Positions 1 through 64,000 of a DNA stretch of 64,000 bases are shown piece after piece (within the stretch, counting starts at the first letter, position 1; each line of letters starts with the position of its first letter). The DNA lies in the NCBI GenBank assembly GCA_030651575.1, contig JAUSFB010000032.1, forward strand, positions 334,001 to 398,000, written 5' to 3'. This DNA is from Phaeospirillum sp. (GTDB lineage: Bacteria; Pseudomonadota; Alphaproteobacteria; Rhodospirillales; Magnetospirillaceae). A model generated the notes under the pieces. It was not told the origin of the DNA. It saw nothing but the letters and a program-made list of their open reading frames with translations, and searched no databases. Both the position numbers and the translations under genes were made by a program.

Positions 1-321
1 GCCGGCCTCAAGATCGAGATCTCCAAGCCGTTCTCGCGCGAAACCACCGAAGGCACCGTCCTGCCCGCTTCCGTCGCGACCGAACTGTTCCGGGCTCAGC
101 TTGGCGGCGTCGCCATCGGAAGCCTGCAAACCGGAACCCTGGTGGCCAAGCTGCACAAGGTGATGTCGTTCGACCCCAACGCCAACCTCGCCGTTACCGA
201 AGCCGCACGCCGCCGGGTGTCGCAGACGGTGGCCAGCGATATCGCGGATCAGTATATCGCGGCCCTGAATGTCTCGTTCGGCGTCAAGGTCGATCGTCCC
301 CAGCTGACCCGCGAAGAGTAA
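1..321 (+). CDS. ppiD: C-terminal end of a PpiD/SurA-type peptidyl-prolyl isomerase (partial)
   Basis: The reading frame is open from base 1 and stops at 319-321, so only the last 106 residues are present. They read as an alpha/beta segment followed by a long helix, as at the end of PpiD-type periplasmic foldases, which are membrane-anchored chaperones for outer-membrane and secreted proteins. No parvulin motif lies inside the window, so the call rests on general resemblance and on position: a ppiD gene immediately upstream of trpE is common in alphaproteobacteria. The trpE start codon follows after two bases, so the two genes are probably co-transcribed. Family assignment is moderate. Confidence 0.6.
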   Translation, partial: AGLKIEISKPFSRETTEGTVLPASVATELFRAQLGGVAIGSLQTGTLVAKLHKVMSFDPNANLAVTEAARRRVSQTVASDIADQYIAALNVSFGVKVDRPQLTREE

Positions 322-323
322 TC

Positions 324-1844
324 ATGAGCCTGCAACCGGACTATTCCAGCTTTGCCGCCACCTATGATTCCGGCAAGCCGCAGGTAGTCTGGCGGATTTT
401 GGTCGCCGATCTGGAAACACCGGTTTCCGCCTTCCTGAAGCTGACCAACGGCCAGCCCAACGCCTTCTTGCTGGAATCGGTCGAAGGCGGCGCGGTGCGC
501 GGGCGCTATTCCATCCTGGGGTTCAAGCCGGACCTGATGTGGAAATGCGAAGGCAATCAGGCCTGGGTCAACCGCAATGTCCGCTCGAAATCCGGCGGCT
601 TCATTCCCTGTCCGGTGGCCGAGGCGTCGGGGGCGCTGGACTCGCTGCGGGCGCTGATCTCCGAATGCCATATCGACACGCCACCCCACCTCCCCCCCAT
701 GTCGGCCGGCCTGATCGGCTATATGAGCTATGACATGGTCCGGCTGGTCGAACGCCTGCCCGACACCAATCCCGACACCATCAAGGTGCCAGACGGCATC
801 TTCATGCGTCCGACCATCATGGCGGTATTCGACAACGTTAACGGCACCCTGACGGCGGTGACCTCGGTCTGGCCGCGCCCCGGCCTGGACGCCCAGACCG
901 CCTGGGAGCTGGCCAGCGAGCGGCTGGAACATGTGGTCGAGACGTTGGAGTGTCCCCTGCCCCATGGCGAAGCCGGCGCATCGCGGGCCGAGCATCAGCC
1001 CATCCCGGTGCCCGGCGTTTCGCCCGAGCACTATTGCCGTATGGTCGAGAAAGCCCAGGAATACATCGCCGCCGGCGACGTGTTCCAGGTGGTGCTGTCC
1101 CAGCGGCTGGCGGTGCCGTTCAAACTACCGCCGTTCTCGCTATATCGTTCGCTACGGCGCCTCAACCCCAGCCCGTTCCTGTTCTTCCTGGATTTCGGCG
1201 AGTTCCAGCTGGTTGGCTCCAGCCCGGAAATTCTGGTTCGCCTCAGGGACGACAAGATCACCATCCGCCCCATCGCCGGCACCCGGCGGCGCGGCAAGAC
1301 CCCGGCCGAGGACGACGAGTTGGCCGCCGATCTGCTGGCCGATCCCAAGGAACTGGCCGAGCACCTGATGCTGCTGGATCTGGGCCGCAACGATGTCGGC
1401 CGCGTCGCCGCCATCGGGTCGGTATCGGTCACCAAGAAGATGGCGGTGGAGTATTACTCCCACGTCATGCACATCGTTTCCAATGTAGAAGGTAAGATCC
1501 GCGAAGGCTGCGACGCCATGGACGCCCTGATGGCCGGATTCCCCGCCGGCACCACCTCGGGCGCTCCCAAGATCCGGGCCATGGAAATCATCGACGAGTT
1601 GGAGACCGAACGCCGCTCGTTCTACGCCGGCGCCATCGGCTATTTCGACGGCAATGGCAACATGGACACCTGCATCGCGCTTCGAACCACCCTGGTCAAG
1701 GATGGCACCATGTACATCCAGGCCGGTGCCGGCATCGTCGCCGACTCGGTTCCCTTGAGCGAGCACGAAGAGTGCATGAACAAGGCCCGCGCCCTGGTTC
1801 GTGCCGCCGAGGACGCCATCGACTACACCCTCAAGAAGCAATAA
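324..1844 (+). CDS. trpE: Anthranilate synthase component I
   Basis: This cytoplasmic enzyme aminates chorismate to anthranilate, the first step of tryptophan synthesis, using ammonia delivered by the TrpG glutaminase. The 506-residue length is normal for a stand-alone TrpE. An LLES motif at residues 49-52 matches the tryptophan feedback-binding element. The chorismate-binding core is intact, including IAGTRRRG, the LLDLGRNDVGR segment and the late GAGIVADS segment. The ATG at 324 lies two bases after the upstream stop and is preceded by a GAAGAG ribosome-binding site. No trpG or trpD follows: the next gene is a PadR-like protein, so the usual trpE-trpG-trpD order is broken here. Confidence 0.96.
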   Translation: MSLQPDYSSFAATYDSGKPQVVWRILVADLETPVSAFLKLTNGQPNAFLLESVEGGAVRGRYSILGFKPDLMWKCEGNQAWVNRNVRSKSGGFIPCPVAEASGALDSLRALISECHIDTPPHLPPMSAGLIGYMSYDMVRLVERLPDTNPDTIKVPDGIFMRPTIMAVFDNVNGTLTAVTSVWPRPGLDAQTAWELASERLEHVVETLECPLPHGEAGASRAEHQPIPVPGVSPEHYCRMVEKAQEYIAAGDVFQVVLSQRLAVPFKLPPFSLYRSLRRLNPSPFLFFLDFGEFQLVGSSPEILVRLRDDKITIRPIAGTRRRGKTPAEDDELAADLLADPKELAEHLMLLDLGRNDVGRVAAIGSVSVTKKMAVEYYSHVMHIVSNVEGKIREGCDAMDALMAGFPAGTTSGAPKIRAMEIIDELETERRSFYAGAIGYFDGNGNMDTCIALRTTLVKDGTMYIQAGAGIVADSVPLSEHEECMNKARALVRAAEDAIDYTLKKQ

Positions 1845-1879
1845 CACCGGAAATAGCTCTTGCCGGAATGACATCCTTA

Positions 1880-1910
1880 TGCGATGTTGCGACTAATTCG
1901 CATTTGCATT
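1880..1910. promoter_or_regulatory. Fur-box-like palindrome upstream of the PadR-like gene
   Basis: TGCGACT (1888-1894), a central A (1895) and ATTCGCA (1896-1902) form a 7-1-7 inverted repeat with one mismatched pair. It is followed by an overlapping TTTGCATT repeat. The geometry matches classical Fur sites, and the GCAAAT/TTCGCA-type sequence resembles Fur boxes of GC-rich proteobacteria. It ends about 20 bases before the start codon at 1923, where a bound repressor would block transcription. Functional assignment is inference. Confidence 0.45.
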
Positions 1911-1922
1911 ACGAGGATCATC

Positions 1923-2495
1923 ATGGGCTTCATCGATCGTCACCCTTGCCTCGCTGTCCGCCAGATGACGGCATCCGACTATATCTGGCTTGCCACCCTG
2001 GGATGCGCGGCGCGCGGACCCATCGGCATCGACGATGTCGGACAGGCGATCGCGGCACTGGCAGGCCCGCTATGGTCGCCGTCCGGTCAGGTCGTATTCG
2101 ACAGTGTCGAGGCTATCCTTGACCGCGGCCTCCTCCTCGGCGACGCAGCGGGCGACCGCCTCAGCATCACCGATTCGGGGCGACGCCAATTAAGCTTTCT
2201 TCTGACGCTGCCGGTCCCAAGCCCCTTAAGCGCCTTCGGTCAGGTCGGAATTCGCCTCAAGATGGCCTTCATCGACATCTTGCCGCCCGCCCTCATGCGG
2301 CACCAGATCGTCGGCGTGATTCACGCCTATGAATGTGAAGTGGCGAACCGCTCGGTCCGCTGCCAGGCTTGGCCCCTGAACGGTTCCATCGGCAGGAAAT
2401 GGCTGGATCACCAGGTGGATACCCTGGAAGACGGCCTGGCCCTGCTGCGCCAGATGATAAGGCCCGAACCCCCTACACCTTGCCCAGGAAGTTGA
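1923..2495 (+). CDS. PadR-like winged-helix protein (hypothetical)
   Basis: This 190-residue protein has an N-terminal helical region that reads as a winged helix (a 'WLATLGCAARGPIGIDDV' type segment, then 'AILDRGLL' and 'ITDSGRRQL'). A C-terminal region around 'HAYECEVANRSVRC' resembles the dimerisation helices of PadR-type regulators. The frame extends upstream to an ATG at 1884, but 1923 is preferred because CGAGGA lies just before it and the earlier ATG would sit inside the Fur-like palindrome. The gene ends inside the 3' end of the opposing metallochaperone gene (overlap 2473-2495). Target genes are unknown, and family membership is by resemblance only. Confidence 0.6.
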   Translation: MGFIDRHPCLAVRQMTASDYIWLATLGCAARGPIGIDDVGQAIAALAGPLWSPSGQVVFDSVEAILDRGLLLGDAAGDRLSITDSGRRQLSFLLTLPVPSPLSAFGQVGIRLKMAFIDILPPALMRHQIVGVIHAYECEVANRSVRCQAWPLNGSIGRKWLDHQVDTLEDGLALLRQMIRPEPPTPCPGS

Positions 2496-2673
2496 ATCCG
2501 GCTTCGTCGACCGCCTGCTTGACCTCGGCCTCGGTAGCGCCATCGACGGTAACCGCCGCCTTGCCCAGATCGACGGAAACCTTGGCGTCGGCGGCAACGG
2601 ACTTGATCGCCGCTTCCACCGAGCGGGCACAGCCGCCGCAAGTCATGCCGGTAACATTATAAGTGGTGGTCAT
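2473..2673 (-). CDS. Heavy-metal-associated (CopZ-like) domain protein
   Basis: This 66-residue protein consists of one HMA domain. The motif GMTCGGC gives the metal-binding pair Cys12 and Cys15, and a betaalphabetabetaalphabeta pattern follows. Such proteins carry Cu(I), or sometimes other soft metals, to P-type ATPases in the cytoplasm. The start at 2673 is chosen over the GTG/ATG-rich upstream extension because AAGGGAG sits seven bases before it. No P-type ATPase or CueR regulator is nearby, so partner and metal remain open. Its 3' end overlaps the convergent PadR-like gene by 23 bases. Confidence 0.88.
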   Translation of the reverse strand: MTTTYNVTGMTCGGCARSVEAAIKSVAADAKVSVDLGKAAVTVDGATEAEVKQAVDEAGFNFLGKV

Positions 2674-2739
2674 GCCGTTTCTCCCTTGGTGCTCGTGATC
2701 GGCCGTCATGATGAACCTTCCCGTGGGGGGAAGGTCAAG

Positions 2740-3882
2740 CTACCCGTTCGGGGATATGCGGATGATGGTGGACACCGGCACCAGCACGAGACCGCGCGCC
2801 TGAAGGCCGGGAACCCAGCCGGCCAGGGCTTCGATGGTGCCATCATGGGGATGACCGATCGCGATGGCGAAACCATGCTTGCGGGCATGGGCCTCGGCCT
2901 TCTCCAACTGGGCGCGGACATGGGCCACCCCCAGGGCGTTATCGAGGAAAATATGCCGTGTGGCGAAGGGGACGCCGAACTGTCGCGCCACATCGGCCCC
3001 GACGCTGCGCTCCGAGGTCACCGAATCGACAAAGGCCAGCCCGCGCCGCCGCAATTCCGCCATCACCACCCGCATCCCGACGGGCTCCGAGGTAAACCGG
3101 CTGCCCATGTGATTATTGATGGCCACATAACCGTCGAAGCGGGCCAGCCCCCAATTCAGTCGCCGCCGGATCTCCTCCGCCGAGTGGCCGACCTCCAGGA
3201 CTTCCGGCCCCGGATCGTAGGTCGGGCTCTGGGGCTGCATCGGCACATGAAGCATCAATTCGTGACCATGAGCCCGCGCGTCATGGGTCTGGCGCGTCAG
3301 ATCCTCGGCATAGGTCATATAGGACAGCGTCAGCGGCCCCTTGAGCGCGGCGACCCGTTCACTGCGCTTCCGATCGACCCCCAGGTCGTCGATGATGATG
3401 GCGATCATCGGATGCCCGCCAGTCTTGGGAGGCGGCAGCGCATTGCGCAGCCAGATCGCCGCACCGGCGGGGGGCAACCGGACAGGAGGCGGAGGCGACG
3501 GCTGAGCCTGCGGCGATAACGGCGGCGGCAATGCCGCCACATCGGAAGCGTGCCCCAATTCCAACGCCTCGGACGAACCAGGGTCCGGGCGCGGTGGAGG
3601 CGGCTGGATCAACGGGCGGGGATCGTCGGGCTCGTCGGCGGTCGCCGCGCCGCGCGTCGGAGCCGGAGTAAAGACCGGAGCCGGAGCCTGCTCCATGACC
3701 ACCGGCGCGCCGCCCGACTTGTTCGATGCGCCAGACCAGCGACCGACACCGACACCGACGGCAAGGCCCAGCCCAAGGACGCCAACCATCAGCGCCACCA
3801 AAATCCACGGCCGTTCCCACAGGGGCTTCTTGCGCCCCATCAACATTCGCCTGACGTCCTTGCGCCCCACGGGGGTCTCCAC
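2740..3882 (-). CDS. Divergent polysaccharide deacetylase family protein (YibQ-like)
   Basis: The predicted protein has a short basic N-terminus, one membrane segment (about residues 26-46), a proline-rich low-complexity linker (about 50-150) and a C-terminal divergent polysaccharide deacetylase domain. That domain carries the hallmark 'IAIIIDDLG' and the 'GHELMLHVPMQP' strand, and later 'NNHMGSRFT' and 'GHPHDGT'. Family members are periplasmic and often sit near cell-envelope genes, and their substrate is not established. The longest frame starts with GTG at 3882; GTG at 3870 and ATG at 3846 (AGGA nine bases upstream) are alternatives, so the exact N-terminus is uncertain. Confidence 0.85.
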   Translation of the reverse strand: METPVGRKDVRRMLMGRKKPLWERPWILVALMVGVLGLGLAVGVGVGRWSGASNKSGGAPVVMEQAPAPVFTPAPTRGAATADEPDDPRPLIQPPPPRPDPGSSEALELGHASDVAALPPPLSPQAQPSPPPPVRLPPAGAAIWLRNALPPPKTGGHPMIAIIIDDLGVDRKRSERVAALKGPLTLSYMTYAEDLTRQTHDARAHGHELMLHVPMQPQSPTYDPGPEVLEVGHSAEEIRRRLNWGLARFDGYVAINNHMGSRFTSEPVGMRVVMAELRRRGLAFVDSVTSERSVGADVARQFGVPFATRHIFLDNALGVAHVRAQLEKAEAHARKHGFAIAIGHPHDGTIEALAGWVPGLQARGLVLVPVSTIIRISPNG

Positions 3883-4120
3883 CCTTCACTGCTATCGTCT
3901 GGCGGGTTATAGCCCCCGCCACGCCCCGGCGCAAAGACTCAACGGCCAAGAGATCTGGAACCTCGACAGCTTTGCAACGCCAAGCATCGCGCAGAAGGCG
4001 AATAACGGGCTATCTGACGAACTATGACGTCGCATGACGATACGGTTCGTAGTTTGCCCGACTGGATTACACCGCCTATAGTTAGGTGCGGCGCAACATA
4101 CCGTCAGAGGCAACAGGCTC

Positions 4121-5290
4121 ATGTCGGACCAGAACTCACGCTTCCTCGCCCATATCCGGCAAGCCGCCAAGGAGCCCACCGGGCTCAAGGCCCTGCATGT
4201 CCATGTTTCGTGCCTGAAACCGCAGCTCCGTACCCGCGACAACCTGTCACGCGCCATTACGATCATCAACGAGGCCAACCGAAAGATCCCGTCGGGCGCG
4301 CTGTTCCTGCTGCGCAACTTCGACATCGTCTATATCTGCCGCAACGTCGCCAAATCCATCCTGATCGAGATGGCGGGGCGCTTGCAGGCCGCCTTCGACA
4401 ATGCCAGCCCGCAAAGCGCCAACGCCTACGGCCGCTGCGAGTTCCATACCATCTTCGACATCCCGCTGGATGGTCGGCCGCTGATCGAATTCGCCGAAGC
4501 CGCCGCCGGGCTGGCCATCCAAGCGCCAGGTGGCAACGAGTCGGCCGATTCCCGCGACGTGGACGCCGCCCTGCTCGGCCGGCTGAAGACCACCCTCAGA
4601 AACGCCGATCTGTCGTCCATGCTGCTCAGTCAGCCGATCTACAGTCTGGCCGACGCCAAACCGACTCCGGTTTCCTGGGAATTCTACGTATCGATCAAGG
4701 CGTTGGAGGATTCCTTCTGCCCCGGCGTCAAACTGGGGTCGCGGCGCTGGCTGTTCAACGACCTGACGGAGGATCTGGATGGGGCGGTGTTGCGCGTACT
4801 GACCAAGTCCGATCAGATGACGTCGCGGCGGCGGTTCAGCATCAACATCAATCTGTCGGTGCTGGATTCCGAGACCTTCCGGGCCTTCGACTCCAATCTG
4901 GCGACGCCGCAACGCTCGCTGCTCACCTTCGAGATCAACAAGAACGACCTGATCGAGAATATCCGGACCTATTACGCCATCGTCCCCGGTCTGGTGGAAA
5001 AGGGATACGCGATCTGCGTCGATGGGCTGGACGTGCTGTCCCTGCCCCATCTCGACCTCAACGGCCTGGGTTGCCGCTATGCCAAGCTATTCTGGAACCA
5101 CGATGCCGCCAATATGAATGAAAAAGGCACCCAGGCCCTGGCCGAACGGATCGCCGCCACCGGCAAGACCCAGTTCATCCTGGGACGCTGCGACAAGTCG
5201 GAATCCATCCGCCTCGCCCGCCAGCTTGGCATTGCCCTGGTTCAGGGCAAGCTGATCGACCAGATGGTCAAGAAACAGATCGCGGTATAA
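4121..5290 (+). CDS. Degenerate GGDEF/EAL-like protein
   Basis: This 389-residue cytoplasmic protein has no signal or membrane segment. The first third reads as a GGDEF-like alpha/beta unit ('ALFLLRNFDIVYICRN' where GGDEF would be). The last 170 residues align in order with EAL-domain landmarks: 'SININLSVLD', 'LLTFEINKNDLIEN' in place of the catalytic EIxE region, 'AICVDGLDVLSLPHLDL' in place of DDFG, and 'AKLFWN' in place of the KxD strand. The usual acidic metal ligands are mostly absent, so it is unlikely to make or degrade cyclic di-GMP. It may bind the nucleotide or act as a protein-protein module. The ATG at 4121 follows a CAGAGG-type site. Confidence 0.6.
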   Translation: MSDQNSRFLAHIRQAAKEPTGLKALHVHVSCLKPQLRTRDNLSRAITIINEANRKIPSGALFLLRNFDIVYICRNVAKSILIEMAGRLQAAFDNASPQSANAYGRCEFHTIFDIPLDGRPLIEFAEAAAGLAIQAPGGNESADSRDVDAALLGRLKTTLRNADLSSMLLSQPIYSLADAKPTPVSWEFYVSIKALEDSFCPGVKLGSRRWLFNDLTEDLDGAVLRVLTKSDQMTSRRRFSININLSVLDSETFRAFDSNLATPQRSLLTFEINKNDLIENIRTYYAIVPGLVEKGYAICVDGLDVLSLPHLDLNGLGCRYAKLFWNHDAANMNEKGTQALAERIAATGKTQFILGRCDKSESIRLARQLGIALVQGKLIDQMVKKQIAV

Positions 5291-5545
5291 TCACCTGGGC
5301 GGAAGTTCTTCCGCCGTGATCGAACTGCGTCGCGGCGGTAAAGGAGCGCTTTGCGGCGGCGGCGGCTCCTCGGGTTCCGCCGCCCGGCTGGATTCGGCCG
5401 GCGGGGACGACGCCGTCCGCGATCCACCGTCGCGCTGACTCTTCTCCACCGCCTTCACCGTGTGGGCGACCAGATCGGGAAGACTGCAACCGGCAAGTCC
5501 GAGAGACAGACCGGTAACCAGCGATGCTATGAACAGCCTGCGCAT
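5291..5545 (-). CDS. Small proline-rich lipoprotein
   Basis: This 84-residue protein starts with a lipoprotein signal peptide ending in the lipobox LAGC (Cys20). The mature part has a short helix ('LVAHTVKAVEKSQRD') and then a Ser/Ala/Pro/Glu-rich, probably disordered tail. It is expected to be lipid-anchored in the inner or outer membrane; no function is recognised. It abuts the convergent EAL-like gene with no spacer and lies six bases downstream of the cyclophilin-like gene, with which it is probably co-transcribed. Confidence 0.75.
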   Translation of the reverse strand: MRRLFIASLVTGLSLGLAGCSLPDLVAHTVKAVEKSQRDGGSRTASSPPAESSRAAEPEEPPPPQSAPLPPRRSSITAEELPPR

Positions 5546-5551
5546 GGCGTC

Positions 5552-5926
5552 CTATTCCACCGCCTCGACCCGAACCAGATCGCCGGCTTCGACGTCGGTC
5601 AGGCCGGCCAGATCGCTGTCGGTTCGGCCCCAGATGTTGGCGTGACTGGCCAAGCGGATCTCATCGCCCTCCGAGCACGGCGTGGGGCCATAGCCGATGA
5701 TGATGACCTCGCCTTCCGTGCGAAAAGCCAACTCTCCCGGCTCGACCACGTCACGCCCGGCCCCCTCGCGCTCGGCATGAACCGGCGCCTGGAAGTAGAC
5801 TTCTCCGGGCCAGATGGTGGCGCGAGCCTCGAACGGCGCGGCGGCAAAAATCTCTCCCGCCGTCGGAGTGTCGTACAGATCGACTCCGACTGTGTGACGC
5901 CCGATCGTGATCTTCAACTTCCGCAT
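5552..5926 (-). CDS. Cyclophilin-like fold protein (TM1367/DUF369 family)
   Basis: This 124-residue protein matches the small cyclophilin-like beta-barrel family typified by Thermotoga TM1367. It has a short N-terminal strand, 'IFAAAPFEARATIWPGEVYFQAPV', a 'VVEPGELAFRTEGEVIIIGYG' segment, 'GPTPCSEGDEIRLASHANIWG' and a C-terminal 'GDLVRVEAVE' strand. The cyclophilin active-site residues are not evident, and the biochemical role of the family is not known. It is followed by the lipoprotein gene on the same strand. Confidence 0.75.
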   Translation of the reverse strand: MRKLKITIGRHTVGVDLYDTPTAGEIFAAAPFEARATIWPGEVYFQAPVHAEREGAGRDVVEPGELAFRTEGEVIIIGYGPTPCSEGDEIRLASHANIWGRTDSDLAGLTDVEAGDLVRVEAVE

Positions 5927-6000
5927 TCCACCCGATCCCCACGCTGTCCTGTTCCTGCCTCAGTCTGCCCGTTCCCAGCGCTGTTGACCAGTACAACTGG

Positions 6001-7191
6001 CTATTTGATGTTTCGCAGCACCTCGCGGGTATGCTTGGCGATCATCATTTCCTCATCGGTGGGAATCACCCAGACCGAAACCGGGCTGTCGAGGGTGCTG
6101 ATCATCTGGGCGCTTCGCTCGTTGGCCTCCTCGTCGATTTCGACTCCCAGCCACTCGGCATGGGCGCAGACCTTGGCGCGGACCTGCGGTGAGTGCTCGC
6201 CGATTCCGGCGGTGAAGACCAGGGCGTCGATACCGCCCATGGCGGCGCAAAGCGAGCCCAACTCGCGCGAGATACGATAGACGAACAGCTCGACCGCCTC
6301 GGCGGCATGGGGCTCCGAGCTTTCCATCAGCACCCGCATGTCGTTGCTGACCCCCGAGACGCCCAACAGGCCGGACTGCTTGTACAGCATGTCCTCGACT
6401 TCCTTGGGAGTCATGCCCTTCTGCTGCATCAGGTACAAGACGACGCCGGCGTCAAGGGTACCGGTCCGGGTTCCCATGGGCAGGCCGTCGAGCGCGGTGA
6501 AGCCCATGGTGCTGGCGACGCTTTTGCCCTCATGGATGGCGCACATGGAAGCGCCGGAGCCGAGATGGCACACCACGACCTTGCCCCGAGCCACCGCCGG
6601 CGAGATCTGACGCAGCTGGCGGGCGATATACTCGTAGGACAGGCCGTGGAAGCCATAGCGCTTGACCCCCTCGCCGGTGATCTTGCGCGGCAGGGCAAAG
6701 CTTTGAGCCGCCCAAGGGTTGGAGCGGTGGAAGGCGGTGTCGAAGCAAGCCACCTGCAACAGATTCGGATGCACCTCGATCAATGCCTTGATCGGCGCCA
6801 GATTGTGCGGCTGATGCAACGGCGCCAGCGGAACCAGACGCTCCAGCTCCTCCATCAGGTCGTCATTGATCAGCAGCGGCTGGGAGTACTGCGAACCGCC
6901 ATGAACGACGCGATGCCCCGCCGCCTTCAGCTGAGCATCGCCCAACTGCGCCTCGATCCACTCGATCATGTACTTGAATAGGGCCGAATGGCTCAGATTC
7001 GGCTGGTCAGGCCAACGCTGTTCGTTCAACGTGCCGCCATGGGGCGCCTTAGCGACGAAATGGGGAGCGACATTGATGCCCTCCACCTGCCCCTTGCACG
7101 ACAGCATCGGCTTATCGTCGCCATTGGAGACGTAAAGCGAAAACTTGATGCTGGAGGAGCCAGCGTTGATGACAAGAATGCCCTCGCGCAT
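6001..7191 (-). CDS. ackA: Acetate kinase
   Basis: AckA interconverts acetate + ATP and acetyl phosphate + ADP. The 396-residue length is typical. Family motifs are clear: 'INAGSSSIKFSLY' at the N-terminus, 'GHRVVHGG', 'CFDTAFH' and 'GTRTGTLDAGV', with 'FTAGIGEHS' near the C-terminus. It lies 36 bases downstream of the MaoC-phosphotransacylase gene on the same strand, which supplies acetyl phosphate from acetyl-CoA. The pair is an overflow or acetate-assimilation module beside the divergent protein acetyltransferase gene. Confidence 0.96.
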   Translation of the reverse strand: MREGILVINAGSSSIKFSLYVSNGDDKPMLSCKGQVEGINVAPHFVAKAPHGGTLNEQRWPDQPNLSHSALFKYMIEWIEAQLGDAQLKAAGHRVVHGGSQYSQPLLINDDLMEELERLVPLAPLHQPHNLAPIKALIEVHPNLLQVACFDTAFHRSNPWAAQSFALPRKITGEGVKRYGFHGLSYEYIARQLRQISPAVARGKVVVCHLGSGASMCAIHEGKSVASTMGFTALDGLPMGTRTGTLDAGVVLYLMQQKGMTPKEVEDMLYKQSGLLGVSGVSNDMRVLMESSEPHAAEAVELFVYRISRELGSLCAAMGGIDALVFTAGIGEHSPQVRAKVCAHAEWLGVEIDEEANERSAQMISTLDSPVSVWVIPTDEEMMIAKHTREVLRNIK

Positions 7192-7227
7192 GGATAGGTC
7201 CCCTTTTTCAATGAGCCGCTTAAAATC

Positions 7228-8634
7228 TCAGGAGGCCGCGCCGCCCTTGATCCGACGGGCATGGGCGAACAGAACCGCCACGGCGCAAGACGCCAGCCGG
7301 GCCTTGGCGCTGTCGGCGCGGCTGGTCAGCACGATCGGCACCCGCGCGCCCAGAACGATGCCGGCGGCATCGGCCTCGGCCAGATAGGACAGCTGCTTGG
7401 CCAGCATGTTGCCGGCCTCCAGGTCGGGAACCAGCAAGATATCGGCCCGCCCCGCCACCGGCGAGTTGATCTTCTTGATCTTGGCCGCTTCCTCGTTGAT
7501 GGCGTTGTCGAAGGCCAGCGGACCGTCCAACTGGGCGCCGGTGATCTGGCCGCGATCGGCCATCTTGCACAGCGCGGCGGCATCGATGGTGGAGTTGATC
7601 TTGGGATAGACGGTTTCCACCGCCGACAGGATCGCCACCTTGGGCAGTTCGACTCCCAACACATGAGCCAGTTCGATGGCGTTTTGAAGAATGTCCGCCT
7701 TGTCTTCAAGGGTGGGATAGATGTTGATGGCGGCGTCGGTAATCAGCAAGGTGCGCGGATAGGTCGGCACATCCATCACGAAAACGTGACTGATCCGGCG
7801 CGCGGTCCGCAGACCTTTGTCGCGGGACGCCACCTCATGCATCATCTCATCGGTGTGCAGCGAGCCCTTCATCAGGGCCTCGGCCTCGCCCGAGCGGCAC
7901 ATGGCCACTGCCTTCTCGGCCGATTCGTGGCTGTGGGCGGTATTGATGATCCGCATGCCGGTGAGGTCGAAGCCGAACTCCTGAGCCAGCGAGCGGATCT
8001 TGGCCTCCGGCCCGATCAGGATCGGGTCGATCAGCCCCAGACGGGCGGCTTCCAACGGGCCTTCCAACGAAACCTGATCGCAAGGATGACAGACCGCCAC
8101 CGAAATCGGCGCCAGTTCGGCGCAGCGGGCGATGATGTCCTCGAAGACGTGATGACGGCGGCGCAGCGCCACCTCCTGCAACTCCATGCGGGGCTGAACC
8201 ACCTTTTCCAGCGGCGCCCGAACCCGAGCCCGGCCGGTGAACAGGGTCTCGGCCCTCTGATTCACCGCCAGACAGTCCAGCACCACATCGGCGGGGGCGG
8301 ACTTCTCGGCGACGGTGACGGTGACGGTGACGGTGTCGCCGACCTCGACCGGAGTCAAAAACTCGATATCCTGGCTGCGATAGACGGTTCCCGGCCCCGG
8401 CAGCTCGTTACCCAGCAGGGCGGACAGCAGCGAGCCGCCCCACATGCTGTGCGCCACCACCTTGCGATGCTGGGCGAACTTTTCGGCGCTTGCGGCGCTG
8501 TAGTGGGTGGGGTTGAGATCCCCCGTGGCGACGCCGAACAGCTCGACGTCCTTCATGCTGCATGTGCGCGACAGTGTGGCGGAATCGCCGATCTTGATCT
8601 CGGAGAATGTCCGGTTACGCATCATTTCGACCAT
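7228..8634 (-). CDS. MaoC-like hydratase domain fused to phosphate acetyl/butyryltransferase
   Basis: The first ~140 residues form a hot-dog MaoC-type domain with the catalytic pair Asp39 and His44 ('FGVATGDLNPTH') and 'VAHSMWGGSLL'. After a short linker, residues ~160-468 match phosphotransacylases (Pta/Ptb), with 'AVCHPCDQVSLEGPLEAA', 'MKGSLHTDEMM', 'DAAINIYPTLEDK' and 'GPLAFDNAIN'. The transacylase moves an acyl group between CoA and phosphate and feeds AckA downstream. Whether the MaoC part hydrates an enoyl-CoA or only shapes substrate choice is unknown. The start at 8634 is supported by GGGAG six bases upstream. Fusions of this kind are annotated in other alphaproteobacteria as bifunctional enzymes. 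Confidence 0.9.
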   Translation of the reverse strand: MVEMMRNRTFSEIKIGDSATLSRTCSMKDVELFGVATGDLNPTHYSAASAEKFAQHRKVVAHSMWGGSLLSALLGNELPGPGTVYRSQDIEFLTPVEVGDTVTVTVTVAEKSAPADVVLDCLAVNQRAETLFTGRARVRAPLEKVVQPRMELQEVALRRRHHVFEDIIARCAELAPISVAVCHPCDQVSLEGPLEAARLGLIDPILIGPEAKIRSLAQEFGFDLTGMRIINTAHSHESAEKAVAMCRSGEAEALMKGSLHTDEMMHEVASRDKGLRTARRISHVFVMDVPTYPRTLLITDAAINIYPTLEDKADILQNAIELAHVLGVELPKVAILSAVETVYPKINSTIDAAALCKMADRGQITGAQLDGPLAFDNAINEEAAKIKKINSPVAGRADILLVPDLEAGNMLAKQLSYLAEADAAGIVLGARVPIVLTSRADSAKARLASCAVAVLFAHARRIKGGAAS

Positions 8635-8669
8635 GGTCGACTCCCTCTACACCGTGCTGAACCTGCATA

Positions 8670-8680
8670 TTGCATTGCAA
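8670..8680. promoter_or_regulatory. Perfect TTGCA-T-TGCAA palindrome in the ptb/pat divergent region
   Basis: The 11-base palindrome has five-base perfect arms and lies 36-46 bases upstream of the transacylase start, inside the 205-base region shared with the divergent acetyltransferase gene. The flanks are AT-rich (ATAT on both sides). TTGC-N3-GCAA resembles sites bound by the polyhydroxybutyrate regulator PhaR in some alphaproteobacteria; that link is inference only. Confidence 0.4.
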
Positions 8681-8839
8681 AATATACCCGCCATCCGGTC
8701 GGGGTACAATGACGGCTTGATGACCGGGGCATATCGCCGGTTATATCGCTTCCAGATATTGCGGCGCACAACAGGGAGGTCTACTGTCGCGGTGGGAGGC
8801 TCCTTCACGCTCCCCAACGGCCACTATCCGGGGATACCC

Positions 8840-11551
8840 ATGAGCACCCGCAATCTCAAAGCCCTGTTCCGCCCGCAATCGGTGGCCGTGATCGGCGCGT
8901 CGACCAAGCCAAAGAGCATCGGCGCGGTGGTGATGCGCAATCTGCTCAAGGCGGAGTTTGCCGGGCCGGTGATGCCCGTCACCCCGGAACATCCCTCGGT
9001 CGCCGGCGTCCTGGCCTATCCCGATGTCGCCTGCCTGCCGCAGGTGCCCGATCTGGCCCTGATCTGCACGCCGCAGGTGACCGCCATCCCCGGAATTCTT
9101 CGGACATTGGGCGAGAAGGGCACCAAGGCCGCCTGCATCATGACATCCGGGCTGCACCACGCCATGGCCGAGGACGGCAGTTCCATGCTCGATCAGGCGA
9201 TGGCGGTGGCCCGCGCCCACGACATGCGGGTGCTGGGGCCGAACAGCATGGGCATCCTGGTACCCAGTATCGGCCTGAACGCCAGCTATGCCCATGAGGG
9301 CGCCCTGCCCGGCAAATTGGCCTTCGTATCGCAGTCGGGGGCGCTGTGCACGGCGGTGCTCGACTGGGCGAGGCCCAAGGAAATCGGCTTCTCCCACTTC
9401 ATCCATCTGGGCGATACCGAGGGGGTGGATTTCGGCGATGTCCTCGACTACCTGGGCAGCGACCCCTCGACGCGGGCGATCCTGCTTTATATCGAGACCA
9501 TCCACGAACGCCGGAATTTCATGTCGGCCGCCCGCGCCGCCGCCCGCAACAAACCGGTACTGGCCATCAAGTCCGGCCGGTCGAAGGAAGGCGCCCGCGC
9601 CGCCGCCTCCCATACCGGGGCGCTGGCGGGGTCCGACCTGGTGTTCGACGCCGCCTTGCGCCGCGCCGGCATGCTGCGGGTGCGCGATATCGAGGAGATC
9701 TTCGGAGCGGTCGAGACCCTGGCCCGATCGAGACCGATGAAGGGCAAACGTCTGGCGGTCATCACCAATGGAGGCGGCCTTGGCGTCATCGCGGCGGACG
9801 ACCTGTCGGAGTTGGGCGGCGAACTGGCGAATCTGCCCGAGGACGTCATCGAAAAGCTGAACGCCTTTTTGCCGCCCAACTGGTCCCATGGCAATCCGGT
9901 GGATATCGTCGGCGACGCCACTGGCGAACGCTACGTCAAGGCGCTCAACATCCTGACCGAAAGCAAGGCGGTCGACGCCGTCTTGGTGATGCATGCGCCC
10001 ACCGCCATCTCCGACCCCTCGGAAGTGGCCGTCGCGCTGATCAAAAGCTGCAAGGAGCATCCCCGCGCCAATATCATGACCTGCTGGGTCGGCGCCGAGG
10101 CCGTCGCCCATGCGCGGCATATGTTCAGCGGCGCCGGCATCCCCTCCTACGACACGCCCCACGCCGCCATCCAGGCATTCACCCATCTGATGCAGTACCG
10201 CAAGAACCAGGAACTCCTGATGGAAGTTCCGGCTTCGGCGCCGACCGACTTCACGCCCGACACCAAGCGCGCCCGCTTCCTGATCGACGCCGCCCTGGCC
10301 AAGGGTGGCGGCACCTTGAATGAGCCCGAGGCCAAGGCCGTGCTGGAAGCCTATGGCATCCCCACGGTAGAGACTCATGTCGCGGCCACCCCGGCCATGG
10401 CCGGCCGTATCGCCATGGCCATGAAGGAGGCGGTCGCCCTCAAGATTCTGTCTCCCGATATCAGCCATAAATCCGATGTGGGCGGCGTCATGCTGAACCT
10501 GCAAGGCGCCTTCGAAGTGGAAAAAGCCGCCTACAACATGCTGGAACGGGTCGAGGCGCTCTATCCCGGAGCCAAAATCGATGGTTTTACGGTTCAGACC
10601 ATGGCGCGCCGCCCCGGCGCCCTGGAACTGATCGTCGGCGTCGCCACCGACCCGGTGTTCGGCCCGGTCATCATGTTCGGCCAAGGCGGCGTCGCGGTCG
10701 AGATCATCGCCGACCGCGCCATCGGCCTGCCTCCCCTCAACATGAATCTGGCGTCGGAAGTCATATCGCGCACCCGTGTTTCCCGACTGCTCGAAGGCTA
10801 TCGCGGACGCCCGCCGATCAACCGCCAAGCGGTCGAGTTGACCCTGGTTCAGCTGTCGCAACTGGTGATCGACTTCCCCGAAATCGTCGAGTTGGACATC
10901 AACCCGCTCTTCGCCGATCCCGAAGGCGTGCTGGTGCTGGACGCCCGCATGAGCGTCTCCACCGCCCGCCAGGGCGCCGAACCCCTCGCCATCCGCCCCT
11001 ATCCCAAGGAGCTGGAGGAGATGTTCACCATGACCGACGGGCGCAAGACGTTGCTGCGTCCGATCCGCCCCGAGGATGAACCCAACCACCATGTCTTTCT
11101 GTCCAAGCTGACCCCCGAAGACATCCGCTTCCGCTTCTTCGGTCTGGTGCATGAACTGCCGCATTCCGAAATGGCCCGCCTGACCCAGATCGACTATGAC
11201 CGCGAGATGGCGTTCGTCGGCGAACTCGACGGACCCGACGGAAAAGAAACGCTCGGCGTCGTCCGCACCGTCACCGATCCCGACAACGAAAAAGCCGAGT
11301 TCGCCATCGTCGTGCGCTCGGACCTCAAGGGCTCCGGCCTGGGCAAGCGTTTGCTGGTCAAGATGATCGACTATTGCCGCTCACGCGGGACCAGGGCCAT
11401 CGCCGGTCAGGTCCTCAGGGATAATCCCCGCATGTTGACCTTCGTCCAGCATCTGGGGTTCATCCCGACCCGCACCATCGACGGCGATATTGTCGAAGTC
11501 GAACTGGACCTGCACAAGGAACCACCGATAGGCCCCGACCCGAATCCATAA
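8840..11551 (+). CDS. Pat-type protein lysine acetyltransferase (NDP-forming acyl-CoA synthetase-like + GNAT)
   Basis: This 903-residue protein has the order CoA-binding Rossmann domain (about 8-110, 'SVAVIGAS'), succinyl-CoA-ligase-like domains (about 140-440, with 'SHTGALAGSD'), an ATP-grasp domain (about 480-700, 'VALKILSPDISHKSDVGGV') and a C-terminal GNAT acetyltransferase (about 735-890, 'LLRPIRPEDE' and 'LKGSGLGKRLLVKM'). This is the architecture of Salmonella Pat/E. coli PatZ, which acetylates acetyl-CoA synthetase and other enzymes. The frame is open 111 codons further upstream, but the ATG at 8840 begins the conserved domain and has GGGGA before it. It is divergent from ptb-ackA, so the genes that set and sense acetyl-CoA and acetyl-phosphate are paired. 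Confidence 0.9.
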   Translation: MSTRNLKALFRPQSVAVIGASTKPKSIGAVVMRNLLKAEFAGPVMPVTPEHPSVAGVLAYPDVACLPQVPDLALICTPQVTAIPGILRTLGEKGTKAACIMTSGLHHAMAEDGSSMLDQAMAVARAHDMRVLGPNSMGILVPSIGLNASYAHEGALPGKLAFVSQSGALCTAVLDWARPKEIGFSHFIHLGDTEGVDFGDVLDYLGSDPSTRAILLYIETIHERRNFMSAARAAARNKPVLAIKSGRSKEGARAAASHTGALAGSDLVFDAALRRAGMLRVRDIEEIFGAVETLARSRPMKGKRLAVITNGGGLGVIAADDLSELGGELANLPEDVIEKLNAFLPPNWSHGNPVDIVGDATGERYVKALNILTESKAVDAVLVMHAPTAISDPSEVAVALIKSCKEHPRANIMTCWVGAEAVAHARHMFSGAGIPSYDTPHAAIQAFTHLMQYRKNQELLMEVPASAPTDFTPDTKRARFLIDAALAKGGGTLNEPEAKAVLEAYGIPTVETHVAATPAMAGRIAMAMKEAVALKILSPDISHKSDVGGVMLNLQGAFEVEKAAYNMLERVEALYPGAKIDGFTVQTMARRPGALELIVGVATDPVFGPVIMFGQGGVAVEIIADRAIGLPPLNMNLASEVISRTRVSRLLEGYRGRPPINRQAVELTLVQLSQLVIDFPEIVELDINPLFADPEGVLVLDARMSVSTARQGAEPLAIRPYPKELEEMFTMTDGRKTLLRPIRPEDEPNHHVFLSKLTPEDIRFRFFGLVHELPHSEMARLTQIDYDREMAFVGELDGPDGKETLGVVRTVTDPDNEKAEFAIVVRSDLKGSGLGKRLLVKMIDYCRSRGTRAIAGQVLRDNPRMLTFVQHLGFIPTRTIDGDIVEVELDLHKEPPIGPDPNP

Positions 11552-11609
11552 TTACTATTTCCGTAGGTGTTGCCCACAGCCTCGACTTGCCCCAAGATGG
11601 CGCAGTGTG

Positions 11610-11625
11610 ATTGCTGATCGGCAAT
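11610..11625. promoter_or_regulatory. Near-palindrome upstream of motA
   Basis: ATTGC and GCAAT arms (11610-11614 and 11621-11625) flank TGATCG, giving a 16-base sequence with one mismatched pair, 31 bases before the motA start codon. Its position suits an operator or activator site. No factor can be named. Confidence 0.3.
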
Positions 11626-11656
11626 TACGTCGTAGGCCAGTAAGGACCGGGCTGAA

Positions 11657-12454
11657 ATGTCACTGCCAACCATTATTGGATTCTCGCTCAGCCTGCTGCT
11701 GCTTATCGGCTCTGTTCTCGAACTCACGACCAATTTCAAGATATTCCTTCATCTCAGCGGCATTCTCATGGTGATCGGCGGCACCCTGGCCGCGACCCTG
11801 GTGGCGTTCGAGGCCCGTTACGTCAAAATGGCCCTCGGCATGCTGAAGTCGGTCTTTTCATCGCCCAAGATGACCCGCGGCATGCTAACCAACGAGGTCG
11901 CCCGCGTCGTCCGCTGGGCCTATATGGTGCAAAAAAGCGGTGTGCCGGCTCTGGAAGCCGATGCCAAAAGCATCAAGGGGCAGGACGCCTTCCTGGGATT
12001 CGGCGTCAATCTGGTCGTCTCCGGCTATTCCGGGGCCGAGGTCCGCCAGATGCTGGAGAACCAGATCGAGACGACATTCCAGCGCCACACCGTCCCCGTC
12101 GAGATTCTTAAATACATGGCCAGCAACGCCCCGGCCTTTGGCATGATCGCCACCCTGATCGGCTTGGTGGTGATGCTCGATTCCATGGGAACCGATCCCT
12201 CCAAGCTTGGCGCCGGCATGGCGGTCGGCCTGCTCGGCACCCTTTACGGCGTGCTGTTCGCCCGCCTTGTCATCATGCCCACCGCCGAAAAGGTGCATCA
12301 GCGGGAATCCATCGTCCGCTTCCGCAATCTCCTGGTGACCGAGGGGCTGGCCCTGCTGGCGGATCGTCGCAACCCCCGCTTTATCCAAGACGCCATGAAC
12401 AGCTTCCTCGACCCCGGCATTCACTTCGACATCGACAAGGCCCAAAAGAAGTAG
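11657..12454 (+). CDS. motA: Flagellar motor stator protein MotA/PomA
   Basis: MotA forms the ion-conducting stator with MotB and couples ion flow to flagellar rotation. The 265-residue protein has two N-terminal membrane segments (about 4-22 and 30-50), a large cytoplasmic loop and two C-terminal segments with the conserved 'ASNAPAFGMIATLIGLVVML' region. The cytoplasmic tail carries 'HQRESIVRFRNLL'. The short first loop makes it closer to PomA-type stators than to E. coli MotA, so the coupling ion (H+ or Na+) cannot be assigned with certainty. AAGGA precedes the ATG by ten bases, and motB follows after 12 bases. Confidence 0.93.
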   Translation: MSLPTIIGFSLSLLLLIGSVLELTTNFKIFLHLSGILMVIGGTLAATLVAFEARYVKMALGMLKSVFSSPKMTRGMLTNEVARVVRWAYMVQKSGVPALEADAKSIKGQDAFLGFGVNLVVSGYSGAEVRQMLENQIETTFQRHTVPVEILKYMASNAPAFGMIATLIGLVVMLDSMGTDPSKLGAGMAVGLLGTLYGVLFARLVIMPTAEKVHQRESIVRFRNLLVTEGLALLADRRNPRFIQDAMNSFLDPGIHFDIDKAQKK

Positions 12455-12466
12455 GAGGCCCGCAGC

Positions 12467-13123
12467 ATGAGCAAATTCGCCAAGCATAATAAGGAGGCGG
12501 CCGAAGACTGGCTGTTGTCCTATGCCGATATGATCACCTTGCTGATGGCGTTCTTCATCGTGCTGGTCTCCATGTCCAAGATCGACCCCAACAAATACGA
12601 GGAAGTCCAGGCCGGCATGGCCAAGGATGTGGGAAACCGCGAGGTCACCAAGCCGCTTCAGGACATGAAGAGCGAATTGCTGGGCGAAGTTGCCGGCGCC
12701 GGAGTCGAAGACAGCGTCGATGTCGGCAAGGATGACCGCGGCATCGTGCTCAATCTGGCCAGCGGCGCCATGTTCAAGCCGGGATCGGCCGATATCCGCC
12801 CCGAGATCCTGCCGCTGATAAAGGAAATCACCGGAACCCTCAACCAGAAACGCTTCGAGAATTACCAGATCGAAATCCAGGGCCATACCGACGACACGCC
12901 GGTCCGGACCCAGCAGTTCCCGACCAATTGGGATTTATCCGCCGCCCGCGCCCTTTCGACCCTCAAACTGCTCGGTGATCTTGGCATCAGTCAGGCGCGC
13001 ATGAAGATCGCCGCGATGGCCGACACGGCCCCCCGCGTGCCCAACCGCAGCGATTCAGGCAAGCCCTATCCCGAGAACCAGGCAATCAATCGTCGGGTTG
13101 AGATCCATATCTATCCGAGGTAA
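12467..13123 (+). CDS. motB: Flagellar motor stator protein MotB (short form)
   Basis: The 218-residue protein has one N-terminal membrane segment preceded by 'WLLSYADMITLLMAFF'; Asp21 corresponds to the proton-accepting aspartate of E. coli MotB. A short linker leads to an OmpA-like peptidoglycan-binding domain (about 105-215) with 'EIQGHTDDTPV' and 'NWDLSAARA'. It is roughly 90 residues shorter than E. coli MotB, mainly through a compact N-terminus and a short periplasmic linker. It anchors the MotA stator to the cell wall. The ribosome-binding site AGGAGGCC lies just before the ATG. Confidence 0.93.
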   Translation: MSKFAKHNKEAAEDWLLSYADMITLLMAFFIVLVSMSKIDPNKYEEVQAGMAKDVGNREVTKPLQDMKSELLGEVAGAGVEDSVDVGKDDRGIVLNLASGAMFKPGSADIRPEILPLIKEITGTLNQKRFENYQIEIQGHTDDTPVRTQQFPTNWDLSAARALSTLKLLGDLGISQARMKIAAMADTAPRVPNRSDSGKPYPENQAINRRVEIHIYPR

Positions 13124-13126
13124 TTT

Positions 13127-13954
13127 TCAGGCCAACACCACTTCCATGCCGTCGCGGGCCGCCATGGCCCCGTCCCAAGTCCTGACCGCCTCGGCCTCGA
13201 TCTCCGCCATGATGTCATCGGTGTGTTCGGGATCGTGGTGGAAAATCGCCAGACGCTTGACACCATTGGCCTGCGCCAGCCTCACTGCCTCCTGCCATGT
13301 GGAGTGCCCCCAACCGATCTTGGTCGGAAACTCGGCATCGGTATAGGTGCAGTCATAGATCATCAGATCGACCCCGCTGATCAGCGCCGCCACATTGGCG
13401 TCGGGCTGGCCGGGGTGATGCTCGGTATCGGTGATATAGGCGACGGAGATGCCGCCATACTCGATCCGATAACCGCAGGCGCCATTGGGATGGCGCAACG
13501 GGCCGGTGCGGACGGTCACTCCCGCGAAAGGAGTAAAGATGGTTCCGACATCGAAATCCTCGTAGGATGAAATGCCCTGCATGGCCGCCAGCGGAACCGG
13601 GAAGTTCGGCGTTTCCATCTGGTGATTCAGCACATGCTGGATTCCCTTGGGACACCCCTCCAGCCTCGCCCCATGGATGTGGAGCTTGAAGGCCGGATTA
13701 AAGGCCGGCGCGAAGAACGGAAAACCGTTGATGTGATCCCAATGGGCGTGGGTAAAGAACAGATGGGATTCCATGACCCCATTGCGGATAAGATCGCGAC
13801 CGAGCGAACGAATGCCGGTTCCCGCATCGAAGATCACGACCCCGGCATCGGTTGTTATGGCGATACAACTGGTGTTGCCGCCATAAACCACATGATCGGG
13901 CGAAGGACAGGCGATGCTCCCGCGCACCCCCCAAAACTTCACCGTGTACCGCAT
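13127..13954 (-). CDS. MBL-fold metallo-hydrolase
   Basis: This 275-residue cytoplasmic protein begins 'MRYTVKFWGVRGSIACP', typical of the RNase Z/PhnP-like branch of metallo-beta-lactamase hydrolases. The HxHxDH metal motif is present in 'FTHAHWDHINGF', with later ligands in 'YITDTEHHPG' (Asp) and 'AIFHHDPEH' (His). Members act as phosphodiesterases or as parts of signalling systems; the substrate is unknown. An upstream in-frame start at 14014 exists, but ATG 13954 begins the conserved strand and has GGAG nine bases before it. It converges on motB with three bases between stops. Confidence 0.85.
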   Translation of the reverse strand: MRYTVKFWGVRGSIACPSPDHVVYGGNTSCIAITTDAGVVIFDAGTGIRSLGRDLIRNGVMESHLFFTHAHWDHINGFPFFAPAFNPAFKLHIHGARLEGCPKGIQHVLNHQMETPNFPVPLAAMQGISSYEDFDVGTIFTPFAGVTVRTGPLRHPNGACGYRIEYGGISVAYITDTEHHPGQPDANVAALISGVDLMIYDCTYTDAEFPTKIGWGHSTWQEAVRLAQANGVKRLAIFHHDPEHTDDIMAEIEAEAVRTWDGAMAARDGMEVVLA

Positions 13955-14059
13955 CAATTCACGCTCCGTATAACCGTCGCCGACTAGGTTATCCCTATCT
14001 CGGCAAACTCCCATATGTATTTGGTCACACTAACGCAAAAAAATAAGTGAAAACCCGGA

Positions 14060-14782
14060 TCAAATTGTAACGAAGGCTCCAAGTTGGATACCGGCAAGCC
14101 TGTCCGCCCGCCCTCCATTGACCGCAACCTCCACCAGCCCGCTGGAATTCTCGTACCAGAATGCCGCTCCCGCCGCGACATCACGGAACGTCCGGGCACG
14201 ACACAGTCGCTGACCACCGACCGAAATCCAATCACCAGGAACTGCCGCCGCACGAAGCCCGGTCCAGGCGTTGCCGTAATGATCGAAATAAATCACCGCC
14301 GGAAGGTCATCCGGCCAATCGGTCCGACGCGGTGGCGAAATTGGGCGCAACCCGATCAGATCCAACGCCTGACCGCCGGCCAGCCGAGCCGCCACCGGCG
14401 CAAACAGGTCTCGCCCGTGAAAGGTGGAGGACAAGCGCGACGGACGCCAGACGATCTCCCACACCTCCACCAGCCCGCCCCGTCGGATCAGCGGCTCGAA
14501 CAGCCCGTTATCGGGGCCGACCAGCCAGCGCCCATCCACCCGGAGGACCAGGGGCCGCCGGTCACCGCCGACACCGGGGTCGACGACGCCGAGAATCACC
14601 GCTCCCTCCGGCACTTCCGCCGCCAAGGCCGCCAGCAGGTAGGCCGAGGCGCGGGGATCGCAGTCAGGGGCGTTCGTCAGCAGGTTGACCACCGGCAACG
14701 ATGGAGCGATCCGCCGGATCGCCACTTCCATCTGCCCCAGATAGGGACCGTCGGCGCCAAAATCGGTGAACGTCACGATCAT
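14060..14782 (-). CDS. SAM hydroxide adenosyltransferase family protein (DUF62)
   Basis: This 240-residue protein matches the S-adenosyl-L-methionine hydrolase (adenosine-forming) family related to fluorinases. It has 'MIVTFTDFGADGPYLGQM', 'ILGVVDPGVGG', 'VGPDNGLFEPL', 'HGRDLFAPVAARL' and, in the C-terminal domain, 'VIYFDHYGNAWTG'. Family members split SAM to adenosine and methionine using water; their physiological role is unclear. The start at 14782 fits the family N-terminus and has CCCGGAG upstream; the longer frame to 14905 would run into nnrS. The start codon lies 31 bases after the nnrS stop, suggesting co-transcription. Confidence 0.87.
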   Translation of the reverse strand: MIVTFTDFGADGPYLGQMEVAIRRIAPSLPVVNLLTNAPDCDPRASAYLLAALAAEVPEGAVILGVVDPGVGGDRRPLVLRVDGRWLVGPDNGLFEPLIRRGGLVEVWEIVWRPSRLSSTFHGRDLFAPVAARLAGGQALDLIGLRPISPPRRTDWPDDLPAVIYFDHYGNAWTGLRAAAVPGDWISVGGQRLCRARTFRDVAAGAAFWYENSSGLVEVAVNGGRADRLAGIQLGAFVTI

Positions 14783-14813
14783 TGGCGCCAACTCCGGGAC
14801 ATTGATTACGCAA

Positions 14814-16025
14814 TCATCCCGGACGGCCATCGGCGCGCGGCTGGGTGGTGACGGGGAAATAAACCACCACATAGACCAGCCACCCCGCCGTCCAAGCCAA
14901 CCCACCGGCCAGAGTCATGGGGATCATGGCGCCGGGAAGCACGGGAGCCGCCACCCGCAAGATCGTTCCCACCGAGACCAGGATATAGGCCACGACCGTT
15001 GCCGGAGCCAACTCCAGCGGACGTCCGGAATGGCCCAGGGCCGCCCGGCTCATCACACCGATCACCATGGTTCCGACCGAACCGGCGGTCAAGGCGTGAA
15101 CCGCCGCCGAGGCCGGCAAGCCGTCGATGAAGGCGGACAGTCCCAACAGGGCGAAGCCCAGCACCATCCAGCCATAGCCCACATGCAATACCGCCAGAAT
15201 TGGATTGCCCATGGTCTTCAACCCGTGCCAACCCGACAGACGATAAAAATGGATCACCGCCGCGACCAGAGCCAGCACACCCGCCAGGGGTGTGGACGGC
15301 AGCATCAATTGCGCCAGCGCCGCCAGGACCAGACTCCCCGCCGCGCCGCCCTTCTCGATCCAGCCGACCGGGGTCATCTCCACCGGACGACCCTGCATCC
15401 GCAGCCAGTTCTGAGTGAAGGAGGGAACGATGCGCCCCCCGACGATGACGATCATCAGCAGGACCACGAAGATCCCGAGATAGACCCCTTTAAGCCCGGT
15501 GGGGCTCCCGGTCAGGGCTTCCAGATGAACGCACAGATCGGCCAGCCACAATACCCCGAGAATGGGCAGAAAGGCGATATTGCGCCACTTCTTGGCCTCG
15601 ATCAGCGGCTTGGCCAACAACACCGCCAATAGCGGCAGGTAACCGAGATCGGCCACCGCCACCACGGCGGGCGGAAGAATGCCGGCCAAACCCGTAGCGA
15701 TCCGACCGGCCAGCCACAGCCCGAACAGCACGGCCAGCGGACGGCCCGAAACATGGTGGGAATTGGTCCAACTGGGGACCGCCGTCAGCAAAAAGCCGCC
15801 GATAGCGGCGCTGGCAAAGCCGAACACCATGGAATGGGCATGCCAGACCACCGGATTCCAGTTCGTTCCGACCTCCAGGAGACCAAAGAAGGTCAGCAGC
15901 CAGACCGGCAGCATGACCACCGCCTGAATCGCCGAAAACAAAAAGAACGGACGGAATCCGGCGGCGAAGAAGACCGGCCCCTGAGCCCCTTTGTAAACGG
16001 GCTCTTGTAGATTGATGGTGGCCAT
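14814..16025 (-). CDS. nnrS: NnrS family membrane protein
   Basis: This 403-residue integral membrane protein has about 12 hydrophobic segments. The family signature is seen at the start ('FFAAGFRPFFLFSA'), followed by 'WHAHSMVFGFASAAIGGFLLTAVPSW' regions rich in His, and a later 'HALTAGSVGTMVIGVMSRAALGH'. NnrS binds heme and copper and protects cells during nitric oxide stress in denitrifiers. A TTGA-N6-TCAA site lies upstream (16085-16098), as expected for control by an NNR/DNR/FNR-type regulator. Confidence 0.92.
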   Translation of the reverse strand: MATINLQEPVYKGAQGPVFFAAGFRPFFLFSAIQAVVMLPVWLLTFFGLLEVGTNWNPVVWHAHSMVFGFASAAIGGFLLTAVPSWTNSHHVSGRPLAVLFGLWLAGRIATGLAGILPPAVVAVADLGYLPLLAVLLAKPLIEAKKWRNIAFLPILGVLWLADLCVHLEALTGSPTGLKGVYLGIFVVLLMIVIVGGRIVPSFTQNWLRMQGRPVEMTPVGWIEKGGAAGSLVLAALAQLMLPSTPLAGVLALVAAVIHFYRLSGWHGLKTMGNPILAVLHVGYGWMVLGFALLGLSAFIDGLPASAAVHALTAGSVGTMVIGVMSRAALGHSGRPLELAPATVVAYILVSVGTILRVAAPVLPGAMIPMTLAGGLAWTAGWLVYVVVYFPVTTQPRADGRPG

Positions 16026-16084
16026 GGCTCACATACCTCACGTCAAAGACCGCCAGACCATGCGCGTTCGACTCGACCGCTACC

Positions 16085-16098
16085 TTGAGGGCCGTCAA
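16085..16098. promoter_or_regulatory. FNR/NNR-type site upstream of nnrS
   Basis: TTGA (16085-16088) and TCAA (16095-16098) are separated by six bases, matching the core of Crp/Fnr-family sites (FNR, NNR, DNR). The centre is about 66 bases upstream of the nnrS start codon, which would put it near -41.5 if transcription begins around 16050. It lies between the nnrS start and the stop of the adjacent chemoreceptor gene. Confidence 0.5.
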
Positions 16099-16113
16099 GC
16101 CGAACGGTTCTTG

Positions 16114-17802
16114 TCACATGGCCCGGATTTCGCCAAGGAACTGGTCGACGTCACCGCGCAGGATATCGGACTGACGCGCCAGCCCATCGGCGGCCTCCAG
16201 CATCTGGCGCGCGGCGGCGCCGGCTTCCTGGGTCGTCCGGTTCACCGAAGCGATGTGACTGGACACGCTCTGCGCCCCGGTGGCGGCGTCGTGAACATTT
16301 CGCGCGATTTCCTGGGTTGCCGCCCCCTGCTGGTCCACGGCGGCGGCAATGGACGAAGCGATTTCGTCCATGCGGCCAATCGTGAGTCCGATTTCCTCGA
16401 TGGCGCCCACCGCGTCCGAAGTGGTGGACTGGATCGAGGCGATCTGGCTGGCGATCTCGTCGGTCGCCTTGGCGGTCTGGCTGGCGAGATGCTTGACCTC
16501 GTTGGCGACCACCGCGAAGCCTTTGCCCATCTCCCCGGCCCGCGCCGCCTCGATAGTGGCGTTGAGCGCCAGCAGATTGGTCTGCCCGGCGATGTCGTTG
16601 ATAAGGCTGACTACTTCTCCGATCCGATCGGCGGCGTTGGACAGGCCCCGAACCACCGCATCGGTTCGCTGCGCGGTTTCAACCGCCGATTTGGCGATGG
16701 TGGTGCTTTGCCTCACCTGCGATGAAATCTCGCGGATCGAAGCGCTGAGTTTTTCGGCGGCGGCGGCGACGGTCTCCACATTGGCGCTGGTCTGCTGCGC
16801 GGTCGCGGCAACCGCCTGAGCCTCGTGAGACGCGCTGTCGATAGATGAAGTCATGGTGGTCGCGGTGGATCGCACTTTCCCAGCGGACTGGCTGACCGTC
16901 ACCACGGCGGCCTTGACGCCCCGCTCCAAGTCGCCGGCCAGTCCTTCCAGAGTGGCGTGACGCTCGGCCTCGGCCCGACGACGGGTGTCGGCCCGCTCCT
17001 CGGACATCCGCACGACTTCCAGCGAATGCTGTCGAAAGACCTCCGCCGCCGAAATCAGATCGCCGATCTCGTCGCGTCGGCCGGCGCCCGAGAACACCAC
17101 CGCCGTATCGCCGTCAGCCAACTGGCGAATGCCGCCGGAAACCAGGGCCACGCCTTTGACGATGTTGTTGCCGATCCACCACGACACCAGCAGCACAAGC
17201 AACAGCACCCCGGCCAGAACCCCGCTGAGGGAAATGAGCTTGGCCTGAAACGCGGCGTCCACATCGTCAAGATAGATGCCGGAACCGACCAACCAGCCCC
17301 ATTCCTCCACCCCCTTGACGTAGGACAGCTTGGCGACCGGATTGTCAAAGCCGGGCTTGGGCCACAGATAATTGACGAACCCCGCCTTGTCCTTGGTCAC
17401 GACCGAGATCATCTCGGCAAAGAAGTTCTTGCCGGCGGGATCGGCCAGCCCCATCAGATCCTTGCCGATCATGTCAGGGCGCATGGGGTGAACCACCATC
17501 TTCCCCGCCATGCTGTTGATCCAAAAATACTCGGTGCCGCCATAGCGAAGATCCTTGATGGCGGCAATGGCGGCGGCCTGCGCCGCCTCGGTCGTCTGGC
17601 GTCCGGCCTGACTTTCCTTGATGAAGTGCGTAATGACACTATGGGCGGTCTCGACGACATGCTGAGTCTTGAAACGCCGGGTCTCAAGCAGTTCCTGCTT
17701 CAGATTCCCGATATTCACGATGATGATCAGGCTCATGCCGACCAACGACACGGCAACAATCAGGAGAATTTTGGCACTGAAACGCCAATTATTAATAAAC
17801 AT
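16114..17802 (-). CDS. Methyl-accepting chemotaxis protein with single Cache sensor
   Basis: This 562-residue transmembrane chemoreceptor has a first membrane helix at about residues 8-28 and a periplasmic sCache_2-type domain (about 40-180) with '[21 protein letters not shown]', '[11 protein letters not shown]' and '[20 protein letters not shown]'. A second helix (about 185-205), a HAMP region and the signalling domain with '[20 protein letters not shown]' and '[15 protein letters not shown]' follow. Cache domains of this type bind small carboxylates and similar ligands; the ligand here is unknown. A TTG ten codons upstream (17832, preceded by GGGGGG) is an alternative start. No CheB/CheR-binding pentapeptide is seen at the C-terminus. 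Confidence 0.92.
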
Positions 17803-18025
17803 CTTAAGCTGAAACCCCGGCTGTCGAGACAAGCGCCCCCCAACGCCAATGCGCCTTTTAGAACGTTTGCATTAGACCCGTCAATACTCCCGTTCATAGG
17901 TAAAGTCCCGGAGCCCCGGCCACGCATTGCTACTCATATAAACAGTATATCTATACAACAAAACGCTCTGTCCTCTATATACGCGGAGGCTCGGGGTACC
18001 CAAAGACATTACCGGCGCAAAATAA

Positions 18026-18053
18026 TCGGGGCCGCCCTTTCGAGCGGCCCCGA
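18026..18053 (-). terminator. Hairpin terminator after gltD
   Basis: A ten-base stem (TCGGGGCCGC/GCGGCCCCGA) with an eight-base loop sits 25 bases past the gltD stop. On the minus strand it is followed by GATTATTTT, a modest T-rich tract. Confidence 0.7.
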
Positions 18054-18077
18054 TCCATCAACCTGGCGGTTGCGGGG

Positions 18078-19496
18078 TCAGCAATACGGCAGATCGCTAT
18101 GCCCCATCAGGAAGACATCGACGGAACGGGCGGCCTGACGGCCCTCGCGGATAGCCCAGACCACCAGGCTCTGACCGCGACGGATATCGCCGGCAGCGAA
18201 GACCTTGGGGTTCGAGGTCCGATAACATTCGGTATCGGCCTTGACGTTGCCGCGACCGTCCTTTTCCAGCCCCAGCCCATCGACCAGCCCTTCATGGACG
18301 GGATGGACAAAGCCCATGGCCAGCAGAACCAGATCGGCGTTCAGCTTGAACTCGGTACCGGCGATCTTCTGGAACTTGCCATCGACCTGGAAGCAGTCGA
18401 GACCGGTCACGCGCCCCTGCTCGCCCATGAAGGCGGCCGTGGAAACCGCCCAATGGCGATCGCAGCCCTCGTCATGGGAAGACGACGTCCGCAGCCGATT
18501 GGGCCATAGCGGCCAAGATACGCTTTTATCTTCCTTTTCCGGCGGCCTGGGCATGATCTCGATCTGAGTGACCGAGGCGGCGCCTTGACGGTTGGAGGTT
18601 CCGACACAGTCGGCGCCGGTATCGCCGCCACCGATCACCACCACTTTCTTGCCCGTGGCCAAGATGTCGACGGCACCGACAGGCTCGCCCGAGTTCCGAC
18701 GATTCTGCTGGGTCAGAAAATCCATGGCGAAGTGGACGCCACCCAACTCGCGCCCCGGAACCGGCAAATCGCGCGGCTTTTCCGAACCACCGGTCAGGAC
18801 CACGGCGTCAAAACCGTCCAGCAGCTCGGAGGGGGAAACGGTGACACCCACATGGGAGTTCACGCGCAGCTCGACACCCTCGGCCGCCATCTGGGCCATG
18901 CGGCGATCGATCACCGCCTTTTCCAACTTGAAATCGGGAATGCCATAGCGCAACAAGCCGCCGACCGTGGCGTTCTTTTCGAACAGAACCACCGCATGAC
19001 CGGCGCGGGCCAGTTGCTGGGCCGCCGCCATGCCGGCGGGACCGCCGCCGACCACCGCGACCTTCTTGCCCGTGCGCGGACGCGAGGTATCGGGGGCGAT
19101 CCAGCCCTCGGACCAGCCGCGCTCGACGATGGCGTGCTCGATGGTCTTGATGGCCACAGGCTCATCCGTGAGATTCAGCGTACAGGCCGCCTCGCACGGA
19201 GCCGGACAGATCCGGCCGGTGAATTCCGGGAAATTATTGGTGGAGTGAAGAACCTCAAGGGCCTCCTTCCACCGATTGCGGTACACCAGATCATTCCAGT
19301 CGGGAATGATATTGTTGACCGGGCAGCCCTGATGACAGAAGGGAATGCCGCAATCCATGCAGCGCGCCCCCTGGTGGCCAAGCTCCTCATCGCCCAGCGG
19401 CCTGGTGAATTCGCGATAGTGGCGAACGCGCTCTTCCGGCTTTTCATAACCGGGAGTCTGGCGGGCGAACTCCTTGAAACCCGTCGGCTTGCCCAT
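18078..19496 (-). CDS. gltD: Glutamate synthase (NADPH) small subunit
   Basis: GltD passes electrons from NADPH through FAD and iron-sulfur clusters to GltB. The 472-residue protein has the N-terminal cysteine motif [13 protein letters not shown] (Cys46, 49, 54, 58), an FAD-binding '[21 protein letters not shown]' type fingerprint around residue 148, and an NADPH-binding '[13 protein letters not shown]' fingerprint around 285. It starts one base after the gltB stop codon region, and both genes are on the minus strand, so the complex is made from one transcript. A hairpin terminator follows. Confidence 0.96.
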
Positions 19497-19497
19497 G

Positions 19498-24126
<4,629 letters not shown>

Positions 24127-24481
24127 TTCGGTTCCTTATTCGCAACCACTGAAAACCCATGGTTTCCGCAGCAAAATCCAATAACTCACCCTACGCGCGG
24201 GCACAATCGAAGCCTTGCCCGACCACAAAGATTGCGATCGGCCAAGGAAGCTTCATACGGCATTCCGTCCACTTCGCCAAGTGTGGGAAATGTCCCTACC
24301 CCTTTATCTAACGCTCACCAAGAGCGCAATCGCCGAAGTTTCGCTTTCGCGACAGCGGTAGTCCCGGTATCCTTCCGGCATTTGGGGCTGGCCAAGTCGA
24401 CGCTGAAAGTAGCCGGATCGGGGGAGGTTGTGCCCTCGACGCGCGAGATGGTGGGCTGCGGCAAAGGACGACATCAATCAA
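24127..24481. other. Intergenic region between gltB and the globin-like chemoreceptor
   Basis: This 355-base region must hold the divergent promoters of gltBD (minus) and the chemoreceptor (plus). No tRNA, long hairpin or convincing sigma-54 (GG-N10-GC) or sigma-28 element was found by eye. The chemoreceptor-proximal half stays open in frame back to 24428, but without a plausible start codon context. Confidence 0.5.
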
Positions 24482-25924
24482 ATGAGCGACGATTTCGAAC
24501 TCTTCGGCGACGAGCCATCCGCGCCATCCGCGCCTGCGAGCACGGGCGGCGCCGACCTGTTTTTCGATGATGATGCGGAGCCCGCCGCCAACGCCGCCCC
24601 GACCATGAGTATGAAGGAGCGCGTCGCGCAGAACCTTCAGCTGTTCTCGGTCGACGATACCGTCAATCACACCATTCGCGACGCCTCGACCCAGGTGGTC
24701 CAGGCCATGGAGTCCATGGTCGGCGAGGCATTGACCTGGGTCCAGCAGTTCCCTCCCTTCAACCAAAAGCTGACCGACGACGCGCGGTCCACCTTGTCGG
24801 GCGTGCTGATCGAGCATTGGAGCAACCTGTATCGCGGCGAATTCACCGCCGACTACAACGCCACCGCCCAGCAGCTGGGATTCATGCTTGCCTATATGGA
24901 CCTCGGCGCCTCGTGGTATCAAGCCATGGCGGCGGCCGGCTCCAGCCGCGCCCTGACCATGATCTTCCGCGGTAAAAAAGGGTCCGAAACCGTCGCTACC
25001 GCACTGCAACGGGTGGTGATGCTCGACATCTCGGTGGTGACCCACGACTACTTCGCCGCGGCCACCCAGAATCGCGCCAAGGTCTCCCAGGATCTGGCCA
25101 GCGCATTCGAAAAGTCCATCAAACAAGTGGTGGACGAGGTCGGCGCCATGGCCATCGAGCTGAAAACCCATTCCGACGAGATGCTCAGGCGCCTGTCGCA
25201 CATGGATTTCGAGACGGTCAACATGGCCGCCGCCGCAGAGGAAGCCTCGTACAGCGTCGACAACATCGCCAGCAACACCAACGCATTGGCCACCTCCATC
25301 GGCCATATCCGCGACAACGTGGTCCGCACTTCGGAAGCGGCGCAACAGGCGGCGGACGCCGCCCGCGCCACCGACGCCGCCATGCGTCAACTGCTGGGCG
25401 TCGCCAGCCGCATCGGCAAAATCGGCGAGACCATCGACACCATCGCCCGCCAAACCCGCATGCTGGCGCTGAACGCCACGATTGAGGCGGCCCGCGCCGG
25501 CGCCGCCGGTCGCGGCTTCGCGGTGGTGGCTCAGGAAATCAAGAACCTGTCCGAACAGACCAGCCGCGCCACCAAGGAAATCGCCCACTCGGTGAAGGAG
25601 GCGGTCGACGCCACCAACGAGGCCGTCACCACCATCAACCGCACCGTCGACGCGGTGGGGGGCATCAACGAGGTGGCCACCGAAGTGCGCCATTCGGTGG
25701 AGGCCCAGACCGGAGCCACCACCACCATCGCCGGCCATGTGGGTGAAGCCGCCTCCGGCGCCAAGGCGGTGACCGCGTCGGTCAACAGCGCCATCGAGGC
25801 GCTGGGCGTCTCCAGCAGCGCCGCCAGCGAACTCAACCGCTCGGCGGACGCCCTGTCGATCAAGGCGACGATCATGCGGACCGAGGTCGATCAGTACCTC
25901 GAACGCCTGCACAGCATGGGCTGA
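24482..25924 (+). CDS. Soluble chemoreceptor with protoglobin-like sensor domain
   Basis: This 480-residue protein has no membrane segment. An acidic N-terminal stretch (1-45) precedes a globin-coupled-sensor-like domain (about 50-205) and an MCP signalling domain (about 250-460) with '[18 protein letters not shown]' and '[18 protein letters not shown]'. The sensor has the globin landmarks '[13 protein letters not shown]' and 'LGASWYQAM'. Aligned to HemAT ('HLRIGLLPKWY'), the proximal heme histidine, nine residues before the conserved Trp145, is Leu136. Heme binding is therefore doubtful and the ligand unknown. The start at 24482 is the first ATG before the conserved part; AAAGGA is 13 bases upstream. 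Confidence 0.82.
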
Positions 25925-26174
25925 CCAAAGTGGAAATCCGCCCCTACCATTTATTCGGGCAGTGATCCCCAGGGAAGCCCGGGAATCCTTTCGACATCAG
26001 CAAGAGATCAGCGAACAGCTAGGGTCAACCCCCTAGGCTGCGCCAAGGCTTTCGGCATGCTTTGACAGCGCCCGAAAATGGTGGCCTTATTTAACGATAA
26101 TAATCAGGGGGCGGGTACGGCGGTGTTTGGCGCCACGGTAACCTAGCCTTTGAGGAACACCGCGGGAGGTGTCC

Positions 26175-26922
26175 ATGGGAGATGACTTCATCGTCGAAAC
26201 CCGCTCCTTGACCAAGGAGTTCAAGGGTTTTGTCGCGGTATCCGACGTCAACCTTCGGGTCAGGCGTCATACGATCCATGCCCTGATCGGCCCCAACGGA
26301 GCGGGCAAGACCACCTGCTTCAATCTGGTCACCAAATTCCTGACGCCGTCGCGCGGACAGATCCTGTTCAACGGCCGCGACATCACCAAGACCGAACCCG
26401 CCGCCATCGCGCGCCAGGGCATGGTCCGCTCGTTCCAGATTTCCGCCGTGTTCGGCCATCTCAGCGTCATGGAAAACGTGCGGGTCGCGCTGCAACGGGT
26501 TCAGGGCGCCTCGTTCCATTTCTGGCGCTCCGGCGCCTGCCTCGACAGCCTCAACCAGCGGGCGGAGGAACTGATCGAGGCGGTCGGCATCGCCGAGTAC
26601 CGCGACATCCCCGCCGGCGAGTTGTCCTATGGCCGCAAGCGCGCCCTGGAGATCGCCACCACCCTGGCGCTTGATCCCGAAATGCTGTTGCTGGACGAGC
26701 CCATGGCCGGCATGGGGGCCGAGGACGTCAAGCGCACCGCCGAACTGATCCGCCGGGTTTCGGCCAATCGCACCATCTTGATGGTCGAACATAATCTCTC
26801 GGTGGTCGCCGACCTGTCCGACACCATCACAGTGCTGAAGCTGGGTCATGTCCTGGCCGAGGGCAGCTACGCCGAGGTTTCCAGGAATCCCGAGGTTATC
26901 GAGGCTTATATGGGGTCCGGAC

Positions 26923-26930
<8 letters not shown>
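26175..26930 (+). CDS. livG: Branched-chain amino-acid-type ABC transporter ATPase (LivG-like)
   Basis: This 251-residue ATPase of the LivG branch has Walker A GPNGAGKTT, signature 'LSYGRKRALEIA' (the tyrosine in place of the first Gly of LSGG is usual for LivG), Walker B 'MLLLDEPMAGM' and the switch His in 'MVEHNLSVV'. It works on the cytoplasmic face with LivF and the permeases LivH and LivM encoded downstream. The ATG at 26175 is chosen over a GTG six bases earlier because GGGAGG precedes it. The gene order G-F-K-H-M differs from the E. coli operon but is common in alphaproteobacterial importers for aromatic acids, amides and amino acids. Confidence 0.92.
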
Positions 26931-27633
<703 letters not shown>

Positions 27634-27665
27634 CCCAACCGGGACACTAACGGGAGGTAATGCAG

Positions 27666-28874
27666 ATGATGAAGCGATTGCTGTTGAGTGCCGCCGCCCT
27701 GGCCCTGTCGACGAGCATGGCCCAGGCTCAGTACAGCGACAACAAGGTCAAGATCGGCGTGTTGACCGACCTGTCCGGAACATATTCCGATCTGGCCGGT
27801 CAGGGCTCGGTGGAGGCCGCCAGGATGGCGGTGGAGGATTTCGGCGGCAAGCTGAACGGCATGCCCATCGAGATCGTCTCAGCCGACCACCAGAACAAGG
27901 CCGATATCGCCTCGTCCATCGGCCGCAAGTGGTATGAGAACGAGAGCGTCGACGCCATCTTCGATCTGGTCACCACCGCCGCCGCCGTCGCGGTGCGCGA
28001 AGTGTCCCGCGAAAAGGGCAAGATCGACATCAATTCCGGCGCGGCTTCCACCGTGCTGACCAATGCCCAGTGCTCGAATACCGGTTTTCACTGGACCTAC
28101 GACACCTACGCGCTGGCGGTCGGCACCGGCAACGCCGTGGTCAAGCAGGGCGGCGACACCTGGTTCTTCCTGACCGCCGACTACGCCTTCGGCCACGACC
28201 TCCAGGCTCAGACCGAGAAGGTGGTCAAGGCCAATGGCGGCAAAGTCCTGGGCGCGGTCCGCCACCCCTTCCCCAACTCGGACTTCTCGTCCTTCCTGTT
28301 GCAGGCTCAGGGGTCGGGGGCCAAGATCATCGGTCTGGCCAATGCTGGCGCCGACACCATCAACGCCATCAAGCAGGCTAAGGAATTCGGCATCACCCAA
28401 AGCGGCCAGAAGCTGGCCGGCCTGCTGGTGTTCCTGTCGGACGTCAACTCCCTGGGGCTTGAAACCGCCCAGAATATGCAGCTGACCACCGGCTTTTACT
28501 GGGACATGGACGACGGCACCCGCGCCTTCTCCAAGAAGTTCAGCGAGCGGATGAAGGGCAAGATGCCCACCATGGTGCAGGCTGGCGTCTACTCCTCGGT
28601 GATGCATTACCTCAAGGCGGCCCAGGCGGCCAAGAGCGACGAAGGCATCAAGGTCGCCGACAAGATGCGTGAACTGCCCATCGCCGACTTCTTCGCCAAA
28701 AATGGCAAGATCCGGGCCGATGGCCGCATGGTCCACGATATGTATCTGGCCGAGGTCAAGAAGCCGGCCGAGTCCAAGGGGGCCTGGGATTACTACAAGA
28801 TCCTGCGCACCATCCCCGGCGACGAGGCCTACAAGCCGCTGGCCGAAAGCGCCTGCGCGCTCGTCAAGAAGTGA
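27666..28874 (+). CDS. Periplasmic substrate-binding protein of the Liv-type importer
   Basis: This ~402-residue precursor has a clear signal peptide (hydrophobic stretch ending AQAQ near residue 22) and a type I periplasmic binding fold beginning 'VKIGVLTDLSGTYSDLAGQGS'. Within it are 'FDLVTTAAAVAVREVSREKG', 'WFFLTADYAFGHDL' and 'HPFPNSDFSSFLLQAQ'. Paralogues with this pattern bind amino acids, amides or aromatic carboxylates, so substrate cannot be read from the sequence. GGGAGG lies eight bases before ATG 27666; the ATG at 27660 would be too close to it. The gene sits between livF and livH. Confidence 0.9.
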   Translation: MMKRLLLSAAALALSTSMAQAQYSDNKVKIGVLTDLSGTYSDLAGQGSVEAARMAVEDFGGKLNGMPIEIVSADHQNKADIASSIGRKWYENESVDAIFDLVTTAAAVAVREVSREKGKIDINSGAASTVLTNAQCSNTGFHWTYDTYALAVGTGNAVVKQGGDTWFFLTADYAFGHDLQAQTEKVVKANGGKVLGAVRHPFPNSDFSSFLLQAQGSGAKIIGLANAGADTINAIKQAKEFGITQSGQKLAGLLVFLSDVNSLGLETAQNMQLTTGFYWDMDDGTRAFSKKFSERMKGKMPTMVQAGVYSSVMHYLKAAQAAKSDEGIKVADKMRELPIADFFAKNGKIRADGRMVHDMYLAEVKKPAESKGAWDYYKILRTIPGDEAYKPLAESACALVKK

Positions 28875-28948
28875 GTTGATCGTCATGGGAGGGGGAGCCG
28901 GCTGACCCGACGCCCCCCTCTCGAACGGAAGGGGGAGCCCACCACGCC

Positions 28949-29836
28949 ATGATGACGATTCTCGGCATACCGGTTCAGGCCCTGTTCGGGCAATTGCTGC
29001 TAGGGCTCATCAACGGTGCGTTCTACGCCATGCTCAGCCTTGGACTGGCGCTGATCTTCGGCCTTCTCAACATCGTCAATTTCAGCCATGGCGCCCTTTA
29101 CATGATGGGGGCGTTCGTCGCTTGGCTGCTGCTGAATTTTCTCGGCATGGGCTATTGGACCGCCCTGATCGTGACTCCCGTCGTGGTCGCCATCTTTGGC
29201 ATGATCGTCGAGCGGACCATGCTGAGGCGGCTTTACAAGCTGGACCACCTCTATGGATTGCTGCTGACCTTCGGGCTGGCGCTGATCATCGAAGGCGCGT
29301 TCCGCCAGCTTTACGGAATTTCCGGCATGCCCTATGCCGTACCCAAGGAATTGCAGGGGGGCTGGAACCTGGGCTTCATGTTCCTGCCGATCTATCGCGG
29401 CTGGGTGGTGGTGGCCTCGCTGGTGCTGTGCCTGGGCTCGTGGCTGCTGATCGAGAAGACCAAGCTGGGCTCTTATCTGCGCGCGGCGACCGAGAACCCG
29501 TCCCTGGTCCAGGCCTTTGGCATCAATGTTCCCATGATGGTGACCTTGACCTATGGCTTTGGCGTCGCCCTGGCGGCCATCGCCGGCGTACTGGCAGCCC
29601 CGATCTATTCGGTCAATCCGCTGATGGGCTCGAACCTGATCATCGTGGTGTTCGCGGTGGTGGTAATCGGCGGCATGGGCTCGATCCTGGGCGCCGTCAT
29701 CACCGGGTTCATGCTGGGACTGGTCGAGGGGCTGACCAAGGTGTTCTACCCCGAAGCGGCCAGCACCGTGATTTTCGTGGTGATGGCCATCGTCTTGATG
29801 ATCAAACCGGCCGGACTGTTTGGAAAGCGGAGCTGA
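28949..29836 (+). CDS. livH: Branched-chain-type ABC transporter permease (LivH-like)
   Basis: This 295-residue inner-membrane permease has about eight hydrophobic segments and the LivH landmarks 'LLLGLINGAFYAMLSLGLALIFG', 'NFSHGALYMMGAF', 'RAATENPSLVQAFGINV' (the EAA-like cytoplasmic loop) and 'VVIGGMGSILGAV'. It pairs with LivM, whose start codon lies four bases after this stop. Substrate specificity comes from the binding protein. Confidence 0.93.
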   Translation: MMTILGIPVQALFGQLLLGLINGAFYAMLSLGLALIFGLLNIVNFSHGALYMMGAFVAWLLLNFLGMGYWTALIVTPVVVAIFGMIVERTMLRRLYKLDHLYGLLLTFGLALIIEGAFRQLYGISGMPYAVPKELQGGWNLGFMFLPIYRGWVVVASLVLCLGSWLLIEKTKLGSYLRAATENPSLVQAFGINVPMMVTLTYGFGVALAAIAGVLAAPIYSVNPLMGSNLIIVVFAVVVIGGMGSILGAVITGFMLGLVEGLTKVFYPEAASTVIFVVMAIVLMIKPAGLFGKRS

Positions 29837-29840
29837 CGCC

Positions 29841-30779
29841 ATGAATCGCCTCACCCCGCAAGTCATTCTGGTGCTGACCCTGATCGCCCTGGCGATCATC
29901 GCGCCGCTGGGTATCTATCCCATCTTCCTGATGAAGGGCCTGTGTTTCGGCCTGTTCGCGGCGGCTTTCAACCTGCTGTTGGGCTATGTCGGGCTGCTGT
30001 CGTTCGGCCATGCCATGTTTTTCGGATTTTCCGCCTATGTCACCGCCCACGCCGCCAAGGAATGGGGACTGACGCCGGAATTGGCGATCCTGGCCGGAAT
30101 CGCCACCGCCGCCGCATTGGGAGCCGTGACCGGCTGGCTGGCCATCCGCCGGTCGGGAATCTACTTCGCCATGGTGACCCTGGCCTTCTCGCAGATGATG
30201 TATTTCGTGGCGGTGCAGGCACCGTTCACCCATGGCGAGGACGGTATCCAGGGCGTGCCGCGTGGCCGTCTGTTCGGCCTGATCGACCTTAACGACACCA
30301 TAGTCATGTACTATTTCGTGCTGGCGGTGTTCGTGGCCTCGCTGCTGCTGATCCATCGCATCATCACCTCGCCATTCGGCCAGGTGCTGAAAGCGATCCG
30401 CGACAACGAGCCGCGCGCCATCTCGCTGGGGTATCAGGTCGACCGTTACAAACTGCTGGCCTTCGTCCTGTCGGCCGGGCTGGCCGGGCTGGCCGGGTCG
30501 CTCAAGGCGCTGGTGTTCCAGCTGGCGTCGCTGACCGACGTGCACTGGCATGCCTCGGGCGAGGTCGTGCTGATGACCCTGCTGGGGGGAGTGGGCACCG
30601 TATTCGGCCCGACCGTCGGGGCTTTCCTGGTGGTGGCGATCCAGAACTACCTCTCCGAAGTCGGATCATGGGTGACCATTATCCAAGGAGTCATCTTCGT
30701 CGTTTGCGTGTTGCTATTCCGCAGCGGTATGATCGGGGTCATGACGCCGTGGCTGAAACGGCGCGGCATTACCGGCTGA
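29841..30779 (+). CDS. livM: Branched-chain-type ABC transporter permease (LivM-like)
   Basis: This 312-residue permease has 'LCFGLFAAAFNLLLGYVGLLSFGHAMFFG', 'KAIRDNEPRAISLGYQVDRYKLLAFVLSAG' (coupling loop) and 'MTLLGGVGTVFGPTVGAFLV', all typical of LivM. The start at 29841 is the ATG next to the LivH stop; the frame extends seven codons further upstream within livH. It completes a five-gene importer, and a Crp/Fnr-family regulator gene starts 16 bases after its stop. Confidence 0.93.
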   Translation: MNRLTPQVILVLTLIALAIIAPLGIYPIFLMKGLCFGLFAAAFNLLLGYVGLLSFGHAMFFGFSAYVTAHAAKEWGLTPELAILAGIATAAALGAVTGWLAIRRSGIYFAMVTLAFSQMMYFVAVQAPFTHGEDGIQGVPRGRLFGLIDLNDTIVMYYFVLAVFVASLLLIHRIITSPFGQVLKAIRDNEPRAISLGYQVDRYKLLAFVLSAGLAGLAGSLKALVFQLASLTDVHWHASGEVVLMTLLGGVGTVFGPTVGAFLVVAIQNYLSEVGSWVTIIQGVIFVVCVLLFRSGMIGVMTPWLKRRGITG

Positions 30780-30795
30780 GGAGCTTGCCCGATCC

Positions 30796-31497
30796 ATGAC
30801 CGACACAGTCCAACGGCGCCGCGAAATGCTGGCCAAGACGCCGCTGTTCTCCGCGATTCCGGCGTCGTTGCTGGATGAACTGGCGGTCAAGACCAAGACC
30901 ATCCATGTGGAACCCCGCGAGATTCTGTTTTCCAAGGGCGATCCGGGCGACCGCCTCTATCTGGTGGCCAAGGGACTGATCCGCATCGGCGTCCTGTCGG
31001 TGGAGGGCCGCGAGGTCACCTACGGCATGATCAAGCCGGGCGAATTGTTCGGTGAAATCGCCGTGCTTGACGGCGGCGTGCGCTCGGCCGACGCCACCGC
31101 CATGGAAGCCAGCGAACTGCTGGCCCTGGAGCGCAAGGATGTTCACGGCTTTCTCCAGCGCCACCCCATCCAGTCGCTGCATCTGCTGAACGTATTGTGC
31201 GACCGGGTGCGCCGTGCCGACGATCTGCTGGAAGACGTGGTGTTCCTGTCACTCCCCAGCCGGCTGGCTAAACACCTGCTGGTGCTGGATTCGACCCTGG
31301 GCACCCGCGACCACCCGAAAGGCCCGGTCACCATCCGGCTGTCACAGCAAGAAGTGGCGGACCATCTGGGGATCAGCCGCGAAAGTGTCAACAAGGTGCT
31401 GTCCAAGTGGGAACAAGTCGGCATCGTCACCCTGGGACGCGGCCAGATCACCTTGAACAAGACCGCCGCCCTGGAGGATTTCGCGTCTCCGCCGTAA
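30796..31497 (+). CDS. Crp/Fnr family transcriptional regulator
   Basis: This 233-residue protein has an N-terminal cyclic-nucleotide-binding fold ('FSKGDPGDRLYLVAKGLIRI', then 'GELFGEIAVLDGGVRSADATA', which keeps the Gly-Glu and Arg-Ser of the phosphate-binding cassette). Its C-terminal winged helix has the recognition helix in 'VADHLGISRESVNKVLSKW'. No N-terminal Cys cluster of the FNR type is present, so it is more likely to bind a nucleotide or small ligand than an iron-sulfur cluster. Being the last gene of the importer run suggests that it controls the importer or the pathway of its substrate; this is inference. Confidence 0.9.
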   Translation: MTDTVQRRREMLAKTPLFSAIPASLLDELAVKTKTIHVEPREILFSKGDPGDRLYLVAKGLIRIGVLSVEGREVTYGMIKPGELFGEIAVLDGGVRSADATAMEASELLALERKDVHGFLQRHPIQSLHLLNVLCDRVRRADDLLEDVVFLSLPSRLAKHLLVLDSTLGTRDHPKGPVTIRLSQQEVADHLGISRESVNKVLSKWEQVGIVTLGRGQITLNKTAALEDFASPP

Positions 31498-31650
31498 TAC
31501 TGTTATGTGAGCCCCTTCACAGACGAGCGAGTCGTTTCCACATTAAAGTGGTGCCTGTCACAGATTGATCGAGAAGTCCGTCCCCTCCTCCGAACGAACG
31601 AACGGGACACGAGACGGGCCCGAGGGTGACTTGGGGCACTACCTCTGGGC
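31498..31650 (+). other. Gene-free stretch between the Crp/Fnr gene and a terminator; possible small RNA or 3' UTR
   Basis: No credible reading frame. The stretch contains an anti-Shine-Dalgarno-like CCTCCTCC followed by GAACGAACGAACG, bracketed by GTCCC and GGGAC so that these could pair. A second imperfect stem (around 31622-31649) leads directly into the terminator at 31651. This pattern resembles alphaproteobacterial small RNAs, but no promoter is evident. Confidence 0.25.
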
Positions 31651-31688
31651 AAAAGCCCCTGGCGCTGTGCATGCGCCGGGGGCTTTTT
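31651..31688. terminator. Bidirectional Rho-independent terminator
   Basis: AAAAGCCCC-TGGCGC pairs with GCGCC-GGGGGCTTTT around a seven-base loop. T-runs follow in both orientations (CTTTTT on plus, CTTTTG on minus), so it can end both the importer/Crp transcript and the pyruvate dehydrogenase operon that converges on it. Confidence 0.85.
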
Positions 31689-31695
31689 CCATTCT

Positions 31696-32127
31696 TCAGC
31701 CGTAAAGCTGGCGCGCTCGCTTCTCGAAGGCCGAGACCATCATCTTGACCGCCTCGTTGAACAGCGCCCCGATCAGCTTCTGAAGCAGCTTGGACCGGAA
31801 TTCGAAATCCACATAAAAGTCGATCTCGGTGCCGCCCTCGGGCAGGGGCCTGAAGATCCAGTGATTGTCCAGGTGATGAAATGGACCTTCGGTATAGGTG
31901 ACATCGACCCGGTCCGGTCGGGTCAGGGAGACCTTGGAGGTAAACCGCTCGCGCACCATCTTGAAGCCGATCACCAGATCGGCAAAGAAAACATCCCCCT
32001 CGCGGCGGCGGATCCGCGACGCCACGCACCAGGGCAGGAACTCGGGATAACGCTCGACATCGGCCACCAGCGCGAACAACTGTTCCTGGCTGTAGGGCAG
32101 AATCCTCTGTTCGGCATGGGTCGGCAT
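31696..32127 (-). CDS. RatA/Coq10-family START domain protein
   Basis: This 143-residue protein of the polyketide cyclase/START fold has 'ERYPEFLPWC' near the N-terminus, 'ERFTSKVSLTRP', and the C-terminal helix 'LLQKLIGALFNEAVKMMVSAFEKRA'. Family members include yeast Coq10, a ubiquinone-binding protein, and E. coli RatA. In alphaproteobacteria the gene commonly follows lipA, as here (eight bases after its stop), which favours a role in quinone function or membrane lipid binding rather than toxin activity. Confidence 0.85.
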   Translation of the reverse strand: MPTHAEQRILPYSQEQLFALVADVERYPEFLPWCVASRIRRREGDVFFADLVIGFKMVRERFTSKVSLTRPDRVDVTYTEGPFHHLDNHWIFRPLPEGGTEIDFYVDFEFRSKLLQKLIGALFNEAVKMMVSAFEKRARQLYG

Positions 32128-32135
32128 GACGCGTC

Positions 32136-33095
32136 CTAGACCTTGGCCTGACGGCGCAGCCGCTCGGCCCGCAAGGCCTCGAAATCGCGGTCGGCGTGGT
32201 GCGAGGACCGGGTCAGGGGCGTCGCCGCCACCATCAGAAAGCCCTTGGACATGGCCATGGCGCGCAAGTCGTCGAACTCGTCCGGCGTGACGAAACGATC
32301 GATGGCCACATGCTTCAATGTCGGTTGCAGGTACTGACCGATGGTCATGAAATCGACGCCGGCCGACCGCATGTCGTCCATCACCTGTAACACCTCGGCC
32401 CGCGTCTCCCCCAGGCCGACCATGATACCGGATTTGGTGAAGATTGATGGGTCAGCTTCCCTGACCCTTTGCAGCAGACGCAGGGATTCGAAGTAACGCG
32501 CGCCGGGACGGATGCCGGGATAGAGCCGGGGAACGGTTTCCAGATTATGATTGAAGACGTCTGGTCTGGCCGCCGCCACCCGCTCGACGGCGTCGTTCTT
32601 GTCACGGAAATCGGGGGTCAGCACCTCGATGGTGCATTCGGGCGAAGTCGCCCGGATGCGCTCGATGCAGGCGACGAACTGAAAGGCGCCGCCATCGGCC
32701 AGATCGTCGCGATCCACCGAGGTGATCACCACATGGCGAAGCCCCATGGCCTTGACCGATTCCGCCAGATTCTCCGGCTCGGCCATATCGACGCCGCCGG
32801 GCTTTCCGGTCTTGACGTTGCAAAAGGCGCAGGCGCGGGTGCAGGTATCGCCCAGGATCATGAAGGTGGCGTGCTTTTGCTTCCAGCACTCGCCGATATT
32901 GGGGCAGGCCGCTTCCTCGCACACGGTGTGCAGGTTCTTGTCGCGCATCAACCGGCGCACCTCGGCCGCCTCTTCCGAGGTGGGGGCCTTGACCCGGATC
33001 CAGGCCGGCTTGCGCGGACTGGGATTGTCGGGCTTGCGGGCCTTTTCGGGGTGCCGGGGTTTTTCCGGGAGGCTGGGGGACTGCTTGTCGGTCAT
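32136..33095 (-). CDS. lipA: Lipoyl synthase
   Basis: LipA is a radical SAM enzyme that inserts two sulfur atoms into octanoyl groups on lipoyl domains. The 319-residue protein has the auxiliary-cluster motif [12 protein letters not shown] and the radical SAM motif CTRACAFC, '[16 protein letters not shown]' and the C-terminal 'RSSYHAD'-like element (here RSSHHAD). It follows lpdA on the same strand and so provides the cofactor for the pyruvate dehydrogenase subunits made from the same operon. Confidence 0.96.
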
Positions 33096-33195
33096 GGCTC
33101 GATATTGTCCTTCGGAGACCGGAGGTCAAGGAAAACCTAACTCTTCCCCAGAATTCCTCAAACCATGCCGGGTCCAGAAAAGGTAGTGCCCCACA

Positions 33196-34584
33196 CTACA
33201 TATGGACGGCGCGTCCAAAGGCGTCCAGCACCGACTCGTGCATCATTTCCGACAGGGTCGGATGGGGGAAAACGGTGTGCATCAGGTCGGCCTCGGTGGT
33301 TTCCAGGGTTTTGGCGACCACATAGCCCTGGATCATCTCGGTGACCTCGGCGCCGATCATATGAGCGCCCAGCAGTTCGCCGGTCCTGGCGTCGAACACC
33401 GTCTTGATCATGCCCTCGGTCTCGCCCAGCGCGATGGCCTTGCCGTTGGCCATGAAGGGGAAGCGGCCGACCTTGACCTGATAGCCCTTTTCCTTGGCCT
33501 TGGCCTCCGACAGGCCGACCGAGGCGACCTGGGGGTGGCAGTAGGTGCAGCCGGGGATCTTGCCCATGTCCAGCGGGTGAACATCGGGCAAGCCTTTGAT
33601 CTTCTCGATGCAGATGACGGCTTCGTGGCTGGCCTTGTGGGCGAGCCAGGGAGCGCCGGCGATGTCGCCGATGGCATAGACGCCCGGCTCGCCGGTGCGG
33701 CAATATTCGTCGGTGATGACATGGGTCCGATCGACTTTGATCTTGGTCCCTTCCAGGCCGATATTCTCCACATTACCGACGATACCGATGGCGGTGATGA
33801 CGCGGTCGACCACGATCTCGTGGGCCTTGCCGCCGGACTCCACCGAAACGGTGACATTGCTGGCAGCCTTCCTGATCCCCTTGATGTTAGCGCCGGTGAG
33901 GATCTTCATTCCTTGTTTTTCGAATGATTTCCGAGCGATAGCAGATATTTCCTCATCTTCCACCGGAAGAACGCGATCCATCACCTCAACAACAGTAACA
34001 TCTGCCCCCAATGCATTGAAGAAGCTTGCGAATTCAATTCCGATCGCACCGGAGCCGATCACCAGCAGGCTTTTCGGCATGGTGTCGGGCACCAGGGCTT
34101 CCTTGTAGGTCCAGATGAACTTGCCGTCGGGCTCGAAGCCCGGCAGGATTCTGGCTCGCGCGCCGGTCGCCAGGATGACATGAGGGGCCGAGATGGCGTC
34201 CTTGCCCTCGATGGCAACCTTGCCGCCGCCCGCCAGCTTGGCGACGCCCTCGATCACCGTGACCTTGTTCTTCTTCAGCAGATGCTTGACCCCGCCCTGC
34301 AACTGGGCCGAGACCCCGCGTGAGCGCGCCACGATCTTGGACAGGTCGAACGAGGCGCCCGGAGCCGACAAACCATAAGACTCGGCGTGCCGCATCTGAC
34401 GATAAATCTCGGCCGAGCGCAGCAGCGCCTTGGTCGGGATGCAGCCCCAGTTGAGGCAGATGCCGCCAAGATGCTCACGCTCGACCAGCGCGGTCTCCAT
34501 GCCCAGCTGAGCGGCGCGGATGGCGGCGACATAGCCGCCGGGGCCGCCACCGATGACGACGAGGTCGAAGCTGTTATCGGCCAT
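33196..34584 (-). CDS. lpdA: Dihydrolipoyl dehydrogenase (E3)
   Basis: E3 reoxidises dihydrolipoamide with NAD+. The 462-residue protein has the FAD fingerprint 'VVIGGGPGGYVAAIRAAQLG', the redox disulfide Cys43/Cys48 (GGICLNWGC), the NAD-binding 'LVIGSGAIGIEFASFF', 'GVYAIGDIAG' and the catalytic His in 'FPHPTLSEMMHE'. It starts after GGAGAG. Codons in about 33905-34045 are unusually AT-rich (roughly 45% GC by hand count over 33911-34020) while the protein stays normal, which suggests a short recombined patch. Confidence 0.96.
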   Translation of the reverse strand: MADNSFDLVVIGGGPGGYVAAIRAAQLGMETALVEREHLGGICLNWGCIPTKALLRSAEIYRQMRHAESYGLSAPGASFDLSKIVARSRGVSAQLQGGVKHLLKKNKVTVIEGVAKLAGGGKVAIEGKDAISAPHVILATGARARILPGFEPDGKFIWTYKEALVPDTMPKSLLVIGSGAIGIEFASFFNALGADVTVVEVMDRVLPVEDEEISAIARKSFEKQGMKILTGANIKGIRKAASNVTVSVESGGKAHEIVVDRVITAIGIVGNVENIGLEGTKIKVDRTHVITDEYCRTGEPGVYAIGDIAGAPWLAHKASHEAVICIEKIKGLPDVHPLDMGKIPGCTYCHPQVASVGLSEAKAKEKGYQVKVGRFPFMANGKAIALGETEGMIKTVFDARTGELLGAHMIGAEVTEMIQGYVVAKTLETTEADLMHTVFPHPTLSEMMHESVLDAFGRAVHM

Positions 34585-34623
34585 AGATTCTCTCCATCAA
34601 ACAAAATACGGGAACGCGGCGCA

Positions 34624-35091
34624 TCACTCGGACGCGCCGGGAAAGATCAGGTTCAGGCGGCCTTCGATCTCGATGTCATAGGCCTCGCCCAACCGCCAGA
34701 CATGGACCCCCAGCAGCTCCCGGAACGCGCCAAGCAACTGGTAGAACACGAAGGTCGGAATCTGAAAACGCCGGCCAGTCCGCCGGTCCCAGGTCTCGGC
34801 CTCGACGATGTATTTGCGGCAGGCGGATCGCATGGCCGCCAGCAGATCAAGGGCGGGAGCGCCGGGCGGGAGCAATTCCGCCGTTTCACCGATCAGATGC
34901 TTGGCCTCGACCACGGCGCGGTAGCAACGCTCCTGCTCTTCCGGCAGGACGCCGCGATTACAAAACGCCGGATTGTTCTCGATCATGGCGATCAAACCGG
35001 ACAATGCCGAGCGATCAGCCGCGTTGCCCACCGGAAACGGCGTCACCGGCATCCCCGGCGGCCGGGGAAGCTCTCGGATCCTCAAACCCAT
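34624..35091 (-). CDS. Hypothetical protein within the pdh operon (155 aa)
   Basis: No family is recognised. The 155-residue protein is soluble and mostly helical, with 'LSGLIAMIENNPAFCNRGVLPEEQERCYRAVVEAKHLI' in the first half and 'FQIPTFVFYQLLGAFRELLGVHVWRLGEAYDIEIEGRL' in the second (positions about 32-70 and 108-148). It lies between lpdA (40 bases downstream) and another unknown gene on the same strand. Typical GC3-rich codons and operon placement support it as a real gene. Confidence 0.65.
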   Translation of the reverse strand: MGLRIRELPRPPGMPVTPFPVGNAADRSALSGLIAMIENNPAFCNRGVLPEEQERCYRAVVEAKHLIGETAELLPPGAPALDLLAAMRSACRKYIVEAETWDRRTGRRFQIPTFVFYQLLGAFRELLGVHVWRLGEAYDIEIEGRLNLIFPGASE

Positions 35092-35115
35092 TTACAGTCC
35101 CTCCCGATTTTATTT

Positions 35116-35697
35116 TCAGGCGCCGCTTAACGGGCGCCATGCTTGATCAAAATCGAAATCCAGATCGTGTTCGGCGACGTAGAAGTGAATGAAGGCGTCG
35201 AAATCTCCGTCGAACCGGGTTGCGACGAAGGCGTCGAGGGCGCGGACCTTGTCGCGGTAGAGCGGCATCAGATCGAACCGCCAGCCACCCCCCGCCCGCT
35301 CCGCCGTAACGATGGCGCCCTCATCGAGACCATCGAACAGGCAGCGGACCCGCAGGCGGTCGGGCTCGGCCGTTTCGGCCAGCTCCCCCAACTCCCAAAG
35401 CTCCATCATCACGTCAAGATAGGGAAAGGCGGTAAAGGCCAGCACAAAACCGACCCCCGCCGGGGCTCCGGCCAGATCAGCCGACACCGGCATACCGCGA
35501 TAGCGCAGCACCCAGAACCGGGCCAGCGAGTCGACCTCCTCCAGCCCGCCCCGATCCGCGTTGCGGAATAGGTCGAGCAGGCTGTCGCCCCAAACCAAGG
35601 CCTCGCCCGCCAGCCGTCCCGCGACCACCGGGAATCTGGCCTCGCGAAAATCAGCCTTAAGGCTGTCGAAAGCGGCTTGAACCGCGCCTAACGACAT
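35116..35697 (-). CDS. Hypothetical protein within the pdh operon (193 aa)
   Basis: No family is recognised. The 193-residue protein has no signal or membrane segment. Its N-terminal half is helical, and the C-terminal half is rich in acidic and aromatic residues ('HFYVAEHDLDFDFDQAWRP'). The gene starts nine bases after the pdhC stop codon, so it is very probably translated from the pdhABC message. Small unknown genes between pdhC and lpdA occur in other alphaproteobacteria, but this sequence does not obviously match those I know. Confidence 0.65.
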   Translation of the reverse strand: MSLGAVQAAFDSLKADFREARFPVVAGRLAGEALVWGDSLLDLFRNADRGGLEEVDSLARFWVLRYRGMPVSADLAGAPAGVGFVLAFTAFPYLDVMMELWELGELAETAEPDRLRVRCLFDGLDEGAIVTAERAGGGWRFDLMPLYRDKVRALDAFVATRFDGDFDAFIHFYVAEHDLDFDFDQAWRPLSGA

Positions 35698-35706
35698 GGC
35701 CCGACC

Positions 35707-36966
35707 CTACAACAGCATGGATAGCGGATCTTCGATCAGCGCCTTGAAGGCGGCCAGGAACCCGGCCCCTACCGCGCCATCGACGACACGATGATCCACC
35801 GACAGGGTCACGGTCATGACCGTGGCCACCGCCAGCGCGCCGGCCTTGACCACCGGGCGCTGCTCTCCCGCGCCCACCGCCAGGATACAACCCTGGGGCG
35901 GGTTGATGATGGCGGCGAAGTCCTTGACCCCGAACATACCCAGATTGGAAATGGTGAAGCCGCCGCCCTGGAACTCCTCGGGCTTCAGCTTGCCGTCGCG
36001 GGCCTTGACGGCCAGGGCCTTCATCTCGTTGGAGATCTGAGCCAACCCTTTGTGGTCGGCATGGTGCACGATGGGGGTGATCAAACCGGTGGGAGTCGCC
36101 ACCGCCACCGAGATATCCACATCGGTGTAACGCTTGATCGCATCTTCGCCCCAAGACGCATTGGCGGCCGGCACCTTCTTCAGGGCCAGCGCCACGGCGC
36201 GGACCACGAAGTCGTTGACCGACAGCTTGTAGGCGTCGGAACGGCCGTTCAGCTCGGCCCGCACCTTCAGCAGGGCATCCAGCTCGCAATCGATGGACAG
36301 GTAGAAATGCGGGATGGTGGACTTGGCCTCGGTCAGACGCCGGGCGATGATCTTGCGCATGGAGGTGTTGGGGACCTCCTCGAAGGCCGGCTCGAACGGA
36401 CTGGCGGCGACCGGGGTCGGGACCGGCTTCGGCGCGGCGGCGGGCGTGGCGGTGACAGGGACCGCCTTGACCGGGCCGGAGGCGATGGCGGCCTCGACAT
36501 CGGCCTTGACGATACGGCCATGGGGACCAGAGCCCTTGACCGTCTTCAGGTCCAGATTACCGTCCCTGGCGATACGCTTGGCCAGCGGGCTGGCAAAGAC
36601 GCGGTCGCCGGCAAGAGCGTGACCGGCCGGGGCAGCCGAAGGAATCGCAGCCGGAACGGTCGCAACTGCGGCCGCAGGCGCCGGAGCGGCGGCCGAAGCC
36701 GCCATAAGGGCCGAAGCATCCTCGCCGTCCAGCAGCAGCACGGCGATAATCTGGTTGACCTTGACGCCCGACGTACCGCCGGGAACCAGGATCTTGCCCA
36801 GCACGCCTTCGTCGGCGGCTTCGAACTCCATGGTGGCCTTGTCGGTCTCGATCTCGCAGATGATGTCGCCGGACTTGACGGCATCGCCCTCATTCTTGAG
36901 CCACTTGGCCAGATTGCCCTCGGTCATGGTCGGCGAGAGGGCGGGCATGAGAATTTGCACAGGCAT
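35707..36966 (-). CDS. pdhC: Pyruvate dehydrogenase E2, dihydrolipoamide acetyltransferase
   Basis: E2 forms the core of the complex and transfers the acetyl group to CoA. The 419-residue protein has one lipoyl domain (1-80, lipoyl Lys43 in ETDKATME), an Ala/Pro-rich linker, a peripheral-subunit-binding domain (about 122-158, 'ASPLAKRIARDGNLDLKTVKGSGPHGRI') and the catalytic domain with 'DHRVVDGA' near the C-terminus (His392, Asp396 by count). It is 15 bases downstream of pdhB. Confidence 0.96.
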   Translation of the reverse strand: MPVQILMPALSPTMTEGNLAKWLKNEGDAVKSGDIICEIETDKATMEFEAADEGVLGKILVPGGTSGVKVNQIIAVLLLDGEDASALMAASAAAPAPAAAVATVPAAIPSAAPAGHALAGDRVFASPLAKRIARDGNLDLKTVKGSGPHGRIVKADVEAAIASGPVKAVPVTATPAAAPKPVPTPVAASPFEPAFEEVPNTSMRKIIARRLTEAKSTIPHFYLSIDCELDALLKVRAELNGRSDAYKLSVNDFVVRAVALALKKVPAANASWGEDAIKRYTDVDISVAVATPTGLITPIVHHADHKGLAQISNEMKALAVKARDGKLKPEEFQGGGFTISNLGMFGVKDFAAIINPPQGCILAVGAGEQRPVVKAGALAVATVMTVTLSVDHRVVDGAVGAGFLAAFKALIEDPLSMLL

Positions 36967-36981
36967 GGAAAATCCCCCCTC

Positions 36982-38310
36982 TTAACGGCGATAGCAAACG
37001 GCGCGGGCGGCCTCGACCACATGCTCGATCTGCGGCAAGGCCAGCTTTTCCAGATTGGCGGCATAGGGCATGGGCACATCGGCGCCACAGACCCGCACCA
37101 CCGGCGCATCCAGCCAGTCGAAAGCGTGCTCCATCATCACCGCCGCGATTTCCGAACCGATGCCGGCCACCGGCCACCCCTCTTCCAGGCTGACGATACG
37201 GTTGGTCTTCTTGACCGAATCCACGATGGTGGCGATGTCGAGCGGACGGATGGTGCGCAGATTGATGACCTCGGCCTCGATACCCTCGGCCTTCAGAAGC
37301 TCGGCCGCATCCAGCGCCACCTGAACCATGCGCGAATAGGCGGTGATGGTCACATGGGTTCCGGCGCGCTCGACCTTGGCCTTACCGATGGGAAGAACAA
37401 AGTCGGGATCGTCGGGCACGTCGAAGCTTTGGCCGTAGAGCAACTCGTTTTCCAGGAACACCACCGGATTGGGATCACGGATGGCGGCCTTGAGCAGCCC
37501 CTTGGCGTCGGCGGCGCTCCACGGAGCCAGGACCTTGAGGCCCGGACAATGGGCGTACCACGAGGCGTAATCCTGGCTGTGCTGCGCCCCGACCCGCGAC
37601 GCAGCGCCGTTGGGACCGCGGAACACGATGGAGCACTGCAACTGACCACCCGACATGTACAAGGTCTTGGCCGCCGAGTTGATCACATGGTCGATGGCCT
37701 GCATGGAGAAGTTCATGGTCATGAATTCGACGATGGGCTTCAATCCGGCATAACCGGCGCCGCAGGCGAGACCGGCGAAGCCCATCTCGGTGATGGGCGT
37801 GTCGATCACGCGCTCGGCGCCGAATTCCTCCAGCAACCCCTGGCTGACCTTGTAGGCGCCCTGGTACTGGGCGACTTCCTCACCCAGCAGGAACACCGAG
37901 GCGTCGGAGCGCATTTCCTCGGCCATGGCGTCGCGCAGGGCTTCGCGCACCGTCTGGCGCTTGAAGCTGGCATAAACCGGCTCGGCGGCAGCGGGCAGCG
38001 GCACCAAAGCGGCGACGGGAACAGCGGCGGCCGGGGCGGCGGCGGCGGATAGGGCGGAAGCATCCTCACCCTCGCCCAGCAACACGGCGATGGGGGTGTT
38101 GACCGCCACCCCCTCGGTGCCGGCGGCAACCAGGATCTTGCCCACCACTCCGTCTTCGATGGACTCCAGCTCCATGGTGGCCTTGTCGGTTTCGATCTCG
38201 GCCAGCACTTCTCCGGATTTGATGGCATCGCCTTCGGCCTTGAGCCACTTGGCAAGCTTGCCCTCGGTCATGGTCGGCGACAGCGCGGGCATCAGAATTT
38301 CAATCGGCAT
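36982..38310 (-). CDS. pdhB: Pyruvate dehydrogenase E1 beta subunit with N-terminal lipoyl domain
   Basis: The 442-residue protein has an N-terminal lipoyl domain (1-82, Lys43 in ETDKATME) nearly identical in its first 60 residues to that of PdhC, then a linker and the transketolase-like E1 beta domain from about 115 ('[35 protein letters not shown]'). An E1 beta carrying its own lipoyl domain is typical of alphaproteobacteria. With PdhA it binds thiamine diphosphate and decarboxylates pyruvate. The gene begins 16 bases after the pdhA stop. Confidence 0.96.
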
Positions 38311-38326
38311 CGGTTTCCCCCTCGCC

Positions 38327-39325
38327 TTACGCTTCGATCAGCACATCAGTCCACAGCTCGGACGGATCCGGCTCGGGACTGGCTTGCGAGAATTCAGCGG
38401 CCTCGGTGACCAAGGCCTTGACCTCGCGGTCGATCTCCTTGAGGCCGGCTTCGTCGATCAGACCGTCGGCCAGCAACTTTTCCTTCAGCTGGTCGATGGG
38501 ATCGTGCTGCTCGCGCATTTTGGTCACCTCCTCCTTGCTCCGGTACTTGGCCGGATCGGACATGGAGTGGCCGCGATAGCGGTAGGTGTTCATTTCCAGG
38601 ATGTAGGGGCCGTTGCCGGAGCGGGCATGCTCCAAGGCGCGGATAGCGGCCTCGCGCACGGCGATGACGCTCATGCCGTTGACCGGCTCGCCGGGAATGC
38701 CATAGGCGGCGCCGCGCTTGTACAGCTCCTGACCGGCGGCGTGGCGAACGGAGGATGTGCCCATGGCGTATTTATTGTTCTCGATCACGAAAACCACCGG
38801 CAGCTTCCACAGCGACGCCATGTTGAAGCTTTCGTAGACTTGGCCCTGATTGACCGCGCCATCGCCGCAATAGACATGCGCGACGCCGTCGTCCTTGGTG
38901 TATTTATGGGCAAAGCCGAGACCGGTTCCCAGCGGCACCTGGGCGCCGACAATGCCGTGGCCGCCGTAGAAGCGTTTTTCACGGCTGAACATATGCATGG
39001 AGCCGCCCTTGCCGCGCGAGTAACCGCCGGCGCGGCCCGTCAGTTCCGCCATCACCCCCTTGGGGTCCATGCCGCAGACCAGCATATGGCCGTGATCGCG
39101 GTAGCTGGTGATGCAGGAATCGGCCGGACCGGCCACGGCCTGCATTCCCACCACCACGGCTTCCTGACCGATATAGAGATGGCAAAAGCCGTTGATCAGC
39201 CCCATGCCGTAAAGCTGACCTGCTTTTTCCTCGAACCGGCGAATCAGCAGCATCTCACGGTAATAGCGCACCAGCTCCTCAGGAGTAGGTTCCGACGCAC
39301 CCCGTTCCTTTTTCTTGGCAGCCAT
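38327..39325 (-). CDS. pdhA: Pyruvate dehydrogenase E1 alpha subunit
   Basis: The 332-residue protein has the E1 alpha landmarks '[28 protein letters not shown]', 'YRDHGH', the thiamine diphosphate motif '[20 protein letters not shown]…N' and the phosphorylation-loop-like '[20 protein letters not shown]'. It is the first gene of the pdhA-pdhB-pdhC-two unknowns-lpdA-lipA-RatA-like operon. A GGGAGGAACC ribosome-binding site precedes the ATG. A perfect inverted repeat lies 111-137 bases upstream of the start. Confidence 0.96.
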
Positions 39326-39435
39326 GGTTCCTCCCGCAGGCCTGGATCATCAAACTGAGGCAATAGGTAAACCAACCTTCCCTATTTTGCAAGCGTGACT
39401 TGCCCATAAAAGCCTTATGCTGCAACGCATTCACA

Positions 39436-39462
39436 GCAATTAACCTGAAAGTGGTTAATTGC
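39436..39462. promoter_or_regulatory. Perfect inverted repeat upstream of pdhA
   Basis: The arms GCAATTAACC (39436-39445) and GGTTAATTGC (39453-39462) are exact reverse complements around the spacer TGAAAGT. The element lies upstream of the pdh operon on the minus strand and is the cleanest long dyad in any intergenic region I scanned. It could be an operator for a regulator of pyruvate metabolism or an RNA hairpin. It does not match the E. coli PdhR site. Confidence 0.55.
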
Positions 39463-39646
39463 GAAGCTATTGCCGCAGCGCAGCATTGGCGGTGAATAAC
39501 GACCGTGCAAAGCCGACCCGCCGCCCCACCTGCATGGGCAGGGGTGCTTGTCATGTGGGGTGGGCAACGCTGAATGGAAAGATGGAAAAGCCGTGACCCG
39601 ACGAGTCGGGCCTATACCAAATCTTACCGAGACACGGACCTTGGCG

Positions 39647-39844
39647 TCAGTTGCCGGGGGCCAGGGGCAGAAAGGCGGCATGAATGCGCGCGCAGGCGGA
39701 ACCGACGTCGCACTCCCCCGCATGAGGGCACATCCGGCTCTCGTCGATCATCCGAACCATGAGACCGACATCCCCCCGGTTGATTACCCCCAGGAGAGCC
39801 TTGATTCGGCGAGGCAGACAATTAGCTTCACGAGGCACGGACAT
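39647..39844 (-). CDS. Possible small Cys-containing protein (65 aa)
   Basis: A 65-residue frame beginning MSVPREANCLPRRIKALL, with three cysteines spaced C-x5-C-x5-C in its second half ('RMCPHAGECDVGSACARIH'). Its spacing hints at a small metal-binding protein. The ribosome-binding site is weak (GGCGG two bases before the ATG), and frames also exist on the opposite strand over the same bases, so this may be chance. Confidence 0.3.
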   Translation of the reverse strand: MSVPREANCLPRRIKALLGVINRGDVGLMVRMIDESRMCPHAGECDVGSACARIHAAFLPLAPGN

Positions 39845-39962
39845 ATCCGCCGATAATTATCTCTCGATGAGACGTTACGGATGACTGTACAGCCTCGGCA
39901 ATCGGGAGAATACCCGACAACGACACCCAATTTAAAGTTTATTACACGCAAAAAGGGTTGCG

Positions 39963-39998
39963 CAAAAAGCGGCGGCACTTTCTGTTTTCGCCCCGCCG
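39963..39998 (-). terminator. Terminator downstream of ftsB
   Basis: On the minus strand CGGCGG (39998-39993) and CCGCCG (39975-39970) form a stem with a long A-rich loop and are followed by CTTTTTG. It lies 37 bases after the ftsB stop. Confidence 0.55.
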
Positions 39999-40034
39999 GA
40001 ACAGCATCTCATTGGGAGCAAGCAATGACGGTAG

Positions 40035-40346
40035 CTACATCTTTTTGTCGAATACAACAGTTTCGCCGTCACGTCCCATATTGAGCATGATGCGGGCACG
40101 CTCCTCCAGCATATCGGGGTCGAGATGATCGGGGCGGAGCAACAGCACCCGATGCTCCATTTCCTGACGCTCGGACGAGACCTTGGCCAGTCGCATCTCG
40201 GCTTCGAGGATTTCAGCTTGCAGCCGGGTATAGGCCAGGACGCCGCGATCGCCTTCCACCGTGTGGTAGGCGAAATAGGTCACCGCGCCAAGCCCGATCA
40301 ACGGGCCTGCCAGATGACTGAAACGGCGGCGCAGTTCCTGCAACAT
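40035..40346 (-). CDS. ftsB: FtsB/DivIC-family septum formation initiator
   Basis: This 103-residue protein has a short cytoplasmic N-terminus, one membrane helix (about 13-29), a periplasmic coiled coil (about 35-66, 'RLQAEILEAEMRLAKVSSERQEMEHRVLLL') and the conserved tail 'DPDMLEERARIMLNM'. FtsB joins FtsL and FtsQ in the divisome. In alphaproteobacteria the gene often sits near eno or pdhA; here pdhA is the next recognised gene downstream. Confidence 0.88.
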   Translation of the reverse strand: MLQELRRRFSHLAGPLIGLGAVTYFAYHTVEGDRGVLAYTRLQAEILEAEMRLAKVSSERQEMEHRVLLLRPDHLDPDMLEERARIMLNMGRDGETVVFDKKM

Positions 40347-40472
40347 GAGGCGGATAGGATCACACGCGGATTCATGCCGTCAACAAGTACAGACTGAACA
40401 GTTTCACTTTCTTGATGGGAAAGTCATGGCTGTTGCAGAAATGACTCATATTTTGGCGCTTATATGACGCCT

Positions 40473-40491
40473 TTCACAATTCGGTTGTGAA
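40473..40491. promoter_or_regulatory. Inverted repeat between ftsB and xdhC
   Basis: TTCACAA (40473-40479) and TTGTGAA (40485-40491) are exact reverse complements around TTCGG. The element lies between the xdhC stop and the ftsB start, both on the minus strand, 127 bases before ftsB. No T-run follows, so an operator or processing hairpin is more likely than a terminator. Confidence 0.35.
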
Positions 40492-40537
40492 CGTAATGTG
40501 AACCCTTTTGCTAGGACTTCATACAGTCTGTTCGCAT

Positions 40538-41518
40538 TCAAATTTTGCCCCGTCGCGCTGCGATCACTTCGGCCAGAATGGAGACCGCGATCTCCGCCGG
40601 TGTCTTCGCACCGATATCGAGGCCCACCGGGGCCGAAATCCGGCCCAGGGTCGCGGCGTCAAGCCCGTGATCGCCCAGCCGCTGGCAACGCTTGGCATGG
40701 GTGCGGGTGCTGCCCAGGGCGCCGACGTAAAAGGCGGACGAGGCCAGCGCCATGCGCAACGCCGCATCGTCCAGCCGGGGCACATGGGTCAGGCTGATCA
40801 GGGCGGTGCGGCGGTCCAGCTTCATCTTGGCCAGCACCTCGTCGGGCTCGCCGCAGATCAAGGTGACGCCGGGAAAGCGTTCGGGAGAGGCGAAGGCCCG
40901 GCGCGGGTCGAGTACGGTAACGGCAAAGCCCACCGAACGGGCCATGACCGCCAGCACCTGCGAGATATGCACCGCGCCGGTGATGATCATGGTCCAGGGA
41001 GCTTCGTGAACCCGCACGAAGACGTTCTCGGCATCCTTGGGCAGCCCATCGATGGCCGCGTCACCCTCGGCCAGCGATTGCACGCCGGAGGAAAGATCAA
41101 GCGCCAGAGCGGTGGGCTCGCGCTTGATGTGACAGGCGACGACCCGTTCCAGCAGGGCTTTCTCCGGCAGAAACACCGCCACCCGGATATTGCCGCCGCA
41201 AGGCAGGCCCACCTGCCAGGCGGTCTCGTCCTCGACCCCGAAGGACAGCAGACGGGGGGCATCCCCCGCCTCCATCTCGCGGGCCTCGGCGATCACCGCC
41301 GCCTCGACACAGCCGCCAGAAACGGAGCCGGCGAAGACTCCGTCCTGGCTGACCGCCATATAGGAGCCCTGGCTGCGCGGCGCCGAGCCCCAGGTGGACA
41401 ACACCACCGCCAGACTCACCTTCTGCCCCGCCTCCAACCAGCGAAGCGCGGTCTCCAGCACTTCGCCGTCATCGGCGGCCATATCGGCGGGGTCGCAGCG
41501 GATGGTGTCGATGCACAT
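40538..41518 (-). CDS. xdhC: XdhC/CoxI-family molybdoenzyme maturation factor
   Basis: XdhC-type proteins bind molybdenum cofactor, add the terminal sulfido ligand and insert it into enzymes of the xanthine oxidase family. The 326-residue protein has the N-terminal XdhC domain ('LVVLSTWGSAPRSQGSYM'-like, 'GSVSGGCVEAAV' and 'VGLPCGGNI') and a C-terminal Rossmann domain ('ALISLTHVPRLDDAALRMAL', 'FYVGALGSTRTHAKR'). It follows hcrB by five bases, so its client is almost certainly the HcrA molybdenum subunit. Confidence 0.88.
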   Translation of the reverse strand: MCIDTIRCDPADMAADDGEVLETALRWLEAGQKVSLAVVLSTWGSAPRSQGSYMAVSQDGVFAGSVSGGCVEAAVIAEAREMEAGDAPRLLSFGVEDETAWQVGLPCGGNIRVAVFLPEKALLERVVACHIKREPTALALDLSSGVQSLAEGDAAIDGLPKDAENVFVRVHEAPWTMIITGAVHISQVLAVMARSVGFAVTVLDPRRAFASPERFPGVTLICGEPDEVLAKMKLDRRTALISLTHVPRLDDAALRMALASSAFYVGALGSTRTHAKRCQRLGDHGLDAATLGRISAPVGLDIGAKTPAEIAVSILAEVIAARRGKI

Positions 41519-41523
41519 GATGC

Positions 41524-42498
41524 TTACTTCCCGTTCCAGAGGTCGTCCACCAGCCTGCGGCTGACCGCAAGCAGCACCCGACGGCGATACTTGACGCCGG
41601 CAACCGTGGTCTTCAGCACGTTGGAGGTCTTGCGGACCGCCTGGGTCAGTACCTCGGCCGTGGCGTCGGTCCAGCCGCCGCCCACCAGCGCCTCGGTCCC
41701 CACCATCAGCGGCGCCGAATTGGTGCCGGTGATGGCCACCCGCAGGCCGGTGATGGCGTCGCCATCCCGCTTCAACGCCACCGCGATGCCGGCCAGCGGG
41801 AAATCGATGGCGTCGCGGATGCGGACCTTGACATAGGCCACCGACCAGCCCTTGGCCGGCGGAACCACCACGGCCGCCAGCACTTCGCCCTTGTCCAGGG
41901 CCAGATGCTTGGAGCCATCCTCGCGGAACAGCCCGGCCAGCGGCAGCATGCGCTTGCCGGCCGGTCCGACGATCTCGGCCTCGGCGTTCAGCACCATCAG
42001 GGCCGGCGCGACGTCACCATGATAAGTGGCGTAGCAGCGGTCGCTTTTCACCACCACATGGCACTTGTCGCCCTCGTATTTGAGGCAATAACCGTTGCCG
42101 GACCGCCACCATTCGCTCTGATTGTAAAAGACGCAGCGGGTGTCCTGGCACAGATTGCCGCCAAGGGTCGCGGCCGAACGATGAGTCGGCCCCGCCACCA
42201 GCTCGGCCGCCTGGGCGATGGCCGGCCAGCCGGCGCGAATGCCGGCATCCTCGACGACGGCTTCAAGCGTGGCCCCGGCACCGATACGCAGGGTTCCGTC
42301 GGCGGCAACGCTGATGCCGGACAGATTGCCGATGCTGGTGAGATCCACCAGAACCTCCGGCTGGCCGAGGCCGCGCCGCAGATTGGGCAACAGGTCGGTG
42401 CCGCCGCCAATGGCCTGTGCGCCCTCGCTGGCCAAAGCGGTGACGGCTTCGGCCAAGGTGGCGGGACGCAGGGTGCGGAAATCGGGAAGGATATTCAT
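41524..42498 (-). CDS. hcrB: 4-hydroxybenzoyl-CoA reductase, FAD/4Fe-4S (beta) subunit
   Basis: The 324-residue FAD-binding subunit has '[15 protein letters not shown]' and '[13 protein letters not shown]'. Unlike ordinary xanthine dehydrogenase medium subunits it contains an inserted loop with Cys122, Cys138, Cys146 and Cys155. In Thauera aromatica HcrB, cysteines at this spacing hold an extra [4Fe-4S] cluster that lets electrons flow from ferredoxin into the enzyme. This insert is what separates a 4-hydroxybenzoyl-CoA reductase from a generic molybdenum hydroxylase. The start ATG overlaps the hcrA stop by four bases. Confidence 0.93.
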
Positions 42499-44804
42499 TC
42501 TGCGGCTTCCTTCGCATCAAGCAGTTCCACCACCCGGTCAGGGGTCAGCGGCAATTCCAGGGGGCGGATTCCCACCGCTTCGTGAACGGCATCCATCACG
42601 GCGGGCAGGAAACCGGCCAACATACCCTCGGACGCCTCCTTGGCGCCGAACGGCCCATTCGGGTCGATGCTCTCGACGATGATCACCTCGATATCGGGGC
42701 TCTCGGCCATGGTCGGCATCCGGTAGTCGAGGATATTGCCGTGAAGCATGCGCCCCTCGTCATAGCGGGTTTCCTCCGACAGGGCCTGTCCCATGCCCAT
42801 CCAGACGCCGCCCTGGGTCTGGCCTTCGACCGCCAGCGGATTGAGCGCCTTGCCCACATCCACCGCCACCCACACCTTGTGGGCGGTGACCTTGCCGGTG
42901 ACTTCGTCCACCGAGGCCTCGACCACCTGGGCGGCGTAGCAAAAGCCCATGGTCGCGCCGATGGCGCTGCCGCGGATCTTCTTGTCGCCCTGATACTCGA
43001 TCGGGCAGGTGAAGGTTCCCTTGACGGTGATGGTGCCGGTGTCGATCAGCGCCGCCTTGACCACCTCCAGGAACGACAGGCCGGGGTCCTGGCTACCGGT
43101 GACCATAAAGACCTCGTCCATGACCTCGATGTCTTCCTCGCGGGCGTCCAGCTTCTTGGCCGCCGCCTTGACCAGGATGGCCTTGAGGGATTCGGCCGCG
43201 TCCAGCGAGGCGTTGCCGACCATGAAGGTGACGCGCGACGAATAGCTGCCGTTGTCCTTGGGGGTCAGGGCGCTGTCGGCCGAAATCACCCGGATACGGT
43301 TCATGTGAACCCCCAGCACCTCGGCCGCCACCTGGGTGGCCATGGTGTTGGAGCCCTGGCCGATATCGGCGGCGCCGGTCAGCAGGGTGATGCCGCCATC
43401 GAAGTCCAGCTTCAGATTGACGGTGGCGTGGGGCTCGCCGGTCCAATGCTTGGGGGTCGAGGTGCCCGACACGAAGTGGGAACAGGCGACGCCAAGTCCC
43501 CTGCCCTTCGGCATATTGCCGCGCCGCTGCTCCCAGCCCGAGGCCGCCTTGACCTTCTCCAGGCACTCCGGCAGGCCATAGCTCATGACCTTCTGGGCGT
43601 AAAGGGTGGTGTAGGGAATCGACGGGATCAGGTTGATCTGGCGGATCTTGATGGCGTCGATGCCCAGTTCCTCGCCCATCTCGGTCAGCAGCGCCTCGAA
43701 GGCGGCGCGGGTATCGACCGTGCCGTGACCGCGCATGGCGCCACAGGGCGGCGTGTTGGTGTAGACGCGCCACGCGTCATGCTTGATGACCGGGATATGA
43801 TAAAGCCCATGCATCAGTGCGCCGGTGTAAAGGATAGTGATGATGCCATAGCCGGCATAGGCGCCGCCGGCCTGGGTCGCTTCCAGGGCCAGGGCGGTGA
43901 TCTTGCCGTCCTTTTTCAGGCCGATCTTCATCTTCACTTCGGTCCAGGGACGGCCGCGATGGGAGATGAAGGTCTCCTCGCGGGTCTGAAGCAACCGCAC
44001 GGTGCCCTTGGCCTTGCGGGCCAGCAGGCCGGCGATGATCTCGAAGCTGAGGCACTCGGTGCGCGCCCCAAAGCCGCCGCCCAGGAACGGCTTGATCACC
44101 CGGATGCGGGCCGCGTCCATCTGGAGGCAGGCAGCCACCTTGAGATGGACGTAATACGGCACCTGGGTGGTGGTGTTCAGGGTCAACCGGTCATAGACGG
44201 GATCGTATTCCGCCAGGGTGGCGTTCAGCTCCATATGGACGTGGTTGACCTCGGCGAATTTGTAGGTCTTCTCGCGGATCAGCTCGGCCTCGGCAAAGCC
44301 GGCCTCCACATCGCCGAACTCGGCATGAACCTCGCGCAGCACGTTATTGGGTTTATCGTCGTGGAGCGGTTCCGCACCGGCCTTCATGGCCGCCTTCGGG
44401 GTCATGTAGGCGGGCAGAACCTCGTACTCGACCTTGATCAGGCCCAGCGCCTTCTCGGCGGTGATCTCGTCGACGGCGGCGACGGCGGCCACCGGGTCGC
44501 CGCGATAACGCACCTTGCCGCGCGCCAGCGGATACTCGTTCTCGGCGATGGGCAACACGCCGAAGGGGATCGGAGTCTCCTCGCCGGTGCAGACGCAAAC
44601 CACGCCCTCCAGCGCCTCGGCCGCCGAGGTGTCGATGGACAAGATGCGGCCATGGGCGACGGGGGAGCGCAAGATGCGCCCGACCAAAGCGCCCACCGCG
44701 GCGATATCGGCGGTGTACTTGGCCTTGCCGGTTACCTTCTCGACGCCGTCCACCAGGGGAGTGCGGGCGCCGATCTTACCGTTCTTGGGGATACGGACGG
44801 TCAT
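42495..44804 (-). CDS. hcrA: 4-hydroxybenzoyl-CoA reductase, molybdenum (alpha) subunit
   Basis: HcrA removes the para-hydroxyl of 4-hydroxybenzoyl-CoA to give benzoyl-CoA. The 769-residue protein has the xanthine-oxidase-family segments '[10 protein letters not shown]', '[18 protein letters not shown]', '[22 protein letters not shown]' and '[11 protein letters not shown]', the last carrying the conserved catalytic glutamate (Glu726 by count). The start at 44804 overlaps the hcrC stop (ATGA). The frame runs further upstream to 45149, but that extension only shadows hcrC. Confidence 0.94.
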
Positions 44805-45283
44805 TGGGCCGCCTCCTGACAGGAACACGCGGCGGCCGTTTCGACCGATTCGATGATCTTCACATAGCCGGTGCAACGGCACAGATTGCCGGCCAGCGCC
44901 GTCTTGATCTCGTCGCGCGACGGATTGGAATTCTTGCGCAGCAAGGCCTCGGACGCCATGATCATACCGGGCGTGCAAAAGCCGCACTGGGTGCCCAGCT
45001 TCTCGTGAAAAGCCGCCTGCAACTTGGAAATCACGCCCTGATTGGCGAGGCCCTCGATGGTCTCGACCTTTTTGCCCGCCACCTGATGCGCCAGGGTCGA
45101 GCAGGCCAGACGCGGCCGGCTGTCCACCAGAACGGTGCAAGCGCCGCACTCGCCGCCATCGCAGCCCTGCTTGGAGCCGGTCAGGTTGGCGACCTCGCGC
45201 AGATAGTCCAGCAACAGCATGTTGTCGGGGACCAGATCCTCGCGGGGGCGGCCATTAAGGGTCAAACGTAGGATGCTTTTCAA
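44801..45283 (-). CDS. hcrC: 4-hydroxybenzoyl-CoA reductase, 2x[2Fe-2S] (gamma) subunit
   Basis: The 160-residue protein carries two [2Fe-2S] sites. The plant-ferredoxin type uses Cys41, 46, 49 and 61 ([10 protein letters not shown]), and the helical type uses Cys100, 103, 135 and 137 (CGFC … NLCRC). It passes electrons between the FAD/4Fe-4S subunit and the molybdenum subunit. It is the first structural gene of hcrC-hcrA-hcrB-xdhC and starts 33 bases after the marR stop. Confidence 0.95.
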
Positions 45284-45316
45284 GGTCGTCCTCCCATTCC
45301 CGGAAGCAATGTTTTC

Positions 45317-45796
45317 TTAGCGATATAAGCGTTTGAGCAGACTGATCAGGGTGGTGCGCTCGGCATCGGACAGCGCGGCCGAAAAGTCGCGGTCCTGGCG
45401 CATCACTGCGTCCTCGATGCGCCGCAGCGCCGATTTTCCGCTGGCGGTCATGCGAAGGTGGTAGCTGCGCTTGTCGGCGGGGACCGCGTCGCGGACGATA
45501 TGCCCCTTCTCAACCAGCTGGTTGACCACCTTGACGATGGAGGAGCGATCCACATCCATGGCCTCGGCCAGGGCGCTTTGCGTCAGGCCGGGGGTATTGG
45601 CGATTACCTGCAACATGCCGTAAAGGCCGGGGGTGATCCCCTCGGCCACGGTTACCGTTTGGGCGAAATGCTTGAAAGCCGCCACCTGGGAGCGGCGAAG
45701 GTGAAAGCCCAACTCGTCATCCATGCAGCCATGGCCGACGCCTTCATCTTCGCAATCCATCACCTTGGCCTGGCTTGCCGTCATGGCGGTTCCCAT
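45317..45796 (-). CDS. MarR-family transcriptional regulator of the hcr operon
   Basis: This 159-residue protein has the MarR winged helix: 'LTQSALAEAMDVDRSSIVKVVNQLVEKGHIVRDAVPADKRSYHLRMTASG', with helix-turn-helix and the DxR wing. It is immediately upstream of hcrC on the same strand, so it is probably co-transcribed and autoregulated. Two operator-like palindromes lie just upstream. MarR regulators of this position often sense the aromatic acid or its CoA thioester. ATG 45784, with GGGA upstream, is an alternative start. Confidence 0.88.
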   Translation of the reverse strand: MGTAMTASQAKVMDCEDEGVGHGCMDDELGFHLRRSQVAAFKHFAQTVTVAEGITPGLYGMLQVIANTPGLTQSALAEAMDVDRSSIVKVVNQLVEKGHIVRDAVPADKRSYHLRMTASGKSALRRIEDAVMRQDRDFSAALSDAERTTLISLLKRLYR

Positions 45797-45811
45797 CCAT
45801 CTCGATGGAGA

Positions 45812-45867
45812 GATTGTTTACCAGGGCAACAACTTTTGCAACAAGATTGTTTACCTGGCAAACAATC
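45812..45867. promoter_or_regulatory. Two operator-like repeats upstream of marR-hcr
   Basis: Site 2 (45845-45867) has arms GATTGTTT and AAACAATC, exact reverse complements around ACCTGGC. Site 1 (45812-45833) has the same left arm, GATTGTTTACC, with a weaker right arm. Their left ends are 33 bases apart, about three helical turns, so two dimers would bind the same face. Site 2 overlaps the last codons of the alpha/beta hydrolase gene. The location 16-72 bases before the MarR start suits an autoregulated promoter. Confidence 0.65.
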
Positions 45868-46606
45868 CAGCCTCAATCAACGCTGCCGCCACCGGCCCCG
45901 GCTGATCCATCATCATCATATGGCCGGCCCCCTCCAGCACCACCGACGCCGCTCCGAGGATGGATTCGGCCAGCGCCACGCCGGCCTTGGGCGGGCTCAT
46001 GCGATCCTGGGAGCCGATCACGACCACGGTCGGACATTGGACCCGCGCCGCCGCCGACATCCCCCCGGCATAGGCGGCGCAGGCGGCGAGACCGGCGTGA
46101 AGCACTCCCGGGGCACTGGCCTCCAACCGCAGACGGGTCTGCTCCACCAGCGCCGGGTCGGCCCCTTCGCGGGCAAAGCCCCAGCCGGCGATCATGGCGG
46201 CGGCGGTGGGCGGATCGTCGCGCGCCGCCACCAACAGGTCGCCATGCACCGGCATGGCGGCGGCGGCGCCCAGCAGCGCCAGAGCCCGCACCCGCGCCGG
46301 GTGGCGGGCGGCGAATTCCAGGGCGACCAGCGCCCCCATGGAATGCCCCGCCACCGCCGCAGTCTTGATCCCGGCGGCATCAAACGCCAGGGCCAGCCAA
46401 TCGGCCAGGGCGGCGATGGAGGCCAGGGCTGGACCATCGGAACAGCCATGGCCGGGCAGATCGAACGCCACCGCCGCCCCCACTCCGCCCAGGACTCCAT
46501 CCCAGACCGAATGATCGCCGCCAGCGCCGTGAATCAGCACCACCTCCGCCGCTTCTCCCTGGCTTCCACCGGCGAAAACGCGCTTTTCTTCCACATTGAA
46601 CCACAT
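45851..46606 (-). CDS. Alpha/beta hydrolase
   Basis: This 251-residue cytoplasmic hydrolase has the oxyanion segment 'VVLIHGAGGDHSVW', nucleophile elbow 'GHSMGA', acid region 'VIGSQDRMSPP' and catalytic His in 'EGAGHMMMMDQP', a complete Ser-Asp-His triad. The substrate is unknown; a thioesterase or ester hydrolase linked to the adjacent aromatic pathway is possible. ATG 46606 is preferred because AAAGGA lies eight bases before it; the ATG at 46615 sits directly on that site. It is upstream of marR on the same strand with 54 bases between, and its 3' end contains an operator. Confidence 0.87.
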   Translation of the reverse strand: MWFNVEEKRVFAGGSQGEAAEVVLIHGAGGDHSVWDGVLGGVGAAVAFDLPGHGCSDGPALASIAALADWLALAFDAAGIKTAAVAGHSMGALVALEFAARHPARVRALALLGAAAAMPVHGDLLVAARDDPPTAAAMIAGWGFAREGADPALVEQTRLRLEASAPGVLHAGLAACAAYAGGMSAAARVQCPTVVVIGSQDRMSPPKAGVALAESILGAASVVLEGAGHMMMMDQPGPVAAALIEAGLFAR

Positions 46607-46720
46607 GGCGATCATCCTTTCAGCCCGGCTTCATCATCCAGGCTGCCTTCGCGGTTGACAAGACGGCGGCGGGGTCCGAAATATCGGACCCGTCTGGTCG
46701 GAGCATGAAGGGGGCTTGCG

Positions 46721-47809
46721 ATGCGTATCGCCGCGGTTCTGGGATTGGTGCTGTTGTCGTCATCGGCCTGGGCGGCCGAGGAAAAGATCCTCAACGTCTA
46801 TAACTGGTCGGACTATATGGCGCCCGATACCTTGGAAAAGTTCACCAAGGCCACCGGCATCAAGGTCAACTACGACGTCTACGACGGCAACGAAATCCTG
46901 TCCGCCAAGCTCCAGGCCGGCAGATCGGGCTATGACGTTGTGTTTCCGTCCGCCTCGCCCTTCCTGGCCCAGCAAATCAAGGCCGGCGTCTATCGGAAGC
47001 TGGACCGCGCCAAGCTGAAGAATTACGGAATCCTCGACCCCGCCGTGATGAAGACCATGGCCAGCGTCGCCGATCCCGGCAACCTTCATGCGGTTCCCTA
47101 TCAGATTTCGGCCACCGGCATCGCCTACAACATGGACAAGGTCGCCAAGGCGGCCCCCGGCATGATCCTGGACAGCTGGTCGGCGCTGTTCGACCCGGCC
47201 AGCGTCGCCAGGATGAAGGGCTGCGGCGTCAGCGTGCTCGACACCCCCACCGAGGTGCTGCCGGCGGCCCTGCTCTATCTTGGCCGCAACGGCGCCAGCC
47301 TCGCCACCGACGACCTGAAGGCGGCGGCCGAGGCGGTCGGCAAGATCCGCCCGTCGCTGAAATACTTCCACTCGTCAAAATACATCAACGATATGGCCAA
47401 CGGCGACACCTGCATGGCCCACGGCTATGTGGGCGATCTGGTCCAGGCCCGTAACCGCGCCAATGAAGCCGGCAAGGGCGTCAAGCTGGGGATCTTCATC
47501 CCCAGGGAAGGCGCGGTGGTCAATATCGACGCCGCCGCCATTCCGGCCGACGCGCCGCATCCCGACAACGCCCACGCCTTCATCGACTTCCTGTTGCAGC
47601 CCGAAATCATGGCCGCCATCACCAATACCACCGGCTACGCCAATGCGGTGACCGCCTCCAAGCCCTTCGTCAAGAACGAGATCCTGAACGATCCGGTGAT
47701 CTATCCGCCGGCCGAGGTGGTGGCCAAGGAGTTCCAGGTGCCGCCGGCTGAACTGGCCAAGGAGCGTGAACGCACCCGTATCTGGACCACCGTGAAGACT
47801 GGCCGCTGA
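46721..47809 (+). CDS. potF: Polyamine ABC transporter substrate-binding protein
   Basis: The 362-residue precursor has a signal peptide ending near AWA-AEE (residue 18-19) and the PotD/PotF fold: 'LNVYNWSDYMAPDTLEKFTKATGIKVNYDVYDGNEIL', 'SGYDVVFPSASPFLAQQ' and 'IDFLLQPEIMAAITNTTGYANAV'. It binds putrescine or a related polyamine in the periplasm. It heads the four-gene importer; its stop codon shares a base with the potG start (TGATG). Confidence 0.9.
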   Translation: MRIAAVLGLVLLSSSAWAAEEKILNVYNWSDYMAPDTLEKFTKATGIKVNYDVYDGNEILSAKLQAGRSGYDVVFPSASPFLAQQIKAGVYRKLDRAKLKNYGILDPAVMKTMASVADPGNLHAVPYQISATGIAYNMDKVAKAAPGMILDSWSALFDPASVARMKGCGVSVLDTPTEVLPAALLYLGRNGASLATDDLKAAAEAVGKIRPSLKYFHSSKYINDMANGDTCMAHGYVGDLVQARNRANEAGKGVKLGIFIPREGAVVNIDAAAIPADAPHPDNAHAFIDFLLQPEIMAAITNTTGYANAVTASKPFVKNEILNDPVIYPPAEVVAKEFQVPPAELAKERERTRIWTTVKTGR

Positions 47810-48939
47810 TGGCCTCGCCCGCGCCCCGCTTCCCCTGGACCGATCCGAACGCGGCCCCGCTGATCCGCTTCGAAGGCGTTTCAAAGCGATTCGGCGATTT
47901 TGTCGCGGTGGAGAGAGTCGACCTTGCCATCCACCGGGGCGAGTTCTTTTCGCTGCTGGGGGCCTCGGGCTGCGGCAAAACCACCTTGTTGCGCATGCTG
48001 GCCGGCTTCGAGACGCCCAGCGACGGCAAGATCTTCATCGACGGCATCGACATGACCGCCATTCCGCCCTACGAGCGGCCGGTCAACATGATGTTCCAGT
48101 CCTACGCCTTGTTTCCCCATATGACCGTGGCGGGAAATATCGCCTTTGGCCTTAAGCAGAACAGCCTGCCCAAGCCGGTGATCGCCGACAAGGTGAAGGC
48201 CGTGCTGGATATGGTGCAGATGGGCAAATTCGCCGACCGCAAGCCGCATCAGCTGTCGGGTGGCCAGCGCCAGCGGGTCGCCCTGGCCCGCTGCCTCGTC
48301 AAGGAGCCCAAGGTGCTGCTGCTGGACGAGCCGCTGGCGGCGCTGGACAAGAAGCTGCGCGAACAGACGCAGTTGGAGCTGGTCAATATCCAAGACCGCA
48401 TCGGCATCACCTTCGTCATGGTCACCCACGACCAGGGCGAGGCCATGACCATGTCGTCGCGCATCGGAGTGATGAATGCCGGTGTCATCCAACAGGTCGG
48501 AACGCCGGTGGAGATCTACGAATATCCCGGCTCGCGCTTTGTCGCCGACTTTATCGGCGCCGCCAATATGTTCGAGGGAACCGTCACCGTCGATCTTCCC
48601 GACCATGTGACCACCACCTGCCCGGAGTTGGAACACGACCTGACCATCGCCCATGGCGATCCGGTGACGGTGGGAACCCCCGTCACCGTCATGGTGCGGC
48701 CGGAAAAGATGGCGATCAGCCGCGACAAACCGGCCGAGGGGCTGAACTGGGCCAAGGGAAGCATCGCCGACATTGCCTATCTGGGCGACGTCTCCACCTA
48801 CCATGTGCTGCTGGCCTCGGGCCGCAAGGTCCAGGTGTTGCAGACCAATCTGCGCCACACCAACGAACAGCCGCTGACCTGGGAGGACGAGGTCCATCTG
48901 GGCTGGCACCCGGCCAACGCGCTGGTGCTGACCCGATGA
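47809..48939 (+). CDS. potG: Polyamine ABC transporter ATPase
   Basis: The 376-residue ATPase has Walker A GASGCGKTT, 'MMFQSYALFPHMTV', signature LSGGQRQRVALARCL, Walker B 'VLLLDEPLAALDKKLRE' and a C-terminal TOBE-type regulatory domain ('TVMVRPEKMAI', 'GDVSTYHVLLASGRKVQV'). It powers uptake through PotH and PotI. Both ends overlap the neighbouring genes, so translation is coupled. Confidence 0.93.
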   Translation: MASPAPRFPWTDPNAAPLIRFEGVSKRFGDFVAVERVDLAIHRGEFFSLLGASGCGKTTLLRMLAGFETPSDGKIFIDGIDMTAIPPYERPVNMMFQSYALFPHMTVAGNIAFGLKQNSLPKPVIADKVKAVLDMVQMGKFADRKPHQLSGGQRQRVALARCLVKEPKVLLLDEPLAALDKKLREQTQLELVNIQDRIGITFVMVTHDQGEAMTMSSRIGVMNAGVIQQVGTPVEIYEYPGSRFVADFIGAANMFEGTVTVDLPDHVTTTCPELEHDLTIAHGDPVTVGTPVTVMVRPEKMAISRDKPAEGLNWAKGSIADIAYLGDVSTYHVLLASGRKVQVLQTNLRHTNEQPLTWEDEVHLGWHPANALVLTR

Positions 48940-49826
48940 GCGGGCGCCTGGGGCGGTTTTTGGTGGGGCTGCCGGCCTATGCCTGGCTGGTGGCGTTCTT
49001 TCTGATTCCGTTCCTGATCATCCTGAAGATCAGCCTGTCCGAACCGGCCGCCGGCATTCCGCCCTACCTGCCGCTGTGGAGCCATGACGAGGTGGAGAAC
49101 CTGCGATTCCACCTCGCCTTCGGCAACTATCTGAGCCTGTTCGGCGACGAGTTGTACGCCTTCGCCTATTTCAACTCCATCCGCATCGCCGGCATCGCCA
49201 CGTTGGGCTGCCTGCTGATCGGCTATCCCGCCGCTTACGCCATCGCCCGCTCTCCCGCCGCATGGCGGCAATCGCTGCTGCTGCTGGTGGCGTTGCCGTT
49301 CTGGACGTCGTTCCTGATCCGGGTCTATGCCTGGATCGGCATCCTGAAGCCCGAGGGGCTGCTGAACGCCCTGCTGCTGTGGCTGGGGGTGATTTCCGAG
49401 CCGTTGCAGATCCTTCAGACCGATCTGGCGGTGATCATCGGCATGACCTACTCCTACCTGCCCTTCATGGTGCTGCCGCTTTACGCCACCTTGGAAAAGA
49501 TGGACCTGTCACTGCTGGAGGCCGCCGCCGATCTGGGCTGCCGACCGTTCCGGGCCTTTCTGGCGGTAACCCTGCCGCTTTCGATGCCCGGCATCGTCGC
49601 CGGTTCGCTGCTGGTATTTATCCCGGCGGTGGGCGAATACGTCATTCCCGACCTGCTGGGCGGTCCCGACACGCTGATGATCGGCAAGGTGCTGTGGGCC
49701 GAGTTCTTCGACAACCGCGACTGGCCGGTGGCCTCGGCGGTGGCGGTGGCCATGCTGGTGCTGCTGGTGGCGCCGATCATGATCATCCAGAACGCCCGCG
49801 CCAAGGCGGAGGGGCGCAAGCGATGA
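48936..49826 (+). CDS. potH: Polyamine ABC transporter permease PotH
   Basis: The 296-residue permease has about six membrane segments and the EAA loop 'EAAADLGCRPFRAFLAVTLPLSMPGIVAG'. 'PFWTSFLIRVYAWIGIL' is typical of PotB/PotH. Start and stop overlap potG and potI by four bases each. Confidence 0.93.
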   Translation: MSGRLGRFLVGLPAYAWLVAFFLIPFLIILKISLSEPAAGIPPYLPLWSHDEVENLRFHLAFGNYLSLFGDELYAFAYFNSIRIAGIATLGCLLIGYPAAYAIARSPAAWRQSLLLLVALPFWTSFLIRVYAWIGILKPEGLLNALLLWLGVISEPLQILQTDLAVIIGMTYSYLPFMVLPLYATLEKMDLSLLEAAADLGCRPFRAFLAVTLPLSMPGIVAGSLLVFIPAVGEYVIPDLLGGPDTLMIGKVLWAEFFDNRDWPVASAVAVAMLVLLVAPIMIIQNARAKAEGRKR

Positions 49827-50617
49827 TGCTCTACAGCCTACTGGCGCTGGCCTACGCCTTCCTCTACCTGCCCATCGTGGTGATGATCGTTTTCTCGTTC
49901 AACGCCTCGAATCTGGTGACGGTATGGGGCGGTTTTTCCACCAAGTGGTACGGCGAGTTACTCCATGACCAGAAGGTGCTGGATGCCGCATGGCTCAGCC
50001 TGAAGGTGGCCATGACCAGCGCCACCCTGTCCACCGTACTGGGCACCCTGGCGGCGGTGGCGCTGGTGCGCTTTCACCGCTTCACCGGCCGCACCTTGTT
50101 CACCGGCATGGTGACGGCGCCGCTGGTGATGCCGGAAGTCATCACCGGCCTGGCGTTGCTGCTGCTGTTCGTCGCCATGGAGCACGCCTTCGGCTGGCCG
50201 GCGGGGCGTTCCATGACCACCATCGTCATCGCCCACACCACCTTCAGCCTGTCCTTCGTCACGGTGGTGGTGCGCTCGCGTCTGGCTCAGATGGACGCCT
50301 CTTTGGAAGAGGCCGCCATGGATCTGGGGGCGCGGCCGCTGAGAGTCTTCATGACCATCACCCTGCCGCTGATCATGCCGGCGCTGCTGGCCGGCTGGCT
50401 ATTGGCTTTCACCTTGTCCATCGACGACGTCGTCATCTCGGCCTTCGTCTCCGGTCCCGGCGCAACTCCCCTGCCCATCGTGATCTTTTCCAAGGTCCGC
50501 CTGGGCGTCAACCCCGAGATCAACGCCTTGGCCACCATCGTGGTGGCGCTGGTCGGCATCGCCATGGCCATCGCCGGCCGGGTGGCCCTCGGTCGCGAAC
50601 AGTCCCGACGGGTATGA
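49823..50617 (+). CDS. potI: Polyamine ABC transporter permease PotI
   Basis: The 264-residue permease starts 'MMLYSLLALAYAFLYLPIVVMIVFSFNAS' and has the EAA loop 'EEAAMDLGARPLRVFMTITLPLIMPALLAGW' and 'SIDDVVISAFVSGPG', typical of PotC/PotI. The ATG at 49823 overlaps the potH stop; the frame is open further upstream only as a shadow of potH. Confidence 0.93.
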   Translation: MMLYSLLALAYAFLYLPIVVMIVFSFNASNLVTVWGGFSTKWYGELLHDQKVLDAAWLSLKVAMTSATLSTVLGTLAAVALVRFHRFTGRTLFTGMVTAPLVMPEVITGLALLLLFVAMEHAFGWPAGRSMTTIVIAHTTFSLSFVTVVVRSRLAQMDASLEEAAMDLGARPLRVFMTITLPLIMPALLAGWLLAFTLSIDDVVISAFVSGPGATPLPIVIFSKVRLGVNPEINALATIVVALVGIAMAIAGRVALGREQSRRV

Positions 50618-50717
50618 CCGGACGGCAAAGCTGCGCTGCCAAATCGACGAATCGGGCCAACGGCGCCCCATCCTAGACTGATCGCCTGCGAAGCTCCATC
50701 GTCACAAGGGGGAGCCG

Positions 50718-51236
50718 ATGAACGAAGCCGTTCAGCAACACCCCGAACCACCCGCTTCCATCCCACATTGGCGCCGCGAGGACCCCACCTGTCGGAAGGA
50801 TCCGTTCCGACGGCTGATGGTATGGCCGCTGGAGAGTCTGCTGACGCGCCAGCCGCCGGAAGTCTCCCGGGACTTCCTGGATCACTACTTCCAATTCCTC
50901 GATATCCTGTTCGCCGAAGAGATGGGAGGTTACGAGCGCCGCTGCCGCATGGTGCTGCAAGCCCTGCGCGTGATCCATGGCCAGTCCCTGACCTGGGATG
51001 TATTCTACGCGGACCCCCGTACCAATCGCATCCTGACGCATGCATTGCGCCGCCTGATCACCTTCCTGGATAGTCCGACCGGCCGCTGGGCTTGGCCCCA
51101 CACGGTGTCTCGCCCCAGTAAAAGCGGCCATACCCCGACGTCGGAAGAGGCTGAACAGGTCATCCTCACCCTGCGCGACGCGTGGAGAAATGCCGAGTTC
51201 AACTCCGATCCCACGGAGGAGGCGCGCGGCGGATAA
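50718..51236 (+). CDS. Hypothetical protein (172 aa)
   Basis: No family is recognised. The 172-residue soluble protein is mostly helical, with 'VSRDFLDHYFQFLDILFAEEMGGYERRCRMVLQALRVIHG' in the middle (positions about 49-89) and a more polar C-terminus. The ATG is preceded by AAGGGGGAGCCG, a strong ribosome-binding site. It lies between the polyamine importer and the PaaX-type regulator on the same strand; no function is proposed. Confidence 0.6.
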   Translation: MNEAVQQHPEPPASIPHWRREDPTCRKDPFRRLMVWPLESLLTRQPPEVSRDFLDHYFQFLDILFAEEMGGYERRCRMVLQALRVIHGQSLTWDVFYADPRTNRILTHALRRLITFLDSPTGRWAWPHTVSRPSKSGHTPTSEEAEQVILTLRDAWRNAEFNSDPTEEARGG

Positions 51237-51307
51237 AATTCCGGGTTGCTCGAATCCGCCGCATGGTTAGGATGTGCCGGGAAAATCGACTACTTCAGGC
51301 AATTCGC

Positions 51308-52240
51308 ATGAACCGCCGGATCGGCGACATCGTCACCCAGACTTTCGAACGGCTTCGCCCCAAGGCGAAATCGCTGATCATCACCGTCTATGGCGACGCC
51401 ATCTTGCACCATGGCGGCTCGGCTTGGCTGGGCAGCGTGATCAAACTGGTCGAACCACTGGGCCTGAACGAGCGCATCGTGCGAACCTCGGTGTTCCGCC
51501 TGTCCAAGGAAGAGTGGCTGGCCTCCAGCCAACTCGGCCGCCGCAGCTATTACCGCCTGACCGATCTGGGCCGCCGCCGCTTCGAGGCCGCCAACAGCAG
51601 GATCTACTTCCATGTCAGCCAGCCATGGGACGGTCGCTGGACCCTGGTGATCACCAATACCGCCGATATCGATTCCGAAAAGCGCGACATGATCCGCCGC
51701 AATTTCGGCTGGATCGGTTTTGGCCAGATGGCCAGCGGCATCATGATTCATCCCGACCCGGATACGACCGTGATGCGTCAGGTCCTGGCGGATCTGGGGG
51801 TAGCCGAACAGGCGGTGGTGATGACCGGCGGCGTCGAGGCGGGCTTTTCAACCGCCGCCCTGGACACCATGATCCACAACTGCTGGGATCTGAAACGACT
51901 GGCCGACGACTACACCGAATTTCTCGATATCTTCCGGCCGCTGTGGCAGGTCCTGAGCGCCAGTGGCGAGCTTGACCCGCAGCTGTGCTTCGTGGTCCGC
52001 ACGCTGCTGATGCACGGCTACCGCCGCGCCCTGCTGCGCGACCCCATGCTGCCGGACGAACTGTTGCCCGCCAACTGGCCGGGAACCTCGGCCCGCCTGC
52101 TATGCCGCAACCTGTATCGTCTGGTCCAGGCGGCGGCGGAAACCCACGTCATGAGTGTGCTGGAAACCGCCGAGGGGCCGGTGCCGGAGGCCAGCCCCAA
52201 CTACTACACCCGGTTCGGCGGGCTACAAGCCGGCGACTGA
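51308..52240 (+). CDS. paaX: PaaX-family transcriptional regulator
   Basis: This 310-residue regulator matches PaaX, the phenylacetyl-CoA-responsive repressor. Its N-terminal winged helix 'AKSLIITVYGDAILHHGG…WLGSVIKLVEPLGLNERIVRTSVFRLSKEEWL' (residues about 19-80) is followed by 'RWTLVITN' and a C-terminal domain with 'LVRTLLMHGYRRALLRDPMLPDELLPANWPG'. In the frame an ATG at 51263 gives a longer N-terminus; 51308 matches the family start. The adjacent pad genes act downstream of phenylacetyl-CoA, so this regulator may control them. It converges on the MBL-hemerythrin gene, with four bases between stops. Confidence 0.88.
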   Translation: MNRRIGDIVTQTFERLRPKAKSLIITVYGDAILHHGGSAWLGSVIKLVEPLGLNERIVRTSVFRLSKEEWLASSQLGRRSYYRLTDLGRRRFEAANSRIYFHVSQPWDGRWTLVITNTADIDSEKRDMIRRNFGWIGFGQMASGIMIHPDPDTTVMRQVLADLGVAEQAVVMTGGVEAGFSTAALDTMIHNCWDLKRLADDYTEFLDIFRPLWQVLSASGELDPQLCFVVRTLLMHGYRRALLRDPMLPDELLPANWPGTSARLLCRNLYRLVQAAAETHVMSVLETAEGPVPEASPNYYTRFGGLQAGD

Positions 52241-52244
52241 GTCT

Positions 52245-54860
52245 CTAATACACGCCCTTTGAGTTGAGGTAGACCGCCGCCCGGTGATCGTCGGACAGGG
52301 TGTGGCCAACGATCCATTCCTGAAGGAAGGTCAGCACCTCGACCTCGTTATAGCCCTCGCCCTCGGCGATGGTGGTCTGCAACTCGGTCAACTGCTCCAG
52401 CAACCGGAAATGCCGGTTCTTATGGTTGTGCAGTTCGGGATACTTGTAGCGGATCATCAACCCTTCCTCTTCATCGAAGTGGAAGCGGGCGTATTCGCGC
52501 AGCAATCCCATGGTTTCGGCTATTTCATCATCGGAGCACCCCCGCTCCATCAGATCAAGCGCGGAATTGGCGATCTCGAACAGACGGCGGTGGTGGCTGT
52601 CGATGCGCTGAACCCCGACCGAATATTCGTCATGCCACTTGATCAGGACGCGGGCGTGCACGCCAGCCTCCATCATGGCTCGGGTCCGCTTGTTGCTGGC
52701 CTCGAACAGCTTCCAGCGAACCGAGGGGATATCGCGCAGCGCATGGGCGGGAACCAGGAACACCTCGCACGGTTCCAACGCGCGGACCCGCAGCAGGCTG
52801 GGCGAACCAAAGATCGCCACATCCTCGCCAAAAAAATCGCCAACCTTCAGGGTCTCGAACATGTGATCGCCCAGGAAGCGGCCAGCAATTCCGGACTTGA
52901 TCATGCCGACCATGTCGTGGCCGGGCTCGATCACAACGTCAACCTTGGCGGTGCAACTGGTCATGGCCTGGGCGATGCGGTTGAGTGATTTCGACGACAC
53001 CACCTCGCCGAACAAGCTGGTGCGCAACAGAAATTCGCGGTGTTCCAGCAGCCGCGAGACTCCCTTGAACACGTTGTTGCGCCGAACGAATTCGGAATAG
53101 AGCGAACACGGAATGGCCAAGGCCTGCACGAAGCTGGCGGCGCGGTAGGTCTCGGACGCGGCGGCGCCGAACAGCCCGGACAATTCGCCGATCAGGGCGC
53201 CGGCCGACAGCACGGAGCGCATCTCGATCTCGATCGGGATCATTTCGACGCTGCCCGACAGCAACAGATAAATCTGATCGTTGACCACCCGCTCCTTGAC
53301 CAGGATGGTTCCGGGATTGAAGGTCACAACCGGGTTATTGAGCAACACCCGGATCTGATGACGCGGAATGCCGGGAAAATAGGCGTCCAGCGCCTCGTAG
53401 GCATAGGGCCAGATGAAGTCGTGGTTGGACGGGATCAGGACATCGACGGTTCCGAACGACGCCGAGGACCCGATAGCCTTCTGGGCGCGGGTATTGCGCT
53501 GCGAGGTATGGGCCAGGATAATCTTGTCGGATGTATCGTCGCGGAAGTCATAGGCGTCGCCGTGGATCATGCCGCCGCCGACATCGATTTTCTTGACGTC
53601 GGCCGGCTCCAGATAGTCCGCCGCAACCTGATCGTACATGGCCTGACTGATGCCCGGAGCCTCGGGATCATCGGTGATGAAGCTTTGCAAGACCGACAGG
53701 CGGGCGATATCGGCCAGATGGGAATAGGTGCGGTTGCCGCCCTCCCACATGGCGCGGAAATGCATGATGGTGGTCTCGACCGGATGGGGCGAGAACACCG
53801 GCTTCACCTCCAGGCCGTCGATCAGATTCCACTCTCCCTCCACCAGCGGGCAGACATCGAAATAGTCGGAGAAGGCGGCCTCGTCGATGGACAAAAGCGC
53901 GGCGACCTTCTTGGCCACCGATGCCCGGACCAGGGGGGTCGCATAGTATTTCAGCTTGTGATCCGAGCGGATCAGGGTGGTCAGGCCGGCAAAGTGGTCG
54001 TCATGGGAGTGGGTATGGAAAATACCCTCGATCTCGTTGACGCCGATTCCCAGCGCATTCAGTGAAAACAGGACGTTGGGGCCGGCATCGACCAGGAAGA
54101 CCTTGCCCTGAAACATGATGATGGAGGCCATGCTGGGCCGATTGATGTCCCAACCATCCCCCTCGCCGCAATGGATGACGGCGAAATACTCGCGACGCAG
54201 CCGATAATAGCCCAGCGGGTAGGGCGCCTCGTAACTCTCGAAGGATGGCAGGTTAAGATCCACCACCGCCGTCTCGCCCTGATAGGAGAACTCGAACACG
54301 TTGAACAGCATGCGGCGGACAGTCACGCCGTTGCGGATCTCCACCGAATCGGCATCCACCGCCAGGGTGTCCAGCAGGTCGCCGGGGTGACGGATCTTGC
54401 CAAAAGCGAATTTCAGCTTCATCCGCATCAATTCGTGGGCGCGCTTGGGGGAAAGGCCGGCCTCGACCATCTCCTCTTCGGTCACCAAGCCGTAATTGCC
54501 GCGATAGATGTACTGCATCTGCGCCTGGACCTGATCGGCGCTGCCGATCAGCAACGGCTTGACCCCGGTATTGCCGGGGTGATCGGGCAGGATCATGCCC
54601 TGGCGATAGAGCATTTGCAGGACGGGAAACTCGGCCAGATTGGAGAAATTACCATTCTGAACCATGGCGTCGGACAGCAAGATGGCGTTAGGGCCGGTCT
54701 CGAAGGCAATTCCGTCGATCTCGGTCGAGACGATCAACCCCCGCTTCATCAGGTGCTTGACCGCATCGGCCGGGCAGCCGCACAAGATGGACACCCCCGC
54801 CAAAGGAGCCTCGATCCACCAAACTCCGGTGGTGACTTCGATTTTACGAAGCAACGGCAT
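52245..54860 (-). CDS. MBL-fold / dual cNMP-binding-like / hemerythrin fusion protein
   Basis: This 871-residue soluble protein has four parts. An N-terminal region of unknown fold (1-220) is followed by an MBL domain (about 222-500) with H284-x-H286-x-D288-H289 and candidate later ligands His359, Asp384 and His433. Two cyclic-nucleotide-binding-like domains follow (about 504-600 and 625-715, each with a GELSG or GEDVAIFG turn but without a clear Arg-Ser/Ala phosphate cassette). The C-terminal bacteriohemerythrin domain (about 742-866) has all seven diiron ligand positions: His757, His794, Glu798, His813, His817, His853 and Asp858. ATG 54860 is chosen because GGGAGAGG precedes it; a TTG eight codons earlier is unlikely. 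It probably senses O2, NO or iron; its enzymatic substrate is unknown. Confidence 0.9.
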   Translation of the reverse strand: MPLLRKIEVTTGVWWIEAPLAGVSILCGCPADAVKHLMKRGLIVSTEIDGIAFETGPNAILLSDAMVQNGNFSNLAEFPVLQMLYRQGMILPDHPGNTGVKPLLIGSADQVQAQMQYIYRGNYGLVTEEEMVEAGLSPKRAHELMRMKLKFAFGKIRHPGDLLDTLAVDADSVEIRNGVTVRRMLFNVFEFSYQGETAVVDLNLPSFESYEAPYPLGYYRLRREYFAVIHCGEGDGWDINRPSMASIIMFQGKVFLVDAGPNVLFSLNALGIGVNEIEGIFHTHSHDDHFAGLTTLIRSDHKLKYYATPLVRASVAKKVAALLSIDEAAFSDYFDVCPLVEGEWNLIDGLEVKPVFSPHPVETTIMHFRAMWEGGNRTYSHLADIARLSVLQSFITDDPEAPGISQAMYDQVAADYLEPADVKKIDVGGGMIHGDAYDFRDDTSDKIILAHTSQRNTRAQKAIGSSASFGTVDVLIPSNHDFIWPYAYEALDAYFPGIPRHQIRVLLNNPVVTFNPGTILVKERVVNDQIYLLLSGSVEMIPIEIEMRSVLSAGALIGELSGLFGAAASETYRAASFVQALAIPCSLYSEFVRRNNVFKGVSRLLEHREFLLRTSLFGEVVSSKSLNRIAQAMTSCTAKVDVVIEPGHDMVGMIKSGIAGRFLGDHMFETLKVGDFFGEDVAIFGSPSLLRVRALEPCEVFLVPAHALRDIPSVRWKLFEASNKRTRAMMEAGVHARVLIKWHDEYSVGVQRIDSHHRRLFEIANSALDLMERGCSDDEIAETMGLLREYARFHFDEEEGLMIRYKYPELHNHKNRHFRLLEQLTELQTTIAEGEGYNEVEVLTFLQEWIVGHTLSDDHRAAVYLNSKGVY

Positions 54861-55006
54861 TCGCCTCTCCCAATGCGGCAGCAAACTCTATCTCGCGACC
54901 CCAGGGGTCCCCGCCCACTCGGTCAATCAAGTCTGCATATATAGCACAAGCGGCCCGGGGAACCACCCCTCCAGGCGTGGAGATCCGCAAACATACCTAG
55001 TACTTC

Positions 55007-55180
55007 CTAGCGATAAATCGCCGCCAAACGAGCCCCGGACACCTGCGGATGCCATAATCCGACAGCGGGAGAGAAGACCACCGCAACTCCGACAGCCCCC
55101 AGACAGACCACAAGCAGCAGAGTGCGACGGAAACCCTCTCCTGATGGAACCTCGCCAGCACCTTCAGTGTAACCAAGCAT
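55007..55180 (-). CDS. Possible small single-span membrane protein (57 aa)
   Basis: A 57-residue frame with one hydrophobic stretch ('TLLLVVCLGAVGVAVVFSP', about residues 20-38), a polar N-terminus and a basic end. The Shine-Dalgarno is weak (GGTGGGG seven bases before the ATG). Codons here are less GC-biased than in neighbours, and another frame overlaps it, so it may not be expressed. If real it lies upstream of the MBL-hemerythrin gene on the same strand. Confidence 0.35.
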   Translation of the reverse strand: MLGYTEGAGEVPSGEGFRRTLLLVVCLGAVGVAVVFSPAVGLWHPQVSGARLAAIYR

Positions 55181-55309
55181 AACAAACCCCACCCAAAAGG
55201 TTACCGCCCTTATACGTTAGCCGTAAAATGCACATTCGAACCGCTCAAATCCAGCATTTTCTGAAAAACTCCCGGCCCACCACGGAAACGGTGGAAAGCG
55301 ATACATATT

Positions 55310-55356
55310 TTGACCTTTGACTTTTTAATCTGAATTAGGTATCTTAATACCGAATT
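55310..55356 (+). promoter_or_regulatory. padE promoter with overlapping operator-like dyad
   Basis: TTGACT (55317-55322) and TATCTT (55340-55345) are spaced 17 bases, a good sigma-70 arrangement, with a second TTGACC just upstream (55310-55315). The -10 lies inside a dyad with arms AATTAGGTAT (55333-55342) and ATACCGAATT (55347-55356), which match at nine of ten positions around CTTA. A repressor bound there would block RNA polymerase. The padE ATG follows 46 bases later, with GAGGGAGGATGAGAAGG before it. Confidence 0.6.
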
Positions 55357-55401
55357 ACGCCGCCACACCAACGATGGCGACAAGAGGGAGGATGAGAAGG
55401 C

Positions 55402-55974
55402 ATGCATGAGGTACGCCTTCATGGTCGGGGTGGACAAGGCGCCGTCCTGGCATCGGCTATTCTTGCCGCCGCTTTGGTGGAAGAAGGCCAGCACGTCATG
55501 GCCATTCCGGCTTTCGGCTTTGAACGCCGCGGGGCGCCGGTGGTGGCTTTTCTGCGCCTGTCCGAACAGGTCATCCGCCGCGTCACCAATATCTATCACC
55601 CCGATATCGTGGTGGTGATCGATCCCACGGTGGTCCGGGCGGTCGACGTCTTCGCCGGTATGCCGCAAAACGGGACCTTCGTCCTGGCCACTAGCAAGCA
55701 GCCCTCCGAACTGGATCTGCCCGGCCATCTTGCCCGGGTCGCCGTCTGCGACGCGGTTCGGATCGCCATGGAGATCTTCAAGCGCCAGATCACCAACACT
55801 ATCATGCTGGGAGCCCTCGCCAAGGCGACCGGAGTGGTGTCGGTCGAGGCGCTGGAAAAGGCGCTGGAGAAGACCGACTTCCGTGACGCGGGCCTGCGTC
55901 AGAATATCGAGGCGGTGCGGCGCGGCTATGCCGAAACCTCCGTGATCGAGCTTGGCAAGGAAAAGGCGGCATGA
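55402..55974 (+). CDS. padE: Phenylglyoxylate dehydrogenase, gamma subunit
   Basis: This 190-residue protein is the gamma domain of 2-oxoacid:acceptor oxidoreductases: 'EVRLHGRGGQGAVLASAILAAAL', 'AFGFERRGAPVVAFLRLS' and 'NTIMLGALAKATGVVS'. It is the first gene of a five-gene set in the order gamma-delta-alpha-NAD(P)H-binding-beta, the same as padEFGHI of Azoarcus evansii, which encodes NADH-dependent phenylglyoxylate dehydrogenase (CoA-benzoylating). The stop overlaps the padF start by four bases. Confidence 0.85.
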   Translation: MHEVRLHGRGGQGAVLASAILAAALVEEGQHVMAIPAFGFERRGAPVVAFLRLSEQVIRRVTNIYHPDIVVVIDPTVVRAVDVFAGMPQNGTFVLATSKQPSELDLPGHLARVAVCDAVRIAMEIFKRQITNTIMLGALAKATGVVSVEALEKALEKTDFRDAGLRQNIEAVRRGYAETSVIELGKEKAA

Positions 55975-56246
55975 GCACCCACGGCCGGAACGTTCCCGAC
56001 AATATGTGCCCCGTCGCCACCGAGTACACCACCATGCTGACCGGCGACTGGCGGGCGATGCGCCCGGTGGTCGACCGCGACCGCTGCGTCAAATGCGCCA
56101 CCTGCTGGCTGTATTGTCCGGTGCAGTGCGTGGTGGAAAAATCGGCATGGTTCGATTTCAACTACGACACCTGCAAGGGCTGCGGCATCTGCGCCGAAGA
56201 GTGCCCGCATCGCGCCATCAGCATGGTTGAAGAGGCGGAGGGCTGA
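55971..56246 (+). CDS. padF: Phenylglyoxylate dehydrogenase, delta (2x[4Fe-4S] ferredoxin) subunit
   Basis: The 91-residue ferredoxin-like subunit has two C-x2-C-x2-C-x3-C motifs, CVKCATCWLYC with a later CP pair and CKGCGICAEECP, and holds two [4Fe-4S] clusters. The N-terminal 35 residues are typical of the delta subunits of 2-oxoacid oxidoreductases. It moves electrons from the thiamine site towards the NAD(P)-binding subunit. One base separates its stop from the alpha-subunit start codon. Confidence 0.87.
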   Translation: MSTHGRNVPDNMCPVATEYTTMLTGDWRAMRPVVDRDRCVKCATCWLYCPVQCVVEKSAWFDFNYDTCKGCGICAEECPHRAISMVEEAEG

Positions 56247-56247
56247 C

Positions 56248-57450
56248 ATGAGCAAGGTTATCGTTTGCGACGGCAACGAAGCCGCCGCCTGGGGGGCCTG
56301 CCTGTCGCGTCCCGACATGGTGGCGGTTTATCCCATAACGCCACAATCCTCGCTGGTCGAGTATCTGGCAAAGTTCATCGCCGAAGGCAAGATGACCGCC
56401 GATCTGGTGGATGTGGAGGGCGAGCATTCGGTGCTGTCGGTTCTGCACGGCGCCTGTCTGGCCGGAGCGCGGACCTACTCCGCCACATCGGCCCAGGGCC
56501 TGGCCTTCATGTTCGAGCCGTATTTCCGTACGCCCAGCCTGCGCATGCCCATGGTGGTGTCGCTGGTCACCCGCGACGCGGTGTCTCCCACCTGCGTGTG
56601 GGGCGGCCAGCAAGACGCCATGACCGTCAAGGAAGTCGGCTGGATCCACATGTACTGCGAGACCCAGCAGGAAATCCTCGACACCATCCCCATCGCCTAC
56701 AAGGTCGCCGAGCATCCGGACGTGATGTTGCCGGTCAACGTCAACCATGACGGCAACTACCTGTCCTACGGCGTGGCGCGGGTCGAACTTCCCGACCAGG
56801 AGATCGTCGACTCCTTCCTGGGCGAAAAGAACGTCAACTGGCATGCCTGCCTCGACCCCGAGCGCCCCATGGCGGTTGACCCGCTGACCGGCGGCGCTGG
56901 CGGCATCGGACCGTCCACCTTCGTCAAGTACCGCAAGGGCCAGTGTTCCGGCATGCAGATGGCGTTGCAGGTGATCGAGGAGGCCCATGCCGACTGGGGC
57001 AAGCGTACCGGCCGCTACTGGTCGCCGCTGATTGAGGAATACCGTATGGAGGACGCCGAGGTGGCGCTGGTCACCATCGGCTCCATGACCGGCGCCGCCA
57101 AGGACGCGGTGGACGAGGCCCGGCTGGATGGGCGCAAGGTCGGCATCGTCAAGATCAAGACGTTCCGCCCCTTCCCCGTCCAGCGCATCGCCAAGGCGTT
57201 GTCCAAGGTCCGCGCCATCGGCGTGGTGGACCGCGCCGTCAACTTCGGCTGGAACTCCGGTCCGGTGTTCCAGGAAGTCCTGGGGGCGCTCTACCACCTG
57301 CCGGTCCGCATCCCGGCCATGAGCTTCATCGGCGGTCTGGCCGGTGCCGACATCACCGTCGAGCACTTCGCCCGCGCCATCGACCGTACCAACCGGCTTG
57401 CGGCGGGCGAGGCTGCGACCTTGCCGGTCTGGCTGAACGAGAACGATTGA
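56248..57450 (+). CDS. padG: Phenylglyoxylate dehydrogenase, alpha subunit
   Basis: The 400-residue alpha subunit has the pyrimidine-binding 'VAVYPITPQSSLVEYLAKFIAEGK', 'VEGEHSVLSVLHGACLAGARTYSATSAQGL' and a C-terminal transketolase-like domain ('VALVTIGSMTGAAKDAVDEAR', 'GIVKIKTFRPFPVQRI'). The longer frame to 56227 is inside padF, and the ATG at 56248 begins the family N-terminus. It binds thiamine diphosphate together with PadI. Confidence 0.88.
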   Translation: MSKVIVCDGNEAAAWGACLSRPDMVAVYPITPQSSLVEYLAKFIAEGKMTADLVDVEGEHSVLSVLHGACLAGARTYSATSAQGLAFMFEPYFRTPSLRMPMVVSLVTRDAVSPTCVWGGQQDAMTVKEVGWIHMYCETQQEILDTIPIAYKVAEHPDVMLPVNVNHDGNYLSYGVARVELPDQEIVDSFLGEKNVNWHACLDPERPMAVDPLTGGAGGIGPSTFVKYRKGQCSGMQMALQVIEEAHADWGKRTGRYWSPLIEEYRMEDAEVALVTIGSMTGAAKDAVDEARLDGRKVGIVKIKTFRPFPVQRIAKALSKVRAIGVVDRAVNFGWNSGPVFQEVLGALYHLPVRIPAMSFIGGLAGADITVEHFARAIDRTNRLAAGEAATLPVWLNEND

Positions 57451-57458
57451 GGTCAAAC

Positions 57459-58709
57459 ATGCCCGAGGCAAAATACCTTCTCGTCGGCTCGTCTCACGCT
57501 GCGTTAGAGGCGCTCCGCTCGATCCGCCACTTCGACCCGGACGGGTCCATGGCGATGATCACGCGAGACCAGCAGCTGCCCTATTCCCCGACCATCCTGC
57601 CCTATGTGGTGTCGGGGCGGTCCAAGCCGGAAGCGGTGCTGTTGCGGGACGAGGCCTTTTTCGAGGCCAATGCCTGCACCTTCGCGCCCAACGCGGTGGC
57701 GACGGGACTGGACGCCAAGACCCGCTCGGTCACCCTGGCCAGCGGCGAGTCCTGGCGCTACGAGCGCCTGCTGATCGCCACCGGCGCGGCCCCGGCCATT
57801 CCGCCGGTCAAGGGGATCGAGACCGTGCGCTTCCACGTCCTACGCTCGCTGGACGACGCCCAGGGATTGCGGACCGCCATGGGCGGCGCACGCCATGCCG
57901 TGGTGCTGGGCGCCGGTCTGGTGGGATTGCACGCCGCCGAGAACATGGCCGAGGCCGGCCTGTCGGTCACGGTGGTGGAAATGCAGAACCACGTCCTGCC
58001 CGGCTATTTTGACGCCAAGGCGTCCGAACGGATCGAATCCGCCTTTATCGGCCACGGGGTCAAGCTGCTGCTCGGCTGCAAGGTCGTGGCGGTCGAACCC
58101 CGCGACGGCGGCCATTCCTGCGCCGTGCATCTGGAAGACGGCAAGGTGCTCCAGGCCGACCTGCTGCTGGTGGCCACCGGCGTCAAGCCGGTAACCGACT
58201 GGCTGGCCGGATCGGGGGTCGATCTTGACCGCGGCGTACTGGTGGACGAAACCATGCGGACCACCGCCCCGGATGTGTGGGCGGCGGGTGACGTGGCCCA
58301 GGCCACCGACTTCCATACCGGCAAGCGCGCCCTGATCGGCATTATCCCGACCGCCGTGGATCAGGGCCGCATCGCCGGCCAGGGCATGGCGGGCGACACC
58401 TATCAAAAGGCCTATCCAGGCGGCATTCCGGTCAACACCTACCGCTTCTTCGGCCGGGTGGCGCTGTCCATCGGCCAGGCCGCCGCCAGCGACGGCGTCG
58501 AGGTCTCCGAGCGCGAGGATGGCGGGTATCGCCGGCTGGTGATGTCCGACAACCGCCTGATCGGCTATGCCAGCATCGACGAGCCGTTCGACGTGGGAAT
58601 CATGGGCGAACTGATCCGCCGCAAGGTCGATCTGTCTCCCGTCATGGATGCGTTCATCGCCCGGCCGGTGGAAACCGGACGTCGGCTGATGAGCGAGCAG
58701 TGGAGGTAA
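57459..58709 (+). CDS. padH: Phenylglyoxylate dehydrogenase, NADH-binding FAD (epsilon) subunit
   Basis: The 416-residue flavoprotein of the pyridine nucleotide-disulfide oxidoreductase fold has an N-terminal FAD strand 'KYLLVGSSHAALEALRSIR', 'LLIATGAAPAIPPVKG', the NAD-binding 'AVVLGAGLVGLHAAENMAEAG' and 'DVWAAGDVAQATDFHTGKR'. No redox disulfide is seen, as expected for an NAD-reducing subunit rather than a disulfide reductase. Its presence inside a 2-oxoacid oxidoreductase operon distinguishes phenylglyoxylate:NAD+ oxidoreductase from ferredoxin-linked relatives. Confidence 0.87.
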   Translation: MPEAKYLLVGSSHAALEALRSIRHFDPDGSMAMITRDQQLPYSPTILPYVVSGRSKPEAVLLRDEAFFEANACTFAPNAVATGLDAKTRSVTLASGESWRYERLLIATGAAPAIPPVKGIETVRFHVLRSLDDAQGLRTAMGGARHAVVLGAGLVGLHAAENMAEAGLSVTVVEMQNHVLPGYFDAKASERIESAFIGHGVKLLLGCKVVAVEPRDGGHSCAVHLEDGKVLQADLLLVATGVKPVTDWLAGSGVDLDRGVLVDETMRTTAPDVWAAGDVAQATDFHTGKRALIGIIPTAVDQGRIAGQGMAGDTYQKAYPGGIPVNTYRFFGRVALSIGQAAASDGVEVSEREDGGYRRLVMSDNRLIGYASIDEPFDVGIMGELIRRKVDLSPVMDAFIARPVETGRRLMSEQWR

Positions 58710-58714
58710 GCCCC

Positions 58715-60139
58715 ATGGGCGCGGCATTCGATACCATCGCCTTCAAGGCATCCCTGTGCGACGGCTGCGGCGACTGCATGACCACCTGTTCCAAGGTCAA
58801 GCAGGGCGCCAGCCGGATCTCCATCGTCCCCGGCGCGGCCGAGGCCGTCTTTGAACTGGCGATCTGCCGCCAGTGCGGCGACCCCAAATGCGCCATGGTC
58901 TGCCCGTCGGGCGCCCTGACCAAGGACGGCGGCTCGGGCGTGATCGGCTGGAACTCCGACAAGTGCATCGACTGCCTGCTCTGCACCGCCGGCTGCGCCT
59001 ATGGCGGCATCGCGGTGGATCAGTCGGTCTCGCGCGTCGCCAAGTGTGACCAGTGCGACGGCGACCCGGAATGCGTCAAGGCCTGCCCCACCGGCGCGCT
59101 GGAATTCCGCAAGGCCGGCAGCATCTACAAGGAATACGGCGAGCGGGAAGACCTGTTCGTGCCCGGCCTGTCGGGCTGCCTGGGCTGCAACTCCGAACTG
59201 ATCATGCGCCACGCCATGCGCAAGATCGGCCGCAACTCGGTGCTGGCGACACCGCCTGGCTGCATTCCCGGCATGGGCTCGGTCGGCTATAACGGCAAGA
59301 CCGGCACCAAGGTTCCGGTGTTCCATCCGCTGCTGACCAACACCGCCTCCATGCTGGCCGGCATCCGTCGCTATTACGACAAGATCGGCCGCAAGGATAT
59401 CGTGGTCATGGCGCTGGCCGGCGATGGCGGCACCGCCGATTGCGGCTTCCACGCCGTCTCGGGCGCGGCCGAACGCGGCGAGAAGATCTTGTATGTCTGC
59501 GTCGATAACGAAGGCTACATGAACACCGGCATGCAACGTTCGGGAACCACGCCCTACGGTTCGTGGACCTCGACCACTCCGGTGGGCGAGCATATGAAGG
59601 GCAAGACCCAGGATGCCAAGAACCTGCCCATGATCATGGCGGCCCATAAGTGCCGCTACGTGGCCACCGCGTCCACCGGCTACATGGAAGACCTCTACGA
59701 GAAGCTGGACAAGGCGATCGAAGCGTCGTTCGAGGGCTTCTCCTACCTGCACATCTACTCGCCCTGCCCCACCGGCTGGCGCATTCCGTCCTCCAAGGTG
59801 ATCGATGCCTGCCGCCTGAGCGTCGAGACCAACTTCGTCACCCTGTGGGAATACACCCCCCAGACCGGAATCCGCTTCACCCGCTCGCCCGACAACGCCC
59901 TGCCGATCACCGCCTATGTCAAGATGATCGGCAAGTATCGCCACCTGTCCCAGGACCAGCTCGACCACATCCAGACCAAGGTGGACGAGCAGGTCGCGCT
60001 GCTGCGGATCATGGCGGCGGAATCGCCCCCGCCCCCGCCGGCGCACAGGCAGCCGGCGGCTCCGGCCGCCTCTCCCGCTCCGGCCATCGGGGGCGACGCC
60101 TCGCAACCGCCGGTCCGCCGGGAAATTTCACGGAACTAA
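58715..60139 (+). CDS. padI: Phenylglyoxylate dehydrogenase, beta subunit with N-terminal poly-ferredoxin domain
   Basis: The 474-residue protein has an N-terminal four-cluster ferredoxin domain (about 1-150): CDGCGDCMTTC, CRQCGDPKCAMVC, CIDCLLCTAGC and CDQCDGDPECVKAC, sixteen cysteines in the DmsB-like pattern. The thiamine-diphosphate-binding beta domain follows, with 'LGCNSELIMRHAM', 'GDGGTADCGFHAVSGAAERG' and 'DNEGYMNTG'. After about residue 435 a Pro/Ala-rich tail of some 40 residues, with a run of five prolines, is extra. GGAGG precedes the ATG at 58715. A terminator follows the stop. Confidence 0.88.
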   Translation: MGAAFDTIAFKASLCDGCGDCMTTCSKVKQGASRISIVPGAAEAVFELAICRQCGDPKCAMVCPSGALTKDGGSGVIGWNSDKCIDCLLCTAGCAYGGIAVDQSVSRVAKCDQCDGDPECVKACPTGALEFRKAGSIYKEYGEREDLFVPGLSGCLGCNSELIMRHAMRKIGRNSVLATPPGCIPGMGSVGYNGKTGTKVPVFHPLLTNTASMLAGIRRYYDKIGRKDIVVMALAGDGGTADCGFHAVSGAAERGEKILYVCVDNEGYMNTGMQRSGTTPYGSWTSTTPVGEHMKGKTQDAKNLPMIMAAHKCRYVATASTGYMEDLYEKLDKAIEASFEGFSYLHIYSPCPTGWRIPSSKVIDACRLSVETNFVTLWEYTPQTGIRFTRSPDNALPITAYVKMIGKYRHLSQDQLDHIQTKVDEQVALLRIMAAESPPPPPAHRQPAAPAASPAPAIGGDASQPPVRREISRN

Positions 60140-60150
60140 TCCAGGCACAA

Positions 60151-60182
60151 AAACGCCGTCAGCTCTTGAGTTGACGGCGTTT
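60151..60182 (+). terminator. Terminator of the pad operon
   Basis: An 11-base perfect stem (AAACGCCGTCA/TGACGGCGTTT) with a ten-base loop lies 12 bases after the padI stop. The T-run is short (TTT), and an A-run precedes the stem, so it could also work for the minus-strand small gene. Confidence 0.75.
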
Positions 60183-60209
60183 CGCTTGAAGTGGGAACAT
60201 GCCGAGGCG

Positions 60210-60416
60210 TCAGAGCCGCTCGACATCCACATCGCCATGCCGATGGCCATAGTGATCCAACCAACCCGCATCGCCCAGGCAGATCGGCTCCTTGCGAACC
60301 GTCTCGACCGAGTGATGGCGCACCTCCTTGGCGTCATGGGGCGCGACCAGCTGGAGAATATCCTTGGCGAGATGGCTGGTGACCGCAAGTACCGCGGTCG
60401 TGGGGTTCTCAAGCAT
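60210..60416 (-). CDS. Small hypothetical protein (68 aa)
   Basis: The 68-residue protein begins MLENPTTAVLAVTSHLAKDI, and its second half is charged and His-rich ('HHSVETVRKEPICLGDAGWLDHYGHRHGDVDVERL' region, positions 34-68). The ATG at 60416 has a near-ideal GGAGGAAGAT Shine-Dalgarno. Together with position between the pad terminator and a divergent efflux operon, this makes it a likely real gene. The frame runs on upstream to 60569 without a good start. No family is recognised; many His and Asp residues could bind metal. Confidence 0.6.
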   Translation of the reverse strand: MLENPTTAVLAVTSHLAKDILQLVAPHDAKEVRHHSVETVRKEPICLGDAGWLDHYGHRHGDVDVERL

Positions 60417-60635
60417 ATCTTCCTCCTCTCCCAATGGGAGTTGGACGATTGTATGACAACAGCGCCCCCGCCACATCCGGTCGCCGCTGCATGGCTGTAT
60501 CCCGAGAAGCACAGCAACATTACTTTTTATAAGGTCAATCCCCCTCCGGCCTACGGTTGTCCTGCACATACGTCATGGCTTGACCCGGTAAAGCCGGGGT
60601 AGAGTCATCGGACACAATCGGACGGGCCGCGGGGA
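60417..60635. other. Divergent promoter region between the small gene and the efflux operon
   Basis: 219 bases carrying both start regions. A TTGACC near 60580 and an AT-rich patch near 60520-60530 are candidate elements, but no well-spaced -35/-10 pair or dyad stood out. Confidence 0.35.
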
Positions 60636-61616
60636 ATGACGCATCCATCAAAGGCTGTTCTCGCCATTATCCTCGCGACCCTCCTGGGGGGCGGGTTGGT
60701 CTGGCGCCTGCCCACCGACCGCTCCGGCGACGCCGCCGTCCTTTATGGCAATATCGACGTCCGTCAGGTCGATCTGGGCTTCCGGGTCGAGGGTCGGCTG
60801 ACGGAACTGCTGGCAGAGGAAGGCGACCGCGTCGCGCCCGGCCAAAAGCTGGCGGTACTGGACAAGGGCTATCTCGAAGACGCGGTTCGGATCGCCCAGG
60901 CGCGGCTGGACGGGGCCAACGCCAATCTCGACAAACTGGAAGCCGGCAACCGACCCCAGGAAATCGCCCAGGCCCGCGCCGACTTGGCCCGCGCCGATGC
61001 CGCCGCCCAGAATGCCCGCGAGAAGTTCGACCGCGCCGCCGCCATGACGCTGGACCGCGCCGTCTCGCGCCAGAGCCTGGACAACGCCCGATCCGAACTG
61101 CGCCAGACCGCCGCACAGTCAACCCGTGCCCGCGAGGCCCTGGCCCTGGCCGAAAATGGCTACCGCTCCGAGGATGTCGCCATCGCCAAGGCGCAGGTCG
61201 AGGCCGAGAAGGCGACCGCCGACCTGATGCGCCGCCGTCTGGCCGATGCCGAACTGTTCAGCCCGGCCGACGGCGTCATCCTGACGCGGGTCCGCGAACC
61301 CGGCTCGACTTTGCTGCCGGGGGCCACGGTGCTCAGTCTGGCCATGACCTCTCCCATGCAGGTCCGCACCTGGGTGCCCGAAAGCCTGTTGGGGCGGGCG
61401 GCGCCCGGCGCCAAAGTCCTGATCGCCACCGATTCCGCTCCGGCCAAGGTCTATCATGGCCAGATCGGTTTTGTGTCGCCGGTGGCGGAATTCACGCCAA
61501 AGACGGTGGAAAGCCCGGAGTTGCGGACCTCGTTGGTCTATCGGGTCCGCATCATCGTCTCCGACCCTGATTCCCTGCTCCGCCAGGGCATGCCGGTCAC
61601 GGTCCGGATCGAGTAG
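60636..61616 (+). CDS. HlyD-family periplasmic adaptor (membrane fusion protein)
   Basis: The 326-residue protein has an N-terminal membrane anchor (about 5-23), a lipoyl-like half-domain ('AVLYGNIDVRQVDLGFRVEGRL', 'GDRVAPGQKLAVLD'), a long alpha-hairpin coiled coil (about 80-190, repeats of Ala, Arg, Glu) and beta-barrel segments ('LFSPADGVILTRVREPGSTLLPG'). It is of the YbhG/YhiI type that works with tandem-ATPase ABC-2 exporters, and its stop abuts the ATPase start. Substrate is unknown; drugs or toxic compounds are likely. Confidence 0.9.
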   Translation: MTHPSKAVLAIILATLLGGGLVWRLPTDRSGDAAVLYGNIDVRQVDLGFRVEGRLTELLAEEGDRVAPGQKLAVLDKGYLEDAVRIAQARLDGANANLDKLEAGNRPQEIAQARADLARADAAAQNAREKFDRAAAMTLDRAVSRQSLDNARSELRQTAAQSTRAREALALAENGYRSEDVAIAKAQVEAEKATADLMRRRLADAELFSPADGVILTRVREPGSTLLPGATVLSLAMTSPMQVRTWVPESLLGRAAPGAKVLIATDSAPAKVYHGQIGFVSPVAEFTPKTVESPELRTSLVYRVRIIVSDPDSLLRQGMPVTVRIE

Positions 61617-63329
61617 GTGGATACCCTCTCCGTCATCCGGGGGGTAACCAAGCGGTTCGGCGAGACCACCGCGCTGGACGATGTCTCCGCCACCATCGCC
61701 GCCGGCCGGATCACCGGACTGGTGGGAGCCGACGGGGCCGGCAAGACCACCCTGGTTCGCCTGCTGGCCGGACTGCTGCTCCCCGACCATGGCCAAATCA
61801 CCGTCTGCGGCCATGACAGCGTCACCGCCACCGACGGCCTGCACGCCGCCATCGGCTACATGCCCCAGCGTTTTGGCCTGTACGAAGACCTGAGCGTCGC
61901 GGAAAACCTGTCGCTTTACGCCGAACTGCGCGGCCTTGCCCCCTCGTCGCACCGGGCCACCTTCGAGCACTTGCTGGATTTCTCCGGCCTGACCGGCTTC
62001 GAGACCCGGCTGGCGGGGCGATTGTCAGGGGGCATGAAGCAGAAACTGGGGCTGGCCTGCGCCCTGATCGCCACGCCCAGGCTGCTGCTGCTGGACGAGC
62101 CCTCGGTGGGAGTGGATCCGGTCTCGCGCCGGGAATTGTGGCGCATGGTCCACGGTCTGGCCGAGGACGGAGTCGGCGTGCTGTGGAGCACCGCCTATCT
62201 GGACGAGGCCGAACGCTGCCACTCGGTGCTGCTGCTGGATCAGGGCAGGTTGCTCCGTGACGGCGACCCGGCGGCCATGACGCGGCACTTCGAGGGCCGC
62301 TCGTTCGTGGTGCGCGGCATGACCGACAAGCGGGCGACCCAATCCGCCGCCCGCGCCCGCGCGGACGTGACCGATGCACTGATCCAAGGTGCGGGCGTCC
62401 GGCTGGTGATGGTCGAGAATGCCGCTCCTCCGCTGGCGTCCACCCTGACCGATTCGCCCGGCGCTACGGTGAAACCGGCTCCGCCGCGCTTCGAGGATGC
62501 CTTTGTCGCCCTGCTGGAGCACCGCGACGCGGCCATTCCGCCATTACCGACCTGGAGGCCTCGCGGTGGCGGCGGAATCACGGTCGAGGCCAGGGGACTG
62601 ACCCGGCGCTTTGGTGATTTCGTCGCGGTGGACCGGGTGGATTTCACGATGGCGGCAGGTGAAATCCTTGGTCTGCTCGGTCCCAACGGCGCCGGAAAAT
62701 CCACCACATTCCGCATGTTATGCGGCCTGCTGCCGCCCTCGGCCGGCGAGGCCAGGACCGCTGGCATCGATCTGGCGCGCGCGGCGCCCGAGGCCCGTCA
62801 GCGGCTTGGCTATATGTCGCAGAAATTCTCGCTCTATCCCGATCTCAGCGTGCGTCAGAACCTGAACTTTTTCGCCGGTGTCTATGGCCTTGCCGGCCCC
62901 CGCCGCCGCGACGCCATCGCCCGCATGATCGAGGTGTTCGGCCTGGGGCGCATGGTCGACCGAAACGCCGGCGGCCTGCCGCTGGGCTTCAAGCAGCGGC
63001 TCGCCCTGGCCGCCGCCATCATGCACGGACCGGACATCTTGTTTCTCGACGAGCCGACCTCCGGCGTCGATCCGCTGGTCCGTCGCGAATTCTGGGGCCA
63101 TATCAACGCCATGGCGGCGGAAGGGGTCTCGGTTCTGGTCACCACCCACTTCCTCGACGAGGCGGAATATTGCGACCGCATCGGCATCATCCATCGCGGC
63201 CGCATGATAGCCCTGGACGCCCCCGACGCCATCAAGGCCGGCATCCGCTCCGCCACCCTGCCCGATCCATCGCTGGAAGACGCCTTCGTCGCCCTGGTGG
63301 AACGCGCCGACCGGAGGCGAGAGTCATGA
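61617..63329 (+). CDS. Tandem ABC ATPase of an ABC-2 exporter (YbhF-like)
   Basis: The 570-residue protein holds two ABC domains. The first (about 1-245) has Walker A GADGAGKTT, signature LSGGMKQKL and Walker B 'LLLLDEPSVGVDP'. The second (about 320-565) has Walker A GPNGAGKST, the degenerate signature LPLGFKQRL and Walker B 'ILFLDEPTSGVDP'. The altered second signature is usual in YbhF-type pairs. Translation starts with GTG immediately after the HlyD stop, and the stop overlaps the permease start by four bases. Confidence 0.92.
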   Translation: MDTLSVIRGVTKRFGETTALDDVSATIAAGRITGLVGADGAGKTTLVRLLAGLLLPDHGQITVCGHDSVTATDGLHAAIGYMPQRFGLYEDLSVAENLSLYAELRGLAPSSHRATFEHLLDFSGLTGFETRLAGRLSGGMKQKLGLACALIATPRLLLLDEPSVGVDPVSRRELWRMVHGLAEDGVGVLWSTAYLDEAERCHSVLLLDQGRLLRDGDPAAMTRHFEGRSFVVRGMTDKRATQSAARARADVTDALIQGAGVRLVMVENAAPPLASTLTDSPGATVKPAPPRFEDAFVALLEHRDAAIPPLPTWRPRGGGGITVEARGLTRRFGDFVAVDRVDFTMAAGEILGLLGPNGAGKSTTFRMLCGLLPPSAGEARTAGIDLARAAPEARQRLGYMSQKFSLYPDLSVRQNLNFFAGVYGLAGPRRRDAIARMIEVFGLGRMVDRNAGGLPLGFKQRLALAAAIMHGPDILFLDEPTSGVDPLVRREFWGHINAMAAEGVSVLVTTHFLDEAEYCDRIGIIHRGRMIALDAPDAIKAGIRSATLPDPSLEDAFVALVERADRRRES

Positions 63330-64000
63330 ATTCCCGCCGCCTGGGCGCGCTGATCCGCAAGGAAACCCTCCAGATCATCCGCGATCCGTCCAGCATCGTC
63401 ATCGCCCTGGTCATGCCGGTGATTTTGCTGCTGCTGTTCGGCTATGGAGTCTCGCTGGACACCAATAACGTCCGGCTGGCGGTGGTGGTGGAAAACCCTG
63501 CTCCCGCCGCGTCCAGCCTGGTCAGAGCCTTCGCGGACTCGCCGTTTTTCCGGGTCGCCGAACTGCGCCATCGCGCCGAGGCGGAACACGGCATGGTGAC
63601 CGGGCGTTTCAAGGGAATCGTGGTGGTCCCGGCCGCATTCGCCGCCCAGGCGGGGCGTGCCGACCACGCCCCCATCCAGATCCTGCTGGACGGCGCCGAC
63701 GCCAATACCGCCCGGCTGGTGCGCGGCTATGTGGAAGGGGTCTGGAGCAAGTGGCTGGCCCACGAAGCCGGCCTGCGGGGGCACGGCCTTTTATCGCCAG
63801 TCGCCGTCGAGCCCCGGGTCTGGTTCAATCCCCAGCTCTTGTCGCGCGACGTCCTGGTCCCCGGCCTGATCGCCATCAACATGACCCTGGTCGGCACCCT
63901 GCTCACCGCCCTGGTGGTGGCGCGGGAGTGGGAGCGCGGCACCATGGAAGCCATGATCGCCACTCCGGTCTCGGTGGCGGAAATCCTGGTGGGCAAACTG
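63326..64000 (+). CDS. ABC-2 type permease (partial, cut by window end)
   Basis: The first 225 residues are present. A membrane segment lies at about 26-45 ('SSIVIALVMPVILLLLFGYGVSLD'), a periplasmic domain follows, and the ABC-2 core begins with 'NMTLVGTLLTALVVAREWERGTMEAMIATPVS'. This matches YbhS/YbhR-type permeases that partner tandem ATPases; a second permease gene may follow outside the window. The ATG overlaps the ATPase stop (ATGA). Confidence 0.9.
   Translation, partial: MNSRRLGALIRKETLQIIRDPSSIVIALVMPVILLLLFGYGVSLDTNNVRLAVVVENPAPAASSLVRAFADSPFFRVAELRHRAEAEHGMVTGRFKGIVVVPAAFAAQAGRADHAPIQILLDGADANTARLVRGYVEGVWSKWLAHEAGLRGHGLLSPVAVEPRVWFNPQLLSRDVLVPGLIAINMTLVGTLLTALVVAREWERGTMEAMIATPVSVAEILVGKL

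Follow-up and report, generated by a model that had tools for sequence, protein, structure and literature searches.

Two Dictyostelium proteins, GbpA/PdeD and GbpB/PdeE, are known in which an MBL domain is followed by two CNBs, and the excerpts of the literature used here describe them as intracellular phosphodiesterases activated by cyclic nucleotides through these CNBs (PMC11988041, PMC3188802), with a homologue of PdeE reported from Physarum (PMC4758236, in excerpt). The class II phosphodiesterases include Apyc1, YhfI and yeast PDE1, and the Apyc1 homodimer requires E74 and Y112 from the opposing protomer (PMC9117128, in excerpt). The long form of RNase Z is believed to have arisen from the short one by tandem duplication (PMC2942849, in excerpt). 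On the sensory side, according to the excerpts of a 2022 review, the characterised hemerythrin-coupled c-di-GMP enzymes are limited to a single diguanylate cyclase and a single type of HD-GYP phosphodiesterase, and no sensor phosphodiesterase with a hemerythrin domain is known other than Bhr-HD-GYP (PMC9388753). A paper on hemerythrin evolution counts 56 architectures, and the three named in the text excerpted here differ from the one described below (PMC4919030).

The window, that is, the whole stretch of 64,000 nucleotides of Phaeospirillum sp. DNA analysed here, carries on its minus strand a gene (52245..54860) for an 871-residue protein with the domain order pseudoMBL-MBL-CNB-CNB-hemerythrin. 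It has the order MBL-CNB-CNB in common with GbpA and GbpB, compared here by domain order and published description rather than by sequence. This order is therefore of a known kind, and the characterization of the Dictyostelium proteins, as excerpted, also supports a phosphodiesterase reading. The window protein differs from them in being bacterial, in its predicted pseudo-MBL half and its hemerythrin tail (neither mentioned for the Dictyostelium proteins in these excerpts), in its metal motif (HSHDDHFA instead of HCHADHDS) and in its CNBs, which are devoid of the arginines. For the catalytic domain, Apyc1 gives the best match both by fold and by profile, with motifs II-IV aligned, but it is a short, homodimeric protein that has neither CNB nor sensor, whereas the second lobe of the window protein appears to be a fused degenerate copy and the protein falls below the Apyc1 Pfam cut-off. 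The plan of a degenerate and a catalytic MBL half in one chain is also that of long RNase Z (ELAC2), although the window protein scores far below the RNase Z family cut-off; we know of no CNB or sensor in ELAC2. Bhr-HD-GYP, Bhr-DGC and DcrH likewise combine bacteriohemerythrin with a signalling enzyme or a receptor in one protein, but their outputs are HD-GYP, GGDEF and a chemotaxis receptor. Thus, the MBL-CNB-CNB order is already known, and what is new here are the exchangeable sensors and the hemerythrin tail on a two-lobed class II phosphodiesterase-like block. The sequence-only reading, which knew of no characterised protein with this order, was too broad with regard to the core, found in GbpA/GbpB, and holds for the full architecture, of which searches of the CC-licensed PMC literature listed no description.

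Domain organization of the window protein

The ORF runs from an ATG at 54860 to a stop at 52245 and yields 871 residues. An upstream TTG as alternative start would add eight residues; the alignment of most relatives begins at residues 1-6. Searched as a whole against Pfam, the protein matched cNMP_binding (7.6e-15, two stretches), Hemerythrin (7.7e-10) and Lactamase_B (1.3e-8), all over the cut-off, with no match in residues 1-225, and a full-chain AlphaFold2 model built from 74 sequences reached a pLDDT of 88.5 and a pTM of 0.88. Along with NCBIfam and the conservation described below, these results bear out the 871-residue combination of an MBL, two cNMP-fold modules and a hemerythrin that had been proposed from the letters alone, both the cNMP and the hemerythrin folds being recovered over cut-off in the domain searches (Pfam for the two of them, NCBIfam for the bacteriohemerythrin). 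Conservation was counted over 75 distinct family sequences taken from whole-genome and contig searches; alignment A1 is without L079, and alignments A2 and A3 are without L046, L047, L049, L050 and L079. All the features of the gene given below lie on the minus strand.

The catalytic MBL domain spans residues 225-477 (53430..54188). The HxHxDH metal site, seen from the start, is the motif HSHDDH at residues 284-289 (53994..54011; H284, H286, D288 and H289), and is accompanied by H359 of motif III (53784..53786), aligned with the Apyc1 His, D384 of motif IV (53709..53711), aligned with the Asp of the Apyc1 'SADT', and H451 of motif V (53508..53510), assigned by position only, after strand 446-450. 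These seven ligand positions are identical in 75/75 family sequences, and the catalytic lobe is a dinuclear-type MBL superfamily hydrolase. Its best fold match is Apyc1 (7u2r, VIA-align Z 23.5, 220 aligned residues, 2.6 Å), followed, at Z values from 22.1 down to 21.1, by GMP- or AMP-containing Brucella MBL proteins, PqqB, YhfI and RNase Z; yeast PDE1 is also among the matches (Z 19.3). A profile of the domain run against PDB sequences retrieved Apyc1 as best hit (1.1e-7), and hhalign against six Apyc1-type viral-contig proteins plus one fragment gave 98% (1.5e-13), with motifs II and III and D384 of motif IV aligned. The Apyc1 Pfam model PF23023 remained below its cut-off (18.2 bits vs 50), as did, by far, the RNase Z model TIGR02651 (1.4e-10, 40.7 bits vs 292.95). 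MBL folds with HxHxDH are used by enzymes of many different activities.

The roughly 220 N-terminal residues, left unassigned by the sequence-only reading, can be assigned by predicted fold as a second, degenerate MBL lobe devoid of metal ligands (residues 1-222, 54195..54860). Modelled alone (pLDDT 92.4), this region had Apyc1 as best Foldseek match (5.1e-5) and as best VIA-align match (7t28, Z 11.5, 149 residues, 2.9 Å), the latter followed by RNase Z (1y44, Z 11.0) and, among others, the N-half of ELAC2 (9.3-10.2); the 50 matches listed were all recognised as MBL folds, either from their titles or by our own reading. Furthermore, VIA-align superimposed both lobes jointly (model residues 1-477) on human ELAC2 entries over 372-377 residues at 3.9-4.1 Å. 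In our reading of the secondary-structure register, the live-lobe ligands H284, H286, D288, H289 and H359 correspond to G56, N58, I60, L61 and about N187. The region is conserved like the catalytic domain, with a mean column identity of 68% vs 69% (70 sequences). Sequence profiles gave no MBL signal, so the assignment rests on the confident predicted fold: hhalign of residues 1-222 found no link to the family's own MBL (0.5%) or to the seven Apyc1-type sequences (0.1%), and hmmsearch of PDB sequences with the N-half returned just two matches, both ribonuclease 1 (E 0.67 and 1.2), and no MBL link. By eye, 'AEF' and 'RGNYGL' of the N-lobe can be put in register with 'EEF/EEL' and 'KGGL' of Apyc1, which would set E77 at the trans-acting Glu, a register that, in view of these hhalign and hmmsearch outcomes, is no more than a lead.

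Two consecutive cNMP-fold modules are present as predicted, supported by Pfam PF00027 over its cut-off, by AlphaFold2 and by Foldseek, where both match PKA/PKG regulatory pairs. CNB-1 (residues 511-594, 53079..53330) was delimited by Pfam, AlphaFold2 and alignments, and CNB-2 (residues 634-704, 52749..52961) by AlphaFold2 and alignments. The Glu of the phosphate-binding cassette is E559 in the former (Glu in 57/75 sequences) and E679 in the latter (75/75), while in the alignments the PKG-type phosphate-binding Arg falls on A568 and S688, so that neither CNB shows the Glu plus Arg pair of a cAMP/cGMP site. Among the 75 family sequences, position 568 is Arg in none and position 688 in seven, which makes an activation by cNMP like that of GbpA doubtful. 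The suggestion that these modules could bind a nucleotide thus keeps its CNB fold and loses the canonical cyclic-nucleotide Arg in both; judging from this missing Arg, ordinary cAMP/cGMP binding by the two CNBs appears doubtful. The Foldseek matches include kinetoplastid PKA regulatory subunits titled cAMP-independent, some of them guanosine-bound, which may be taken as a lead, and only that, toward a nucleoside ligand for the CNBs.

A helix predicted by AlphaFold2 (residues 712-732, 52665..52727) connects CNB-2 to the sensor tail, a bacteriohemerythrin domain at residues 739-867 (52260..52646) identified by Pfam, NCBIfam (6e-30, over cut-off) and VIA-align, which superimposed it on DcrH-Hr (2avk) with a Z of 20.2 over 132 aligned residues at 1.6 Å. 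All seven ligand positions are filled: H757, E798, H813, H817, H853 and D858 are identical in 52/52 hemerythrin-bearing members and H794 is kept in 50, being Cys in the other two. The complete diiron hemerythrin of the sequence-only reading is thereby confirmed.

Sensor exchange and genomic neighbourhood

Among 114 distinct family members, the pseudoMBL-MBL-CNB-CNB block is constant and the sensors vary: in single-seed phmmer searches, 71 had hemerythrin at the C-terminus, 14 a receiver at the N-terminus (one of which has both) and five an N-terminal SBP_bac_3 domain, and no sensor was found in 25, a group that includes rows cut by contig ends (such as L163) and N-terminal extensions without assignment (L119, L175 and L177). 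This count covers rows whose core match reached 420 residues, after removal of duplicates. Pfam confirmed the four examples submitted to it, namely the receiver in L101, L107 and L069 (the latter together with hemerythrin) and SBP_bac_3 in L109. On a quick tree, which carries long-branch warnings, the sensor labels need at least 12 changes. At L105 a solute-binding histidine kinase adjoins a receiver-bearing member, and a solute-binding (extracellular-type) sensor of this kind is fused directly to the core in L109, L111-L113 and L115. As relatives bear receiver or solute-binding sensor domains in the place of hemerythrin, the latter probably acts as a sensor, which agrees with the sensor-plus-hydrolase architecture first suggested and argues for a sensor-controlled enzyme. 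Of all the evidence for the block as a signalling output, this swapping is the strongest.

Family members are frequent close to the window organism, with matches at E <= 1e-40 in 51/55 genomes of its own taxonomic family and in 56/398 genomes of the phylum sample, in which at most two candidates were scored per genome and copy numbers are thus lower bounds; a profile at 1e-60 found 5/385 genomes of the class. The named records belong to Magnetospirillum/Paramagnetospirillum, other Rhodospirillaceae and one labelled Terasakiella. The window genome itself has three members: the window protein, a copy with hemerythrin (C79, 56% identical) and a copy without it (C74, 55% identical).

Two-component, chemotaxis, c-di-GMP or cyclase genes were found within 3.5 kb at 34/52 loci vs 12/40 control regions (Fisher p 0.0015), or vs 17/40 when genes overlapping the mock target are included (p 0.036). 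The 52 loci are those, from 100, that have 3.5 kb or more of flank in each direction, and are not independent of each other, the controls were hand-picked from family-bearing genomes, and neighbours were called with a simple GC3-based gene caller and single-seed phmmer. Taken separately, neither c-di-GMP genes (11/52 vs 8/40) nor cyclases (2/52, at L074 and L139, vs 1/40) were enriched over all these loci. GGDEF/EAL/HD-GYP neighbours are common, yet not above control, and c-di-GMP was rejected as substrate. At L074, an ORF with Fer2 and cyclase domains abuts and comes after the family member.

The hemerythrin-less C74 is the last gene of an apparent operon, preceded by a gene that we read as FecR-like, a CHASE2 cyclase in which Pfam recovers both CHASE2 and Guanylate_cyc, and a CHAT-TPR gene. 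Order and strand of these four genes are kept in 15/15 genus genomes examined, of 17 (L062, L228-L241); neither the operon nor the cyclase was found at seven hemerythrin-less loci outside the genus (L242-L248). The C79 copy has a cNMP-EAL protein and a histidine kinase as neighbours in 5/5 genomes, and a GGDEF protein in four of them (L061, L251-L254).

On either side of the window gene lie genes of the plus strand, a convergent PaaX-like regulator (51182..52240; TIGR02277, 3.3e-91 on 51248-52240) and the divergent PadEFGHI phenylglyoxylate dehydrogenase genes (55402..60139; NCBIfam equivalogs). The pad neighbourhood pointed out by the sequence-only reading is therefore real, and its linkage to the gene, when followed through orthologues, is partial. 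Pad genes are adjacent in 10/25 window-type orthologues, divergent in four (the window, L046, L047 and L049) and co-directional in six (L048, L050, L052, L058, L250 and L265); they were not found in the flanks examined of the other 15 (L051, L053, L054, L057, L255-L264 and L266, the flanks of L261-L263 being short), and no close PadEFGHI match was found at the paralogue loci searched. Given this distribution pad does not explain the protein, and it was discarded as an explanation of function; the genes may share an anaerobic setting. A different 2-oxoacid oxidoreductase, 32-38% identical, occurs near L079, L102 and L142, which are one lineage.

Proposed mechanism and alternative readings

We propose, giving it about an even chance of being right, a sensor-gated, two-lobed class II phosphodiesterase-like enzyme that would act on a nucleotide messenger. 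The grounds for it are observations from computation, namely the domains, their conservation, the sensor swaps and the cyclase operon of a paralogue. The predicted dead MBL lobe would pair with the live dinuclear-metal lobe into an intramolecular pseudo-dimer, as in class II phosphodiesterases or RNase Z, in which the live site would most likely hydrolyse a nucleotide second messenger (cAMP/cGMP-like) and the dead lobe may supply trans-acting residues like the second protomer of Apyc1. The two tandem CNB-fold modules would couple this catalytic pair to the sensor, where O2 (or redox state, or NO) would alter the diiron hemerythrin and, via helix 712-732 and the CNBs, turn hydrolysis up or down, while in relatives the same block would be driven by a receiver or an extracellular solute-binding domain instead. 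We favour a nucleotide messenger because of the MBL ligands conserved in all 75 sequences, the Apyc1 fold and profile matches, the predicted pseudo-MBL half with the joint ELAC2 alignment, the sensor swaps, the signalling neighbours, the cyclase operon, the cyclase ORF abutting the member at L074 and GbpA/GbpB. Counted against it are the lack of cyclase and of c-di-GMP gene enrichment over all loci, the seven hemerythrin-less loci outside the genus at which no cyclase was found, the missing CNB Arg, the Apyc1 Pfam score below cut-off, the N-half without a sequence-profile link to MBL or Apyc1 and the functional diversity of HxHxDH MBL folds.

The same MBL site might instead serve a metabolic enzyme under sensor control, acting on a non-nucleotide such as a lactone, a sulfatase-like ester or a PhnP-type cyclic phosphate, as the matches ranked just below the best include PhnP-family diphosphatase, arylsulfatase and PqqB folds, and part of the clade is linked to pad. 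We regard this as unlikely, since the best fold and profile matches are cyclic-nucleotide phosphodiesterases, one paralogue has a genus-wide cyclase operon and pad is absent from the flanks examined of 15/25 of the window-type orthologues. The resemblance of the pseudo-MBL and MBL pair to ELAC2, the TIGR02651 match and the finding that the window genome has no RNase Z over the cut-off of this model (a separate RNase Z-like ORF, roughly 300 aa long, is also below it) would fit RNA processing by a bacterial nuclease resembling long-form RNase Z, with an activity that depends on oxygen or phosphorylation. Such a role seems quite unlikely, however, with a score of 40.7 for a cut-off of 293, with Apyc1 nearer both by fold (Z 23.5 vs 21.1) and by profile, and with sensors and signalling neighbours that are ill-suited to a housekeeping tRNA enzyme. 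Finally, the MBL-fold sensor ODP signals by partner contacts in chemotaxis, and CheC/CheD-like genes stand beside the receiver-bearing L107, L110, L114, L116 and L117 (our own naming; for one of them Pfam gave nothing at 1e-4), so that the metal site could bind a nucleotide or a metal and relay the signal to partners without turnover. The seven hydrolase-type ligands identical in 75/75 sequences would not have to be retained by a pure binding protein, and the ligand motif of ODP-like proteins is unlike the hydrolase-type MBL set, which makes this relay improbable.

Beyond the sensor-gated phosphodiesterase proposed above, the pseudoMBL-MBL-CNB-CNB block might, in the manner of GGDEF/EAL modules, serve as a general signalling output in bacteria for sensors of the two-component, transmembrane and oxygen types. 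It might degrade a messenger not read by canonical CNBs, its own CNBs, devoid of the phosphate Arg, binding another nucleotide or nucleoside, and would then represent an undescribed second-messenger pathway; we put this forward tentatively, as somewhat unlikely. The family is widespread and of interest for exchanging oxygen-binding, phosphorylation and ligand-binding sensors on a single conserved pair of MBL lobes whose metal site is complete; if the proposal is true, it would extend the regulated output enzymes by a further kind. One catalytic block lends itself to comparison across three inputs, and an operon joins the hemerythrin-less paralogue to its candidate cyclase.

An anti-phage system was also considered and rejected, as the PADLOC matches (E 0.0003-0.0014) span CNB-1 only and point to TIR effectors. 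Plasmids gave no family match at 1e-30, and a two-pattern scan of viral contigs retrieved one weak MBL relative, at 26% over part of the domain.

The four-gene set with a CHASE2 cyclase

The genome of the window also carries a family member devoid of the hemerythrin tail, which lies in a four-gene set (contig C74, locus L062:8862-18051) composed of FecR-like (a name assigned by eye), CHASE2 cyclase, CHAT-TPR and hemerythrin-less core protein genes, in that order, with equivalents at loci L228-L241. The order was kept in all the genomes examined (15 of 15; L062 and L228-L241).

Other architectures within the family

At L109:1618-4755, and in members of the same type at L111, L112, L113, and L115, the pseudoMBL-MBL-CNB-CNB block is preceded by an SBP_bac_3 sensor and by what is probably a membrane helix; on that arrangement the block would be an intracellular output. 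Two members (L119:401-3040 and L175:5089-7722) have a ~145-residue N-terminal extension that, by eye, looks like a degenerate receiver domain. Family members also appear as a tandem pair (L249:8379-13400), only one of them with the hemerythrin tail.

Hemerythrin-domain matches and an RNase Z-like ORF

A whole-genome search (4.2 Mb) retrieved 33 hemerythrin-domain matches in the genome of the window, several inside long open frames. Within the window, an RNase Z-like MBL ORF of 295 aa (13127-14014, minus strand) scored under the family cut-off.
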